Source: Streptococcus parasuis (lineage in GTDB: Bacteria > Bacillota > Bacilli > Lactobacillales > Streptococcaceae). Taken from it: 64,000 bases of DNA. The position numbers and the translations under genes were made by a program. Shown here piece after piece: positions 1 to 64,000 of the stretch (its first letter is position 1; each line of letters begins with the position of its first letter). The stretch covers positions 868,001-932,000 of the forward strand of contig NZ_AP024276.1 in assembly GCF_021654455.1 (NCBI RefSeq). The letters are read 5' to 3'. The notes under the pieces are model-generated. The model was not told where the DNA came from, did no database searches, and saw only the letters and a list, made by a program, of their open reading frames with translations.

Positions 1-468
1 GCTTGCTGGGTCAAACCCTACCGTGAGTTTCAATATATCGCCATTGATTATCTGGTTACCAAGAAAAAAGACTTGGTTCTAGCTGATTTACCCCGTTTGA
101 AAAAACTGGCTCAAAGTAAGTCTTGGTGGGATAGTATTGATGGATTAGATAAACTAGTCGGTAAGATTGTTTTGGACAATCCAGAGGCCAAGCAGACAAT
201 CTTGGAATGGAGTTTGGATGACGATTTCTGGTTGAGACGGATTGCCATTGACCACCAGCTTCTCCAAAAAGAAAAGACGAATACGGAACTGTTGGAACAA
301 ATCCTGATCAATAATCTCAATCAGACAGAATTTTTTATCAATAAGGCAATTGGCTGGAGTTTGCGGGATTATTCCAAGACCAATCCTGAATGGGTACGAG
401 ACTTTCTGGGAAAATACCAACATCAAATGGCAAGTTTATCGATTCGTGAAGCAAGTAAGTATTTATAG
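1..468 (+). CDS. DNA alkylation repair enzyme, AlkD-like (5' end outside window)
   Basis: The reading frame is open from base 1, so only the C-terminal ~155 residues are present. The sequence is rich in Trp and Leu helical repeats (SWWDSIDGLDKLVGKIV, DDDFWLRRIAIDHQ, AIGWSLRDYSKTNPEWV), as expected for the HEAT-like helical fold of AlkD family DNA glycosylases, which remove 3- and 7-alkylated purines. The W-x-R-R-x-A-I and G-W-x-L-R-(D/E) elements are typical of the family's C-terminal half. A DUF1905 gene follows after 5 bases. The family call is firm; the substrate is inferred. Confidence 0.85.
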   Translation, partial: ACWVKPYREFQYIAIDYLVTKKKDLVLADLPRLKKLAQSKSWWDSIDGLDKLVGKIVLDNPEAKQTILEWSLDDDFWLRRIAIDHQLLQKEKTNTELLEQILINNLNQTEFFINKAIGWSLRDYSKTNPEWVRDFLGKYQHQMASLSIREASKYL

Positions 469-473
469 GTTGA

Positions 474-764
474 ATGATGACAAAAGTATATGAATTTGAT
501 GCAGTTATCCATCCTGTCCCGGATAAGGGTGGAGCATATATTATTTTCCCATATGATATCCGTCAGGAATTTGGGAAGGGGAGAGTAAAAGTACATGCGA
601 CTTTTGATGGGCATCCCTATGATGGCTCTATTGTCAATATGGGAATGAAGGATGAAGAGGGCAATATTTGTTATATCCTCGGTATCCAGAAGGCTATTAG
701 AGCTACAATCGGTAAGCAACCTGGAGATACGGTGTTCGTAACCATTCGAGAGCGGTTTGAGTAG
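474..764 (+). CDS. DUF1905 domain protein
   Basis: This 96-residue protein begins with the DUF1905 pattern (YEFDAVIHPVPDKGGAYIIFPYD) and carries the later GDTVFVTIRERFE strand. The domain is a small beta-barrel of unknown biochemical role, often found alone or fused to YdeI/OmpD-associated regions. The start is ambiguous: ATG codons occur at 474 and 477 and neither has a strong ribosome binding site, so translation is probably coupled to the AlkD-like gene five bases upstream. No function is assigned. Confidence 0.8.
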   Translation: MMTKVYEFDAVIHPVPDKGGAYIIFPYDIRQEFGKGRVKVHATFDGHPYDGSIVNMGMKDEEGNICYILGIQKAIRATIGKQPGDTVFVTIRERFE

Positions 765-770
765 TTAGAC

Positions 771-798
771 TTGCAAAACTGTCAAATTATGATAGAAT
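771..798 (+). promoter_or_regulatory. Promoter of the asd leader RNA
   Basis: TTGCAA (771-776) and TAGAAT (793-798) are separated by 16 bases and sit just upstream of the structured RNA region. This places the RNA start near 805. Confidence 0.6.
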
Positions 799-803
799 AG
801 GTT

Positions 804-957
804 CATGCGATGAGCCGAGTAGTGACTTAGTCACATTCGACGCTAGGGAGGTCTTCATTTAATTGAAACGCAGGAGCGGACCTTGAATAGTTGTTGTGAA
901 CCTGCTATTCTCATCAGCAATGATGCCCTTACCCACCATTTTTGGTGGGCTTTTTTT
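804..957 (+). ncRNA. asd RNA motif (structured RNA upstream of asd)
   Basis: A ~150-base non-coding segment has its own promoter, several hairpin-forming stretches and a strong intrinsic terminator (CCCACCA, 932-938, pairing with TGGTGGG, 943-949, then a T run). Its place directly upstream of aspartate-semialdehyde dehydrogenase in a streptococcus matches the published asd RNA motif of lactic acid bacteria, whose function is unknown and which is made as a separate small RNA in S. pyogenes. A second promoter lies after the terminator, so a free RNA is likely here as well. The assignment rests on position and general layout, not on a covariance search. Confidence 0.65.
932..957 (+). terminator. 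Intrinsic terminator of the asd RNA
   Basis: A 7-bp G/C-rich stem (932-938 with 943-949) is followed by seven T residues. Confidence 0.85.
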
Positions 958-968
958 CATTTTTATAC

Positions 969-996
969 TTTTCATTTGTATAAAATGTGGTATAAT
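969..996 (+). promoter_or_regulatory. Promoter of asd
   Basis: TATAAT (991-996) with an upstream TG dinucleotide and a weak -35 (TTTTCA, 969-974; 16-base spacer). It lies after the terminator of the leader RNA, so asd can be transcribed independently of it. Confidence 0.65.
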
Positions 997-1051
997 TAAG
1001 AAATAATAAATTTTTTGAAAATTTTGAAGAATTGATCTAAAGGAGATACTT

Positions 1052-2128
1052 ATGGCATATGTAGTGGCTGTCGTTGGTGCGACAGGTGCAGTTGGTGCGC
1101 AAATGATTAAAATGTTGGAAGAATCAACTCTTCCAATCGAAAAAGTACGTTTATTAGCTTCTGCTCGCTCTGCGGGAAAAACCCTTCAATTTAAAGGACA
1201 AGAGATTGTTATCGAAGAAACGACTGAAACTGCCTTTGAAGGTGTTGATATTGCACTTTTCTCAGCTGGTGGTTCTACATCTGCTAAGTTCGCTCCATAC
1301 GCGGTTAAGGCGGGTGCAGTTGTTGTAGATAATACATCTTATTTCCGTCAAAATCCTGATGTTCCTTTGGTTGTTCCTGAGGTTAATGCACATGCTTTGG
1401 ATGCACATAATGGAATTATCTCTTGTCCAAACTGTTCAACTATTCAAATGATGGTTGCTTTGGAACCAATTCGTCAGAAGTGGGGCTTGGAACGGATTAT
1501 CGTTTCAACTTATCAAGCTGTATCTGGTGCAGGTATGGGTGCAATCCTAGAAACGCAGGCTCAACTTCGAGCTGTATTGAATGATGGTGTTGATCCAAAA
1601 GCTGTTGAAGCGAACATTCTTCCTTCTGGTGGTGATAAGAAACATTACCCAATTGGATTCAATGCACTTCCTCAAATTGACCTCTTCACTGAAAATGACT
1701 ATACTTACGAAGAGATGAAAATGACGAAGGAAACGAAGAAAATCATGGAAGATGATAGTATTGCCGTTTCTGCAACCTGTGTTCGTATTCCAGTTTTGTC
1801 AGCTCACTCAGAATCTGTTTACATTGAGACAAAAGAGATTGCTCCGATTGATGAAGTCAAAGCAGCAATCGCTGATTTCCCAGGTGCTGTTCTCGAAGAT
1901 GATGTTGCTAACCAAATTTATCCTCAAGCGGTCAATGCGGTTGGAAGTCGTGATACCTTTGTTGGTCGTATTCGTAAGGATTTGGACAAGGAAAATGGTA
2001 TCCATATGTGGGTTGTTTCAGATAACTTGTTGAAAGGTGCTGCGTGGAACTCAGTTCAAATCGCAGAAACACTTCATGAACGTGGTCTTGTTCGTCCAAC
2101 AACAGAGCTGAAATTTGAATTGAAATAA
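1052..2128 (+). CDS. asd: Aspartate-semialdehyde dehydrogenase
   Basis: This 358-residue cytoplasmic enzyme reduces L-aspartyl phosphate to aspartate semialdehyde with NADPH, at the branch to lysine/diaminopimelate, threonine and methionine. It has the N-terminal GATGAVG nucleotide-binding loop (residues 9-15), the catalytic Cys in SCPNCSTIQ near residue 128, and conserved blocks [11 protein letters not shown] and VRIPV with a His (SAHSES) in the C-terminal domain. The length fits the family. The start has a good AAGGAG site. An asd-type RNA lies upstream and dapA follows in the same direction across a small hairpin. Confidence 0.97.
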
Positions 2129-2150
2129 GAACTTATTAACAGAAGTACAC

Positions 2151-2174
2151 AAAAGGCTGCGCTCAGCCTTTTTT
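2151..2174 (+). terminator. Hairpin terminator/attenuator between asd and dapA
   Basis: AAAAGGCTG (2151-2159) pairs with CAGCCTTTT (2164-2172), followed by T residues. The stem is short, so some read-through into dapA, 25 bases on, is plausible. Confidence 0.7.
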
Positions 2175-2198
2175 AGCAACAAGAAGAGAGGAAGTACG

Positions 2199-3134
2199 AT
2201 GTCTATTCAAGATTTACGTGATGTAAAAATTATCACAGCGATGATTACCCCTTTCAAAGAAGATGGTTCTATCAATTTTGACGTTTTACCAGAATTAATT
2301 GAGCATTTGTTGGCACATCATACGGAAGGTATTTTATTAGCAGGTACAACAGCCGAAAGTCCGACATTGACACACGAAGAAGAATTGGAGTTGTTTGGTG
2401 CAGTTCAAAAAATTGTCAATGGCCGTGTTCCTCTAATTGCTGGTATTGGTACTAACGATACCCGTGACTCAATTGAGTTTGCCAAAGAAGTCGCAGCTTT
2501 TGGCGGTTTTGCAGCTGGTTTGGCTATTGTTCCTTATTACAATAAGCCATCTCAAGAGGGAATGTATCAGCACTTTAAGGCCATTGCTGACGCTTCTGAT
2601 TTACCAATAATCATTTACAATATTCCTGGACGTGTAGTGGTGGAAATGACTCCTGAAACCATGTTGCGTTTGGCTGAACATCCTAATATTATCGGCGTCA
2701 AGGAGTGTACTAGCCTTGCCAATATGGCTTATTTGATTGAGCACAAACCAGAAGATTTCTTAGTCTATACTGGTGAAGATGGTGATGCTTTCCATGCAAT
2801 GAATCTGGGAGCTGATGGGGTCATCTCTGTCGCGTCCCATACCAATGGTGATGAGATGTACGAAATGATTTCCGCTATCGCCCAGCAAGATATCAAAACA
2901 GCGGCAGCCATTCAACGGAAATTTATTCCGAAAGTCAATGCCTTATTCTCATATCCAAGCCCTGCACCGGTGAAAGCAGTATTAAATTATCTAGGATTTG
3001 AAGTTGGACCGCTTCGCCTACCACTCGTACCATGTCCTGTTGAAGATGCAAAACGCATCATCAAGGTCGTTGTAGACGGCGATTACGAAGCAACAAAAGC
3101 CACCGTCACAGGAGTAGTCAGACCGGATTATTAA
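2199..3134 (+). CDS. dapA: 4-hydroxy-tetrahydrodipicolinate synthase
   Basis: This 311-residue TIM-barrel aldolase condenses pyruvate with aspartate semialdehyde, the product of the preceding gene, as the first committed step to diaminopimelate and lysine. Visible landmarks are GTTAESPTL (substrate loop, near residue 50), [14 protein letters not shown] with the catalytic Tyr (near 140), IIYNIPGR, and the Schiff-base Lys in IIGVKECT (near 170). GAGAGGAAG precedes the ATG at a normal distance. It ends in a terminator that overlaps the stop codon. Confidence 0.97.
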
Positions 3135-3155
3135 AAACGTCCAGTGGACGTTTTT
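3133..3155 (+). terminator. Terminator of dapA
   Basis: A perfect 10-bp stem (AAAAACGTCC, 3133-3142, with GGACGTTTTT, 3146-3155) overlaps the dapA stop codon. Confidence 0.85.
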
Positions 3156-3157
3156 AA

Positions 3158-3400
3158 CCCGAGCCTAGAAATTCAAAAGCGAGGACAGTCAGGGGATACG
3201 AATAGTCCAGTGGAGTGAAACAGTTCGGGGAACTGTTTCAGCTGGTCACCAAGAAATACGAAAGTGACCAAAGAGACCTGAGCCTGAAAAATAAAAAAGC
3301 GAAGTATATTAGCTGGTCACCAAGAAATACGAAAGTGACCACAGAGACCTGAGCCTGAAAACCCAAAAGCGAAGTGTTTTAACGCGAGCCTAAAAACAAA
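3158..3400. repeat. Hairpin-rich tandem repeat after dapA
   Basis: The ~240-base gap after dapA holds two near-identical copies of a ~50-base unit, starting at about 3240 and 3311 (71-base period). Each contains GGTCAC/GTGACC arms, followed by a GAGCCT-A-rich-AAAAGCGA module that also recurs, degenerate, near 3160 and 3390. Upstream is a perfect 10-bp hairpin (GAAACAGTTC, 3217-3226, with GAACTGTTTC, 3230-3239). No reading frame is evident. Confidence 0.7.
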
Positions 3401-3443
3401 AAATAAACAATGACTGTTTGTTTTCTGAAAATTATTAGAAAGA

Positions 3444-3490
3444 ACACAGATTTTTAAATCAGTAATTTGAAAATCCGTGTTTTTATTTTT
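3444..3490 (+). terminator. Terminator-like hairpin
   Basis: ACACAGATTTT (3444-3454) pairs with AAAATCCGTGT (3470-3480) with one mismatch, then a T-rich run. It would block transcription from the repeat region into the next gene. Confidence 0.65.
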
Positions 3491-3622
3491 TTCTTAGATA
3501 AACAAATATTAGAAAGCACAACATTTCTAAAAATCATTTTTTATTCTCCATTTTCCAGTTGCAAGCCTTTCCATTCTTGTTGATTTCTTGTTATAATGAC
3601 AAAAAAGGATGAAGGAGCAAGT

Positions 3623-4972
3623 ATGAAAATTGTTATTATTGGAGCTTCATTTGCTGGATTGAGTGCAGCTTTGGAGTGTAGAAAATTGTATAAAGATGCT
3701 CAGATTACATTGATTGATCGAGAAACGGATGTTGCCTTTTTTCCAAATGCCTTAAACTGGAAATTGTCAAATCGCATGACCGAATGGGAGGAAGCAAGGA
3801 TTTCTTTGTACAAGGAACTATTGCAGACTACCATTACCTGTCTCTTTGAAACTGAGTGTTTAGCCATTAATCCTGAAACGAGTCGGCTTAAATTGAGACA
3901 GCAAAATGTCATCAGTGAACTAAGCTATGATCGTCTGATCTTAGCTATGGGTGCCAGTCAAACGTGGGAATGGGGCCAGGAAGAACTTCAGGACTACTTG
4001 ATTCGATCTAAGACCCTTACTCAAGCGCAAAGTAGTCTAGAAAAAATAAAGCAAGCAAAAACTATTGCAGTGATTGGAGCGGGTCAGATTGGCTTGGAAA
4101 GCTTAGATGCACTGAGTCAACGGAATTTGAAGTTACTTGTGTTTGAGGCGCAAGATTCCCTGTTGGCGAAGTATCTTGATGAGGAGATGGTTGAGCCCAT
4201 TCGTCTGGAAATGGAACAAAGAGGAATTCAGGTACATTTATCTGAAACTGTGAATCAGATTGAGATAGATGAACAGGATAAGCAACTGATTTGCCAGACT
4301 GTAAATGGAAATTATCGAGCTGATTTTGTTCTTCCATCAACCAATTTGATACCCAATATTCAGTTGGTAAAAAGTCTCCTGAGAATAAATGTTGAAGGAA
4401 CTGTTTGGGTAAATGAATTTCTTGAAACGAGCCAGAAAAATATTTTTGCTGTGGGAGATTTGATAAGTTTACCAGTAGAATATTTTGGTCAAGCTTATCT
4501 TCCAATGATTCATCATGCTATTCGAACTGGTAGACTAGCTGCTCAGAACCTAGTGATGCAAAGTATTCCATTGAAAAAAACTCAACGGATTGTATCGAGT
4601 CGCTTGTTTGGCTATTATGTGACTAGTATTGGGTTAACAGAAAGTGAAGCAAATTTATGGCTGAAGTGTAAGTCGATTCGGATGAGGAGCCCATACAGTC
4701 AATGGGAATCAGAAATGGCTGATTTAAAATTGATTGTAGATGAAAATGGACGGATCGTAGGAGGTCAACTCGTTTCTGTTGTCGATCATATTGAACAAAT
4801 GGATGCCTTGTCACTTGCCATTTCAAATGGTTTAACAGTATTTGATTTAGTCCAACAATCTTGGTTATGTCTTCCAGGTAAGACTCCCTTGGTGCCAATG
4901 ATGGTAGAAGCAGCTCAGGAATATATTCGGCAAGAAAACCTAGCACATATGGAGGTTGACTATGCAGATTGA
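3623..4972 (+). CDS. FAD/NAD-dependent oxidoreductase, Nox/CoA-disulfide reductase-like, redox Cys absent
   Basis: 449 residues with two dinucleotide-binding folds: [13 protein letters not shown] at the N-terminus (FAD) and [13 protein letters not shown] near residue 155 (NAD), plus the FAVGD flavin-binding block near 280. The architecture matches NADH oxidase/CoA-disulfide reductase flavoproteins such as the nox product later in this window. The cysteine of that family's active-site loop is missing: the loop reads [10 protein letters not shown], with Asn42 where Nox has Cys44. It may therefore use another acceptor or have a non-catalytic role. The start is ATG 3623, behind GAAGGAG; the upstream ATG at 3596 lies inside a TATAAT -10 box (3592-3597). 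It overlaps the Mga-like regulator by 11 bases. Confidence 0.8.
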
Positions 4973-6428
4973 TTCCCTATTGGAAAAACGCGAACGAGCT
5001 ATTTATCAGTTACTCCTGTTTGTGGAAAACAGAAAAGACGCTCCCTTGCTGAAAGATGTATGTCGCCATTTAGATCTGACAAAATCAACTTTATTGCGCT
5101 ATATAGAATCATTTAATGAAGAGTCGCATGCTGCCGAATTGGGTCTTTTATTTCACCTTGAGGAAGAAAAGGTTTCTCTACAAAAAGATGCTCAACTAAG
5201 TCAAGAACAAATATTATCTTATCTTTTTCAACCAAGTATAAAGTATCAGATCATTGTATTTTTATTGGATAAAGAAGATGTTTCTTTACAGACATTGTCT
5301 CAAGAATTACTAATTAGTGAGGCAACGCTCAATCGCCATATCGCATCACTAAACCAATTACTGGCTGAATTCGGCATCGCCATTAAAAGCGGTCGGTTAA
5401 AAGGAAGCGAGCTTCAAATTCGGTATTTATTACACCAAATCCTCCTCTTGACAACTGTTAGCTCCAAATACCAAGAGGAATTTGCCAGACGCCATTTGGA
5501 CGCCTTATTACCCTTATTTGAACGCTTTTATCAGTCAAAACTCAATCCTAAACAGGCCTATCGTCTTTTATTATGGTTGATGATTTCACAACAACGGTCT
5601 AAGTTACAACAGTTGGATTATAAGGCACTGTATAGCCTTATGAGACCTTATCAGGACCATAAATTTTATCGACAATTGCGGAAGATGTATCTGACAGTGG
5701 GACAACAACAATCTGCTTCCTTTCAGGAAGGTGAGATCATGGCATTATTTGCATTTTTGTTTAGTCATTTTATTTTAGAACCACATCAGTTGGAACAGGT
5801 TCTGGGCTTTGGTGGTCCAATTATGGAAGCAACGTCACTTGCTTTGCACGTTTTTCGTTCACACCTAGGAGAGTCCTTGTCGATTTCAGAAGAGGCCCTT
5901 TATCATTTGAATCAGACCATGAGTCAATTGTATTTCTTTCAATCTACGCTTGAACTTGAAGTGGTACAAGAACTTTCATTTGAAGACGAAGCAGCCCAAT
6001 TATTAAAAAATGTCTTTAAAACAGCTTTTCATAGAAGTTTAGATGCTGATCAGGTAATGGCTGGCTATTATCCAAAAATCATAGCCTTATATGTATATTT
6101 TAGTCAGGTACAGCCGATACAGGTCAAAATTGGTTTCGCATCTTCTTTGCATGAGGTTTTATCCTATCCTTTATTAATGCAGTTGAGAGAAAAGCTTGAA
6201 GGCAATCGTCAGGTGCTTATAGACCCCTATCAGAATGGAGAATCTTATGATTTCATTATCACTGACTACCTAAACGAATCGCCATGCCCTATTTATTATT
6301 TAGGAACTCAATTAAAAATGCATGACGTTGTACAATTGAAATCTATTATACAAGACCTGTACAATCAAAAGGCAAGACAATCAGAAAAAATTGCAACTCA
6401 AACACCTTTTCCAATAGAACATCGGTAA
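4962..6428 (+). CDS. Mga-family transcriptional regulator
   Basis: 488 residues. An N-terminal helix-turn-helix (about 10-60: [20 protein letters not shown]) is followed by a second one (about 90-130: [25 protein letters not shown]), as in the Mga DNA-binding region. A long helical section resembling PRD domains and a C-terminal EIIB-like region ([25 protein letters not shown] area) complete the plan. Such regulators answer to sugar-phosphotransferase status in streptococci. GGAGG at 4951 sets the start at ATG 4962; an earlier TTG lacks spacing. It sits upstream of glpK and ends in a strong terminator, so it may control the glp genes (inference). Confidence 0.85.
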
Positions 6429-6471
6429 CTGATTGAAAAAATATCTTTAGCAGGAACAAAATAGTTGCTTG

Positions 6472-6530
6472 AAAAAATTTGATATATGTTGATTTGCTGG
6501 ACTTTCTAGCTCACTTATATCAAATTTTTT
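6472..6530 (+). terminator. Terminator of the regulator gene (15-bp perfect inverted repeat)
   Basis: AAAAAATTTGATATA (6472-6486) is perfectly complementary to 6516-6530, which ends in a T run. The A/T-rich arms could also act as a binding site. Confidence 0.75.
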
Positions 6531-6574
6531 TATTTTTTAAAAAAAATTGATAGGATACATTGCCGGGAATGGGT

Positions 6575-8154
<1,580 letters not shown>

Positions 8155-8229
8155 AGGACTTGTTAGCTAGGGGAATGAAGGTTTTCCTCTTGCTAGACAG
8201 TCCTATTCGAAAGTTAGGAAGTGAATCGT

Positions 8230-10059
8230 ATGGAATTTTCAAAAGAAACAAGACGCTTAGCCATTGAACGAATGCAGGATCGTCAACTAGATCTCCTCAT
8301 TATCGGGGGAGGTATTACAGGTGCTGGTGTGGCTTTACAGGCAGCGGCAAGTGGCATGGAAACAGCCTTGATTGAGATGCAAGACTTTGCAGAAGGCACT
8401 TCAAGTCGCTCAACTAAATTGGTCCATGGTGGATTACGATATTTGAAACAATTTGACGTGGAAGTGGTATCCGATACTGTATCTGAACGCGCAGTAGTAC
8501 AAAATATTGCCCCACATATTCCAAAGCCAGACCCAATGCTTTTACCAGTTTATGATGAGCCTGGTTCTACCTTCAGCCTCTTCCGTTTGAAAGTAGCCAT
8601 GGACCTGTATGATCTCTTGGCTGGCGTCAACAATACTGCAATGGCCAATAAGGTCTTGACAAAAGAAGAAGTTCTTGAACGTGAACCAAACTTGAAGCAA
8701 GAAGGATTGATTGGTGGTGGTGTCTACCTCGACTTCCGCAATAATGATGCACGCTTGGTCATTGAGAACATCAAACGTGCAGCCAAAGATGGTGCCTTGA
8801 TTGCCAGCCGTGTCAAAGCTGAGAAATTCATCAAAGATGAGGCTGGAAAAGTTATCGGAATTGTTGCTCGTGATTTGCTGACAGATAGCACCTTTGAAAT
8901 TCATGCTCGTTTGGTCATCAATACAACAGGACCTTGGAGTGACGAAGTGCGTAACCTCGGTGGCGAAGGTTCAGGCGTTCTCCAGATGCGTCCAACCAAG
9001 GGTGTGCACCTAGTTGTCGACAGCTCTCGCTTGTCTGTGCCACAGCCGACTTATTTTGATACAGGTCACGCAGATGGTCGCATGGTCTTTGTACTTCCAC
9101 GTGAAAATAAAACCTATTTTGGTACAACAGATACAGATTATACTGGTGATTTGGCGAATCCAATGGTAACCCAAGAAGACGTTGACTACCTGCTTGATAT
9201 TGTCAACAATCGCTTTCCAGAAGCAAACTTGACCTTGGATGACATCGAGAGCGGCTGGGCAGGTCTTCGTCCCCTCTTGTCTGGAAATGGAGCTTCTGAC
9301 TACAACGGTGGAAATAATGGTAAGCTCAGTGATGATAGCTTTAATAGCTTGATTGAAACGGTTAAAGGCTATTTGAACAATGAAAAGACACGAGACGATG
9401 TGGAACATGATTTGACGCATTTGGAAGGCAGTGTTTCTGAAAAACACTTGGATCCTTCAGCTGTATCACGCGGTTCTGCCCTTGATCGCGATGAAAATGG
9501 GTTGCTGACTCTTGCAGGTGGTAAAATTACAGACTTCCGTAAGATGGCTGAAGGAGCAATGGAAAAGGTTGCAGATATCCTCAAAGAAGAACATGGTCGC
9601 AGCTTCAAACTCATCAATTCTAAGACCTATCCAGTATCAGGTGGTGAATTGAACCCGGCAAACGTTGTAGAAGAAATCGAACATCTTGCTCAACTAGGTG
9701 TGAAGAAAGGTCTTGTCTATGATGATGCGCTTTACTTGGCAAACTTGTACGGCTCAAATGCTCCAAAAGTTTTTGCATTGAACCATAAAGTAGAAGCCGT
9801 CTCTGACTTGAACAAGCGTGACTTGCTTTCCCTTCACTATGCTATGAAGGAAGAGATGACCTTGACTGCAGTTGACTATCTTCTCCGTCGTACCAACTAC
9901 ATGCTCTTTATGCGTGAGCAGTTGGATGCAGTAGCACCAGACATTTTGAAAGAAATGGCAGCTTATTATGCATGGTCTGAGGAAGAAGTTGCTCAACAGG
10001 AACAATTGTTAGCAGAAACACTTGTTAAGAATGATTTGACCTATTTAAAAGAAAAATAG
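8230..10059 (+). CDS. glpO: Alpha-glycerophosphate oxidase
   Basis: 609-residue FAD enzyme oxidising glycerol 3-phosphate to dihydroxyacetone phosphate with O2, yielding hydrogen peroxide. The FAD fingerprint LLIIGGGITGAGVALQAA is at residues ~20-37, followed by EGTSSRSTKLVHGGLRYL. The length and internal insert match lactic-acid-bacterial GlpO rather than shorter GlpD. ATG 8230 has AGGAAG at a suitable distance; an in-frame GTG nine bases earlier overlaps that site. It is the middle gene of the glp operon. Peroxide from this enzyme is a known cytotoxic factor in some streptococci and mycoplasmas. Confidence 0.96.
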   Translation: MEFSKETRRLAIERMQDRQLDLLIIGGGITGAGVALQAAASGMETALIEMQDFAEGTSSRSTKLVHGGLRYLKQFDVEVVSDTVSERAVVQNIAPHIPKPDPMLLPVYDEPGSTFSLFRLKVAMDLYDLLAGVNNTAMANKVLTKEEVLEREPNLKQEGLIGGGVYLDFRNNDARLVIENIKRAAKDGALIASRVKAEKFIKDEAGKVIGIVARDLLTDSTFEIHARLVINTTGPWSDEVRNLGGEGSGVLQMRPTKGVHLVVDSSRLSVPQPTYFDTGHADGRMVFVLPRENKTYFGTTDTDYTGDLANPMVTQEDVDYLLDIVNNRFPEANLTLDDIESGWAGLRPLLSGNGASDYNGGNNGKLSDDSFNSLIETVKGYLNNEKTRDDVEHDLTHLEGSVSEKHLDPSAVSRGSALDRDENGLLTLAGGKITDFRKMAEGAMEKVADILKEEHGRSFKLINSKTYPVSGGELNPANVVEEIEHLAQLGVKKGLVYDDALYLANLYGSNAPKVFALNHKVEAVSDLNKRDLLSLHYAMKEEMTLTAVDYLLRRTNYMLFMREQLDAVAPDILKEMAAYYAWSEEEVAQQEQLLAETLVKNDLTYLKEK

Positions 10060-10069
10060 AAAGAGGTGC

Positions 10070-10780
10070 ATGATGACAAATGAATTAATCGGTGAAGTAT
10101 TGGGAACCGCCTTACTAGTCTTACTAGGTAATGGTGTGGTAGCAGGAGTAGTACTAGATAAGAGTAAGGCCAAGGATGCTGGTTGGATTGTAATCACAAT
10201 TGGTTGGGGTCTAGCAGTAGCCATGGCAGCTTTTGTGAGTGGTTTATTGGGACCTGCCCACCTCAATCCAGCTGTATCAATTGCAATGGCCTTTGCAGGA
10301 AATCTCCCATGGGGGTCTGTAGTCCCTTATATCCTTGCTCAATTTATCGGAGCCTTTATCGGAAGTATCTTGGTTTACCTCATGTACAAAGACCACTACG
10401 ACGCAACAGAGGACACTGGTGCTGTATTGGCAACTTTCTCTACTGGACCTGCCATCCGCAACTTAGTTTCTAATACAATTAGTGAAGCAATCGGAACCTT
10501 TGTTTTGGTCTTGGGATTACTGGCTTTCGGTCAGTATGATTTTCCAACAGGTCTTGGCACTTTAATCGTCGGCGGTTTGATTGTTTCCCTCGGTGTTTCT
10601 CTTGGTGGTCCAACAGGATATGCCCTAAACCCTGCGCGTGACCTTGGTCCTCGTATCATGCATGCCATTCTTCCATTGAAGCACAAGGGAGATTCAGATT
10701 GGGGTTATGCATGGGTACCAGTAGTTGGTCCAATCATCGGCGGCTTGCTGGCGGCTATCCTATATGGTCTCATATTTTAA
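10070..10780 (+). CDS. glpF: Glycerol uptake facilitator (aquaglyceroporin)
   Basis: 236-residue membrane channel of the MIP family for passive glycerol entry. Six hydrophobic segments are visible, with the two pore NPA motifs in HLNPAVS (near residue 66) and GYALNPARDLG (near 185). The Asp after the second NPA-R is typical of glycerol-permeable members. Two adjacent ATGs (10070, 10073) are possible starts; AGAGG is better spaced for the second. It closes the glp operon ten bases after glpO, and a terminator follows. Confidence 0.96.
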   Translation: MMTNELIGEVLGTALLVLLGNGVVAGVVLDKSKAKDAGWIVITIGWGLAVAMAAFVSGLLGPAHLNPAVSIAMAFAGNLPWGSVVPYILAQFIGAFIGSILVYLMYKDHYDATEDTGAVLATFSTGPAIRNLVSNTISEAIGTFVLVLGLLAFGQYDFPTGLGTLIVGGLIVSLGVSLGGPTGYALNPARDLGPRIMHAILPLKHKGDSDWGYAWVPVVGPIIGGLLAAILYGLIF

Positions 10781-10788
10781 GAAATATC

Positions 10789-10823
10789 CTTCTCTAATCA
10801 GCAATGGTTAGGGAAGTTTTTTT
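10789..10823 (+). terminator. Terminator of the glp operon
   Basis: CTTCTCTAA (10789-10797) pairs with TTAGGGAAG (10808-10816) with one G-U, then seven T residues. Confidence 0.85.
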
Positions 10824-10850
10824 ACTTGGCTGTCAATCGTGAGCAAAAGA

Positions 10851-10880
10851 TTGTAATCTATCAATAATTAGTGATAAAAT
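10851..10880 (+). promoter_or_regulatory. Promoter of the dioxygenase gene
   Basis: TTGTAA (10851-10856) and TAAAAT (10875-10880) with an 18-base spacer. A small dyad, GATTGTAATC, overlaps the -35. Confidence 0.6.
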
Positions 10881-10909
10881 AACCTTATCATAATCAAAGA
10901 GGTATTCTT

Positions 10910-11878
10910 ATGAACAATACAGGTATTCATCACATTTCAAGCTTGGTTGGAAATATTCATCAAGCCTATCATTTTTATCATCATATTCTCGGCTTAAAAT
11001 TAACCTTAAAGACGGTAAATCAGGACGATTCTTCTATGTATCATTTGTTTTTTGGAGATGCCGAAGGCCGCTTTGGAACGGAATTCACCATTTTTGATAT
11101 GCCGACACTACCTCGACAACGGGAGGGGGCAAATCGTTTGGAACGAACCATTTTTCTAGTCAAAGATTTTGCTGCCTTGGAATTTTGGCAGAAAAGATTG
11201 ACAGAGTTTGAAGTGGAAAATGAAGGAATTCAGGCCTTTGGAAATGGGCATATCTTGAATTTCCAAGATGAGGATGGCCAGTTACTTGGATTAACCTATT
11301 ATGAATCCACTGGTGACATGCTTCCAGTCGAGACCAAGGATATACCGGTTGATGTGGCAATTCTAGGTATAGCGGGCATACAGATGCGGGTTCGTGAAGA
11401 AAAAGCTCTAATTGACTTACTTGAGGACCGTTTTGGTTTTGTGGAAGAATATCGATTTGAATACCAAGGACAAGAAGTGATTTCACTAGTGTTTGATAAC
11501 GAATTTCAACACCGAGTGCAGGTTATGGTTGATAAGGAATCAAAAATAAGTGTAATTGGTGTTGGTGGCATACATCATGTTGCTTTCGGCGTGCTTGATG
11601 AATCTGATTTAGAAGAAATGGTTGACCATTTGAACCATCAAAATCGTCCACATTCTGGTATTATCAATCGAGATTTCATGTATTCCTTGTACTTCCGAGC
11701 GCCAAATTATCTCATGTTTGAGGTTGCAACGATGACAGGTGAACGGGAAGCTCCTATGCCAACTCAAAAAGATCAACTGGATGAAGTCGAGTTATTCTTG
11801 CCAAGTTTCTTTGAAGAGGACAGACAGGAAATCGAAAAAAATCTCTCCCACCGTTATAGTCTTTCAGTTTGCATTTAG
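10910..11878 (+). CDS. Ring-cleaving dioxygenase of the VOC/glyoxalase superfamily (MhqO/CatE-like)
   Basis: 322 residues with two vicinal-oxygen-chelate halves: GIHHISSLVGNIHQAYHFYHHILGLKL at the N-terminus and GGIHHVAFGVLDESDLEEMVDHL near residue 220. The paired HH motifs supply candidate metal ligands. Family members in Bacillus (MhqO, MhqE) act in the response to quinones and catechols together with a small alpha/beta hydrolase (MhqD), and such a hydrolase follows here. The pairing supports a quinone/catechol detoxification role, but the substrate is inferred. AAGAGGT precedes the ATG. Confidence 0.8.
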   Translation: MNNTGIHHISSLVGNIHQAYHFYHHILGLKLTLKTVNQDDSSMYHLFFGDAEGRFGTEFTIFDMPTLPRQREGANRLERTIFLVKDFAALEFWQKRLTEFEVENEGIQAFGNGHILNFQDEDGQLLGLTYYESTGDMLPVETKDIPVDVAILGIAGIQMRVREEKALIDLLEDRFGFVEEYRFEYQGQEVISLVFDNEFQHRVQVMVDKESKISVIGVGGIHHVAFGVLDESDLEEMVDHLNHQNRPHSGIINRDFMYSLYFRAPNYLMFEVATMTGEREAPMPTQKDQLDEVELFLPSFFEEDRQEIEKNLSHRYSLSVCI

Positions 11879-11884
11879 TACTCG

Positions 11885-12210
11885 CTCCAACTATCTGGGA
11901 GATAGTTGGAGGTTGGAAATAGAGCGAACAAAGTTCGCATCAACAGCTGCAGGCAGTACTGGAGTACGGCAAAGCGAGTTCAAATGGGAGTGGGAAAGAA
12001 CTCGACCAAGATAAAAAGAGTTCGTCTTCCCACCCCCGCACAGTTGATTAGGCCAGATTTGGAGTGCAAAACACGAACAAATCTGCCAATCAACCACTGC
12101 GCTGAGATGTTGACACGAACTCTGAGTAGTGGTCCTGGGCTTTTTGCCCAGCCTCGTTTGAAGTTGGAAATAGGGAAACGAAGTTTCCTCGTACGTCGAA
12201 GTAATAAAAG
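11885..12210. repeat. Composite hairpin-rich repeat between dioxygenase and esterase genes
   Basis: This ~330-base gap has no credible gene. It is a chain of hairpins: CCAACTATCT (11887) with AGATAGTTGG (11900); GCGAAC/GTTCGC (11924-11938); a long stem from about 11986 to 12036; a ~17-bp bulged stem at about 12045-12100; GGGC-TTTTT-GCCC near 12140; and GGAAAC/GTTTCC near 12170. The phrase GTTGGAAATA occurs twice, each time followed by a small hairpin, and GAGTACGGCAA recurs in the RUP-like repeats elsewhere in the window. The hairpin near 12140 also shares GCCCAGCCTC with the IS1182-type element termini. Confidence 0.7.
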
Positions 12211-12244
12211 ATAAACTGAATGACGATATTAGGAGAAAAGAGAT

Positions 12245-12847
12245 ATGGATTATTGCTTTATCAAAGGGACCAGTCCCCGTCTCTTGGTCTTTTTCCATGG
12301 TACAGGTGGCAACAAGGAATCAATGCTCTTTCTTCGCCAACAGCTGGATCCAGAAGACTCTGTCCTTTCCTTGGATGGAAGTTGGGGCCAGGGTAGGGAC
12401 AGGCGTTTCTTTGCTCCGCTGATTGACGGTCAGCTGGATCTTGTCGATTTTGAACTGCGCTTGTCGGCTTTTCTGGATTTTTGGCAGGACTTAGCTACTC
12501 AATCCTACCAGCAGATTACCTTCGTTGGCTTTTCAAATGGTGCTAACTTCATCATGGGCTTGTTAACCAAACAGTCAAATTTGGCGGATAATTATATCTT
12601 GCTCCACCCCTCGGCTTTAGATTATGCGTTTCCTATGGAAAATAGCAGAGCAGAGATTTTGTTTACACTGGGGCAGAATGACCATCTCGTCGACCAAGTT
12701 GCTCTTGAAAATTTTGTAGATGACTGGCAAGCGTCAGCCTTTCCCAAAGCCAACCTAGCTCGTTTTGACAAAGGGCACTTTCTAAGTCAAGACGAATTGA
12801 CCTATGTGAGAAATTGGTACCAAGAAAGAATAAACGAAAAGGCCTGA
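12245..12847 (+). CDS. Alpha/beta hydrolase, carboxylesterase/phospholipase family (MhqD-like)
   Basis: 200 residues with an early FFHGTGGNKES oxyanion-hole segment, the nucleophile elbow GFSNGAN (Ser near residue 98), a LHPSALDY strand, an Asp region (LGQNDHLV) and the final His in FDKGHFLSQDE. This Ser-Asp-His set and the length match small esterases of the YpfH/MhqD type. It follows a MhqO-like dioxygenase, separated only by a repeat. GGAGAAAAGAG precedes the ATG. Substrate unknown. Confidence 0.85.
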   Translation: MDYCFIKGTSPRLLVFFHGTGGNKESMLFLRQQLDPEDSVLSLDGSWGQGRDRRFFAPLIDGQLDLVDFELRLSAFLDFWQDLATQSYQQITFVGFSNGANFIMGLLTKQSNLADNYILLHPSALDYAFPMENSRAEILFTLGQNDHLVDQVALENFVDDWQASAFPKANLARFDKGHFLSQDELTYVRNWYQERINEKA

Positions 12848-12867
12848 ACCAATATGTTCAAGCCTTT
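12837..12867. terminator. Bidirectional terminator between the esterase gene and pepF
   Basis: AAAAGGC-x-TGAAC pairs with GTTCA-x-GCCTTT and has A and T runs on the two sides. It serves the two convergent genes. Confidence 0.75.
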
Positions 12868-12875
12868 AAGAGTTA

Positions 12876-14666
12876 TTAGATTAAGGATTCTAATTTGTCA
12901 ACCAATGAACCAACATAGGCGATGGTTTCTTTAAGAGGTTGATCTGTTGAAACGTCAACACCAGCGTGTTTAGCAAGGTCTTGGGCAGAAAGACTTGCAC
13001 CGAGTGACAAGGTTTCCAACCATTTTTCAACAACTTCTTCAGGATGTTCTTCCAATTGTTTCGCCATAGCCGTACCGATGGTCAAACCAGCTGAGTAGGT
13101 ATATGGATACAAACCAATGTAGTAGTGTGGTTGACGCATCCAGATAAGACCTGCATCGTCACCGATTTCAAAGTCTTCACCCCAGAATTCCTTGATGATG
13201 TCTAGCTTGATTTGACAGAGAATGTCCCCATTTAGATATTCATCATTATCAAGGCGAGTGTAAACTTCACGTTGGAAGGCGGCTTCAAGCAAGTGAGTCA
13301 CCATGTTGTGGAAGTAGGTACGACTAATTAATTCACTAATCAAATAGGCTTGGAAACCAGGATCTTGATTGTTTTTCAAGAGTGTATTACATGTCAAGAC
13401 CTCATTTGCAGTAGATGGAGCTTCGATGAAGTATAGTGATGGTTCATAGCTCAGCACACTTTGTTTCTTAGCTAATTGGAAATGACCAGCGTGTCCCAAT
13501 TCGTGAGCCAATACCAAGACCTCATTCATCAAACCTGTCCATGATAGTAGGATATATGATGGTCCATCGTAAAGAGTAGCACAGAAGCCACCTGTTGCCT
13601 TGCCTTCGTTTTGAGCAAAGTCAATCCAACGCTCATCAAAAGATTGTTCAATCATTTTTACATAATCTTCTCCAAGAATACCCAAGCAGTCAATCAAGAA
13701 TTGTTTGGATTCTTCAGGTGTGATGCGTTGGTTATATTCAGAAGGAAGACTGATTTTCAAGTCAGCGTGTGTGATTTTGTCCAAACCATGAGCCTTAGCA
13801 ACCAATTTCACATAGCGACGCATGTGAGGAGCCAATTCCTTCATGATGACATCAATCTGACGGTCGAAGAGATCGCGGGAGACATTTTGACTGTGCAAGA
13901 GGAAGTCGATCGTATTGTCAAAACCACGTAAGCGAGCTTCGATTTGTTCGTTTTTGATATGAGACAAATAAGTTGCAGCAGTTGTATTTTTGTATTTCTT
14001 CAAGGTTGAATAGAAGCCAGCAGCTGAATTGCGACGGATTTCGGTATCATGACTGAGTTCATAATCATTTTCAAAGAGAACATAGCTGTTTCCAAGTGTT
14101 TCACCATTGGCTTCAAAACTATCAAAGGTCATATCTTCAAACTTGGTCACACCGTAATTGTTATAAGGCTGACCAAATGTTGGTGCAAAGTTTGCAAGTA
14201 ACTCTTCTTGTAAAGGATGAAGCTGGTATGGTTTTTGACGAATAATATTTTGGATGTATGATTCCCACTGAGGTTGGTCAGCAATCACACTTTCCAATAC
14301 ATCTTGATCTAATAAACTCAGTTCTGTAGGTAAGAAAGACAATTTTGGAATTGTGTAGGCAATTGTCAAGTCAAAGTCATTTGACAAACTGGCTAACTCG
14401 GTGTTCATTTTATCAACTTCAAGCGGTAGGAAAGCGTAGTGTGATAATTTACTCTCTAAAATAGCTAAGCCTTCGTATTCTTTTAGAGCAGAAACAATGG
14501 TTTCAAGTGTTGATAATTTTCCTTTGTAACTTGCTTCAAAATTCTCAACTTGTTTTTTATAGGTTACCAAGGCATCTTTATAGGCCTGATTATCTGGAAA
14601 AATCAGATTGGTATTCCAAGTAAGTTGAACGTCAATTTCATGACGCTTTGGCATTGCATTAGACAT
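12876..14666 (-). CDS. pepF: Oligoendopeptidase F (M3 family)
   Basis: 596-residue cytoplasmic zinc metallopeptidase that cleaves short peptides. The HExxH motif is in LAHELGHAGHF (near residue 383), with the third ligand Glu in FIEAPSTANEVL downstream. The N-terminal half is the helical domain typical of PepF/PepB. On the minus strand the ATG at 14666 has AAAGGAG eight bases upstream, and a TGATATAAT extended -10 is visible further up. It is convergent with the esterase gene. Confidence 0.95.
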   Translation of the reverse strand: MSNAMPKRHEIDVQLTWNTNLIFPDNQAYKDALVTYKKQVENFEASYKGKLSTLETIVSALKEYEGLAILESKLSHYAFLPLEVDKMNTELASLSNDFDLTIAYTIPKLSFLPTELSLLDQDVLESVIADQPQWESYIQNIIRQKPYQLHPLQEELLANFAPTFGQPYNNYGVTKFEDMTFDSFEANGETLGNSYVLFENDYELSHDTEIRRNSAAGFYSTLKKYKNTTAATYLSHIKNEQIEARLRGFDNTIDFLLHSQNVSRDLFDRQIDVIMKELAPHMRRYVKLVAKAHGLDKITHADLKISLPSEYNQRITPEESKQFLIDCLGILGEDYVKMIEQSFDERWIDFAQNEGKATGGFCATLYDGPSYILLSWTGLMNEVLVLAHELGHAGHFQLAKKQSVLSYEPSLYFIEAPSTANEVLTCNTLLKNNQDPGFQAYLISELISRTYFHNMVTHLLEAAFQREVYTRLDNDEYLNGDILCQIKLDIIKEFWGEDFEIGDDAGLIWMRQPHYYIGLYPYTYSAGLTIGTAMAKQLEEHPEEVVEKWLETLSLGASLSAQDLAKHAGVDVSTDQPLKETIAYVGSLVDKLESLI

Positions 14667-14722
14667 GGTATTCTCCTTTATGTTGTAATATTGACATTAT
14701 ATCACAGAATGAAAAAAGAAAC

Positions 14723-14751
14723 TTGACAAAACCGTGAAAAACATAGATAAT
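14723..14751 (+). promoter_or_regulatory. Promoter of the ATP-cone gene
   Basis: Near-consensus TTGACA (14723-14728), 17-base spacer, GATAAT (14746-14751). Confidence 0.8.
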
Positions 14752-14794
14752 TATTAGTATGAAAGGGTTTACTGAAAACCAGAAAGGAGCTTTT

Positions 14795-15133
14795 ATGCAA
14801 GTCATTAAACGTAGCGGAGAAATTGTTGAATTTGATCCAGAAAAAATTTATCAAGCTATTCTCAAGGCAGCCCAAACAGTTTATGTTATTGATGAAACTT
14901 GGCGGAAGAATCTTGCTCAGGTAACCAAAAAAGTTGTTCTTGACTTGGAAGAAGCTCATACAGAGCGACCAACGATTAGTATGGTTCAATCTCAGGTTGA
15001 ACATCGTTTGCTTGATGCGGGTTATATCTCAATTGCAGAACATTATATTTCTTATCGTTTACAACGTGATTTGGAACGTAATGGTTATGCTGATAAGATT
15101 ATTGTACATTTGCGTTTTGAACAAGTACGTTAA
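14795..15133 (+). CDS. Stand-alone ATP-cone domain protein
   Basis: 112 residues consisting almost entirely of an ATP-cone fold: VIKRSGEIVEFDPEKIYQAILKAAQ at the start, then the V-E-x-x-L and YRLQRDLER helices. ATP cones normally sit at the N-terminus of ribonucleotide reductases or in the repressor NrdR, where they sense dATP/ATP. Here there is no catalytic or zinc-finger partner and no nrd gene nearby. AAAGGAG sets the start at ATG 14795; the ATG 36 bases earlier lacks one. The stop codon lies only six bases before an IS1182-type element. It could be a small nucleotide sensor. Confidence 0.75.
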   Translation: MQVIKRSGEIVEFDPEKIYQAILKAAQTVYVIDETWRKNLAQVTKKVVLDLEEAHTERPTISMVQSQVEHRLLDAGYISIAEHYISYRLQRDLERNGYADKIIVHLRFEQVR

Positions 15134-16811
15134 GCTGAGGAGGCTGGGCAAAAACTAGCCAGTAAATAAAAAACACAGATAGATTCAAGCTGATTTTGAT
15201 GAAATTCAGCCGAACTGTCTGTGTTTTTCTTTTATCTCTATTATCTTGGACTATTTTCTTAGCCAATTTCGTTAGATTCATGCTCATTAGGAGAAATCCT
15301 ATCTCTGTTTCAACCACTTTTTGTCCTCTGACATGAACTCTGCGCACGCCAAAAACACCCTTCATCCTACCAAATACAGGTTCGACATCCACCTTGCGTT
15401 TGGCATAAATGCGGGTTCCCACTTTACTTGTCAATTCATCTTTGACTAAGTTCTTGAAATAGTTCCACGTAGGATTATACTGAATTTGTTTGAGATTTCC
15501 TTTTTCCGTCCGTGCTAATTGGTCTAATTCCTCACTAGCTTGTACTGGATCAGCTTCGTAAATCTTAATATCTCTCTCAAATCCATACTTATCCGTTCTT
15601 CGTGAATAATTCTTGAATGAATACACAACCCCATCTGGCTTTATCCACTGATCAGAATCTTCTAGATAGGTCCAGTTTTCAGGATTGGCATCACTCTTCT
15701 TATAGCTTTTCTTCTGCTCTTTCTGATAAGTTCCGTAAGGAATCAGAGGTGTTTTCTCCAGGTCATCAACGATAAAGCTATAATTTTCTTCACTACCATA
15801 ACCTGCATCCGCGACAATGTGTTGAAAGAGTTCTAAGGTTTGGATGGATTGAAGAAAAGGCTTGAGTGTACGAGTGTCAGTTGGATTCGGATACAATCCG
15901 TAAGCTAAGGCAAACTGGCTGTTTGTGCCAAGTTGTAGGTTGTAGCCTGGTTTGAGCTGACCGTTCTTCATATGATCTTCTTTCATTCGCATGAATGTTG
16001 CATCGTGATCCGTTTTAGAATAGGAATTTCGCTCTTGTAGAATCTGCTTATCTCGTTCGTACTTCTGTTTCCGAACAAGAAAATCCTCTTTCAACTTTCT
16101 CTTTAGTTTTTTAATTCTTCTTCGTTTCTGTTTGTTGGCAGAGCCACCTTTGATGACTTTAGGCTCTTGTGAGATAGCTTCTTCCACCTCGTCCAATACT
16201 TGTTCGGTTTCTTGTAGGAGTTGTTTGAGCCCCTCGCTAGTGAGGCATTCTTCCTTGGACAAGGCAGTATTCACCCCTTCTTGAACTAGTTTGTCATAAA
16301 GGGCAGAAATGTTTCCATTCAAGGCATCTTCATAGCGTTCAACGGCCTTTTTCCACGTGAAAGAATACTTGTTGGCATCAGCTTCTACCTTAGTCCCGTC
16401 AATGAAGAGAGCCTCATCTTCAATCAATCCATTCTCTCTGAGGAGGAGGGTGAAGTAGATGAAGGCAGTTTTGATGAGCTGATTGGCGTGTGTGCTAGCC
16501 CGAAAGCTATTTATGGTCCGATAACAGACATAGGTATCCTGACTCAGCCATTTCATAGGAATAACTTCTTCATTCATTTGAACGATTTTCCGACCAGAGA
16601 ATACCTGACGAGCATAGGCGAACAGTGTCATTTTAAGCAACATAGCTGGATGAAAGGCTGGACGACCAGTATGGGAAGTTTCTTCCAATAGAATGGATTG
16701 AGGAATAGTATCCACAAACTGACTAATCAGACGAGCCTCATGCGTTGCAGGTAAGTCCCAAGCAATATTTAATTCCAAACTAAGCTGATTTGTGTTATAC
16801 TGTTTATACAT
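15099..16811 (-). CDS. IS1182-family transposase
   Basis: 570 residues, apparently intact. DDE-type blocks are visible: LFIDGTKVEADANKYSF, HIVADAGYGSEENY and VEPVFGRMKGVFGVRRVHVRG. The second in-frame ATG (16811) is preferred because the first (16817) touches the AGAAAGG ribosome site. The frame has no stop inside the element: it reads through the left inverted repeat (residues YWLVFAQPP) and ends 41 bases outside it at 15099, overlapping the end of the ATP-cone gene in antisense. Confidence 0.9.
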   Translation of the reverse strand: MYKQYNTNQLSLELNIAWDLPATHEARLISQFVDTIPQSILLEETSHTGRPAFHPAMLLKMTLFAYARQVFSGRKIVQMNEEVIPMKWLSQDTYVCYRTINSFRASTHANQLIKTAFIYFTLLLRENGLIEDEALFIDGTKVEADANKYSFTWKKAVERYEDALNGNISALYDKLVQEGVNTALSKEECLTSEGLKQLLQETEQVLDEVEEAISQEPKVIKGGSANKQKRRRIKKLKRKLKEDFLVRKQKYERDKQILQERNSYSKTDHDATFMRMKEDHMKNGQLKPGYNLQLGTNSQFALAYGLYPNPTDTRTLKPFLQSIQTLELFQHIVADAGYGSEENYSFIVDDLEKTPLIPYGTYQKEQKKSYKKSDANPENWTYLEDSDQWIKPDGVVYSFKNYSRRTDKYGFERDIKIYEADPVQASEELDQLARTEKGNLKQIQYNPTWNYFKNLVKDELTSKVGTRIYAKRKVDVEPVFGRMKGVFGVRRVHVRGQKVVETEIGFLLMSMNLTKLAKKIVQDNRDKRKTQTVRLNFIKISLNLSVFFIYWLVFAQPPQLNVLVQNANVQ

Positions 16812-16933
16812 TTTCATGCCTTTCTAGTTGTTTTGTGGTTATTATAATTATAAAGCATGAAATGGAAAACGAGCAACTCCTAATTGGAATTGCTCGTTTT
16901 TTTATTGTGAGAAGCTAGTTTTTGCCCAGCCTC
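15140..16933 (-). mobile_element. Complete IS1182-family insertion sequence
   Basis: A 1794-bp element is bounded by perfect 19-bp inverted repeats: GAGGCTGGGCAAAAACTAG at 15140-15158 and its complement at 16915-16933. It holds one long transposase gene on the minus strand. Two hairpins flank the gene. No target duplication is visible at the ends (TGAG on the left, TTTT on the right). It lies between the ATP-cone gene and nox without breaking either. Confidence 0.9.
16866..16903. terminator. Hairpin just inside the right end of the IS
   Basis: Nearly perfect 15-bp arms (AAAACGAGCAACTCC, 16866-16880, with 16886-16900) carry A and T runs. It probably shields the transposase gene from outside transcription. 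Confidence 0.7.
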
Positions 16934-17010
16934 TTTTTGGCATATCAGCAAATATATATATTGGCAAATATCAATTGAATTTAAAAAATGTGATATTCTG
17001 AGCATATATT

Positions 17011-17040
17011 TTGTAATCGGTAACATTTTTGGTGTATAAT
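17011..17040 (+). promoter_or_regulatory. Promoter of nox
   Basis: TTGTAA (17011-17016) and TATAAT (17035-17040) with an 18-base spacer. The region between the IS and nox is very A/T-rich. Confidence 0.65.
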
Positions 17041-17079
17041 GAATCTCGTAAAAATATATTTCGAAAGTGAGATTTTTCT

Positions 17080-18447
17080 ATGTCTAAAATCGTTGTTGTC
17101 GGTGCGAACCATGCTGGTACTGCCGCAATCAAAACTATGTTAACAAATTATGGTCAAGAAAATGAAATCGTTGTATTTGACCAAAACTCAAATATTTCAT
17201 TCTTGGGTTGTGGGATGGCTTTATGGATTGGTGAGCAAATTGCAGGTCCAGAAGGTCTATTCTATTCAAATAAAGAAGAGTTAGAAAGCTTGGGCGCAAC
17301 AGTTTACATGGAGTCACCTGTTACAGCTATTGATTATGAAGCAAAAACAGTTACTGCGCTTGTAAACGGTCAAGACCATGTTGAATCATTTGACAAACTT
17401 CTTTTTGCAACTGGTTCACAACCAATCTTGCCACCAATCAAAGGAGCTGCCATCAAAGAAGGTTCTCTTGAATTTGAAGCAACTCTTGAAAACTTGCAAT
17501 TTGTTAAATTGTACCAAAACTCAGCTGATGTTATCGAAAAATTGAAGAACAAAGACATCAACCGCGTTGCAGTTGTAGGTGCTGGTTATATCGGTGTTGA
17601 GCTTGCGGAAGCATTCCAACGTAAAGGTAAAGAAGTAGTCCTTATCGATGTTGTTGATACATGCTTGGCTGGTTACTATGACCGCGACTTGTCAGACCTT
17701 ATGGCTAAAAACTTGGAAGACAATGGTATCAAACTTGCTTTCGGTGAAACTGTTAAAGAAGTTGCTGGTGATGGCAAAGTTGAAAAAATCATCACTGATA
17801 AAAACGAATATGATGTTGACATGGTTATCTTGGCAGTTGGTTTCCGTCCAAACACTGCATTTGCTGGTGAAGGAATTGAGCGTTTCCGCAATGGTGCCTT
17901 CCTTGTAAACAAGCGCCAAGAGACTTCAATCCCAGGCGTTTATGCTATTGGTGACTGTGCAACAATCTACGACAACGCTACTGGCGACACAAGCTACATC
18001 GCATTGGCTTCAAACGCTGTACGTACTGGTATCGTAGCAGCACACAACATTTGTGGTACTGACCTTGAAGGTATCGGTGTACAAGGGTCTAACGGTATCT
18101 CTATCTATGGATTAAACCTTGTATCAACTGGTTTGACTCTTGAAAAAGCTACTCGTCTTGGATTTAACGCAGCAGTTACAGAAGTGACAGACAACCAAAA
18201 ACCAGAATTCATGGAGCATGGTAACTTCCCAGTTACAATCAAGATTGTTTACGATAAAGATTCACGTCGTGTTCTTGGTGCACAAATGGCTGCTCGTGAA
18301 GATATTTCATTGGGTATCCACCTCTTCTCATTGGCAATCCAAGAAGGTGTTACAATCGAAAAATTGGCATTGACAGACTTGTTCTTCTTGCCACACTTCA
18401 ACAAACCTTACAACTACATCACAGTAGCTGCCTTGGGTGCTGAATAA
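17080..18447 (+). CDS. nox: Water-forming NADH oxidase
   Basis: 455-residue FAD enzyme that reduces O2 to water with NADH, regenerating NAD+ for fermentation and lowering oxygen. It has [12 protein letters not shown] (FAD), the single redox Cys44 in [27 protein letters not shown] (NAD) near residue 160, and [11 protein letters not shown]. Codon use is strongly biased, suggesting high expression. It is monocistronic with its own promoter and terminator. The upstream IS lies about 80 bases before the -35, so the promoter appears intact. Confidence 0.97.
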
Positions 18448-18460
18448 TTAATTGAATACA

Positions 18461-18489
18461 AAAGCTCAGAGATTGCTCTGGGCTTTTTT
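18461..18489 (+). terminator. Terminator of nox
   Basis: AAAGCTCAGAG (18461-18471) pairs with CTCTGGGCTTT (from 18476) and is followed by a T run. Confidence 0.85.
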
Positions 18490-18575
18490 GCTTGCCATCT
18501 ATCACATTGCAACTGCCTATTGAGAGTTTTTTTGGTATAATGGAGAGAATGATTTTTTAGAGAGTGTATGAGAAA

Positions 18576-20855
18576 ATGAACCCATTATTAAACGGAATGA
18601 ATGACAGACAGGCAGAAGCGGTGCAGACGACAGAAGGACCGCTTTTGATTATGGCAGGAGCTGGTTCGGGTAAGACGCGAGTCCTGACCCACCGTATCGC
18701 GTATTTGATTGATGAAAAAATGGTCAATCCTTGGAATATCTTAGCCATTACCTTTACCAATAAAGCGGCGCGTGAGATGAAGGAGCGGGCCTATGCCCTC
18801 AATCCTGCAACTCAAGATTGTTTGATAGCTACCTTCCACTCCATGTGTGTCCGCATTTTGCGTCGGGATGCTGACCATATTGGCTATAATCGCAATTTTA
18901 CGATTGTCGATCCAGGTGAGCAACGCAGTCTCATGAAACGGATTTTGAAAAATCTCAATTTAGACCCGAAAAAATGGAGTGAACGTTCTATCCTGGGAAC
19001 TATTTCCAATGCCAAAAACGATTTGATTGATGACAAGGCATTTGAAGCACAGGCAGGCGACCTATACACGCAGATTGTTGCTAAATGCTACACGGCTTAT
19101 CAAAAGGAACTAAGACAGTCAGAGGCCGTTGACTTTGATGATTTGATCATGTTGACGCTCCGCCTTTTTGACCAAAATCCAGAGGTCCTGACCTATTACC
19201 AGCAGAAATTCCAGTACATACATGTCGATGAGTATCAGGATACCAACCATGCCCAGTACCAATTGGTCAAGCTCCTGGCATCTCGTTTCAAGAATATCTG
19301 CGTTGTCGGAGATGCGGACCAGTCTATCTATGGTTGGCGTGGTGCGGATATGCAAAATATCCTGGACTTTGAAAAGGATTATCCAGAGAGCAAGGTTGTG
19401 CTTTTGGAGGAAAACTATCGTTCGACCAAGAACGTCTTGCAGGCTGCCAATGAGGTTATCGAAAACAACCGCAATCGCCGTCCGAAAAAACTCTGGACAC
19501 AGAATGCCCAAGGGGATTTGATTACCTATTATCGTGCTCGGGATGAAAATGACGAGGCGATATTTGTAGCGAGTCAGATTGACCAGTTGCACCGAGAAGG
19601 TAAGGCCTATAAGGATTTTGCAGTTCTCTACCGGACCAATGCTCAATCCCGTACCATTGAAGAAGCTTTGCTCAAGTCCAATATCCCTTATACCATGGTC
19701 GGCGGTACCAAGTTCTACAGCCGTAAGGAAATTCGGGATGTCATTTCCTACTTGAACCTCATTGCCAACCCATCAGACAATATTTCTTATGAACGCATTG
19801 TCAATGAGCCAAAGCGTGGTGTTGGCCCCGGAACGGTTGAAAAGATACGTGATTTTGCGACCAGTCATGGCATGTCCTTGCTGGAAGCATCACAAGATAT
19901 TATTCTGTCACCAATCAAAGGGAAGGCAGCACAGGCAGTCTTTGACCTAGCCAATCTCCTCTACAATCTCCGTAATCAATTAGACAACTTGACGGTTACC
20001 CAGGTAGTCGAGGCAGTATTGAACCAAACAGGCTATATTGATGCCCTTGCAGCACAAAACACGTTGGAAGCCAATGCTCGCATTGAAAACATCCAGGAAT
20101 TCCTTTCTGTTACCAAAAACTTTGACGAAAAGGATGCTGAGGAAGAAGAGACAGGTCTAGATAAATTAACACGCTTCCTGCTTGATTTGGCACTGATTGC
20201 TGACACAGATGATGGCGATAGCGAATCTTCAGAAGTGACCCTTATGACCCTCCACGCAGCTAAAGGTCTGGAATTTCCTGTTGTCTTCTTGATTGGTATG
20301 GAGGAGAATGTCTTCCCGCTCAGCCGTGCAGCAGAAGAAGAGGACGAATTGGAAGAAGAACGTCGTTTGGCTTACGTAGGTATCACACGGGCAGAACAGA
20401 TTCTCTACCTGACAAATGCTAATTCACGCCTCCTTTTTGGTCGCAGTAATTACAACCAACCTAGCCGCTTTATACGTGAAATTTCCAGTGATCTCCTTGA
20501 CTACCAAGGCCTCGCTCGTCCAGCCAATACTAGCTTTAAGGCTTCTTATGTCAATGGCAGAGCGACACAGTTTGGACAAGGCATGAGCTTGCAACAAGCC
20601 CTACAAAGTCGAAAAGCATCCGTACAACCATCTGCCAAGCTCGGAGGCAGTATGCCTTTCGCATCAAGCAACCAATCGTCAAGCTCAGGCACCAACTGGT
20701 CAGTTGGTGACATCGCAGTCCACAAGAAATGGGGACGCGGTACAGTCCTTGAAGTTTCAGGCTCAGGCAGCAATCAAGAACTCAAAATCAATTTCCCTGA
20801 CATGGGACTCAAAAAAGTCTTGGCAAGCTTAGCGCCGATAAGTAAAGAAGATTAA
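18576..20855 (+). CDS. pcrA: ATP-dependent DNA helicase PcrA (UvrD/Rep family)
   Basis: 759-residue superfamily 1 3'-5' helicase for nucleotide-excision repair and removal of recombination or plasmid-replication intermediates. Walker A is MAGAGSGKTRVL (near residue 27), motif II VDEYQDTN, motif III VGDADQSIYGWRGA, motif IV ENYRSTKNVL, motif V TLMTLHAAKGLEF and motif VI RRLAYVGITRAE. The C-terminal tail ends in the Tudor-like region (VGDIAVHKKWGRGTVLEVSG) that binds RNA polymerase in PcrA. ATG 18576 begins the conserved MNPLLNGMN; an upstream GTG has no ribosome site. A TGGTATAAT -10 lies just upstream. Confidence 0.97.
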   Translation: MNPLLNGMNDRQAEAVQTTEGPLLIMAGAGSGKTRVLTHRIAYLIDEKMVNPWNILAITFTNKAAREMKERAYALNPATQDCLIATFHSMCVRILRRDADHIGYNRNFTIVDPGEQRSLMKRILKNLNLDPKKWSERSILGTISNAKNDLIDDKAFEAQAGDLYTQIVAKCYTAYQKELRQSEAVDFDDLIMLTLRLFDQNPEVLTYYQQKFQYIHVDEYQDTNHAQYQLVKLLASRFKNICVVGDADQSIYGWRGADMQNILDFEKDYPESKVVLLEENYRSTKNVLQAANEVIENNRNRRPKKLWTQNAQGDLITYYRARDENDEAIFVASQIDQLHREGKAYKDFAVLYRTNAQSRTIEEALLKSNIPYTMVGGTKFYSRKEIRDVISYLNLIANPSDNISYERIVNEPKRGVGPGTVEKIRDFATSHGMSLLEASQDIILSPIKGKAAQAVFDLANLLYNLRNQLDNLTVTQVVEAVLNQTGYIDALAAQNTLEANARIENIQEFLSVTKNFDEKDAEEEETGLDKLTRFLLDLALIADTDDGDSESSEVTLMTLHAAKGLEFPVVFLIGMEENVFPLSRAAEEEDELEEERRLAYVGITRAEQILYLTNANSRLLFGRSNYNQPSRFIREISSDLLDYQGLARPANTSFKASYVNGRATQFGQGMSLQQALQSRKASVQPSAKLGGSMPFASSNQSSSSGTNWSVGDIAVHKKWGRGTVLEVSGSGSNQELKINFPDMGLKKVLASLAPISKED

Positions 20856-20872
20856 ATTTAGTTAAAAAACAA

Positions 20873-20901
20873 TTGCAGTAAGCTCGAAAATATGATAAAG
20901 T
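20873..20901 (+). promoter_or_regulatory. Promoter of the TPP-controlled operon
   Basis: TTGCAG (20873-20878) and TAAAGT (20896-20901) with a 17-base spacer, immediately upstream of the riboswitch. Confidence 0.5.
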
Positions 20902-20921
20902 ATTTTTGTAAAATTGAATAG

Positions 20922-20998
20922 AACATTTGGGGTGCCAAGAGGCTGAGATTATACCCATCGAACCTGATGCAGTTAGGACTGCCGAAGGGAAATGTGTA
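20922..20998 (+). promoter_or_regulatory. TPP riboswitch (THI element)
   Basis: The conserved thi-box segments are present in order: GGGGTGCC, AGGCTGAGAT, ATACCC, GAACCTGATGCAGTTAG and GCCGAAGGGA. The outer helix closes between ACATTT and AAATGT. It precedes thiamine salvage genes, with a terminator hairpin about 80 bases downstream. Thiamine pyrophosphate binding should therefore lower transcription. Confidence 0.95.
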
Positions 20999-21080
20999 TC
21001 AACAAATTTTGTTGACAAGTATTATATTTGTATTTTAGTTTAGAATACTGTATTTACTGGTCATCAATCATCGTAGGTGT

Positions 21081-21116
21081 AACTCCATTTGATAAACCAT
21101 CAGATGGAGTTTTTTC
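21081..21116 (+). terminator. Regulatory terminator of the TPP riboswitch
   Basis: A 13-bp stem (AACTCCATTTGAT, 21081-21093, with 21099-21111, one G-U) is followed by T residues. It ends exactly where a MITE-like repeat begins. Confidence 0.85.
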
Positions 21117-21275
21117 TATAGTCGAATGAAGACTTTCAGAAAAAGGAACTGGGAGCAGGTAGCTTGGCCAGCCTAGTGGCTGTTCTAGGTTGGAAATATG
21201 ATATGCTCAACAAGTCACTTTCGTAGAGTTCGGCAAGGCGAGAGTGATGTTAAAGCTAATACAAATAACAATATT
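21117..21275 (+). repeat. RUP-like/MITE repeat, copy A (degenerate)
   Basis: It starts with TATAGTCGAATGAA and ends with the degenerate AAAGCTAATACAAATAAC. It shares with copies B (41.3 kb) and C (52.5 kb) the internal blocks GTTCTAGGTTGGAAATA, CAAGTCACTTTCGTAGAG and CGGCAAGGCGA. It sits between the riboswitch terminator and the first gene of the thi operon, so it is part of the operon leader. Confidence 0.75.
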
Positions 21276-21339
21276 TTCAAAAATACCCTCAGCCCCTTCA
21301 ATTTACATTTTCAACGAGAAAAAGAGAAAGGAGATATAG

Positions 21340-21987
21340 ATGAACAAAATGGTCATTTGGTTTGACCTTGATGGAGTTATTTTTGATTCCTATGAGGTCT
21401 GGGATCAGGTGGTTCAAGGGATTTTGAAACATCACGGGGTTGCTTATACCCAGCAGATAAGGGAAGAACTTTGGCGGATTCCAATGGAAGATGTCAACGA
21501 GTATTTATTGCAACTTGTGGAAAATTCCTTAGAAGAGAATGAACTTGAAAGGCAAAAAATGAATCAACTGCAATCACTATATAGAGATATTTCCTTGATG
21601 GATGGTGTGCATGAACTCTTATCTACATTGAAGTCAAAAGGTGCAGTCATGTACGCAGTCACTTCAAACTATCTGGAGCTGGCTGAACTAGGTTTGTCAT
21701 CCCACCATCTTTCTAACTATTTTGTGAAACTATTTAGCAGTTTGGATCTGTTTGGAAGCGATAAAAATAGGGAGTTTTACCAATTCATCCTACATCAGGA
21801 AGGGATGGATCCAGCCAATATTGTAATGGTCGAGGATAATATGAACAATCTTCGTATTGGACACGAGTTAGGAATAGCGGGAGTTTATATAGAACATCCA
21901 AATTCCCCTTTTTCTGATGAGAATACCGGAATAGTTAGCATCAAGCAATTAAGTGAATTGATACCAATTTTGGAGGATAGAAAATGA
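21340..21987 (+). CDS. HAD-family hydrolase, first gene of the thiamine operon
   Basis: 215 residues of the beta-phosphoglucomutase-like HAD subgroup. It has the nucleophile motif WFDLDGVIFDS (Asp near residue 9), motif II YAVTSNY, a Lys region (SDKNREFY) and the acidic motif IVMVEDNMNNLRIG. A helical cap lies between motifs I and II. Being first in a TPP-riboswitch operon and overlapping thiD by four bases suggests it dephosphorylates a thiamine-pathway phosphate; this is inference. GAAAGGAGAT sets the start. Confidence 0.8.
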   Translation: MNKMVIWFDLDGVIFDSYEVWDQVVQGILKHHGVAYTQQIREELWRIPMEDVNEYLLQLVENSLEENELERQKMNQLQSLYRDISLMDGVHELLSTLKSKGAVMYAVTSNYLELAELGLSSHHLSNYFVKLFSSLDLFGSDKNREFYQFILHQEGMDPANIVMVEDNMNNLRIGHELGIAGVYIEHPNSPFSDENTGIVSIKQLSELIPILEDRK

Positions 21988-22781
21988 CATCTTTACATGT
22001 AGCATTATCAATAGCAGGAACAGATCCGACAGGCGGAGCAGGTATTATGGCTGATTTGAAGAGCTTTCAGGCTAGATCAGTTTATGGTATGGCAGTCGTG
22101 ACGAGTGTCGTTGCTCAAAATACCAAAGGGGTGCAACTAATTCGTCATCTTGATCAGGAAATTTTAGAAGAACAATTGAAAAGTGTCTTTCAGGACATTG
22201 TTCCAGATGCAATAAAAACGGGAATGTTAGCACAAGTCGAGACCATTGAGCTCGTCGCAAGCTATCTTACAAAACAGAAGTGTCCATATGTCTTGGATCC
22301 TGTTATGGTCGCAACGAGTGGAGACCGTTTGATTGAAGAGGATGCCATCCAAGCGCTGAAAACAAAATTACTGCCTCTTGCTACCATCATTACACCGAAT
22401 CTACCAGAAGCAGAAGTTCTAGTCGGTAGAACACTGAAAAGTGAAAATGACATCATGAATGCGGGCCGTTGGATCCGGAAAGAACTTGGGGTAAAAAATG
22501 TGGTCATTAAGGGTGGTCATTTGGCAAAGGTGGCATCTGACTACTTATTTTTAGAAGATGATGAGATCAGTATCATCAGTGCAGCACGCATTTCTACGAA
22601 CCATACCCATGGTACAGGTTGTACCTATGCGGCAGTCATTACTGCAGAGTTGGCGAAAGGTCGGACAGTAGCACAAGCAGTCGAAACCGCCAAACGATTT
22701 ATTACAGAAGCAATTCAGACTGCTCCAGAACTGGGTCATGGAAATGGTCCTGTCAATCATACCACCTACAGAGGAGAGTAA
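21984..22781 (+). CDS. thiD: Hydroxymethylpyrimidine/phosphomethylpyrimidine kinase
   Basis: 265-residue ribokinase-fold enzyme that phosphorylates HMP and HMP-phosphate to HMP-pyrophosphate. Landmarks are SIAGTDPTGGAGIMADLKSFQ (residues 9-29), YVLDPVMVATSGD, ITPNLPEAEVL and the anion-hole/catalytic block NTHGTGCTYAAVI-like sequence TNHTHGTGCTYAA near residue 210. ATGA overlap with the preceding HAD gene indicates coupled translation. It is followed after four bases by thiM. Confidence 0.96.
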   Translation: MTSLHVALSIAGTDPTGGAGIMADLKSFQARSVYGMAVVTSVVAQNTKGVQLIRHLDQEILEEQLKSVFQDIVPDAIKTGMLAQVETIELVASYLTKQKCPYVLDPVMVATSGDRLIEEDAIQALKTKLLPLATIITPNLPEAEVLVGRTLKSENDIMNAGRWIRKELGVKNVVIKGGHLAKVASDYLFLEDDEISIISAARISTNHTHGTGCTYAAVITAELAKGRTVAQAVETAKRFITEAIQTAPELGHGNGPVNHTTYRGE

Positions 22782-22785
22782 CTAG

Positions 22786-23568
22786 ATGTATTTGGAAAAA
22801 TTACGTAGCCAAAATCCCTTGACCATTTGTATTACGAATGATGTAGTCAAAAATTTTACAGCCAATGGCTTGCTTGCTCTCGGTGCCTCACCTGCAATGA
22901 GCGAGTATCCAGAAGATTTGGAGGATCTACTTCCCTATGCAAAGGGGTTATTGATTAATACAGGAACCTTGACCAATGAAACTTGGGAACTATACAAATC
23001 TGCATTGGATATTGCTGAGAAATATGGTGTACCTACCGTCTTAGATCCTGTTGCGGCAGGTGCAGGTAGTTATCGCAAGAAAGTTGCCTTGAATCTGTTA
23101 CATCATCATTCTATTTCACTCGTTCGTGGGAATGCAGGAGAAATTGCAGCCTTGATTGGTGAAAGAATTGAAACGAAAGGGGTAGATTCTGCTCAGATAG
23201 ACAATGTTGGTGAACTAGCCCTCAGAGCCAACCAACAATTAGGAATTCCTGTTGTGATAACTGGAAAAAAAGATGCTATCGCTGTGAATCATCAGGTTCG
23301 GATTTTGGAAAATGGCAGTGAGTTAATGCCACTAGTGACAGGGACAGGATGCCTACTGGGAGCAGTTCTGGCTGCCTCTATTCACCTAGCTGATGAGGAT
23401 TCATTATTGGATTGTTTGGAAGAGGTCCTATCGGCTTATTCGATCGCTGGAGAAATGGCAGAGCAGAAAACCTCACTACCAGGAACCTTCCAGATTGAGT
23501 TTATAAATAGCCTCTATGCAATTCAGTCAGAAGAGGTTGAAGAAAATAAAAAAGGTCATTCATTATGA
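22786..23568 (+). CDS. thiM: Hydroxyethylthiazole kinase
   Basis: 260-residue salvage kinase making THZ-phosphate from the thiazole alcohol. It has [26 protein letters not shown]-type N-terminal sequence (near residues 13-35), [26 protein letters not shown] and the catalytic [12 protein letters not shown] block near 190. GAGGAGAG precedes the ATG. The stop overlaps the thiE start (ATGA). No de novo thiazole genes are present, so this locus is for salvage. Confidence 0.96.
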
Positions 23569-24209
23569 ATAGAAAAATGCTTCAAGTTTACTTTATTTGT
23601 GGCACGACAGATTGTTCAAAAGGCAATTTTTTGGATGTCCTGGAAAAGGCATTGCAGGCAGGAATCACTTGCTTTCAATTTCGTGAAAAAGGTGAGCAGG
23701 CTTTAATAGGGTCTGAAAAACTATCGTTGGCAAAACAAGTTCAACACCTGTGTCACCGCTATCAGGTTCCATTAATCATCAATGATGATATTGAGTTAGC
23801 CCGTGCTATTGATGCTGATGGAATACACCTTGGACAGGAAGATTTATCAGTGGTAGAAGCGAGACAGCTCTTCCCAGAGAAAATAATTGGACTATCAGTT
23901 GGAACAGAGGAAGAATACCTCAATTCGCCTATTGAACTAGTAGATTATATCGGAAGTGGACCTGTTTTTCCCACTTTATCTAAAGATGATGCTAGTCCAT
24001 CCATTGGAATGGATGGATTAAAGCATCTAAGGAAACTCAATTCCGATATTCCCATGGTTGCGATAGGAGGGTTATCTGCCAAAGATTGCAAGAATGTTTT
24101 CCAAGCAGGTGCAGATGGCATAGCAGTAATCTCCGCCATTTCCCGTGCTGAAGACGCATACAAAGCAACCAAGATATTGGTGGATGGGATCCAAGCAATG
24201 TCTGTCTAA
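23565..24209 (+). CDS. thiE: Thiamine-phosphate synthase
   Basis: 214-residue TIM-barrel enzyme that joins HMP-pyrophosphate (from ThiD) with THZ-phosphate (from ThiM) to give thiamine phosphate. Conserved parts are [11 protein letters not shown] (near residue 35), [49 protein letters not shown] and [28 protein letters not shown]. It is the last gene of the operon and is followed by a small terminator. Confidence 0.96.
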
Positions 24210-24251
24210 ATTATTGGAAAAATATATATTATAGGGCGGTGGGATTAAAAT

Positions 24252-24272
24252 GAGGAGTTGAATCCTCTTTTT
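24252..24272 (+). terminator. Terminator of the thi operon
   Basis: GAGGA (24252-24256) and TCCTC (24263-24267) form a short hairpin before a T run. Confidence 0.6.
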
Positions 24273-24412
24273 GTATTACTTGTGAACATGGACGAGTGAT
24301 GTACAGTGTAAAGTTGCTAAATTTTTAGGCATAATATGGAACTGTTGAACAGTAGATATGAAGATATTCAAAAGTTAGGGAAAAACTTCATACACAACAC
24401 AACTTATTAGTT

Positions 24413-24467
24413 AAAAAAAAGCTCTATAAACGCTGATTTTTCAGCATTTATAGAGCTTTTTATTTTT
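24413..24467. terminator. Strong bidirectional terminator in the gap before the sortase operon
   Basis: 16-bp arms (GCTCTATAAACGCTGA, 24421-24436, with 24441-24456, one mismatch) are flanked by A and T runs. The surrounding ~440 bases (24273-24711) hold no gene that can be supported. Confidence 0.85.
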
Positions 24468-24649
24468 AAACTGATAAACTTGAGAAAATAAAATTCATCC
24501 ATTATGTATAAGAATTTAACTAAATTGGCTAAGAAATTAGTTTTACATAACAAAAACGAAAGAAATATACAGATAGTTCAGTGCAAACTAATAAATAAGC
24601 ATGAATCTGTCTTTTTATTATTGGCTTGGACTTGTCCAGTCTGCCATAG

Positions 24650-24678
24650 TTGTTGAAAACGCTACCCTAACCGATAAT
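24650..24678 (+). promoter_or_regulatory. Probable promoter of the sortase-RHS operon
   Basis: TTGTTG (24650-24655), 17-base spacer, GATAAT (24673-24678), about 30 bases before the ribosome site of the sortase gene. Confidence 0.5.
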
Positions 24679-24711
24679 CTTGTGGTAAAATATTATGGAA
24701 AAGGAGATTTC

Positions 24712-25395
24712 GTGAAAAGATTTAGACAAGTATTTGGACTAGCACTTCTTATCATAACTGTGTTCCTATTCCTGTATGGGATAGGTGATTTGGAAAAGGC
24801 CGAAGAAGTACGTTTACAAAGAAAAAATATTGAACAAATATTTCAAAAAAACTCAGATGCCTATGCTTGGATTCGGGTGGAAGGAACGAAAATTAACTAC
24901 CCTGTTCTGCAACATCCGACAGACGACGCCTACTATTTAACCCATGATGCAGAAGGAAATGAGACTCAGTATGGTGCTATTTTTACTGAAAGGGTAAATC
25001 AGACTAGTTTTGAGGATTCTGTGACGATTATCTATGGACATGCCATGCGTGATGATTCCATGTTTGGTAGCCTAGACTATTTAGCAGAGCCTTCTACATT
25101 TGAATCAATCCAGACAGTAACGATTACCAAAGACGGGAAAGACTTTCTATACCAGATTGTTGCAGCATATTCCTTTACTGATGATCACCTGTATCACACC
25201 TTTGGACTAGGCGATACGAAGCAGGTGGAGTCATATGTCTCTCTGTTAGAAGCCTGGGCAAATGAATATGGTGGATTCTATCGCTCGTTTGATTTTGATG
25301 TTACTCGGGATAAGTTATTGATTTTATCTACTTGTGACGTGGCAGGAAATGAGAGACGGTTTGTAGTTCATGCCGTCAGAAAAGGAGGAAGCTAA
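24712..25395 (+). CDS. Class B-like sortase
   Basis: 227-residue membrane-anchored transpeptidase. A single N-terminal hydrophobic helix (LALLIITVFLFLYGIG) is followed by the sortase fold: INYPVLQHPTDDAYYL, catalytic His110 in IIYGHAMRDDSMFGSL, Cys208 in ILSTCD and Arg215/Arg216. The TLSTC-like site and YGHxMxDxSMF box favour class B. GTG 24712 is the start because AAAGGAG ends six bases before it; an upstream ATG at 24601 has no such site and would add a non-conserved tail. It is the first gene of a tight operon ending in an RHS protein. No LPxTG-type substrate is seen nearby. Confidence 0.88.
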   Translation: MKRFRQVFGLALLIITVFLFLYGIGDLEKAEEVRLQRKNIEQIFQKNSDAYAWIRVEGTKINYPVLQHPTDDAYYLTHDAEGNETQYGAIFTERVNQTSFEDSVTIIYGHAMRDDSMFGSLDYLAEPSTFESIQTVTITKDGKDFLYQIVAAYSFTDDHLYHTFGLGDTKQVESYVSLLEAWANEYGGFYRSFDFDVTRDKLLILSTCDVAGNERRFVVHAVRKGGS

Positions 25396-25396
25396 C

Positions 25397-25996
25397 ATGG
25401 TTATTTTTAAAGAGAATAGAAAATTTTTTGAGTTTGCGATTGGATATATTTTTGTGGGTATAGGGCAAAAATTGATAGGAGTCGGTCTATTGAAACCCTG
25501 GTCTGAAAATGCTCCGGTCCTTTTGTGGCTAGGGTTGGTAGGACTTTCCTTGTTTGGGATTGGATTATTTTTTATTGGAAAATTAGCCATTTGGTTTCTA
25601 AGGCAGTTCAATCAGGAGCAACGAGTAGCGAAAGTCGTTGGTCTAGCATTAGCAGTTAGCGTGCTTGGAGGCTTGCTGCTTGGAGGATTAGGGCAGCTAA
25701 TCTATGATTACACTTCATTTGGCTATCAAGAAGTAAAAAATGCCATCTGGCTAGTGACGAGCCTATTTCAGACATTTATCAAAGTAACGGTTATCTTTAA
25801 CCTTTACTGCTTTTATAAAGATAGTAACTTTTCTTGGAAGAAGGGGGACTTCCGAAGAATAATTGCCATTGTCTTACTGGGAATTCTTATAGCAGCCAGC
25901 ATAGGATTGATATGGTCTGCCATATCAGACATCTTGTTGGGGCTTGCAGATATGATTGTTATTTTAGGGACAGTGTATTATTTACTTGAAAAATAA
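25397..25996 (+). CDS. Polytopic membrane protein of unknown function
   Basis: 199 residues with about six hydrophobic segments (starting near IGYIFVGIGQKLIG, LLWLGLVGLSLFGIG, VVGLALAVSVLGGLLLGG, IWLVTSLFQTFIKV, IIAIVLLGILIAASIG and LADMIVILGTVYYLL). No family is recognised. AAAGGAGG, inside the end of the sortase gene, sets the start at ATG 25397, one base after that gene's stop. The RHS gene starts 14 bases after its end, so all three are probably co-transcribed. A role in export or anchoring of the RHS protein is possible but unproven. Confidence 0.75.
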   Translation: MVIFKENRKFFEFAIGYIFVGIGQKLIGVGLLKPWSENAPVLLWLGLVGLSLFGIGLFFIGKLAIWFLRQFNQEQRVAKVVGLALAVSVLGGLLLGGLGQLIYDYTSFGYQEVKNAIWLVTSLFQTFIKVTVIFNLYCFYKDSNFSWKKGDFRRIIAIVLLGILIAASIGLIWSAISDILLGLADMIVILGTVYYLLEK

Positions 25997-26010
25997 TTAG
26001 GATGATATAT

Positions 26011-29000
26011 ATGAAAAAGAGAAGAAAAATTGTTAGTTGGCTGATGCTTTCGACTATTTTATTGGCCAATAGTCCCCTGGTCTATGCGCAGGAAATTCAA
26101 GAAATTGTTGAAACTTCGCAAAGTCAGGCCTATTATGAAGAAGCAGTGGAGGAAGCGCGTGAGACGACTGTCGGTGGTGATAATGCAAATACAACTAATG
26201 CATCAAACTCCGACCAGACAACCGCAGCAAGTGCCACTGATGGCGGAGATGCCATTCAGCAGCCTAAAATCACTGAAGAAGGGCAAAATCCAGAAGAGGC
26301 AGCTTTACGGGCGCAGTATGGAGAACCAGTTCTCGAAAGTGGTCAAGAACAACTTTACAAGGTGGACGAGACACGCTTTGTAACCTATATTGGTAGCCAG
26401 GCTAAGACCTATATTGACCACGAGGGACGGGAAGTTCCGATTGACCTTGATCTGTATTCCTATCATGCAGATGGTACGCATTATTATCTACCGAAAGAAT
26501 CTCCTGTTGATGTAGTGCTTCCCGCTAAGGTGACCGAGACTACGCCGATTGATGTTATCAGTCAGGAAGATAAAATATCGCTCTATCCTTTGGATAAAAC
26601 CTACGAGCATGCGACTGTAGAGGACAATGCTATCCTTTATAATAACGTTGACGGTGCGACAGATGTCCAATATACAGTACAGTCAAACGGCGTTAAAGAA
26701 GAAATCGTTCTGAGTAAATGGGAAGAAAAGAACCGTTTTACTTACGTTCTAGAGGCAGGAAATTATGATGTAAGTCTTGAAACCAATCAAATCTTGGTTC
26801 GCCAAAAAGGTAAAAAAGAAATACTTTTTGTCTTAAATGCTCCTCTTATGGTGGATGCTGCAGGAGAAACCAGTCAAGATATAAAATTGGAACTGGTTGA
26901 AAAAGATGGACACTACAATATTACTGTCGTAGCAGGGAAAGAATGGTTGTCTGATAAGACACGTCACTATCCTGTTCGTATCGATCCGACCATTACTGTC
27001 CCACGGGAAAATATTCTAGATTCTGTTACCAGTACTGTACATGGTCAATACCAAGGTATATCCTATGGTTATGTCGGTTATATCACAGTTGAACTGATGG
27101 GCTTGGCAGGTGTTCCTTATGTCAAGGACTTCGGTCGTAGCCGTATGTATTTTAAGGTCAACTATGACTTTAAGCAGAATATCCCTTCAGAAGCTAAAAT
27201 TGATAGCGCAACACTCAATCTCTATGAGTACACAGCTCCTGGAAATCAGGGTACCCAGTTTGGAGCCTATCGCCTAACTGAAGATTTTGACATCAATAGT
27301 GTGACCTGGAACTCGTCTGCTAATCTCGGTCGTGAAATTGCTGGAGAAGGAGCGATTTCAACCAAAAAGGTAGGAATGCACAACTTTGATATTCGTGATG
27401 CGGTCAATGGCTGGGTGCAAGGAATCTATCCAAACTATGGTTTAGTTGTCGCTGCAACAGATGAGGGAGCAGATGGCGGTGCCTTTTATACGACTGAAGC
27501 CACAGCCTCCAATGCTGGTCAAATTGGCTTTACTCCTGAAAAAGCGCCAAGTATTACGATTAATTGGTCCGTCCCAGATCCAGTAGATATCAATTATGCT
27601 ATCGGTGATACGACTATCAATCTCCGGACAATGGTGAAGACAGATAAGTCTGGTAAACTCCAATTCCAAGGAGTTTTTGCGGATGGTCTGACTAGCCCTG
27701 CTGCACAGGTTGGCTACCAGCTCAGTGACCCTGCTAAGAATTATACTGGTCAGAGTACAGCCAGCTTTTCATACAAATACCCTGACACGGCTTCCTTTAT
27801 TTCAGCATTTGAAAAAGGAACAACACAATACAAAGATAAATTGTCTAACTGGCAAACGCTCGTTCCGTTTACAGAGCCGGAATTAAATACGCTCTATACC
27901 ATTGATGCGGAAAGCCAGAAAGATGGTCAAACGAGTGGGAAGAAGAGTAGTGACTCTTTCATCATTTACAAGGTAACCCAATATGATACTCTTCCTAAGA
28001 TAGCCAGCTACTATGGCGTACCGCTAAAACAGATTGCCTTTGACAACCGGATTCAAGATATGCTTCTGGTCAAAAACAACACACTCTTTATCCGCAATCC
28101 AAGTAAAAATGCGAACAAGCCTTATAACCCACCTGCTCTGACTGATAAGGTCAAAGCCGACGTGGATATGCTGTTGATGGGACGTGGCTTACACTGTGAA
28201 TTTGGTTTTGAACCGATAAATCTTAATACAGGTAATTTCTACTTGGAACGGACAGATGTATCTATCTCAGACCTAGGTGGAGACTTTGCGATTGTCCGCA
28301 ATTATAACTCCAAAGCAGCAGGTATCAATAGTCTATTTGGTCGAGGATGGTCTTTTGCCTTCAACGAACAACTTTCACTTGATGACGAGGGCAATATTAA
28401 CTATATCCGTACAGATGGTTCTATTTTGACCTTTATCAAAGAAGGTGATACCTATAAGGCGCCAGAGGGCTATGATCTAAGCTTGACGGTAAAGGAAATA
28501 GAGACTAAAAAAGCTGATTTTGGGAATGGCGAAGAGGATTACGCTGTCAAGGAATACCACATTACCGATAGCAATCAGCAGGAAAAAATCTTCAATTTCC
28601 ATGGGCTCTTGACCAGTCAAACAGATGAAAAAGGGAATAAAACTAGCCTTTCCTATAACGAACAGGCTCAACTGACTAAGATTACATCACCGACAGGTCT
28701 TGTATATGGTGTGACCCAAAATGATTCAGGCTATATCGGAGCAATCCAGTTACCGAATGGTTTGACACTAGCTTATGACTATGATGAAGCGGGAAATCTT
28801 ATTTCTTACACGGACGCAGCAGGAGCTAAGACGCGTTACGACTATGACGAACAAGGGCGGATGATAGCTTGGTATGATGCCAATGGGACCAAGATTATCG
28901 AGAATGTCTATGATGAACAGCATCGTGTCATCCAGCAGACTGACGGAACAGGAGCAGTCTCCACTCTTTCCTATAGTGATGGACAGACAGTAACGACAGA

Positions 29001-32000
29001 TGCTAATGGTCAAGTGACGACTTATACCTATGACAAACATTATCGTACAACAGCCATTACTTATCCTGATGGAAGCAGTATTCGTAAGGCTTATGACGAT
29101 GATAACCGCTTAGTGAGTGAGACCAATGAATTGGGTCAAACGACTAGCTACACTCACGATAGTCAAGGAAATATTCTCACGGAAACTCGTTTTGACGGAG
29201 CGGTCAAAACCTCTACTTATGACCAAAACAACCATCTCCTTTCCGTAACAGATTTTGCAGGACAGACTACTAGCCATACTTATGATGCGAAAGGAAACCT
29301 TCTTTCTACAAGTTTGGCAGACGGTACTAGCATTACCCACACAGTTGATGAGCAAGGACGCATTCTTTCAACCACCGATGCTCTAGGAAACACAGTCCAG
29401 CTATCCTATGATGGGGCTAATTTGGTCAAAGTGACCAATGCAGCTGGTGGAGTGACCACTCTTACCTATAACGCTCATAATCAAGTCACCTCCATCACCA
29501 ACCCTCGTGGTGGTGTGACAACGATGACCTATGATGCCGAAGGTCGTAAACTAAGTGAAAAAGATGCGGATGGTGTCGGTACAAGTCAGACATTTGACCC
29601 AGCAGGGCAAGTGATTGCAGTGACCGAAGGAAATGGGAATACTAGCAGCTTTACTTACGATGCCTTTGGACGCAAGATTGCGGCAAGTAACGGTGAAGGT
29701 GGTCAGTATAACTACGAGTATGATGGTGTTGGAAACCTCCTTCGTTTGACAGATGCCGAAGGCCGTACGACGAGCTATAGTTATGATAGCAGGGGTCGTC
29801 TTCTGACAGAGACGGATGCTGCTGGACAAAAGGTGCATTACAAACGTGACGCAATTGGTCGTGTCTTGGAACGGACCAATGAAGCTGGTCAGACAACATC
29901 ATATACCTATGATGAGACAGTCAACCAAATCGCAAGCATTACAGATGCTTTAGGGCAGGTGACCAGCTATAGCTATGACAAGGCAGGGAATGTGACTCAA
30001 GTCACCTATCCAATTGGTACGAGTACGACCAGCACTTACGATGCTTTAGGTCGTCGTCTCAGCTACCAAGACCAAGCAGGCCGCACGGTTAGCTATACAT
30101 ACGATGCGCTAGGAAATAAACTGACCGAAAGCCTGGATGAACGTACGACCAGCTATAGCTACGATGTACTTGGTAATGTGACCAAGGTCATCTATCCAGA
30201 TAAGACGAGCGTTTCCTACCGATATGATAGCATGGGAAATGTTCTCGAGCAGACAGATGCCAAGGGCATATCCACTCAGTATGACTATACTGCCGCTGGT
30301 CGTTTGAGCAGTACGACAAATGCTCTCGGTCAAATAACCACGATGACCTATGATGCGAACGGAAATCAAATCAGCTTGACCGATGCGGCAGGAAATACTG
30401 CCAGCACACGCTATACAGGGCAAAACCAAGTTGGTCAAGTCACCGATGCACTTGGTCATACAACTCACTTTAGCTACAACCAAATGGAGCAACTTCGTGA
30501 GGAAATTGATGCTCTAGGTGGAAAAACAAGCTATCAGTATAATGAACTTGGCTACCTGACCCAAGTGACCAATCCAAATGGTCATGCAACTCAGCTGAGC
30601 TATACCCCAACGGCTCAGGTTAAAGAAGTTATCCAGGCAGATGGCAGTAGTATTGTCAATGAATACGATGCTCTTGATCGCCTCATTAAGGAGACGCAGT
30701 CTAGCGGTCTCATTACTGAGTATAGCTATGATGCTGCCAATCGTCTGATAGCTGCGAAGGATAATCAATCTCTAAATGAAAGTTACACCTATGACGCTGC
30801 AGGCAATCGCCTGACGACAACCAACAGCCTTGGTCAGACCACAAGCATGACCTATGACAGCTACAATCAGTTGACCAAGGTCACTTATGCAGATGGAAGT
30901 AGTGAAAGCTACACCTATGATTTATCAGGTAATCTAGCGACTAAGACGGATGTAGAAGGATATGAGACTAGCTACCATTATGATGAAAATGGAAATTTAC
31001 AGAAGAAGGTAGACCATCTTGGACGTGAAACCAGCTACAGTTATGACCAACTCAACCGTGTCGTGACAGAAACGGACCCTGAGGGGCATGAGACCAACTA
31101 TGAGTACGATGTATTGGGGAATGTCGCAAGTGTCACAGATGCCAACGGACACCAATCTACCTACGGATATGATGCTAATGAACGCCTGGTTCTATACAAA
31201 GATCCAAAGGGACAGGAAACCGTCCTGAAATACGACCCACTCGGTCGCTTACTGGAGACAGTGGCTCCTACAGGTGCCAGCCAGACCTACACTTACGACG
31301 CAGTGGGCAATCGTCTGTCTGAAACAACAGGCGAGGGAAATACCACTAGCTATACCTACGATAGTCTCAACCGTCTGCTTAGCCTAACCAAGCCAACTGG
31401 CGGTAAGACAAGCTATACCTATGACCAAACTGGTAGTCTCTCGACAGAGACAGACCCGAGTGGGGATGTGACAAGCTATGTCAATGACCTCTACGGTCGT
31501 GCGACTAGTCGAACTCTTCCAAATCAGGCGACTTTCAGCTATAGTTATGACGCTCTTGGTCGTCTGGAGAAACAGACGGCGCCACAAGGCTTGTCCAAGA
31601 CCTATACCTACGATGTAGCTGGTAATCTTATCAAGGAAGTAGACCAGTCGGATCGAGGGACTAGCTACAGCTACGATGTTGCCGGTCGTCTCTTGACGGA
31701 GAAGAATGCTCTGGATCTAGAAAAGACCTATGCCTACGATGAGATGGGCAATCTGACCAGCATCACCAGTCCGAGCGGTGCTAAGACCAATCTGTCCTAT
31801 ACGAAGCTGGATCAGCTTAAAACGATCACCAGTCCGACAGGTCGTGAGACAGAGCTGAGCTATGATCCTGTAGGGCAAGTGACCAAGCGAGTCATCAATG
31901 GTAAGCGGGAGACAACCTATGCCTATGACCCAAATGGCAACCTCCTAGAGGAAGTCAACCCACTTGGTCAGGTGACCAAGCGAACCTACGATGCAGGCAA

Positions 32001-35000
32001 TCGTCTGACAGCCGAGACCAATACCGCAGGTCAGACCAGTCTCTATAGTTATGACAAGGATAACCGCCTAACCAAGGTGTCCAGTCCTACAGGCGCAAGC
32101 AGTAGCCTCACCTATGATGGCAATGGCAATCTAACCAGTGTTCTCTCAGGAAGCAAGCGCCTTTCCAGCTACACCTACGACCAAGAAGACCAACTACTGA
32201 CCGCCACCAAGGGAAGTGGTGATGAAGCATCAACCAGCAGCTACACCTATGATAGTGTGGGCAATCTCACCTCCATCACCAATGGCAATGGTCAGGTGAC
32301 GAAGTATAGCTATGACCAGCTAGGAAATGTCATCGAAAAGATGAATGCGCTGGGAGACAGCGAGACCTACACCTACGATGTCAATAACCAACTCTCCAAG
32401 ATTACTAAGGCTGATGGTCAGACCATTAGCTACGACTACAACAAGCTGGACCAACTGCTGACCAAGAAGACTTCTACCGAGTCAGAAGGTCAGGTCCTCT
32501 ACAGCTATGATGCGGATGGTCGCAGAGTGGCGATGAGTGACTTGACGGGTCAGACCCGCTACGCTTATAATGAAGAGGGTGAATTGACCGGTGTTCGTCA
32601 GGGTGATGGCAGTCTGATTACCTACACCTACGACGACTATGGCAATCTCACCAAGATGGTCTATCCAGATGGTAGCGAGGTAGCCTATAGCTATGACGAG
32701 CTCGATCGCCTGACCAAGGTGACCGACCGTGACGGCAAGGTGACCACCTACGCCTATGATAAGGCTGGTGACATGACCAAGATTGAGCGTGGAGATGGCA
32801 CGACAAGTGCTCTGACCTACGACGCAGCCCATCGTGTGACAGAGATTGTTCATCGTGACAAGAAAGGCAAGCTGATTTCCAGCTATGCCTACGAGTACGA
32901 CGATGGCAACTACATCGCCAAGGAGACCATCACGCAGAATGGGGAAACTCTGGTCCAAACTTACACCTACGATAGTCTAGGTCAAATCGTCCAGATGACC
33001 GTTTCAAGTAAGGATGGCAAGGAACTAAGTCAGTTTAGCTACACCTATGACCATGCAGGAAACAAGCTGACCAGCACGGAGACGGTGGATGGTAAGGAAA
33101 GCAAGACAGAGTTTAGCTATGATGCCGAGAATCGCCTGCTTGAAATGAAGTCTGGCGACAAGACCATCACCTACACCTATGATAAGAATGGCAACCGCAC
33201 ATCGTCTGGTGCTGGTGATGCCAAGCTGGACTATATCTATGACACGGAAAATCGCTTACTTGCGGTCAAGGATAAGGAAGGCCTGCTTTTCGCTGCCCTC
33301 TATGATGGGGATGATAACCGTGTCTTCACTGCCAGCAGGACCCAAGCGACCAACACCTACCAGCTCTTCAAACGCAAGCCAGCGGATAAGAAGCGCAAAT
33401 CTCCGTATACTGCACCAGATGGCGAAGCCAACAGTCTCTTCTGGTATGGGTTCACGCAGAATGTCGTCCAGTTCTTCTCGAGCTTCACGACCAGTGAGGG
33501 CTATGACTGGATTGAAACCTTCGATACCGTCTCAACTGCCTATCATCAGAAGGTAGCCAAGGACCGAGCGACGGAAGAAGGGCTTGTGGTCAATCCGCCG
33601 AGCGAGGACAACCTACCGGGTGAAGACGAGGTGCTCTACAGGAGTCAAGTGCAGGATGTCCTCATCCCTTACACGACCAAGGAAGATACCTACAACTATT
33701 ACGAAACCCGAAACTATGTCAACGATGTCAATCAGCAGCACACCCAAGTCCTGCAAACCTATGACGACCAGCTCCAGAAACAGGAGACCTATGTCTATGG
33801 CAATGGCAGAGCTACCTATACTAACGAGAGCACTGGCGACAGCTATCACTATCTGACCAGCCAGTCTGGCTCTGTGACAGGTCTGACTCAGAATGGCAAT
33901 TCTGTTGCATCTAGCTCTTACAATCTCTACGGAGCGACCAAACAGACCACAGATACCACAGGCAATCCATTTGCCTACAATGGCGAAGCACGGGATGTGA
34001 CAGGTTTGGACTACCTCCGTGCACGATACTATGACAACCAAGCAGGCACCTTCCTGACGGCTGACAGCTACCAAGGTAGTCAAACAGACCCGATCAGTCA
34101 AAATCTCTATGCCTATGTGCAGAACAACCCAGCCAACTATACCGATCCGAGCGGGCATATCTGGAAGGCTTTGACAAATGCATATAATACTGCTAAAAAA
34201 GCAGTGTCCAAGGTCAATAACGCCGCTAAGAAAGTAGTTGTCGATACCTATAATACTGTCAAAAAAGCAGTGGTAAACACCTATAACACCATTAAGAGCG
34301 CAGTCGGTCACGCAGTCAACTGGGCTGGCAATGCGGTAAGGCAGACTACTAATTGGATTGGGCAGCAATGGAATAATTTCCAAACCTCGGCTTACCAAGC
34401 GGGTAGAAGTATATATAACAGCGCTAGTCAATATGTCTCTCACCAATACCAGCAAGCAAAGCAAACCGTTTCAAATGCATGGGAACAGGCTAAAGCAATG
34501 GGGCAATCTGTTTATAACTGGGGAGTATCTAAGTCGAGAGAGGCAATGAATATTGCACGTAGTTGGACGAAATCATTGGAAGAAACTTTCCGACATAGTT
34601 GTGAAACTGCAAGCTTTGCGAATGGCGGAACTACTGTATATGCTAGTGAGATAGATTTTACGAGTGTAAAAAATACAGCTCAAGATCTCCGTCTTCAGAG
34701 TGAGATAGAAGATGCAAAAAACAGCAAGCTTTCCGATATAGAAAAGTCTGACTTGATTGTAAAAGCATACGAAGATTATCTCTACAATAAAAATAAAGAG
34801 GCGTTTGATGAATATTGGAGTGCTAGGAAAGGATACAAACAATGGAAACCTGAAAATGGAAACTATGCTGACACTGTGGAGAGACGACTTGGAAGAAAAC
34901 TACAAAATTCAGGTATTAATATGAAAGAGCTCATGCAGGAAATGGGCGATGAAATCCTATCTGCCAACTCTAATGCTAGCTATATTCCATTCGTGGCGGG

Positions 35001-35400
35001 AAGTAAAGTATCGGCAAGTATTCAAGATAATTACCAGTTTTATAATTTAGTTAATACTGGACAGCCCTTGGATTTAAAGAGCAGGGCTTATCAATCCGAT
35101 GGAGATAAAGGATATTCAATATGGAGTAGAGATTGGGGGGATGGAGTCAAGGATGATTATGCAGGAAATTATCTATATGGCTATGTTGGAAAAGGTTATC
35201 TAAATTCTTCGGATACTTATCTAAAAATTTCAGCAGGCGCTGCACAAGAAATGTCAGATATTAAAAAAATGGGACTTTTTGCAGCGGACTGGAAAGCATT
35301 TAAGAGTTTTATAACGGGTAATTATTTTGATAATTCTGGAGACTCGAAGATGATACAAGATGGAATAGATGATTATAAACTTAAAGGAGGTAGCGAATAG
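26011..35400 (+). CDS. Giant secreted RHS/YD-repeat wall-associated protein with C-terminal polymorphic toxin domain
   Basis: 3129 residues. In order: signal peptide (1-26, cut near VYA-QE); an acidic Ser/Thr/Gln-rich stretch; a DNRLRE/CBM-like beta domain (~330-525); a LysM-like domain (~650-700); a DUF6531 module (~730-810: GFEPINLNTGNFYLER); several dozen YD repeats (TSYTYD-type, ~860-2430); the RHS core (YLRARYYDNQAGTFLTAD to NYTDPSG, ~2650-2717); and a variable ~410-residue tip. The tip has an amphipathic helical stretch and ends in a domain I recognise as polymorphic toxin type 44 (FYNLVNTGQPLDLKSR; DDYAGNYLYGYVGKGY; ISAGAAQEM, ~3000-3090). No LPxTG motif is visible. The architecture is that of WapA-like contact-dependent toxins, where YD repeats form a shell around the tip. 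ATG 26011 has AGGA; an ATG nine bases earlier is badly placed. Confidence 0.92.
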   Translation: MKKRRKIVSWLMLSTILLANSPLVYAQEIQEIVETSQSQAYYEEAVEEARETTVGGDNANTTNASNSDQTTAASATDGGDAIQQPKITEEGQNPEEAALRAQYGEPVLESGQEQLYKVDETRFVTYIGSQAKTYIDHEGREVPIDLDLYSYHADGTHYYLPKESPVDVVLPAKVTETTPIDVISQEDKISLYPLDKTYEHATVEDNAILYNNVDGATDVQYTVQSNGVKEEIVLSKWEEKNRFTYVLEAGNYDVSLETNQILVRQKGKKEILFVLNAPLMVDAAGETSQDIKLELVEKDGHYNITVVAGKEWLSDKTRHYPVRIDPTITVPRENILDSVTSTVHGQYQGISYGYVGYITVELMGLAGVPYVKDFGRSRMYFKVNYDFKQNIPSEAKIDSATLNLYEYTAPGNQGTQFGAYRLTEDFDINSVTWNSSANLGREIAGEGAISTKKVGMHNFDIRDAVNGWVQGIYPNYGLVVAATDEGADGGAFYTTEATASNAGQIGFTPEKAPSITINWSVPDPVDINYAIGDTTINLRTMVKTDKSGKLQFQGVFADGLTSPAAQVGYQLSDPAKNYTGQSTASFSYKYPDTASFISAFEKGTTQYKDKLSNWQTLVPFTEPELNTLYTIDAESQKDGQTSGKKSSDSFIIYKVTQYDTLPKIASYYGVPLKQIAFDNRIQDMLLVKNNTLFIRNPSKNANKPYNPPALTDKVKADVDMLLMGRGLHCEFGFEPINLNTGNFYLERTDVSISDLGGDFAIVRNYNSKAAGINSLFGRGWSFAFNEQLSLDDEGNINYIRTDGSILTFIKEGDTYKAPEGYDLSLTVKEIETKKADFGNGEEDYAVKEYHITDSNQQEKIFNFHGLLTSQTDEKGNKTSLSYNEQAQLTKITSPTGLVYGVTQNDSGYIGAIQLPNGLTLAYDYDEAGNLISYTDAAGAKTRYDYDEQGRMIAWYDANGTKIIENVYDEQHRVIQQTDGTGAVSTLSYSDGQTVTTDANGQVTTYTYDKHYRTTAITYPDGSSIRKAYDDDNRLVSETNELGQTTSYTHDSQGNILTETRFDGAVKTSTYDQNNHLLSVTDFAGQTTSHTYDAKGNLLSTSLADGTSITHTVDEQGRILSTTDALGNTVQLSYDGANLVKVTNAAGGVTTLTYNAHNQVTSITNPRGGVTTMTYDAEGRKLSEKDADGVGTSQTFDPAGQVIAVTEGNGNTSSFTYDAFGRKIAASNGEGGQYNYEYDGVGNLLRLTDAEGRTTSYSYDSRGRLLTETDAAGQKVHYKRDAIGRVLERTNEAGQTTSYTYDETVNQIASITDALGQVTSYSYDKAGNVTQVTYPIGTSTTSTYDALGRRLSYQDQAGRTVSYTYDALGNKLTESLDERTTSYSYDVLGNVTKVIYPDKTSVSYRYDSMGNVLEQTDAKGISTQYDYTAAGRLSSTTNALGQITTMTYDANGNQISLTDAAGNTASTRYTGQNQVGQVTDALGHTTHFSYNQMEQLREEIDALGGKTSYQYNELGYLTQVTNPNGHATQLSYTPTAQVKEVIQADGSSIVNEYDALDRLIKETQSSGLITEYSYDAANRLIAAKDNQSLNESYTYDAAGNRLTTTNSLGQTTSMTYDSYNQLTKVTYADGSSESYTYDLSGNLATKTDVEGYETSYHYDENGNLQKKVDHLGRETSYSYDQLNRVVTETDPEGHETNYEYDVLGNVASVTDANGHQSTYGYDANERLVLYKDPKGQETVLKYDPLGRLLETVAPTGASQTYTYDAVGNRLSETTGEGNTTSYTYDSLNRLLSLTKPTGGKTSYTYDQTGSLSTETDPSGDVTSYVNDLYGRATSRTLPNQATFSYSYDALGRLEKQTAPQGLSKTYTYDVAGNLIKEVDQSDRGTSYSYDVAGRLLTEKNALDLEKTYAYDEMGNLTSITSPSGAKTNLSYTKLDQLKTITSPTGRETELSYDPVGQVTKRVINGKRETTYAYDPNGNLLEEVNPLGQVTKRTYDAGNRLTAETNTAGQTSLYSYDKDNRLTKVSSPTGASSSLTYDGNGNLTSVLSGSKRLSSYTYDQEDQLLTATKGSGDEASTSSYTYDSVGNLTSITNGNGQVTKYSYDQLGNVIEKMNALGDSETYTYDVNNQLSKITKADGQTISYDYNKLDQLLTKKTSTESEGQVLYSYDADGRRVAMSDLTGQTRYAYNEEGELTGVRQGDGSLITYTYDDYGNLTKMVYPDGSEVAYSYDELDRLTKVTDRDGKVTTYAYDKAGDMTKIERGDGTTSALTYDAAHRVTEIVHRDKKGKLISSYAYEYDDGNYIAKETITQNGETLVQTYTYDSLGQIVQMTVSSKDGKELSQFSYTYDHAGNKLTSTETVDGKESKTEFSYDAENRLLEMKSGDKTITYTYDKNGNRTSSGAGDAKLDYIYDTENRLLAVKDKEGLLFAALYDGDDNRVFTASRTQATNTYQLFKRKPADKKRKSPYTAPDGEANSLFWYGFTQNVVQFFSSFTTSEGYDWIETFDTVSTAYHQKVAKDRATEEGLVVNPPSEDNLPGEDEVLYRSQVQDVLIPYTTKEDTYNYYETRNYVNDVNQQHTQVLQTYDDQLQKQETYVYGNGRATYTNESTGDSYHYLTSQSGSVTGLTQNGNSVASSSYNLYGATKQTTDTTGNPFAYNGEARDVTGLDYLRARYYDNQAGTFLTADSYQGSQTDPISQNLYAYVQNNPANYTDPSGHIWKALTNAYNTAKKAVSKVNNAAKKVVVDTYNTVKKAVVNTYNTIKSAVGHAVNWAGNAVRQTTNWIGQQWNNFQTSAYQAGRSIYNSASQYVSHQYQQAKQTVSNAWEQAKAMGQSVYNWGVSKSREAMNIARSWTKSLEETFRHSCETASFANGGTTVYASEIDFTSVKNTAQDLRLQSEIEDAKNSKLSDIEKSDLIVKAYEDYLYNKNKEAFDEYWSARKGYKQWKPENGNYADTVERRLGRKLQNSGINMKELMQEMGDEILSANSNASYIPFVAGSKVSASIQDNYQFYNLVNTGQPLDLKSRAYQSDGDKGYSIWSRDWGDGVKDDYAGNYLYGYVGKGYLNSSDTYLKISAGAAQEMSDIKKMGLFAADWKAFKSFITGNYFDNSGDSKMIQDGIDDYKLKGGSE

Positions 35401-35402
35401 AA

Positions 35403-35888
35403 ATGAAAAATAACTCGTTTTTTAAGTGGTGTTTTTTGTCTATTTTAATAGTATTTCTGATATTTTTGTACATTCAGATGAACAGTACAACCTATATTTT
35501 ACAACCTAATTCAGAAAGAAAAGTGATAATTAAGGGAAATTCAGAGAGTTTAGATTCTGTCATTAGTGTTACTATAACAAGTAAGACTGATGATGGGAAG
35601 ATTAAGTTAATATGTGGAGATAGTTGGGTTGACACTAAAGAGGATGTTCACTATAACATTATTACTTCTCAAATCGAAAAATGGAACTATGATTCATCTT
35701 CAGGAAAGAGAACGGTAATGATTTTACAAAATCCACTAAATGGTATTAAAGTGGATGAAGAAGGTATAAGCATAAATACTCCAAAAGATATTACATTTAG
35801 TTTTCAATCAAAAAAAGACTTTACTGTAAGAATCAAGAATTTATCAGATAAGAATGTATCAGTCGAAGTTAATGTAGTATATAGGTGA
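35403..35888 (+). CDS. Membrane-anchored small protein, cassette 1 (paralogue of the 36833 gene)
   Basis: 161 residues: one N-terminal hydrophobic helix (CFLSILIVFLIFLYI) and a short, probably beta-rich extracellular part. It begins two bases after the RHS stop, with AAAGGAGG inside the RHS end, so translation is coupled. It shares with the product of 36833-37336 the pattern IKGN-x2-LD, DGKI/NGKI, I-x-KW and SPKDFS-like KDFTV plus V-x-N-V-x-Y ends. I do not recognise the family. Position suggests an immunity or accessory protein for the RHS toxin. Confidence 0.65.
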   Translation: MKNNSFFKWCFLSILIVFLIFLYIQMNSTTYILQPNSERKVIIKGNSESLDSVISVTITSKTDDGKIKLICGDSWVDTKEDVHYNIITSQIEKWNYDSSSGKRTVMILQNPLNGIKVDEEGISINTPKDITFSFQSKKDFTVRIKNLSDKNVSVEVNVVYR

Positions 35889-35963
35889 AAGAAATTCTTT
35901 GACCATATTTCAGCACTTGACCTTGAAAAGTTTGTAGCAAACTTGGAAGAAGTAACTGCTTAA
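35889..35963 (+). pseudogene. Possible C-terminal gene scrap
   Basis: After the stop of the preceding gene the same frame continues as KKFFDHISALDLEKFVANLE and ends at TAA 35961-35963. The composition is protein-like but there is no start or ribosome site, so it may be the tail of a displaced cassette gene. Confidence 0.35.
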
Positions 35964-36010
35964 ACATCCGAAATCATCTTCATATTGAAATTAGAGGAGG
36001 GGGCGAAGTG

Positions 36011-36598
36011 ATGAAACATATAATTAAAGTTCTAATCCTTGTTCTAGCTATTGTCGTAGTTTATCTAACATATAATTACTATCAATTTCGTAATCCAATA
36101 GATGAAATTATCTATTCAGAGATGACAAGTATAAAAGTTATTCCGATAAAATCGTATAGTCAGCTTATAAAAAGTGATACCAGTTATGATTTTTCTGATA
36201 ATACAGGATTTGTGACTCTACACTATAAATTGCGCGAGTTACTCAAACCAGAAGAAACAGTAACAGTGTATATGGACGATACAAAAGGTTTCATTTTCTC
36301 GTACCAGCATGACTTCAAAAATGGTAGGAAATTACAGATAAATTATATATATGATGGCGTTGAGAATGTCACACAGTCTATTGTTGTAATTGAGAATGAC
36401 GGTAGCGAAAAAAAGACTCGAGAAGAGATATTAGACTTGTTGAGAGATGATGACCTTGATAGTACATGGCTTAGTAGACAATCAACCTATGTCTGGAAGA
36501 CATTGTTGCTGTCGGTTTGGTTTGAAAAAGGTAGCCACCGATATTCCTTTGATAATATAGGGAACATTCAGATTATCAAATCAAATATCCTTGGGTGA
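36011..36598 (+). CDS. TipC-like putative immunity protein, cassette 1
   Basis: 195 residues with an N-terminal membrane anchor (IIKVLILVLAIVVVYLTY) followed by N-P-I-D-E-I-I-Y-S-E and a soluble domain ending in TWLSRQSTYVW...VWFEKGSHRYSFDNIGNIQII. This ending closely matches the product of 37639-38364. The layout, with a membrane anchor and an extracellular domain, resembles the TipC family that protects against the TelC lipid II phosphatase of S. intermedius. The assignment comes from pattern memory and from its place after a type-44 toxin tip, not from a search. GGAGGGGG precedes ATG 36011. Confidence 0.6.
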   Translation: MKHIIKVLILVLAIVVVYLTYNYYQFRNPIDEIIYSEMTSIKVIPIKSYSQLIKSDTSYDFSDNTGFVTLHYKLRELLKPEETVTVYMDDTKGFIFSYQHDFKNGRKLQINYIYDGVENVTQSIVVIENDGSEKKTREEILDLLRDDDLDSTWLSRQSTYVWKTLLLSVWFEKGSHRYSFDNIGNIQIIKSNILG

Positions 36599-36619
36599 GG
36601 AAACCCTAGTTTGTCGTTT

Positions 36620-36708
36620 TAGCTACGATACTATCGCTCTGTCAAATATCTCTATACTCATGTAACGATTTACCTTGAGTTCTTTGAAGTGTTGAAGAAA
36701 TATCAGTA
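36620..36708 (+). pseudogene. Possible degenerate gene fragment
   Basis: Broken frames encode RFSYDTIALSNISILM-stop and, shifted, TIYLEFFEVLKKYQ-stop. RFSYD is reminiscent of an RHS repeat end. No start or ribosome site is seen. It could be a relic of an exchanged toxin/immunity cassette. Confidence 0.3.
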
Positions 36709-36740
36709 AGGCAGATAAAATTTTCCTATTTGTAATCTCT

Positions 36741-36831
36741 GAAATCATCTAGACTTTTTCTAGGTGATTTCTTTTTTTGTGTTAAAATAAATGTGTAGAC
36801 CTTTGATAACAAAATATCAGGTGGAAACTGT
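36741..36831 (+). repeat. 91-bp direct repeat, copy 1 (terminator plus promoter/RBS module)
   Basis: It is ~85% identical to 37496-37586. It starts with a terminator hairpin (GAAATCATCTAGA with CTAGGTGATTTC, then T's), continues with an A/T-rich -10-like TTAAAATAAAT and ends in the ribosome site AGGTGG used by the gene at 36833. Confidence 0.8.
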
Positions 36832-36832
36832 A

Positions 36833-37336
36833 ATGAATTTAATAAAAAATAAGAAGAACTACTTTCTGTGTGTTCTTGCAATCTTTCTAGTACTATTTAT
36901 TACTATTACTTGCTCAAGAGTTTTTTCAAATAATGTGTATTATTTAGATGCAGGAGGGAGAATTGAATTAAATATTAAGGGAAACTATGATAATCTTGAT
37001 GCATATATGACGTTTGAGATTGCTAGTGAGTCGAAAAATGGAAAGATACGACTATCAGGTAGAAATATTTTGGCAGATATAGACTCCAATATTATTTATA
37101 ATATTGAAAAACAGCAAATTGAAAAATGGATAGATACAGATAACGACGGGGTATCAGAATTAACTATTTTACCAAATGATACTTCGCAAAGTATATATAT
37201 AGATTCAAAAGGACTTGTTATAAAGCTACCGAATCAATATCGTTTTTCAATAAATTCTCCTAAAGATTTTTCAATTGTAGTTGAGAATATATCAAATACT
37301 TCAGTATCGTTTTTTAAAAATGTAAAATATAACTAG
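36833..37336 (+). CDS. Membrane-anchored small protein, cassette 2 (paralogue of the 35403 gene)
   Basis: 167 residues with one N-terminal hydrophobic helix (YFLCVLAIFLVLFITITC) and a compact extracellular part that aligns with the 35403 gene (NIKGNYDNLDAY; NGKIRLSG; QIEKW; SPKDFSIVVENIS). ATG 36833 is chosen because AGGTGG lies eight bases upstream within the direct repeat; an in-frame ATG at 36791 falls inside that repeat. Function unknown. A Cys at the end of the hydrophobic helix is not in a clear lipobox. Confidence 0.65.
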   Translation: MNLIKNKKNYFLCVLAIFLVLFITITCSRVFSNNVYYLDAGGRIELNIKGNYDNLDAYMTFEIASESKNGKIRLSGRNILADIDSNIIYNIEKQQIEKWIDTDNDGVSELTILPNDTSQSIYIDSKGLVIKLPNQYRFSINSPKDFSIVVENISNTSVSFFKNVKYN

Positions 37337-37638
37337 TAGGTTAGGTTGTTGCGGATACCTACGATGCCTTCCTGTTTTACAATATACAATAATTATTTTA
37401 CAGATTAAGTACTTATTGGCTTATGCTAAAGTATTGGTGAGGGGCAGTCGGATTAGTTTTAACATTTGAAACGCTATCAATAATTTTATCGACTTGAAAT
37501 CATCTAGACTTTTCTAGGTGATTTCTTTTTGGTATGGTAGAATAAATTTGTAAATTTTTGATAACAAAATATCAGGTGGAAACTGTTAAGTCGCTCATCA
37601 ATTTATTCAAGATTTGAGCCAATGATGTGGAGGTATAT
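37337..37638. other. Intergenic stretch with the second copy of the direct repeat
   Basis: About 300 bases between cassette genes. The only recognisable content is the repeat at 37496-37586. No supported gene lies between 37337 and 37495, and the segment may be decayed coding sequence. Confidence 0.5.
37496..37586 (+). repeat. 91-bp direct repeat, copy 2
   Basis: It matches copy 1 at 36741-36831, including the terminator hairpin, the A/T-rich segment and AGGTGG. Here no gene starts at the ribosome site; the next gene uses its own GGAGG 43 bases later. Confidence 0.8.
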
Positions 37639-38364
37639 ATGAAGCATAAATTTTCAAAATATTTTTTTATAATTGTCATAATTGTCACGAGCTCATTTCT
37701 GATTTTTAAAGTTTTTAATTACTATAGTCAGAAGATAAAATATAATTCCTTAGAGAATGTATTCTTAGAGATGAACTATGCCGAGGTATATAGTGGGGCA
37801 CTGAAAGGCTTACCAGATTTGAGTACTGTTTTAGGAAGTCCGCAATCATTTAGAGAACCAGATAGAATAACAGAGTTGCCCGTTCTTGTTAATGCCCCAG
37901 ATGGAGGGGAGGTATCTATATTTGTTGGTCTGGAACAAGCGTTCAGTATTGAGTATTCAAAAAAATTAGGGAATGATACTTATTTATATATAGACTATGA
38001 GTATAGGGATAAGAAATTACTAGGAAGCATTGAAATTTCCAATTCAGATGATTCATTGGCGTGGGGAGAATCAGGTTATTGGATAGATAAAAAAAGAGGT
38101 GAAACGGTCAATTTGCAAGAATATTTAGAGAGTACCTATTGGTTTTCTTCCTCCAAAGGTCTCCCTTCTTTGCAATTAACTGAAAAAGAAGAAGTATTAA
38201 ATTATTTGAAAACGTATGGTATAGATGCTACTTGGTTAAGGGAAAAATCATCCTATATTTTGAATGATGTTGTTCTCAAGACTTGGTTTGAAAAGGGGAG
38301 TCAACGATATTCCTTTGACAATCTTGGGGATGTTAAAATTATAGAATCAAGTGTATTAAAATGA
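37639..38364 (+). CDS. TipC-like putative immunity protein, cassette 2
   Basis: 241 residues: an N-terminal membrane helix (FFIIVIIVTSSFLIFKVF), then NVFLEMNYAEVYSG and a long soluble domain. The last ~50 residues (DATWLREKSSYIL...KTWFEKGSQRYSFDNLGDVKII) parallel the cassette 1 protein, while the middle has diverged and is ~45 residues longer. This pattern suits immunity proteins diversified to match different toxin variants. GGAGG at 37629 sets the start at ATG 37639. Family call as for the 36011 gene: inferred, not searched. Confidence 0.6.
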   Translation: MKHKFSKYFFIIVIIVTSSFLIFKVFNYYSQKIKYNSLENVFLEMNYAEVYSGALKGLPDLSTVLGSPQSFREPDRITELPVLVNAPDGGEVSIFVGLEQAFSIEYSKKLGNDTYLYIDYEYRDKKLLGSIEISNSDDSLAWGESGYWIDKKRGETVNLQEYLESTYWFSSSKGLPSLQLTEKEEVLNYLKTYGIDATWLREKSSYILNDVVLKTWFEKGSQRYSFDNLGDVKIIESSVLK

Positions 38365-38653
38365 ATTGTAAACTTATCTATTGTAGTACAGATTTCTTCA
38401 TTTTAGAGTCTAAAATCTGACAGTTTCATTCAAAGTCCATGTTTCTCATTGATAAACCACAAATATAGAAAAAAACGGATAGCTCCAAGAGAAAATACTA
38501 CTTGTATTGTTATACTGATAGTAGTTAAAAGTCTTTTATTTGCTAGAGACTCTCATCTTAGTAAGGAAGGGATAGCCTAGAAATGGGACGATTAGCTTGC
38601 CAATATTTTTGTAGCTAGCACAAAAATAGATCAAATAAAAGAAGGAGACTCTT
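38365..38653. other. A/T-rich intergenic region before the secreted orphan
   Basis: About 290 bases without a supportable gene. It contains a TTTTTGT/ACAAAAA hairpin around 38606-38627 and a TATACT-type -10 candidate near 38511. AGAAGGAG close to 38640 belongs to the next gene. Confidence 0.4.
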
Positions 38654-39397
38654 ATGAGCAAACGTAAAATTATATCAAGTTTATTTTTAAGTGCTACCGT
38701 ATTGGGAGGATTGCTGTTTACACAGACACCAACCGTAAAAGCAATTGAGTTAGAGGATGCACAAACCATGAGTACTAGCAGTGCACAAGCACCGATTTTT
38801 TCACCCGGGGATCTTATTCAAGAAACTAATCATACTGCTCAGTTTAGAAATTCTGTATCTATTGCTGCAACTAATGGAACATCTGAAAAAGAAGTAATCT
38901 GGAAGGTGAAATTTGATTCGACCTATTGGAATTTTAAATATGATAAAGGAGGGTACTACTTTGTTGTTCCTTCAGGTATGAAATTGAAGCGAATTACTCT
39001 GGTTAACGGTCAAACGAGAGAGGAATTGCTTGATCGTTTTCCTAAAAATATAAATGATAATAATAGTTCAAATAGTTCTTATCGTTTATTTAAGAGAGGG
39101 GAAAATACCTACGATGATCGTGACTTCGATAGTCAGTGGGGATGGTCAGTTGGACGAGCAAGTAATGATAAGATAAATCAATGGAAAAATGAAAATGCTT
39201 TTTCTGATATCTATTATATCGATAGTCCTCGCCATGCAGGTCCAGTAACTTATGAATTGGAGGCAGAAGTAACTGATCAAACTAAAACTTCCTTCCCTCT
39301 GGTAGCGGTAATGAAAAACTTCTATGCTAGAACATCATACTTTAGCGAACCAACTTCGCTTGCAGGACTTGATGTGAAAGTTGAATGGCCGAAATAA
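38654..39397 (+). CDS. Secreted protein of unknown function
   Basis: 247 residues with a clear signal peptide (KRK, then IISSLFLSATVLGGLLF, cut near VKA-IE at about residue 31). The mature part is rich in Trp, Tyr, Asn and Asp (WKVKFDSTYWNFKYDKGGYY; DSQWGWSVGRASNDK) with a beta-strand-like rhythm and no anchor. I recognise no family. It stands alone behind AGAAGGAG and ends before a terminator. Location next to the toxin cassettes suggests accessory DNA, but no functional link is shown. Confidence 0.75.
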   Translation: MSKRKIISSLFLSATVLGGLLFTQTPTVKAIELEDAQTMSTSSAQAPIFSPGDLIQETNHTAQFRNSVSIAATNGTSEKEVIWKVKFDSTYWNFKYDKGGYYFVVPSGMKLKRITLVNGQTREELLDRFPKNINDNNSSNSSYRLFKRGENTYDDRDFDSQWGWSVGRASNDKINQWKNENAFSDIYYIDSPRHAGPVTYELEAEVTDQTKTSFPLVAVMKNFYARTSYFSEPTSLAGLDVKVEWPK

Positions 39398-39431
39398 GTG
39401 ACTGACAATTTGCAGAACTATGCCAACCAGT

Positions 39432-39471
39432 GGCAATCGTGTGTAGTTAAGGCTACTACGATTGCCTTTTT
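39432..39471 (+). terminator. Terminator of the secreted orphan
   Basis: GGCAATCGT (39432-39440) pairs with ACGATTGCC, with a partly paired top and a T run. Confidence 0.75.
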
Positions 39472-39551
39472 CTGCGAGTCCTCATCTTTTCGCTTGAATA
39501 AACTAGTGCTTGTATAATATGATGAGGAAATGGGTGTATCCAGGGCTGCTG

Positions 39552-39705
39552 ATACTCAATAAAAATCAAAAGTAGCCTAGGAAACGAAGCCGATGACAGA
39601 ACTCTGTTGCTTTCTTATTTCAAGGCAACGGCTAAAAAGCCCCACAGGAGTTTTTCACTCATCGAGGCAAGTTGACAATGGATAATTTTGATTTGTAAAG
39701 AGTAT
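39552..39705 (+). repeat. RUP-like repeat, second type
   Basis: A 154-bp segment has terminal inverted repeats ATACTC-x4-AAAATCAAAA and TTTTGATTT-x5-GAGTAT. These ends resemble the pneumococcal RUP element, a small non-autonomous repeat thought to be mobilised by an IS630-type transposase. No coding capacity. It lies upstream of the YjjG-type gene. Confidence 0.65.
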
Positions 39706-39829
39706 GAAATCTGAAAAACAGTATAATAGAACCTAGGACACAGAGCTATTTTTTTAGAAACTGTGGTATACTTTAGACATACTGCCTGACATCGCTTCAG
39801 TAATTTCTGCTTAGAAAGGATTTATCATC

Positions 39830-40513
39830 TTGCAATACAAACACTTACTCTTTGATCTTGACCATACTCTTCTTGATTTTAGCCGTGGAGAAGAAGTAGC
39901 CTTAACCCAGTTTTTGACAGCTATGGAGGTTGAAGATATTCAAGCTTTTAAAGAAGTCTATCGACCGCTCAACCAGGCCATGTGGAAGGATTTGGAAAAA
40001 GGGAACATTACAAAGAAAGAGCTGATCAATACCCGCTTTTCACGGACCTTTGCCCACTTTGGTCGGCAAGTTGATGGAAGGGAGATGGCCTTGCGCTACC
40101 AAGAATTTATTGGGCGGCAGGGACAAATTTTTACAGGTGCAGATAAGCTTTTGCAGGAATTGACACACCGAGGCTACCAGATTTATGCGGCGACCAACGG
40201 CGTGACCTATATACAGGAAAATCGCTTGCTTCACTCACCGATTCAATCGTATTTTAAAGAAGTGTTTATTTCTGAGCAAATGGGGACGCAAAAGCCTGCG
40301 GCTGATTTTTATGAAAAAATAGCAGAGCAGATTTCAGGTTTTCAGTTTGACCAAGCCTTAATGATTGGAGATAGTTTGACAGCAGATATTCAAGGCGGCA
40401 ATAATGCTGGCATGGATACTGTTTGGTATAATCCTTCTAACCTGATAAACAACAGCAAGGCCATTCCGACCTATACAATTCACAGTTATCAAGAATTACT
40501 AGAAATGTTATAA
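39830..40513 (+). CDS. HAD-family phosphatase, YjjG/YfnB type
   Basis: 227 residues beginning HLLFDLDHTLLDFSRGEEVAL, which gives the catalytic DxD and the helical-cap signature of the YjjG group (pyrimidine 5'-nucleotidases active on UMP/dUMP and non-canonical nucleotides). Motif II is YAATNG, the conserved Lys is in MGTQKPAADFYEKI, and the acidic motif is MIGDSLTADIQGG. The start is a TTG at 39830 with AGAAAGGA nine bases upstream. House-cleaning of damaged nucleotides is the likely role, inferred from the family. Confidence 0.88.
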   Translation: MQYKHLLFDLDHTLLDFSRGEEVALTQFLTAMEVEDIQAFKEVYRPLNQAMWKDLEKGNITKKELINTRFSRTFAHFGRQVDGREMALRYQEFIGRQGQIFTGADKLLQELTHRGYQIYAATNGVTYIQENRLLHSPIQSYFKEVFISEQMGTQKPAADFYEKIAEQISGFQFDQALMIGDSLTADIQGGNNAGMDTVWYNPSNLINNSKAIPTYTIHSYQELLEML

Positions 40514-40565
40514 AATAGACTATTTCTATCTAAATGGTTGAGAAAAATGTAGCAAAGGAGAAAGT

Positions 40566-41327
40566 GTGAAGAGAATATTGAAAGCTTTTCGACCCCAAAA
40601 ATCACTGAAAGAATTAAACTGGCTAGATGTGTTTGTCCTGACCGCAATCTTATTTGGCAATGCAATTTATACCTCGACCATGCAATGGATTGCATCTTTT
40701 TCTGCGACAGAAGTAGTGGAAAATGGAGTACAAACCTTTACCGCAGCAGACAATTGGTGGGCATTGACCAATCAAGGAAAACTGTTTTTGTTTGCCTTGG
40801 TTTATTTGCTGATTCGGAATTATGATTTCAAGCAACTAAAGGTAAAATTAGAATGGACCGTTTTACTCTGGGGACCACTGATTTTTATCGGTGCTGGTTT
40901 GATTAGTGACTTGGCATTTACAGCCTTTTCTTACCTTCCAGGGATTTCTGGAGGATATAACTATCTCGGATATCTCCCTTATTATAATTGGGATATCATG
41001 ACGGTGATAAATCGCTTCTTAGCGGTTGATTATAGTACAGTTGTTTATGCTTTGTTTAATGGCTTTTACGAAGAATTCTTTTTCCTAGGTTTATTGTTGA
41101 GTACTGACACAAAGAAACGCTCTCTCGTATTGCTTTTTTCAACCATTGTCCGAACTTCATTCCATACCTATCAAGGATTGGTTTCAGCCTTAGTAATAGG
41201 TGTGCCGTTTGGCTTATTTTACTATTATATGTATAGAAAGAAAAATGATAATCTCATGCCTTACTTCCTAGGACATGCTCTGGCAGATATGGTTGGCACC
41301 AGCTTCTTGTCCCTATTTATTGGGTAG
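40566..41327 (+). CDS. CPBP-family intramembrane metalloprotease
   Basis: 253 residues with several membrane helices. The glutamate pair is in NGFYEEFFFLGLLL (near residue 165), followed by RTSFHTYQG and FLGHALADM, the three motifs of CPBP/Abi proteases related to CAAX prenyl endopeptidases. Start is GTG 40566 behind AAAGGAG. It stands 50 bases after the YjjG-type gene. Relatives in lactic acid bacteria are sometimes linked to bacteriocin self-protection, but no bacteriocin gene is seen here. Confidence 0.85.
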   Translation: MKRILKAFRPQKSLKELNWLDVFVLTAILFGNAIYTSTMQWIASFSATEVVENGVQTFTAADNWWALTNQGKLFLFALVYLLIRNYDFKQLKVKLEWTVLLWGPLIFIGAGLISDLAFTAFSYLPGISGGYNYLGYLPYYNWDIMTVINRFLAVDYSTVVYALFNGFYEEFFFLGLLLSTDTKKRSLVLLFSTIVRTSFHTYQGLVSALVIGVPFGLFYYYMYRKKNDNLMPYFLGHALADMVGTSFLSLFIG

Positions 41328-41491
41328 TATAGTCATTTGAATTAGCTTTGATACTTCGTCACTTTCGTCGTGCCGTACTCTACGAAAGTGACTTGTTTCT
41401 CAAGTCTTATTTCCAACCTAGAACAGCCTTTAGGCTGTTCTAGCAACCTGCGCCTCGGTTCCTTGTCTGAAAGCTAATTCATTCGACTATA
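41328..41491 (-). repeat. RUP-like/MITE repeat, copy B (164 bp)
   Basis: Terminal inverted repeats TATAGTC...AGCTTT and AAAGCTAATTC...GACTATA are intact, and the copy is inverted relative to copy C. Compared with C it carries an extra ~58-base module containing the palindrome around GCTAGAACAGCC/GGCTGTTCTAG and the phrase GGTTGGAAATA. It begins immediately after the stop of the CPBP gene. Confidence 0.85.
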
Positions 41492-41572
41492 AATAGCATT
41501 CTTCGAATAATGAAAATCCCATGGAATTCCTTGAACAGCTCCCTGTCAAGTGGACAATGAAATAATAAATGA

Positions 41573-42463
41573 TTAGGCGACGGCCTTGTTCCTCATTTCA
41601 AGAGGGGCAAGGCCGTTGTTGCGTTCTTGAAATCGTTGATGATTATAAAAATAGATGTAGGCATCAATATCTGACACCAGCTCCTCAAAAGTCTTATACT
41701 TCTTCAAATCATAGCACTCCGTCTTAAAGTGCCCAAAGAAACTCTCAATTGGTGCATTGTCAATACACTTGCCAACACGAGACATGGAGCGGGTCATCTG
41801 ATACTTGGTCGTTAAACGGTAATAATCTTTCGAAGTATATTGTGAACCTCGGTCGCTGTGAATCAATGGTGTCGCTTCAGGATTAGCTTTTCGGGCTTTA
41901 CGAAGTGTTTCTAATACCAATTCATTATCATTCAACTGACCGACCACATAAGCGACAATTGAGCCGTCGTAGAGGTCCTTAATAGCACTCAAATAGGCCT
42001 TACAACTGAGACCGTACTTCAAGAAAGTCACATCTGTACACCATTTCTGATTGGGGGCAGTAGCTGTAAAATCACGGTTGAGAATGTTGTCTTCTACATT
42101 GACAAAGCTGGTCTTGGTACAGTAGCCCTTAGCTCTTCTGATAATGGAACGAATGCCTAAAATGTGCATCAATCGTCGAATCCGTTTCTTGTTGCAGCTT
42201 GTTCCAAGCTTGCTATTGACAAATAGCGTCATACGACGATAACCAAGAATACCATTATGTTGGATATGAAGTTCCTTGATGACATTCATCAATCCTAAAT
42301 TTTCCTGTTCAGAAGCTGTTTCCTGATGTTGTAACCACTTATAGTAGCCTGAGCGAGATACCTTTAGAATACGGCACAAGTGGCTGATAGAAGCCTCTTC
42401 CTGTTCTTCCGCATATTCTTTAATCGCTTGGAAGGATTCCAAGTGGCGACCTAGTCTTACCAT
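41573..42463 (-). CDS. IS3-family transposase OrfB (DDE integrase)
   Basis: 296 residues with an HTH_21-type start (HNGILGYRRMTLFVN) and an rve integrase core. The catalytic acids are in CTDVTFLKY, HSDRGSQYTS and the Glu of APIESFFGHFKTE, all intact. It overlaps orfA by seven bases in the -1 frame and lacks a good ribosome site, so it is expected to be made mainly as an OrfAB fusion through the slippery site at 42490-42496. Confidence 0.92.
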   Translation of the reverse strand: MVRLGRHLESFQAIKEYAEEQEEASISHLCRILKVSRSGYYKWLQHQETASEQENLGLMNVIKELHIQHNGILGYRRMTLFVNSKLGTSCNKKRIRRLMHILGIRSIIRRAKGYCTKTSFVNVEDNILNRDFTATAPNQKWCTDVTFLKYGLSCKAYLSAIKDLYDGSIVAYVVGQLNDNELVLETLRKARKANPEATPLIHSDRGSQYTSKDYYRLTTKYQMTRSMSRVGKCIDNAPIESFFGHFKTECYDLKKYKTFEELVSDIDAYIYFYNHQRFQERNNGLAPLEMRNKAVA

Positions 42464-43143
42464 CGGTTTCGTCGCTTGATTTCTTCTAACTTTTTTAGCA
42501 GGCCGTTCTCCATTTCAAGATACTTAATCCGTTCTTCCTGTTGCTTGATTTTAAGGCGTAACTCTTCTTCCGAAGTTAGATTAGGCTTACTTTCCAAACC
42601 TTTTCCACGACGGTCGAGGAGGCCGTTAGAACCGTCCTTCTCAAACTTTCTGACCCACGAATAGACCTGTTGGTAGGAAACTCCATACTTCTCAACAGCC
42701 CCTTGATAATCTTTCTCGTGGGCAAGGGTAAAATTGACAATCTCAACCCGTTCGTCAAATGTTGTCTTGCGTCCTTGTTTCATGCGACTCATTCCTCTAC
42801 TAGTAGCTTTCAGTTCTTTACCACTAGTATAACGTTTTATCCATGATCTGAGAACATGAGAGTCAGAAATTCCATGTTTTTTGGTCAGATCTTTGAGACT
42901 TCCCAAACCATTAAGATAGTCGGAAACAGCTTGTTCCTTTAGTTCCTTACTATACTTCATCCAGCGATGGCTTTCCTCTAGCCCCTCAATACCAGTTTCT
43001 TTGTACTTCCGAACCCAGTTCGATAGGGTGTCTTTAAACACACCATGGTGCCTAGCTAACCAGCTAAGTGATTTCCCAGCTTCCAAGTGGAGTAGAACAA
43101 TTTCTAGTTTCTCAGAGACAGACTTTGGACTTCTTTTGGACAT
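42457..43143 (-). CDS. IS3-family OrfA (DNA-binding subunit)
   Basis: 228 residues with two helix-turn-helix units (SWLARHHGVFKDTLSNWVRKY; YGVSYQQVYSWVRKFE) and a C-terminal leucine zipper (LRLKIKQQEERIKYLEMENGLLKKLEE). ATG 43143 is used: on the minus strand AAAGGGAG precedes it, while the upstream extension is not conserved-looking. The zipper ends over the A6G slippery run that leads into orfB. Confidence 0.9.
   Translation of the reverse strand: MSKRSPKSVSEKLEIVLLHLEAGKSLSWLARHHGVFKDTLSNWVRKYKETGIEGLEESHRWMKYSKELKEQAVSDYLNGLGSLKDLTKKHGISDSHVLRSWIKRYTSGKELKATSRGMSRMKQGRKTTFDERVEIVNFTLAHEKDYQGAVEKYGVSYQQVYSWVRKFEKDGSNGLLDRRGKGLESKPNLTSEEELRLKIKQQEERIKYLEMENGLLKKLEEIKRRNRW
42490..42496 (-). 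promoter_or_regulatory. Programmed -1 frameshift site (A AAA AAG) of the IS3 element
   Basis: On the minus strand the heptamer AAAAAAG is read A-AAA-AAG in the orfA frame. The orfB frame is open from this point (K-K-V-R-R-N-Q-A-T-K-P-M), exactly one base back. This is a canonical -1 slippery arrangement for making OrfAB. Confidence 0.85.
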
Positions 43144-43239
43144 AATAAAACTCCCTTTATAGTTTCTAGTGAAAATTTTTGTTTTTTCACTGTCCACTAT
43201 AAGGGGAGTATATCACCTCTTTGTTCCATGGGATTTTTA

Positions 43240-44388
43240 TTATTCGTTCCAGAATTTGCTTGCAATATCTTGACCTTGTTTGATTTTAGCCCATTGTTGT
43301 GGAATGGCCAATTCATTACCAGAGTCACATGAAGCAAAACCGCATTGGTGAGAGAGGTAAAGACGTTCTTTAGGGATGATTTTACTAGCTTCTTCTAATA
43401 GTTTATAGACACGCTCTTCATCATCTAAATCGGTTGTCTTACTTGACAGAAGACCAAGAACAACTTCTGCATTTTTATCGCGTAAGCTTTCTAAGGCTTT
43501 CAAATCACCTGCACGCTCATCATCCCATTCAAGGAAGAAGCGGTCGTAGTGCTGATCACGCAAGAATTTTTCAGCGATTGCCTCATAAGTCCCACCAGCG
43601 GCATGACGACTTTCGTAGTTACCACGGCAGTTGTGAGTCCAGACAGTAAGACCAAGTGAATGTGCATAGTCAACGACTTCATTATTTATATTGACAAAGG
43701 CATCTGCTAAATCAGCTAGTCCTGCATTACCTTCAGCAAAGAAACTTGCAGGATTACTTTCATCAAAAAGTTCCCAGAGACAGTCGTCGAACTGAATAAT
43801 GGTGCCACCAGCAGTTTTATAGTCATCAAGGAATTCTTTATAAGCTTGAATGAGACCGTTTTTTAAATCATCGGCAGTTGCATATACTTGACCTTCGCCA
43901 TACAATCCATCAAAAACAGCAAGTTCTGTGTAGGCATGAGCTGGGCCCCATACAGTCAATTTTGTTTGCGTATCTTCAGCTAGCTCACTCACTTTTTTAA
44001 AGATTTCAATAAAGTGGTGGTTCTTACCAGATAATTCTTCAGTGATGCGGATACCTATGTCTTTTCTTGTTTCAAAGTGACCGCCATCATGGTCTTTAAA
44101 GGTATATCCATGATCAGCAATATACCGTTCAATACCTTTCAAGCCCCATACAAAGTCAAGGTGCCACATAGATTTAGAATATTCTCCGTCAGTTAGGATA
44201 TCAATTCCTTTTTCTTTTTGTTCCTTTACGATTGATTCGATGGCTACTGTTTCAGTTTCTTGATATCCAGAGAAGTCACTATAAAAAGGATAATGGATAT
44301 CATCTCTATGTTCGATTTGTGTCTTGTAGTCACGCAATTCTGCTGGACGTAGAAGGGAACCCACTAGTTGAAATCTTGATGTTGTCAT
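43240..44388 (-). CDS. MetE C-terminal-like methyltransferase (YxjG/YxjH type)
   Basis: 382 residues, only the catalytic barrel of cobalamin-independent methionine synthase, without the N-terminal half. It has VGSLLRP at the start, DGEYSKSMW, the zinc ligands in THNCRGN (His and Cys), the Glu in FFLEWDDERAGD and the late Cys in HQCGFASCDSGN. Such short proteins in Firmicutes take part in homocysteine methylation with an unsettled methyl donor. It is divergent from the transporter at 44591, and a MET-box candidate lies between them. Its stop codon touches an inverted repeat flanking the IS3 element. Confidence 0.85.
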   Translation of the reverse strand: MTTSRFQLVGSLLRPAELRDYKTQIEHRDDIHYPFYSDFSGYQETETVAIESIVKEQKEKGIDILTDGEYSKSMWHLDFVWGLKGIERYIADHGYTFKDHDGGHFETRKDIGIRITEELSGKNHHFIEIFKKVSELAEDTQTKLTVWGPAHAYTELAVFDGLYGEGQVYATADDLKNGLIQAYKEFLDDYKTAGGTIIQFDDCLWELFDESNPASFFAEGNAGLADLADAFVNINNEVVDYAHSLGLTVWTHNCRGNYESRHAAGGTYEAIAEKFLRDQHYDRFFLEWDDERAGDLKALESLRDKNAEVVLGLLSSKTTDLDDEERVYKLLEEASKIIPKERLYLSHQCGFASCDSGNELAIPQQWAKIKQGQDIASKFWNE

Positions 44389-44472
44389 TTGTAAATCTCT
44401 CTTTCAATTATTACTGAACTAATTCTACCCCAGTTTGCTTTATTTGAAAAATAGTTATTTTGAGTCAAAAGG

Positions 44473-44489
44473 TATAGTTGTTCGCTATA
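44473..44489. promoter_or_regulatory. Candidate MET-box (MtaR/MetR operator)
   Basis: TATAGTTGTTCGCTATA matches 5 to 7 bases in each half of the streptococcal methionine-regulon consensus TATAGTT-x3-AACTATA. It is placed between the MetE-like gene and the divergent transporter. Confidence 0.55.
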
Positions 44490-44537
44490 TCTTATTATTA
44501 GATTTCTAAAATGCTTTTTCTGGGGGCAGAACTATGG

Positions 44538-44543
44538 TATAAT
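44538..44543 (+). promoter_or_regulatory. Extended -10 promoter of the MFS transporter
   Basis: TGGTATAAT, about 45 bases before the start codon. Confidence 0.6.
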
Positions 44544-44590
44544 TTTCTTTGCAGAAAACCGAACGTTTGGAAAAAGTTTAGGGGAGAAAA

Positions 44591-45757
44591 ATGAAAAAAC
44601 ACTTTAGTTTTATTTTATTAGGGATTATGATGTTAGGTGTGGTAATGAGGGCACCCTTTACAGCCTTGCCAGCAGTCCTCACAGATATTGCCTCTGGGTT
44701 GGGTGTTGAAGTGAGTTCACTCGGCATTTTAACTTCGATTCCCTTGATCATGTTTGCACTATGTTCATCAATAGCGCCACGCATGGCGGCAAAATTTGGC
44801 TTGGAACGTTTAATGGCCATTGTACTTGTGGTTATGGTTATTGGTTCTGGATTGAGGGTGTTCAACCTCCAAACACTTTTCATCGGTACGATGATGATCG
44901 GAGCTAGTATCGCATTTATTAATGTCTTGTTGCCTAGCTTAGTTGCTGCTAATTTCCCGCATAAGATTGGGCTTTATACAACCATCTACATTACTCTGAT
45001 GGGGATTGCCGGAACAGTCGCGTCAATGGTTGCAGTACCAATTGTTTCAGCTACTTCTTGGAAATTTTTTATTTATTTAATCACTGGAGTCATCCTCTTA
45101 GCTTTACTTATCTGGTTACCAAATGTGAAGAACAATCATATGTTTGTGACTGGCAACCAATCAGAGAAAACAAGTTCTCTATGGAAAAATAAGGCTGCCA
45201 TTGCCTTTCTTATTTTTGGTGGGTTGCAATCCGTCTTGTTCTACACAGAAGTCACCTGGTTACCAACCATTTCGCAATCTATTGGATTTTCAAAAGCAGA
45301 AGCAGGATTGATGTCTGGAATTTATAACTTGGCTGCTATACCAATGTCTTCAATCATTACAACTCTACTTTCTCGTCAGACGAAAGAATCTCGCAGGAAC
45401 ATCATGCTCCTCATCTCTTTGATTACATTGGTGGGCTTGGCTCTTATGGTTATCACTCCAAAAAACTTTTTTGCTTGGACAATTATTCATATCGTCCTCA
45501 GTGTTTCCAATGCATCACTCTTCCCATATATGATGCTCAGCTTTACCATGAAAACCAGCAACAGCCAGGCAACGGCTCGCTTATCAGGTATGGTACAAAC
45601 AGGTGGCTACTTGATTGCAGCGTTTGGTCCAGGTCTCTTAGGATATAGTTTTCCAATTTTTGGTAGTTGGTTACCCTTGATTCTATCATTGGCTACTGTA
45701 ACCTTGGTGATGATGTGGACGATTGTACTGATTGAAAAAGAAGATATCATCATTTAG
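44591..45757 (+). CDS. MFS transporter, CynX/NimT (YycB) type
   Basis: 388 residues with about twelve membrane helices. The N-terminal MRAPFTALPAVLTDIASGLGVEVSSLGILTSIP motif is typical of the CynX/NimT group; the second half begins near FLIFGGLQSVLFYTEVTWLP. Characterised relatives export 2-nitroimidazole or move cyanate, so the substrate cannot be predicted. TTTAGGGGAG precedes the ATG. It is divergent from the MetE-like gene and may share a methionine-linked operator, which would suggest a methionine-related substrate (inference). Confidence 0.88.
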   Translation: MKKHFSFILLGIMMLGVVMRAPFTALPAVLTDIASGLGVEVSSLGILTSIPLIMFALCSSIAPRMAAKFGLERLMAIVLVVMVIGSGLRVFNLQTLFIGTMMIGASIAFINVLLPSLVAANFPHKIGLYTTIYITLMGIAGTVASMVAVPIVSATSWKFFIYLITGVILLALLIWLPNVKNNHMFVTGNQSEKTSSLWKNKAAIAFLIFGGLQSVLFYTEVTWLPTISQSIGFSKAEAGLMSGIYNLAAIPMSSIITTLLSRQTKESRRNIMLLISLITLVGLALMVITPKNFFAWTIIHIVLSVSNASLFPYMMLSFTMKTSNSQATARLSGMVQTGGYLIAAFGPGLLGYSFPIFGSWLPLILSLATVTLVMMWTIVLIEKEDIII

Positions 45758-45805
45758 TCACAATTTCCCACAATACACTTATCCATTTTGGAATAGAATA
45801 AAAAC

Positions 45806-45834
45806 AAAAAAAGCTGGATATTCACCAGCTTTTT
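45806..45834. terminator. Bidirectional terminator between the transporter and the DUF3042 gene
   Basis: AAAAAGCTGG pairs with CCAGCTTTTT, with A and T runs on both sides, serving two convergent genes. Confidence 0.85.
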
Positions 45835-46003
45835 AGTGTGCTACACGTTTACGAGCAGCTTTTTTACGATTTTCCTCAATGAAGGCTTCTTTCTTTTCTT
45901 CTGGTTCAATAATTGTTTTGTGAACGGTGAAGACTGCGCCCGCTGCAAGAGCAACTGTAGAAAGAACACCTGTCAAGAAACCTTTGCCAAAACTTTTAGC
46001 CAT
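45833..46003 (-). CDS. DUF3042 family small membrane protein
   Basis: 56 residues: MAKSFGKGFLTGVLSTVALAAG, VFTVHKTIIEPEEKKEAFIEENRKKAARKRVAH. One N-terminal hydrophobic helix is followed by a charged helix ending in a basic tail, the standard form of DUF3042 in lactic acid bacteria. On the minus strand AAAGGAG sets the start at 46003; the longer frame upstream has no such site. The promoter TTGAAA-17-TAAAAT lies at about 46033-46061. Function unknown. Confidence 0.88.
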   Translation of the reverse strand: MAKSFGKGFLTGVLSTVALAAGAVFTVHKTIIEPEEKKEAFIEENRKKAARKRVAH

Positions 46004-46025
46004 AGTGAATTCTCCTTTACTTGTG

Positions 46026-46031
46026 TTATAA
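46026..46031 (+). promoter_or_regulatory. -10 box of the miaA operon
   Basis: TGTGTTATAAT ends about 40 bases before miaA. It overlaps the divergent promoter region of the DUF3042 gene. Confidence 0.55.
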
Positions 46032-46071
46032 TAGATTTTAGCGAAAAAACAAAATATTTTCAAGGAAAAAG

Positions 46072-46956
46072 ATGAAAACTAAAGTTATTGTGGTCATTGG
46101 ACCGACAGCGGTAGGAAAAACTGCCCTTGGCATAGACTTGGCCCAGCGCTACAATGGAGAAATTATCAGTGGTGATAGCCAACAAGTCTATCGCAAACTA
46201 GATATCGGTACGGCAAAAGCTAGTCCTGAAGAGCAGGCTGCTGCGGTTCATCACTTGATTGATGTCCGGGATGTGAAAGCGGGCTATTCGGCTTATGAAT
46301 TTGTAGCAGAAGCCAAGGCTTTGATTGCAGGCATTACCAGTCGTGGCAAGTTGCCTATTATCGTTGGAGGAACTGGGCTTTACATTCAAAGTCTGCTAGA
46401 AGGCTACCATCTGGGCGGGCAGGTTGATCAGGAGCAAGTTCTTGCTTATCGGGTAGAACTCGACTGCTTGTCTGACGAGGATTTGGAAGCAATGGCAGAG
46501 CAGGCAGGTTTGATGGTCGAAGGAAACAGCCGACGGAGAATCATTCGTGGGTTAGAGTTGAAAAAATTTGGAAAAAACTTAGAAAATACAGAGTCAGAAT
46601 ATGTGCCTCTTTACATCTGCCTGACGGATGACAGACAGGTTCTTTACGACCGCATCAATCAGCGAGTGGATAAGATGATGGCTTCGGGTTTACTAGATGA
46701 AGTTAGCTGGCTCTACCAAGAACACCCAGAAGCCCAAGCTGCTATGGGAATTGGCTACAAGGAGTTTTTCCCCTACTTAGCAGGTCAAATCAGCCTAGAA
46801 GAAGCAGTTGATAAGGTCAAGCAAAATAGTCGCCGCTTTGCCAAACGCCAATTGACCTGGTTTAAAAATCGGATGCAGGCCCCCTTTTACTCAGTAGGCG
46901 AGCCAGATTACAAGTCGCAGATTTTCACCGCCGTGGAGGAATTTTTAAATGATTGA
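46072..46956 (+). CDS. miaA: tRNA dimethylallyltransferase
   Basis: 294 residues. MiaA adds a dimethylallyl group to A37 of tRNAs reading UNN codons. It has the P-loop [13 protein letters not shown] (near residue 8), [31 protein letters not shown] and the C-terminal [14 protein letters not shown]. It starts a tight operon miaA-hflX-hyp-rnz-SDR and overlaps hflX by eight bases. Confidence 0.97.
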
Positions 46957-48199
46957 AACGCAGAAAGAACAAGAACGTGCCCTCCTGGTTGGAGTGGAAT
47001 TACAGCAGACGGACAATTTTGACATGTCCATGGAAGAGTTGGCAAGCCTTGCTAAGACGGCTGGGGCTCTGGTCAAGGGAGTCTACACTCAAAAACGTGA
47101 AAAATACGACAGCAAGACCTTTGTCGGCTCAGGGAAATTGGATGAAATTGCCCAGATGGTCGAAGCTGACGAGATTGATACCGTCATTGTCAATAACCGA
47201 CTGACGCCCCGTCAAAATGTCAATTTGGAGGAGATTCTGGGGGTTAAGGTCATTGATCGTATGCAGTTGATCTTGGATATTTTTGCCATGCGAGCACGGA
47301 GTCACGAGGGGAAACTGCAGGTCCACCTGGCCCAGCTCAAGTATATGTTACCACGATTGGTTGGACAAGGTATCATGCTTAGCCGTCAGGCAGGTGGTAT
47401 CGGCTCTCGTGGACCAGGTGAAAGCCAGTTGGAGCTCAACCGTCGAAGCATTCGCAATCAGATTCATGACATTGAGCGCCAACTCAAAACGGTGGAGAAG
47501 AACCGAGCGACTGTCCGTGAACGCCGTCTGCAATCAGGCGTGTTCAAAATTGGCTTGATTGGCTATACCAATGCTGGTAAGTCTACTATCATGAATGCCA
47601 TGACGGATAAGCGACAGTACGAGGCAGATGAACTTTTTGCCACACTTGATGCCACGACCAAGCAGATTAACTTGGCAGACAAGTTCAACGTGACCTTGAC
47701 CGATACGGTTGGTTTCATTCAGGACCTGCCGACTGAGTTGATTTCTGCCTTCAAATCCACCTTGGAGGAGTCCATGAACGTAGATCTCTTGCTCCATGTC
47801 ATCGACGCCTCTGACCCTAATCACAGCGAGCAGGAGCAGGTGGTCTTGGACATTTTGAAGGACCTGGATATGCTGGACATTCCCCGTTTGGCTCTGTATA
47901 ACAAGCTGGATAAGACCGATGACAGCTTTACCCCAAGTCAGTTTCCTCATGTCATGCTGTCCGCTAAGGATGAAAATGCCAAAGGCCATATTCAGATGAT
48001 GGTCTTGGCCAAGATTAAGACCATGTTTGAACGATTTGAGGTCAGAGTGTCACTTGCTGAATCTTATAAATTGCATGATTTAGCAACACTTGCCCTGATA
48101 GAAAATCGGACCTATGAAGAAGATGTGGAAGTGATATCAGGCTATATCGCTTCCGCGAATAAATGGAAGTTGGAAGAATTTTATGACGGATTATCTTGA
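46949..48199 (+). CDS. hflX: Ribosome-associated GTPase HflX
   Basis: 416 residues. An N-terminal HflX-specific domain ([19 protein letters not shown]) and a coiled-coil linker with [14 protein letters not shown] precede the GTPase domain: G1 GYTNAGKST (near residue 209), G3 [10 protein letters not shown] and G4 YNKLDK. HflX splits stalled 70S ribosomes and rescues translation under stress. It overlaps miaA upstream and the next gene downstream, as in other streptococci. Confidence 0.96.
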
Positions 48200-48818
48200 T
48201 TTGGCAACCAAATACGGTGGCTTTACCAGTCTGGACAAGGTCTATCTGGCGAAGAAATTAGCTGATTTGACTGACCAACAAAAACTAGATTTTATCACTC
48301 CACCGCCTTCAGTTATCAACGCTTATTTTGCGGAAATCTACCAGAAACAAGGAGCAGAAGAGGCGACGGACTACTATCTGACACTTTCTCAGCAGCTCTG
48401 CCTTTTTCCAAAAGAACCCAGCTTTGAAGAAGACAAGCCTTTTGTCCGCCTGAATTTATCAGGCAAGTCTTTCGGATTTGCCTATGTGTCAGCAGACGGT
48501 CTGGCTCAAGTTTTTTCGGAAGAAGAAGAGGAGATCACTGAAGATCTGCTCTTTGAGATTGCTCAAGTCTTTCCCCACTATGTCGTTTTTGTAGAAGACG
48601 GCAAGATTTTCATGGAGACTAATGCGTTTGATGAGCGTCAGTTGCAAGTTGAGGAAACAGATTTTCTGCTAACAGAGGTGGCTAGCTCGGCTGACTTGGT
48701 CAAAATTTCGGGTCTCAATCAGGAGGAAGTTATAGAAGTAGCGGATGGTTATTCAGGTCAGCGCTATTTTGCCTGGTCGGGTCGCTCAGCTATAATATAT
48801 CGATTAGAAAGTAAATAA
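48183..48818 (+). CDS. Conserved hypothetical protein between hflX and rnz
   Basis: 211 residues, acidic and soluble, without signal peptide or membrane helix ([41 protein letters not shown]). I recognise the position, since streptococci keep a protein of this size between hflX and rnz, but not a biochemical family. It overlaps hflX by 17 bases and rnz by one base (TAATG), so it is translationally coupled to both. Confidence 0.8.
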
Positions 48819-49747
48819 TGCAAATTCAATTTTTAGGTACAGGGGCTGGTCAGCCCTCCAAGGCCCGTAATGTGTCCAGTTTGGCCTTAAAACTGTTGGA
48901 CGAAATCAATCAGATTTGGCTTTTTGATTGTGGCGAAGGAACTCAAAATCAGATTTTGGAAACCACTATTCGTCCTCGAAAAGTTGCTAAAATTTTCATA
49001 ACACATTTACATGGTGATCACATTTTTGGTTTGCCAGGTTTTTTATCAAGCCGTTCGTTTCAATCGAGTGAGGAACAAACAGATATAGATATTTACGGTC
49101 CTATGGGTATTCGATCTTTTGTTTTGGCTAGTCTGAAAGCGTCTGGTTCACGCTTACCTTATCGCATTCATTTTCATGAGTTTGATGTTGAAACGGTTGG
49201 TCAGGTACTAGAAACAGACAAATTCACGGTATTCGCCGAAAAGCTGGACCATACCATTCCTTGTGTCGGCTACCGTGTCATCCAAAAGGATTTGGAAGGG
49301 ACCTTGGATGCAGAGGCTCTGCGCGTGGCGGGTGTACCATTTGGCCCCCTCTTTGGAAAAATAAAAAATGGTCAGAATGTGACACTTGAGGATGGGACTG
49401 AAATTATCGCTAGTGACTATATTTCCCCTCCAAGGCCTGGTAAGGTAGTGACTATTTTAGGGGATACGCGTAAGTGCCATGCCAGTGTGCGTCTGGCTGT
49501 AAATGCTGATGTGCTGGTGCATGAGTCAACCTATGGTAAGGGTGATGAGCAGATTGCTCGTAAGCATGGGCATTCAACCAATATGGAAGCGGCTCAAGTA
49601 GCTAAGGATGCTGGTGTCAAACGACTCTTGCTCAATCATATCAGTCCGCGCTTTTTGTCCAAGGATATCAGCCAATTGCGTAATGATGCGAGAACTATAT
49701 TTGAGCAGGTCCATATCGTTAAAGATTTAGAGGAAATTGAACTATGA
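48818..49747 (+). CDS. rnz: Ribonuclease Z
   Basis: 309-residue metallo-beta-lactamase-fold nuclease that trims tRNA 3' ends. It starts with [17 protein letters not shown], has the zinc motif [13 protein letters not shown] (near residue 63), a substrate exosite region, [10 protein letters not shown] with the Asp ligand and the final [10 protein letters not shown] His. It overlaps its neighbours on both sides (TAATG and ATGA). Confidence 0.97.
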
Positions 49748-50499
49748 GAACCATTTTAATAACTGGGGCATCTGGTGGTCTAGTACAGGAAATGATTCCT
49801 TTGCTAAAAGATGATTTCTTGATTTTGTTGGGGCGAGATGTAGAGAAGATAGAGCAACTCTATGCCTCTCATGAAAAAAAGGCAGTTTTTAATGTGGATC
49901 TTCGAGACGAAGCCGCGTTAATTGCATTTTTTGAAGGATTAGATAGCCAGTTTGGTCAAATCGATATTTTAGTCAATAATGCAGGCTATGCAATTTATGA
50001 TGACTTTGAAAATTTTTCAAGTCAGCAGGTTCAAGCTATGTTTGACATCAATACTTTTGCTCTGATGACCATGTGCCGTTTAGTGGGTAAACGGATGAAG
50101 GCTAGACGGAGCGGGCAAATCATTAATATTGTTTCGATGTCAGGTCTGATCGCTTCAAGCAAGTCTTCCGTTTATTCTGCAACTAAGTTTGCGGCTATGG
50201 GTTTTTCAAATACTATTCGCTTGGAATTGGCCCAGTATGGTGTGACAGTAACAACTGTTAACCCAGGACCTATTGCGACTAGCTTTTTCGACCAAGCAGA
50301 TCCTGATGGAAGCTATCAAGAAAGTGTCAAAGCCTTTCTCTTGCAGCCTGACTATGTAGCTAAGAAAATTGTGGCTGCCATGGGGACGAAGAAGCGTGAT
50401 ATCAATTTACCGTGGTCACTAGCTGCAGCTCATAAACTCTATACTCTCTTCCCAAGAGTATCAGACTACTTGGCCAGTACAGTATTTAATTTAAAATAG
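49744..50499 (+). CDS. Short-chain dehydrogenase/reductase
   Basis: 251 residues of the classical SDR type: TGASGGL cofactor loop (residues 7-13), NNAG near 81, the catalytic Ser in VSMSGL and Tyr-x3-Lys in [10 protein letters not shown], and the NPGPI strand. Substrate unknown. ATGA overlap with rnz. It ends the miaA operon with a terminator. Confidence 0.9.
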
Positions 50500-50506
50500 G
50501 CATGGA

Positions 50507-50535
50507 AAAAACGCTGAATTCTTGTTCGGCGTTTT
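50507..50535 (+). terminator. Terminator of the miaA-SDR operon
   Basis: AAAACGCTGAA pairs with TTCGGCGTTTT (one G-U). The following ~250 bases are A/T-rich and hold no gene, only the cls promoter (TGATATAAT ending at 50767). Confidence 0.75.
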
Positions 50536-50792
50536 AACCATCTCTCAAATAATGAAGTCATATTCTTTACATATTATACCTGGTAATGAGCACATAATAA
50601 AAGATTTCTTCTTTACTAAGCAAAATCTGTATAAAGTATCTGTTTTTTATTTTCAAAACCTAGATACAATAGGTAGGTGTAAATAAAAAAAGGTAAATAA
50701 AAAAACATAGATTATGTAGGAATGATGCATCATTTTAGTGGGATATTTGACTAAAATTTGATATAATAGTTGAAATTTGCAAGGGGGATGAA

Positions 50793-52340
50793 ATGGAAAA
50801 GATTTGGAAGATTATTTATAGTCGAACATTTATTGTTCTTAGTTTGATTGCCTTAACAATTTTTGTTATTTTGTGGACAGTTGGTTCAGCGGCAACTTAT
50901 TTTCCAGCGTTTTTAACGGTTATGCAACTTTTTTCACTAGTTGTAGCAGTTTCGATTATTAATCGGCCGATGAATGCTAGTTTTAAGTTAACCTGGATTG
51001 TCTTTGTTGTTGGAATCCCAGTATTTGGAGCACTGTTTTACTTTATTTTACAGTCAAATTTTGAAACCAGACGGTATCGCAAGACTTTTCAGCGTCAAGC
51101 TGAAATATTGAGATTGTATGGGAAGACTTCTGAAAAAGTAATGAGAGGTTTGGCTAAGGAAGACCGTGAGCAACTTAAGTTAGCTCATTATATGAGTGAA
51201 TATGTGGGCTATCCTTTACATACCAACACAGACGCAGTCTATTTTCCATCTGGAGAAGCGAAATTTGAGGCGTTATTAGAAGAATTAAAAAAAGCTGAGA
51301 AATATATTTTTATGGAATACTTCATTGTCGATTTTGGCTATATGTGGGATTCTATTTTAGATATCTTAAAAGAAAAAGCTGCTCAAGGTGTAGAGGTTCG
51401 GTTTATGTATGATGGAATGAACTCGCTAAGCACTCTACCTTATAATTATTATAAATCCCTACGTCAATTTGGTATCAAGACAAAGGTTTTCTCTCAAATA
51501 ATTCCTGCTCTGTCAACTATTCAGAATAATCGTGATCACAGAAAGATTGCAGTAATCGATGGAAAAGTTGCTTTTACAGGTGGTGTCAATATTGCTGATG
51601 AATACATCAATAAAAAGGAGCGATTTGGCTACTGGAAAGATGCAGCGATTATGATACGAGGTGAGGCCGTCTCAAACTTTACCTTGATGTTTTTGCAAAT
51701 GTGGAATCATGATGAGAAAAAGTCAAATGATGATTTGAAATACTTGAAGGAAGCGCATGATGCTGAGACAGAGACTACAGATACAGAAGGCTATTTCTTA
51801 GCTTACGGTGAAAGTCCATTTGATGGCGATGAGGTTGCGAAACGGGTTTACTTGGATATGATCCAGTCTGCAACTGACTACATCTATATTATGACTCCTT
51901 ATTTGGTTCTAGATGATGAAATGATTGATAATCTCACCTATGCAGCGAAACGTGGGGTCACTGTTCGTATCCTTCTTCCACATATTTACGATAAGCAGAC
52001 GGCTTATCTGGCAGCACGAACAGATTTTAGAACCTATTTAGAATCCGGTATTGAAATCTATGAATTTACTCCTGGGTTTGTTCATTCGAAAGTGATTTTA
52101 GTTGATGATAAAAAGGCGACAGTTGGCACAGTAAACATGGATTTTCGATCTTTTTATCTCAATTTTGAATGTGGGCTTTATGTATATAACCATCGCCAAG
52201 TTTTAGAAGATATTCACAAAGATTTCATGCATTCTTTTGAACAATCTGAACGGATTACTTTCCTTGGTTTTGAAAATAATTACCCGTGGTATAAGCGTTT
52301 GGCAGGAGCGCTGTTAAATATCTTGTCACCTTTACTATAA
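50793..52340 (+). CDS. cls: Cardiolipin synthase
   Basis: 515-residue membrane enzyme that condenses two phosphatidylglycerols to cardiolipin and glycerol. Two N-terminal helices (IVLSLIALTIFVILW; LFSLVVAVSIINRP onward) precede two phospholipase D domains, with HxK motifs in NRDHRKIAVIDGKVAFTGG (near residue 250) and FVHSKVILVDD (near 430). AAGGGGGATG gives the start. It is monocistronic, with its own extended -10 and terminator. Confidence 0.95.
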   Translation: MEKIWKIIYSRTFIVLSLIALTIFVILWTVGSAATYFPAFLTVMQLFSLVVAVSIINRPMNASFKLTWIVFVVGIPVFGALFYFILQSNFETRRYRKTFQRQAEILRLYGKTSEKVMRGLAKEDREQLKLAHYMSEYVGYPLHTNTDAVYFPSGEAKFEALLEELKKAEKYIFMEYFIVDFGYMWDSILDILKEKAAQGVEVRFMYDGMNSLSTLPYNYYKSLRQFGIKTKVFSQIIPALSTIQNNRDHRKIAVIDGKVAFTGGVNIADEYINKKERFGYWKDAAIMIRGEAVSNFTLMFLQMWNHDEKKSNDDLKYLKEAHDAETETTDTEGYFLAYGESPFDGDEVAKRVYLDMIQSATDYIYIMTPYLVLDDEMIDNLTYAAKRGVTVRILLPHIYDKQTAYLAARTDFRTYLESGIEIYEFTPGFVHSKVILVDDKKATVGTVNMDFRSFYLNFECGLYVYNHRQVLEDIHKDFMHSFEQSERITFLGFENNYPWYKRLAGALLNILSPLL

Positions 52341-52359
52341 TAGTTGTTTCAAAGAAAGA

Positions 52360-52407
52360 AGCAGGGAGACTCAAATCAATCGTTGAGTTCCTCTGCTCCT
52401 TTTTTTC
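52360..52407 (+). terminator. Terminator of cls
   Basis: 15-base arms with three mismatches (52360-52374 with 52383-52397) before a T run. Confidence 0.75.
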
Positions 52408-52489
52408 TTGGGAAATGGTATAATAGTAAGATAGTTTATACTCGAAAAAATCAATGTTTACCAGAGTGGACATTGTTGCAATTATTAGA

Positions 52490-52595
52490 TATAGTCGAAT
52501 GAATTAGCTTTCAGACAAGGAACTGAGACGCAGGCTGTACTAGAGTACGGCAAGGCGAAAGTGACGATGTATCAAAGCTAATTCAAATGACTATA
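52490..52595 (+). repeat. RUP-like/MITE repeat, copy C (106 bp, compact form)
   Basis: Terminal inverted repeats TATAGTCGAATGAATTAGCT and its counterpart ending AAATGACTATA enclose a short core with GTACTAGAGTACGGCAAGGC. Length and TA-rich ends are close to pneumococcal RUP (~107 bp). It lies upstream of recJ. Confidence 0.85.
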
Positions 52596-52775
52596 TTCTT
52601 CGAAAATCAAAATTGTCCCTTGTCAAGAGCTTTTAGCCTGTTACCTTGAAATGTGAATGTGACAGATTTCTACCTTCGGCTTTATGACGCGAACTCAGTT
52701 TTTTATTTTTCTAGTTTTCAACTTTCCCCAAGATTGTAAAAAGCTAGGTTACTTTTGGTTTTCATTGAGTATGAG
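52596..52775 (+). repeat. Remnant of a second RUP-type repeat running up to recJ
   Basis: The left edge TTCTTCGAAAATCAAAATTG and right edge TTTTCATTGAGTAT near 52760-52773 resemble the inverted ends of the element at 39552. The interior has no gene. The frame extending recJ upstream through this region is therefore not real coding sequence. Confidence 0.5.
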
Positions 52776-52794
52776 TATTAAAGGAGTTAATAAC

Positions 52795-55008
52795 GTGATC
52801 AAACCAAATTATGACTGGCAATTATTGACCGGTTTTTCTGATGAACACTTTATCAAATTAGCTAAAAAAGAAGGGCTGGATCCAGTAGCGGCCAAATTGT
52901 TGTATGAGCGGGGCATTCATTCGCAAGAAGAACTGCATTCCTTTATCCAACCAAGTTTAGAAGATCTCCATGATCCATACCTACTTCACGATATGGACAA
53001 GGCGGTAGAGCGGATTCGCCGTGCAATCGAAGATTACGAACAGATTTTGATTTATGGAGATTATGATGCTGATGGCATGACCTCGGCATCGATTTTGAAA
53101 GAAACTCTGGAGGAAATGGGGGCAGAAGTTCAAGTTTATCTTCCCAATCGTTTCACAGATGGCTATGGGCCGAATCAGTCAGTTTACAAGTATTTTATCG
53201 AGCAGCAGGGGATTTCTCTTATTGTGACGGTGGACAATGGCGTAGCGGGTCATGAAGCGATTGCCTATGCCCAGGAAATGGGGGTCGATGTTGTCGTGAC
53301 AGACCACCATTCCATGCAGGAACCCCTTCCCAATGCCTATGCGATTGTACATCCAGAGCATCCAGAAGGAAATTATCCCTTCAAACATTTGGCGGGCTGC
53401 GGCGTGGCTTTTAAATTGGCCTGTGCTCTTCTTGAAACTGTTCATGCAGACTTGCTGGATTTGGTCGCAATTGGTACCATCGCTGATATGGTTAGCTTGA
53501 CCGATGAGAATCGTATCATGGTCAAATATGGTCTCTCGCTTCTCAAACAGACCGAACGTGCAGGCCTCCAAGAATTGATGAAAATAGCTGGCATTGATAT
53601 GAATAGCCTTGATGAAGAAACAGTTGGTTTCCAACTGGCTCCTAGGTTGAATGCCCTTGGTCGACTCGACGATCCTAATCCAGCCATCGAATTACTGACT
53701 GGTTTTGATGACGAAGAGGCCCATCAAATTGCTCTCATGATTGACAGTAAAAATGTAGAACGCAAAGACGTTGTCCAAGCAATTTATGATGAAGCAAAAA
53801 CCATGTTGCGCCGAGATAGACCTGTTCAAGTTCTGGCTAAAGAAGGTTGGAACCCAGGTGTTTTAGGGATTGTAGCAGGACGCCTACTAGAAGAATTACA
53901 CCAGCCTGTTATTGTCTTGTCGATTGAAGATGGTAAGGCAAAGGGTTCGGCTCGTTCGGTTGAAGCAGTTGACATTTTCAAGGCCCTTAAAGATCATCAG
54001 GACCTCTTTATCGCCTTTGGTGGTCATGCTGGTGCAGCAGGTATGACCTTGGAAGTTGACAAACTTGAAGAGCTTGCTCAAACCTTGGCTGACTACATTA
54101 TCGAAAATAAATTGGATGTATCTAGCAAGTCTTCGCTGGTTTTGGATGAAGAATTGGATTTAGAGGAATTAACCTTAGATACCCTAAAATCCTTTGAAAA
54201 ACTGGCGCCCTATGGTATGGACAATAAAAAGCCTGTCTTCTATCTCAAGGATTTTCAGGTGGAATCAGCAAGGACCATGGGGCAAAATAATGCTCACCTG
54301 AAAGTACGGATTACAAAAGGGGCTGCTGGATTTGATGTGGTTGCGTTTGGTAAAGGCAATCAAGCCTTGGAATTTTCACAGGCTAAGGAATTAGAACTAG
54401 CTGTTACCTTGTCTGTCAATCAATGGAATGGCAATACTAGTCTTCAGCTCATGTTGGTTGATGCTCGGGTCAATGGTGTTCAACTTTATAATATTCGTGG
54501 TAAGCAACATCCCATTCCTGCAGGAGTCCCAATTTTGGACATTAATCATCCTGTGACTAGTGAATCTGCTATTGTCCTTGCGACTTTGCCAGAAGATATC
54601 AGTAGTCTGCGTAGCTATTTTCAGGAAAGAGAATTTGAAGCCATTTATTTTAAAAATGAAATTGCCAAACCATACTATTTAGATGGGTATGGTAACCGAG
54701 AACAATTCGCTAAATTGTATAAGACCATTTACCAATTTGATGAGTTTGATGTTCGCTACAAACTGAAAGATTTGGCTGGTTACTTAAAAATTAAGGACAG
54801 TCTCTTGGTCAAAATGATTCAGATTTTCCAAGAATTAGAATTTGTTACCATTACGGATGGGGTCATGCGGGTCAACAAAGAGGCACAGAAACGGGAAATT
54901 TCAGAAAGTCAGATTTATCAAGACTTAAAACAAACCGTGATGCAGCAAGAGTTGATGGCGCTTGGTACTGTTCAGGAAATCTATGAGTGGCTATGTGGAC
55001 AGAATTAA
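52795..55008 (+). CDS. recJ: Single-stranded-DNA-specific exonuclease RecJ
   Basis: 737 residues. This 5'-3' exonuclease acts in recombinational and mismatch repair. DHH-domain motifs are IYGDYDADGMTSASIL (near residue 85), VDNG and VTDHHSM; the DHHA1 motif is FGGHAGAAGMTLE. A streptococcal C-terminal extension follows. Start is GTG 52795, eight bases after AAGGAG; the longer frame from 52684 runs through a repeat. It overlaps the DUF3114 gene by 22 bases. Confidence 0.95.
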   Translation: MIKPNYDWQLLTGFSDEHFIKLAKKEGLDPVAAKLLYERGIHSQEELHSFIQPSLEDLHDPYLLHDMDKAVERIRRAIEDYEQILIYGDYDADGMTSASILKETLEEMGAEVQVYLPNRFTDGYGPNQSVYKYFIEQQGISLIVTVDNGVAGHEAIAYAQEMGVDVVVTDHHSMQEPLPNAYAIVHPEHPEGNYPFKHLAGCGVAFKLACALLETVHADLLDLVAIGTIADMVSLTDENRIMVKYGLSLLKQTERAGLQELMKIAGIDMNSLDEETVGFQLAPRLNALGRLDDPNPAIELLTGFDDEEAHQIALMIDSKNVERKDVVQAIYDEAKTMLRRDRPVQVLAKEGWNPGVLGIVAGRLLEELHQPVIVLSIEDGKAKGSARSVEAVDIFKALKDHQDLFIAFGGHAGAAGMTLEVDKLEELAQTLADYIIENKLDVSSKSSLVLDEELDLEELTLDTLKSFEKLAPYGMDNKKPVFYLKDFQVESARTMGQNNAHLKVRITKGAAGFDVVAFGKGNQALEFSQAKELELAVTLSVNQWNGNTSLQLMLVDARVNGVQLYNIRGKQHPIPAGVPILDINHPVTSESAIVLATLPEDISSLRSYFQEREFEAIYFKNEIAKPYYLDGYGNREQFAKLYKTIYQFDEFDVRYKLKDLAGYLKIKDSLLVKMIQIFQELEFVTITDGVMRVNKEAQKREISESQIYQDLKQTVMQQELMALGTVQEIYEWLCGQN

Positions 55009-56114
55009 TCACAATTTGGATTCTGTTGATCATCAATCTGATAGGGATACCGACTTTTGTTGCATGGAATAATAGGCGAAATCGCTTGTTACATCGTATA
55101 AAGCAATCAGAGCAAGTCCATGCTGGATTGATGGAATTGAGCGGAAGAGGGTGGTCGGAAAAGGCTTTGGCAACTGCTTTTTTAAAGCCCATCCTTCAGT
55201 TACCCCAAGCAGAAATTCCTGAATATGTTCAACAGTTCGTAACAGAATCGGCTCTCTTTGCTTCCAAAAGCTACTATAGGTTGTTGAGGGCTGAAAGTCA
55301 CTCGTTGGACCGAGAGAGGGCAGTAAAGATTATTGCCCAGAGTGTAAGAATGCTAGACATTCCTGAGGAATTACACCAGAGCCATTTGTTAGTTCTGCTG
55401 GGAAAAATGGATTGTGATTGTCCTCCCCACCATCCCTTTTGGCAATACTTTGCTAGACTGGTTGACCGAGCTTTTCCAGGTCAACAGCTTTCGCGAACTG
55501 AGTTATTAAACAAGCAAGTTCATCAATTGCGCTATCTAATTTCCTATCAGCAGGCTAGTTGGGTTCGAAAGCATTTTGGACAGGGACATACGGATTGGCA
55601 GGCTATGGTGGCTTATTTGAATCATTTACCTCGCTGGTCGTATCGTCTAAATGAGTCTGCACGTTTGCATAATAAACGGGGCTTTGGCAACCATAAGGTG
55701 GAACCATTACCAGTCAACATAAAGGTACTCATTGGTTTTCACAGTGAGTTTATCCTCAGTCAGCAGGGGCAGTTCGCCTTGATTTTGGATAAGACATCTC
55801 ATCGAAATGGCATAGTAAATGGGGCATCATTTAACTACGCCAATGCTAATAATAAGCGTCATACTCAGCTCGATATTGCACCAGTTGGTCCTCACGATCC
55901 ACAGTTTCGGAAGAAAGTCCTACGCGCAAAGACAGCCAGCTATCTATCTCCCACCCGTTTTCGACATTATCAGCGAAGAAAGACACCTGCCGGCTGGGAA
56001 ACATCTTATTTTAATCCAGATGGCGATTTTTCATTTGCTGGAAATAGCAGAGCGAGATTGGTGTCTCAGTTGAGTAGACAACTAAGGGCAGATATTCATA
56101 AGCTGGATTCCTAG
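54987..56114 (+). CDS. DUF3114 domain protein
   Basis: 375 residues with one N-terminal membrane helix (LITIWILLIINLIGIPTFVAW) and a basic soluble part. The DUF3114 region contains HPFWQYFARLVDRAFPGQQLSR, HQLRYLISYQQASWVRKHFGQ and FNYANANNKRHTQLDIAP. The domain is largely limited to streptococci and has no known function. GTG 54987 has AGGAAA eight bases upstream and overlaps recJ, so the two are coupled. Confidence 0.8.
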   Translation: MAMWTELITIWILLIINLIGIPTFVAWNNRRNRLLHRIKQSEQVHAGLMELSGRGWSEKALATAFLKPILQLPQAEIPEYVQQFVTESALFASKSYYRLLRAESHSLDRERAVKIIAQSVRMLDIPEELHQSHLLVLLGKMDCDCPPHHPFWQYFARLVDRAFPGQQLSRTELLNKQVHQLRYLISYQQASWVRKHFGQGHTDWQAMVAYLNHLPRWSYRLNESARLHNKRGFGNHKVEPLPVNIKVLIGFHSEFILSQQGQFALILDKTSHRNGIVNGASFNYANANNKRHTQLDIAPVGPHDPQFRKKVLRAKTASYLSPTRFRHYQRRKTPAGWETSYFNPDGDFSFAGNSRARLVSQLSRQLRADIHKLDS

Positions 56115-56299
56115 TCTGTACTATTAACCGGATTAAAAGCCATTGACACTGAAAACAGTTTCTTAGAAAAACGAGTCTAGCTCAAAGAAAGATTCGCAAT
56201 GAGTAAAGCAAAGGGTCTTTGTCAGGGCTGAAAATATACCAAATGACAATTTCATGGTATAATGAAGAGTAAAAATTATTTTTTTAAAGAGAGAAAGAA

Positions 56300-56812
56300 A
56301 TGAACTTAAAAGATTACATTGCAACCATTCCTGATTATCCAAAAGAGGGGATTGAATTTCGTGATATTAGCCCATTGATGGCGGATGGAAATGCTTACAG
56401 CTATGCTGTACGTGAAATCGTTCAATACGCAACTGATAAACAAATTGATATGATTGTTGGTCCAGAGGCGCGTGGCTTTATTGTTGGTTGTCCAGTTGCC
56501 TTTGAATTGGGAATTGGTTTTGCACCGGTTCGTAAACCAGGTAAGTTACCACGCGAAGTTATCTCAGCTGATTATGAAAAAGAGTATGGTGTAGATACAT
56601 TGACCATGCATGCTGATGCCATCAAACCAGGTCAACGCGTGTTGATCGTAGATGATTTGTTGGCCACTGGTGGTACTGTTAAAGCAACGATTGAAATGAT
56701 TGAAAGACTTGGTGGGATTGTTGCTGGTTGTGCCTTCTTGATTGAACTTGATGATCTTAAAGGTCGTGAAGCCATCGGAAATTACGACTACAAGGTCTTG
56801 ATGCACTATTAA
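56300..56812 (+). CDS. apt: Adenine phosphoribosyltransferase
   Basis: 170 residues, standard length. It salvages adenine to AMP using PRPP. The sequence has [36 protein letters not shown] and the PRPP motif [13 protein letters not shown] (near residue 120). A TGGTATAAT extended -10 is found upstream. It is a single-gene unit between the DUF3114 gene and metA. Confidence 0.97.
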
Positions 56813-56849
56813 GTCATTAACATAGATTGATTGAATATTTTTAAGACCT

Positions 56850-56866
56850 TATAGTTAAAACTTATA
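56850..56866 (+). promoter_or_regulatory. Candidate MET-box upstream of metA
   Basis: TATAGTTAAAACTTATA has one perfect TATAGTT half and a partly matching second half, within the same consensus used for the candidate at 44473. The metA -10 region (TATAATATAAT) follows about 60 bases later. Confidence 0.5.
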
Positions 56867-56951
56867 ACTAAGCCTAGTTTTATTCTAATTGAAATGCTGT
56901 TCTTCCTGTTCTATAATATAATAGAGATAAGTTCGTTCAGGAGGTTAGAGT

Positions 56952-57893
56952 ATGCCAATTAAAATCGAAAAATCATTACCGGCAGTAGATATTTTAAGGA
57001 AAGAGAATATTTTTGTAATGGATAGCGACCGTGCTAGCCATCAGGATATCCGTCCCATAAAGATATTGATTCTAAATCTCATGCCTCAGAAAATTGTGAC
57101 GGAGACTCAGTTGCTCCGTCTTTTGGCTAATACGCCATTGCAATTGGAAGTTGAATTCCTCTACATGGCGAGTCATGAGTCGAAAAATACACATTCAGAC
57201 CATTTAGAACAATTTTACAAAACGTTTGAGCAGGTCAAAGATTCCTATTTTGATGGCTTGATTGTAACTGGAGCACCAGTAGAAAATATGCCATTCGAAG
57301 CGGTTGATTATTGGTCTGAACTTGTATCTGTATTAGAATGGTCGAAAAATCATGTTTTTTCAACCTTGCATATCTGTTGGGGCGCGCAGGCTGGACTCTA
57401 TGCTCGATACGGAGTACAAAAACATAGTATGAATCGCAAGCTTTCAGGGGTTTATAGACAGGATGTTATCAACAATACAAATCCATTGATGCGTGGATTT
57501 GACGATGATTTTCAATCGCCGCATTCGCGATACACAGAGGTGAAAGCTGCTGATATTTCTCATTTGAATGACCTTGAAATTCTTTCATGTGGTGAGGAAG
57601 TCGGCTTATCAATTTTGGCCAGTAAGAACTTGCGTGAAGTCTATAGTTTTGGTCATCTGGAATATGATCGCGATACCCTTGCAAAAGAATACCAGCGAGA
57701 CTGTTTAGCTGGAAAAAATCCACATATCCCTGAGAATTATTTCAGAAATGATGACCCATCAACCAGACCTGCCCTTTCATGGAATTTGCCTGCTGCTCAA
57801 TTTTTTACTAACTGGATAAACTACGCGGTCTATCAAGAAACACCGTATGACTGGAAACTATTTGAAGATTCTGCCCTTTCAGCGAGTCTATAA
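56952..57893 (+). CDS. metA: Homoserine O-acetyltransferase (MetA family)
   Basis: 313 residues. This enzyme activates homoserine in the first dedicated step of methionine synthesis. Catalytic Cys142 is in [10 protein letters not shown], and the His/Glu pair is in [10 protein letters not shown]. Residue 111 is Glu ([10 protein letters not shown]); in this family Glu111 goes with acetyl-CoA use and Gly111 with succinyl-CoA, so the acetyl form is predicted. Length fits. CAGGAGG precedes the ATG, and a MET-box candidate lies upstream. dnaD follows after nine bases. Confidence 0.95.
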
Positions 57894-57902
57894 AGAGGAT
57901 AT

Positions 57903-58577
57903 ATGAATTATTCACAGCAATTTCGACAAGGGAATGTAGTCATTCCTGCAGCTCTTTTATTACACTACAAAGAATTATTTTCATCAGCAGATGATTTTCT
58001 CATCTGGCAGTTTTTCTTTTATCAAAATACTTCACATTTGGAATCGTTAGCCCCTAGTGAAGTTGCTCAGGCCACAGGAAAAACAGTGGCACAAGTCAAT
58101 CAAGCAATTGAAAACCTGCAAGAAGCTGGGCTATTAGAATTTAAAACGATCAGTATCGCAGGAGAAATCGAAATGATTTTTGATGCCCTACCTGCACTCG
58201 AGAAACTAGATGTGCTATCAGAATCAAAACAAGCTGTTGAAATAGTTCGGACTGAAAATGATTTGAAAACCTTGGTTGGAGATTTTGAAAGGGAGTTGGG
58301 TCGCTTCCTATCCCCATTTGAAATTGAAGATTTACAAAAGACGGTTGAAGATGACAAAACTTCTGTTGACTTGGTTCGAGCTGCTTTGAAAGAAGCTGTT
58401 TTTAACAATAAAACCAATTGGAAATATATCCAGGCTATTTTGCGAAACTGGCGCCGTGAAGGAATAACCACAGTGGCACAGGTAGAAGCTAAAAATATAG
58501 AAAGAGACATCCAGAATCCTAAGAATGTAACTGTCTCCAGTGATTTTCTTGATGCAATGAACCTCTGGAAAGAGTAA
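57903..58577 (+). CDS. dnaD: DNA replication initiation protein DnaD
   Basis: 224 residues: an N-terminal winged-helix domain (about 1-90, with ASEVAQATGKTV-like recognition region) and a C-terminal DnaB_2 domain (FERELGRFLSPFEIEDLQK to NWKYIQAILRNWRREGI, about 130-200), ending in the YxxxILxxW helix. DnaD loads the replicative helicase with DnaB and DnaI. It forms a tight run with trmK and the Nif3-like gene. Confidence 0.92.
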   Translation: MNYSQQFRQGNVVIPAALLLHYKELFSSADDFLIWQFFFYQNTSHLESLAPSEVAQATGKTVAQVNQAIENLQEAGLLEFKTISIAGEIEMIFDALPALEKLDVLSESKQAVEIVRTENDLKTLVGDFERELGRFLSPFEIEDLQKTVEDDKTSVDLVRAALKEAVFNNKTNWKYIQAILRNWRREGITTVAQVEAKNIERDIQNPKNVTVSSDFLDAMNLWKE

Positions 58578-58578
58578 T

Positions 58579-59262
58579 ATGGAAACAAAATTATCAAAAA
58601 GACTAGAAACAGTCGCAGATTTTGTGCCACAAGGGGCACGATTAGTTGATGTGGGGAGTGACCATGCTTATCTCCCTCTTTTTTTGGTAGAGCAGAAGCG
58701 CATTGATTTTGCCATTGCTGGTGAGGTCGTTCAAGGTCCCTACCAGTCAGCGCTCCAGAATGTCGAGCTGGCAGGTCAATCTGATGCGATTCAGGTACGG
58801 CTGGCCAATGGACTTGCTGCAGTAGAGGAACAAGACCAGATTTCAGCGGTGACCATAGCTGGTATGGGAGGGCGTTTAATTGCCGATATTTTAGAAGCTG
58901 GAAAAGAAAAGTTGGGTTCGGTTGAACGGCTCATTTTACAACCGAACAATCGCGAAGATGATGTTCGGAATTGGTTGGTTCAGAATCAATTTAAGCTCAT
59001 TGCTGAGGAGATTGTAGAAGAGAACGATAAGATTTATGAGATTCTGGTAGCAGAAAAAGGTTCAATGGACTTGACAGCTACTCAATTGCGTTTTGGTCCT
59101 TTCTTATCAATCAAACATTCCCCTGTTTTTCAGAAAAAGTGGCTTAAGGAGTTGGATAAGCTGAGTTTAGCTTTGGAACAAGTACCTCTTGAACGCCATA
59201 GTGATCGCTCCGCTATTTCCCAAAAAATGGATCAAATAAAGGAGGTTCTTTATGTTAGCTAA
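58579..59262 (+). CDS. trmK: tRNA (adenine22-N1)-methyltransferase
   Basis: 227 residues. A Rossmann-fold SAM domain starts [18 protein letters not shown] (near residue 22), followed by [11 protein letters not shown], the family-specific [14 protein letters not shown] and [16 protein letters not shown]-terminal coiled-coil follows. TrmK makes m1A22 in tRNA. It starts one base after dnaD and overlaps the next gene by 11 bases. Confidence 0.94.
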
Positions 59263-60046
59263 GCACGTCATTGAGCGTTACCAATCCTTTTGTCCGCCAT
59301 CTTTGGCCATGGAGGGTGACGTAACTGGTTTGCAGATTGGAACATTGAACAAGGAAATCCAGCGAGTAATGGTCACCTTGGATATCCGTGAGACGACTGT
59401 GGCAGAGGCTATCGATAAACAGATAGACCTGATTATCGTCAAGCATGCTCCAATTTTTCGTCCAATAAAGGATTTAGTGGCTGACAATCCACAGACCAAG
59501 ATGTATCTGGACTTGATTAAACACGATATTGCGGTCTATGTTAGCCACACTGATATTGATGTAGTGGATGGTGGGCTTAACGATTGGTTTTGCGAGTTGT
59601 TGGGTATCCATGATACAACATATTTACTGGAGACATCAGAGGGTCAAGGGCTTGGTCGTGTTGGAACAATAGCAGAGCAGACGCTAGGAGAGTTGGCCTT
59701 GAAAATAAAATCTGTCTTTGGTCTTGATGCTGTACGTCTAGTGACTTATGGCCATCAGTCACAACAATATGTCAGTCGAGTTGCAATCTGTGGTGGGAGC
59801 GGAGGCTCTTATTATCAGACAGCCCTTGAAAAGGGGGCTGAGGTCTACATCACCGGTGATATCTACTACCACACAGCTCAAGACATGTTAACAAAGGGGT
59901 TACTGGCTATTGATCCAGGGCATCATATCGAAGCCTTATTTATCAAGCGAGTTGCTGATTTATTGGAAACTTGGAAAAAGGAAGAAGGTTGGGAAGTGGA
60001 GATCTTTGCATCGACAGTTTCGACCAATCCATTCAGACATTTATAA
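59252..60046 (+). CDS. Nif3-like dinuclear metal-centre protein
   Basis: 264 residues of the Nif3/YbgI family. Metal-ligand motifs are VKHAPIFRP (near residue 70), [15 protein letters not shown] (near 100) and the C-terminal [12 protein letters not shown], which together can hold two metal ions. Family members form hexameric rings; their reaction is unsettled, with GTP cyclohydrolase-like claims for some. Coupling to trmK is common in Firmicutes. AAGGAGGTTC sets the start. Confidence 0.92.
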
Positions 60047-60086
60047 TCAGTGTCCTGACATTGGCTCACATCCAAAATAGACAGTC

Positions 60087-60113
60087 AAGCTACGTTTTTG
60101 CGTGGCTTTTTTT
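60087..60113 (+). terminator. Terminator of the dnaD-trmK-nif3 run
   Basis: AAGCTACG (60087-60094) pairs with CGTGGCTT (60101-60108, one G-U) before a T run. Confidence 0.8.
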
Positions 60114-60139
60114 GAAAAAAAAACTTGTGTTTTTTTGAA

Positions 60140-60157
60140 AATTAGGGTATCCTAATT
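60140..60157. promoter_or_regulatory. Operator-like palindrome in the ZIP-transporter promoter
   Basis: AATTAGG-GTAT-CCTAATT is a perfect 7+7 dyad. TTGAAA (60135-60140) and a TATTGT/TAATAT -10 region flank it, so a bound protein would block the promoter. The TTAGG/CCTAA halves recall DtxR-type metal regulators, but no regulator can be named. Confidence 0.6.
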
Positions 60158-60195
60158 ATTGTAATATGTCAGGTTAATTTAGAATGGAAGTCGTT

Positions 60196-61020
60196 ATGAA
60201 CTGGTTTACACACCAGCCTGTGGTTTTACAGGCTCTCTTGGCAGGTTTATTTACTTGGTTTTGCACCATTGTCGGCTCTGCAGTTGTCTTTTTCTTTAGA
60301 ACGGTCAGTCGGCGTTTGTTGGATACCATGCTAGGCTTTGCAGCAGGTGTTATGATTGCTGCGTCATTTTGGTCTTTGCTTGCTCCCTCAATTAGTTATG
60401 CAGAGCAGTCTTATGGCAATCTTGCATGGATTCCTGCGGCAGTTGGATTTGCAGCAGGTGGAATCTTTTTACGTTTGGTTGATGCGGGTGTTCCGCATTT
60501 GCATTTAGGTAATGACAAAGAGGATGCTGAGGGTGGAGACGAGCGAGAGCGAAAAAAATTATCAAAGACAGCCCTCTTATTTTTGGCCATTACCATTCAC
60601 AATATCCCAGAAGGCTTAGCAGTTGGTGTCACCTTTGGTGCCCTTGCTGCTAATAATAGCTCAGTAGCATTTATTGGAGCTTTGGGATTGGCTCTTGGTA
60701 TTGGTATACAAAATATTCCGGAGGGAGCTGCCTTGGCTATTCCGATTCGTACAGACGGTGCATCGCGTTGGAAGGCCTTTTATTGGGGTTCAATGTCTGC
60801 AATTGTTGAACCAATCGCAGCTGTACTTGGCGCCTTTGCAGTTACCTTTATGACCCCTATTTTACCTTACGCCCTTTCCTTCGCAGCTGGTGCAATGATC
60901 TTCGTTGTCGTAGAGGAGCTCATTCCAGAATCACAGACAAATGGCAATACGGATATTGCTACTCTAGGACTCATGGCTGGTTTTATTATCATGATGATTC
61001 TAGATGTTGCGTTGGGGTGA
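60196..61020 (+). CDS. ZIP family metal transporter (GufA type)
   Basis: 274 residues with about eight membrane helices. The metal-path motifs are HNIPEGLAVGVTFGA (near residue 134) and IQNIPEGAALAIP (near 175), with the acidic EELIPES late in the protein. A loop with HLHLGNDKEDAEGGDERERKK follows the third helix and could bind metal. ZIP proteins take up zinc, manganese or iron; the ion is not predictable. ATG 60196 is preferred, with GGAAG upstream; an in-frame ATG at 60184 would overlap that site. Confidence 0.9.
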   Translation: MNWFTHQPVVLQALLAGLFTWFCTIVGSAVVFFFRTVSRRLLDTMLGFAAGVMIAASFWSLLAPSISYAEQSYGNLAWIPAAVGFAAGGIFLRLVDAGVPHLHLGNDKEDAEGGDERERKKLSKTALLFLAITIHNIPEGLAVGVTFGALAANNSSVAFIGALGLALGIGIQNIPEGAALAIPIRTDGASRWKAFYWGSMSAIVEPIAAVLGAFAVTFMTPILPYALSFAAGAMIFVVVEELIPESQTNGNTDIATLGLMAGFIIMMILDVALG

Positions 61021-61038
61021 ATAAAATATATTTGAGAA

Positions 61039-61062
61039 GAGTCTGGCTATCAGGCTTTTTTC
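61039..61062 (+). terminator. Terminator of the ZIP gene
   Basis: AGTCTGG-CTAT-CAGGCT (one G-U) with a T run. Confidence 0.7.
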
Positions 61063-61064
61063 TT

Positions 61065-61094
61065 ATGACATCATAGTGAAAAATATGGTATAAT
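61065..61094 (+). promoter_or_regulatory. Promoter of the rfb (dTDP-rhamnose) genes
   Basis: ATGACA (61065-61070), 18-base spacer, extended -10 TGGTATAAT (TATAAT 61089-61094). Confidence 0.65.
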
Positions 61095-61127
61095 GAACTG
61101 ATATTAATTGATGGAAGGTACTCTTAT

Positions 61128-61997
61128 ATGAAAGGTATTATTCTGGCAGGTGGGTCTGGGACTCGTCTCTACCCATTGACTCGCGCAGCTTCTAAGCAGC
61201 TGATGCCGATTTATGACAAACCAATGATTTATTACCCATTGTCAACACTCATGTTGGCTGGGATTAAAGAAATCCTAATTATTTCTACTCCTCAGGATCT
61301 ACCTCGATTCAAGGATATGTTGGGTGATGGTTCTGAATTGGGAATTTCTCTCTCTTATGCAGAACAACCAAGTCCAGATGGACTTGCACAAGCCTTCATT
61401 ATCGGTGAAGAATTCATCGGTGATGACCATGTAGCCCTTATATTAGGGGATAACATTTACCATGGAAATGGCTTGACTAAGATGTTGCAACGTGCTGCAA
61501 GCAAAGATAAAGGGGCAACTGTCTTCGGTTACCAAGTAAAAGACCCAGAACGCTTTGGTGTTGTTGAGTTTGACGCAGATATGAATGCTATCTCTATCGA
61601 AGAAAAACCAGAGAATCCAAAATCAAATTTTGCGGTTACAGGTTTGTATTTCTATGACAATGATGTCGTTGAGATTGCGAAAAATATCAAACCATCTCCT
61701 CGTGGTGAGCTGGAAATCACTGATGTAAACAAGGCTTACTTAGATCGCGGTGATTTATCAGTTGAATTGATGGGACGTGGTTTTGCATGGTTGGACACTG
61801 GTACACATGAGAGTCTCTTAGAAGCAGCTCAATACATCGAAACAGTTCAACGTTTGCAAAATGTTCAAGTAGCAAACTTGGAAGAAATTGCCTACCGCAT
61901 GGGCTACATCACAAAAGAACAAGTGTACGAATTGGCACAGCCACTCAAGAAAAATGAATACGGACAATACTTGCTCCGTTTGATTGGAGAAGCCTAA
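61128..61997 (+). CDS. rfbA: Glucose-1-phosphate thymidylyltransferase
   Basis: 289 residues. First step of dTDP-L-rhamnose synthesis: glucose 1-phosphate + dTTP to dTDP-glucose. It has the nucleotidyltransferase start [32 protein letters not shown], the metal-binding [10 protein letters not shown] and LTSLL-like tail sequences. GGAAGG precedes the ATG. Streptococci need dTDP-rhamnose for the rhamnose-glucose wall polysaccharide. Overlaps rfbC by one base (TAATG). Confidence 0.97.
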
Positions 61998-62589
61998 TGA
62001 CAGAAAACTTTTTCGGTAAAACACTAGCAGCTCGTCCTGTTGAAGCCATTCCTGGAATGTTAGAATTTGACATTCCAGTTCATGGCGACAACCGTGGCTG
62101 GTTCAAGGAGAACTTCCAAAAGGAAAAAATGTTGCCACTCGGCTTCCCAGAAAGCTTCTTTGCAGAAGGAAAATTGCAAAATAATGTTTCCTTCTCTCGC
62201 AAAAACGTTCTTCGTGGTCTTCACGCAGAGCCTTGGGATAAATACATCTCAGTGGCGGATGGTGGAAAGGTCTTGGGAACTTGGGTCGATCTTCGTGAAG
62301 GAGAGACCTTCGGTAATACTTACCAAACCGTTATCGATGCTTCAAAAGGTATCTTCGTTCCGCGCGGAGTAGCCAATGGTTTCCAAGTCTTATCAGACTT
62401 TGTATCATACAGTTACTTGGTTAATGACTATTGGGCTTTGGAACTTAAGCCCAAGTATGCCTTTGTCAACTACGCAGACCCTAGTCTCGACATTAAATGG
62501 GAAAACTTAGAAGAAGCAGAAGTCTCAGAAGCAGATAAAAACCACCCACTCCTCAAGGACGTAAAGCCTTTGAGAAAAGAGGACCTCTA

Positions 62590-62590
<1 letters not shown>
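61997..62590 (+). CDS. rfbC: dTDP-4-dehydrorhamnose 3,5-epimerase family protein
   Basis: 197 residues of the RmlC cupin family: DIPVHGDNRGWFKENFQ, NNVSFSRKNVLRGLHAEPWDKYISV with the catalytic-dyad His, VPRGVANGFQVLSD and YLVNDYW with the Tyr. The RGLHAEP segment differs from the usual RGLHYQ, as is typical of the streptococcal form. Linked by one-base overlaps to rfbA and to the next gene. Confidence 0.92.

Positions 62591-64000
<1,410 letters not shown>

What the first reader, a model, noticed from the sequence alone, without database searches (positions are those of the whole stretch)
24712..35400. Sortase, membrane protein and giant RHS toxin in one operon, without a visible LPxTG substrate
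Gaps of 1 and 14 bases link a class B-like sortase, a six-helix protein of unknown family and a 3129-residue RHS protein. The RHS protein has LysM, CBM-like and DUF6531 modules but no LPxTG-type signal, so the sortase has no obvious substrate. A dedicated sortase/membrane pair serving delivery or processing of a WapA-like toxin would be an undescribed export or anchoring arrangement.
Basis: partly seen in the sequence, partly recalled or inferred. Interest (0 to 1): 0.85.

Follow-up and report, generated by a model that had tools for sequence, protein, structure and literature searches.

The report
Published streptococcal sortase–WapA toxin operon
This is a copy of a bacteria-against-bacteria toxin system already described in a pig streptococcus, in which a sortase and a small membrane protein are kept alongside a giant RHS toxin; what the sortase does chemically is still unknown.

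Summary
In detail: a class B-like sortase (24712-25395), a six-helix membrane protein (25397-25996) and a 3129-residue RHS protein (26011-35400) lie 1 and 14 bases apart, without a recognisable sorting signal. It is not undescribed: Pan et al. 2025 (PMC12704120) report srtB–secF-like–wapA loci in Streptococcus suis, where losing either accessory gene impairs killing. The window protein carries their three cleavage motifs. Dedication holds up: in 147 genus genomes the membrane protein, this WapA N-terminus and this SrtB type sit in the same 10. One genome keeps the pair and wapA unlinked. SrtB's catalytic motifs are intact in 29 of 30 loci checked. The published SecF label was not reproduced by sequence or fold. 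The toxin tip is Ntox44; in 8 of 10 genus genomes with it, a relative of the gene after wapA follows directly. A sister locus carries a TelC-like tip with a TipC-family gene, so WapA shares at least this module with type VII toxins. Already known; SrtB's chemistry is the open question.

The parts
24712..25395 (+). SrtB, class B-like sortase, 227 aa, one N-terminal hydrophobic helix; catalytic motifs YGH (H110), LSTC (C208), RFVV (R216)
25397..25996 (+). 199-aa six-helix membrane protein, the counterpart by position of the 'SecF-like' protein of PMC12704120; SecF kinship not confirmed here
26011..35400 (+). WapA/RHS polymorphic toxin, 3129 aa, hydrophobic signal-peptide-like N-terminus
27133..27513 (+). 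DNRLRE (CBM-like) domain of the N-terminal wall-binding region
27967..28059 (+). LysM-like stretch (weak, below Pfam cut-off)
28210..28434 (+). DUF6531, with the first cleavage motif E|PINLNTGNF (aa 734/735) at its start
   Evidence: cleavage mapped in PMC12704120
31468..31494 (+). second cleavage motif, D1819|VTSYVNDLY
   Evidence: cleavage mapped in PMC12704120
33919..34158 (+). RHS-associated core ending in TDPSGH, third cleavage site H2716|IWK
34159..35397 (+). C-terminal toxin fragment; Ntox44 at about 35035-35376
35403..35888 (+). likely cognate immunity gene (161 aa, N-terminal hydrophobic helix), no named family
36011..36598 (+). TipC-family immunity gene, probably an orphan
36833..37336 (+). 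second copy of the 161-aa gene family (32% identity)
37639..38364 (+). second TipC-family immunity gene, probably an orphan

Best explanation
A polymorphic toxin locus of the published srtB–secF-like–wapA kind (probably the WapA1 kind, inferred from the cleavage motif positions). WapA leaves through Sec by its signal peptide, helped by the dedicated six-helix membrane protein (need shown for S. suis strains by Pan et al.; the way it helps is inferred). Outside, the RHS barrel folds around the toxin and is cut at three sites (mapped in S. suis; motifs present here). The N-terminal piece holds on to the wall. SrtB binds that piece (shown by them in vitro) and is needed for full killing. I infer that it acts as an enzyme, fixing or trimming the N-terminal piece at a non-canonical internal site, because its catalytic motifs are conserved. 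The released Ntox44 tip reaches a neighbour, where it probably acts at the outer face of the membrane or in the wall zone (inferred from the membrane-anchored immunity protein).
For: Genus set: membrane protein 10/147, NCWB (N-terminal wall-binding region) 10/147, close SrtB (46% identity or more, E 1.6e-60 or better) in the same 10; apart from one short fragment in G023, the next sortases have at most 33% identity and E 2e-19 or worse. Order set: membrane protein 11/395 and SrtB at E<=1e-40 11/395, same genomes; NCWB in 48/340, those same 11 strongly (E<=1.3e-115) and 37 weakly. In 13 of 13 named Streptococcus loci a wapA frame starts right after membrane protein and sortase; several of these are imperfect (see full report). 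In G223 the pair and wapA are unlinked but both present. Catalytic motifs in 29 of 30 loci checked. Cleavage motifs at 734, 1820, 2717. Among 8 sister loci whose ends were read, 7 different C-terminal endings by eye (L067 and L069 alike). Ntox44 in 10/177 genus genomes, with a 161-aa-type gene within 93 bases downstream in 8 of them, the window included. Paper PMC12704120: abstract, passages, sections 20, 22, 23, 26 read.
Against: No sorting signal of a known type is conserved: loosely LPxTG-like columns in the NCWB are no more frequent than for scrambled patterns (2 columns against a mean of 1.7; 70 of 120 orderings as good). Pan et al. detected no change of WapA in the wall fraction of the srtB mutant. 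Some WapA copies have no adjacent pair (L021, L033 and the cut-off L035 in G059), though that genome has a pair elsewhere. The 161-aa gene family is wider than Ntox44: 25/177 genomes have it, 16 of them without an Ntox44 match. Ntox44 has been called a nuclease (PMC7790226, one passage), which would need entry into the cytoplasm. The window's species is inferred, not read from a record.
Confidence: 0.8

Rival explanations
1. SrtB is a scaffold or chaperone for WapA export and folding, not a transpeptidase acting on it.
For: Pan et al. show binding of SrtB to the LysM/DNRLRE part and say their data are insufficient to show anchoring; no known sorting motif; no localisation change detected in the srtB mutant.
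Against: His, Cys and Arg motifs intact in 29 of 30 loci checked, including three in other genera (L099-L101); a scaffold would not need them.
Confidence: 0.3
2. SrtB's true substrate is a protein elsewhere in the genome; the operon only shares expression.
For: The genome has 11 Gram_pos_anchor matches at E<=0.001 and 8 sortase matches.
Against: In the sampled genomes this SrtB type occurs only where this WapA type occurs; none of the 11 anchor matches lies in the window; SrtB binds WapA in vitro (PMC12704120).
Confidence: 0.08
3. The membrane protein is a true SecF-derived translocation helper, as Pan et al. propose.
For: Their model superposition with a SecF homologue (described; figure not seen); hhalign with a SecF profile 14.3% probability, score 28.0, above 14 other multi-helix frames used as single-sequence controls (best 1.0%, score 21.4); SecD/SecF not found in this genome at E<=10, leaving room for one.
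Against: SecF and SecD profiles match each other at 96% in the same test; no SecD_SecF match in 11 members at E<=10 nor in the genome; no SecF among the 50 PDB rows shown for either model, the better one (pLDDT 75.6, pTM 0.72) being of the L066 homologue; global hhalign gives 0.2%.
Confidence: 0.25
4. Co-occurrence is hitch-hiking of adjacent genes on a mobile island rather than function.
For: Patchy distribution; integrase-like frames by eye near L069 and L074.
Against: Pair retained when unlinked in G223; deletion phenotypes of both genes (PMC12704120).
Confidence: 0.05

Closest known systems
srtB–secF-like–wapA loci of Streptococcus suis (Pan et al. 2025, PMC12704120)
   Same: Gene order, N-terminal region with signal peptide, DNRLRE, LysM, DUF6531, the three cleavage motifs, variable C-terminus with downstream immunity genes.
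   Different: The window tip is Ntox44; that word does not occur in the paper's main text. The paper's 15 CT types could not be matched: figures are not held and supplement look-ups were not on offer.
WapA of Bacillus subtilis (recalled; also described in PMC12704120)
   Same: Sec-exported, wall-associated RHS toxin with polymorphic tip.
   Different: B. subtilis itself was not tested. The 37 order-level genomes with only a distant N-terminal match are not among those positive for the SrtB/membrane pair.
TelC/TipC of Streptococcus intermedius (PMC5555719, PMC6193138, PMC12419801; passages, and one section of the second, read)
   Same: Two TipC-family genes downstream in the window; sister locus L067 has a tip matching PDB 5ukh at E 2.4e-20, which is the TelC entry, followed directly by a TipC-family gene.
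   Different: TelC is delivered by the type VII system on an LXG protein; in L067 the carrier is WapA. The window's own tip is Ntox44, not TelC.
SecD/SecF (PF02355)
   Same: Multi-helix membrane protein proposed to help export.
   Different: No family match, no convincing profile or fold match.

Membership tests
srtB–secF-like–wapA system | sortase, membrane gene, wapA in this order and strand | tested here: met
   13 of 13 named loci
srtB–secF-like–wapA system | three RHS cleavage motifs (PINLNTGNF, VTSYVNDLY, IWK) | tested here: met
   P735, V1820, I2717; the paper gives the residues before the cuts as E735, D1819, H2716, so the first is one off (E734 here); the third motif reads IWKALTNAY here, IWKTLTNAY in the paper
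srtB–secF-like–wapA system | both accessory genes needed for killing | not testable with these tools
   shown in S. suis K56-WJ and WUSS351 (PMC12704120)
class B sortase (TIGR03064) | catalytic His, Cys, Arg | tested here: met
class B sortase (TIGR03064) | score over the curated cut-off | tested here: not met
   128.2 against 153.75 bits
class B sortase (TIGR03064) | operon-borne substrate with a C-terminal sorting signal | tested here: not met
SecF (PF02355) | family sequence match | tested here: not met
   the model matches 57 of 61 class genomes as a control
SecF (PF02355) | shared fold | tested here: inconclusive
   models of pLDDT 66.5 (window protein) and 75.6 (L066 homologue); no PDB match at E<=0.001
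Ntox44 (PF15607) | score over gathering cut-off | tested here: met
   34.3 against 24 bits on the C-terminal piece
TipC immunity (NF033863) | score over cut-off | tested here: met
   96.0 and 124.3 against 30 bits
TipC immunity (NF033863) | adjacent TelC toxin | tested here: not met
   the window tip is Ntox44 and 5ukh (TelC) is not among its sequence matches at E<=10; adjacent in L067

The most novel reading that the evidence does not exclude
SrtB is a working transpeptidase whose only substrate lacks any C-terminal sorting signal: it attaches the self-cleaved N-terminal fragment of WapA to a cell-wall precursor at an internal, non-canonical site, and its partner is a new six-helix export factor unrelated to SecF. 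Two short stretches before the first self-cleavage site are the places to look: xPFT[EDN]P (aa 618) and [KQ]PYNPP (aa 703), each in 14 of 14 SrtB-linked and 0 of 5 unlinked proteins aligned. The regions around them are generally well conserved among the linked proteins, so this is a lead, not a test.
Probability: 0.2. Interest if true: 0.7.

Novelty: already known. Interest (0 to 1): 0.35.

Why it matters
It is independent support, from sampled genomes, that a class B-like sortase and a membrane protein are dedicated to one giant toxin type. It questions the SecF label and leaves a sharp open problem: a sortase with intact catalytic motifs and no recognisable sorting signal. The TelC/TipC module in a sister locus, and the Ntox44 module here, suggest that WapA and type VII (LXG-like) toxins draw on one pool of tips and immunity genes.

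Tried and rejected
Looked for a conserved sortase motif in the NCWB of 14 linked and 5 unlinked WapA proteins: two loosely LPxTG-like columns, not above scrambled patterns. Looked for a nearby LPxTG substrate: none credible in the window; 11 Gram_pos_anchor matches in the genome, none in the window. Tested SecF kinship by family model, solved-structure sequences, profile alignment and two models: not convincing. In one search the membrane profile held 12 sequences, SecF 30, SecD only 7 cut by position; the controls were single mechanical reading frames, so both are rough. The viral fold library gave nothing below E 0.16. The window tip had only chance-like matches among solved structures. Three literature searches for the system each found only PMC12704120; searches for Ntox44 gave no function paper by title, and one passage each of PMC3482391 and PMC7790226 was seen. 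The order-level draws were 395 and 340 genomes; I could not confirm that each of the 37 weak NCWB genomes was in the 395 draw. Sets hold one genome per species, so strain variation was not sampled. In one search, 30 of the sortase loci held were checked, some being the same gene fetched twice; L070 fails because its SrtB frame ends early. Names given by eye and recalled, from no call: integrase-like, tet(M)-like, map-, galE- and HAD-like frames, IS3-type.

Full report
The window lies at 868001-932000 of a 2.197 Mb single-contig genome, whose named relatives at this locus are all Streptococcus. The sortase matches Sortase (PF04203) and the class B model, the latter below its cut-off. Ntox44 was found only when the C-terminal piece was scanned alone.

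The arrangement is in print. Pan et al. 2025 (PMC12704120; [quoted passage not shown] suis. Deleting secF-like impairs killing and makes WapA undetectable in the wall fraction. Deleting srtB impairs killing, with no detected change of WapA in the wall fraction. SrtB binds the LysM/DNRLRE part of WapA. WapA is cut at three sites. All three motifs are present in the window protein, at E734/P735, D1819/V1820 and H2716/I2717; the paper numbers the first Glu 735.

Dedication was tested on genomes. In 147 genus genomes the membrane protein is in 10, the WapA N-terminal region in 10 and this SrtB type in the same 10, with a clear gap to other sortases. At order level the membrane protein is in 11 of 395 and SrtB in 11 of 395, the same genomes; the N-terminal region is in 48 of 340, the same 11 strongly and 37 weakly. 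None of those 37 is among the membrane- or SrtB-positive genomes, though I could not confirm that each was in the 395 draw. The 13 named loci have the three genes in order. They are not all intact: the SrtB frame is short in L070, the wapA frame breaks early in L072, wapA is interrupted in L074, wapA frames change at masked stretches in L066 and L069, and several are cut by the contig or locus end. In G223 (another genus) the SrtB/membrane pair and wapA are on different contigs with different neighbours (by eye map- and galE-like after the pair, an oppositely directed HAD-like gene before wapA): retention without linkage argues for function. It is one draft genome. G059 has extra WapA copies without an adjacent pair (L021, L033, and the cut-off L035).

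The sortase keeps its His, Cys and Arg motifs in 29 of 30 loci checked, so it is probably an enzyme. No known sorting signal was found. Two columns of the N-terminal region look loosely LPxTG-like in at least 12 of 14 linked proteins, but scrambled patterns do as well (mean 1.7 columns). Two stretches, xPFT[EDN]P and [KQ]PYNPP, are in 14 of 14 linked and 0 of 5 unlinked proteins; this is only a lead. The chemistry of SrtB remains open, as Pan et al. also say.

The membrane protein has six long helices in both models: pLDDT 66.5 for the window protein and 75.6 for its L066 homologue. The published SecF-like label was not reproduced: no SecD_SecF match in 11 members or in the genome, while 57 of 61 class genomes match that model. 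Profile alignment with SecF gives 14% probability, against 96% for SecF with SecD and at most 1.0% for 14 single-sequence controls. No SecF is among the 50 PDB rows shown for either model, and no match reaches E 0.001. A remote kinship is possible but not shown.

The tip and its immunity genes. Ntox44 is found in 10 of 177 genus genomes. A relative of the 161-aa gene that follows wapA is found in 25 of 177, 16 of them without an Ntox44 match. In 8 of the 10 Ntox44 genomes, the window's included, such a gene lies within 93 bases downstream; in G040 the two are 2.9 kb apart, and G564 has no match, though a frame with a similar ending (L181) follows its toxin. The Ntox44 match holds a stop in G121, G060 and G040. 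Three of these toxin frames (485-557 residues) were scanned: each has Ntox44, and one also an LXG-like N-terminus (21.4 bits, under the 26.5 cut-off). Two TipC-family genes further down the window look like orphans. In the sister locus L067 a tip matching PDB 5ukh, the TelC entry, is followed directly by a TipC-family gene. WapA and type VII toxins thus seem to share tips and immunity genes; the TelC/TipC case is the firmer of the two. All four immunity-like proteins in the window have an N-terminal hydrophobic helix, which suggests action outside the cytoplasm. For TipC that location is shown in S. intermedius (PMC6193138, passages and section 8 read). For Ntox44 it is my inference, and one paper calls it a nuclease (PMC7790226, one passage).

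What remains interesting is the sortase without a known sorting signal and a membrane partner that may not be SecF.

Noticed in passing
window 36741-36831 and 37496-37586: Two near-identical terminator-like stems, each followed by a repeated 60-base leader (85%), sit before the second 161-type gene and the second TipC gene; they look like relics of cassette insertion.
   Followed up: partly
window 38654-39397: A 247-aa exported-looking protein without a Pfam (E<=0.01) or NCBIfam (E<=0.1) match follows the immunity genes.
   Followed up: no
window 41573-42463: Transposase (rve, HTH_21; IS3-type by recall) on the minus strand downstream of the locus.
   Followed up: no
L074 11450-14162; L109: wapA is interrupted after about 280 residues by an element with a gene that looks by eye like a tet(M)-type ribosomal protection gene. 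Described only.
   Followed up: no
L067 11701-12923: WapA with a TelC-like tip followed directly by a TipC-family gene: a type VII-type toxin/immunity pair on a WapA carrier.
   Followed up: partly
G023:C1:495687-495881: A fragment 45% identical to part of this SrtB with a stop inside, in a genome without a membrane-protein or WapA N-terminal match: perhaps a decayed locus.
   Followed up: no
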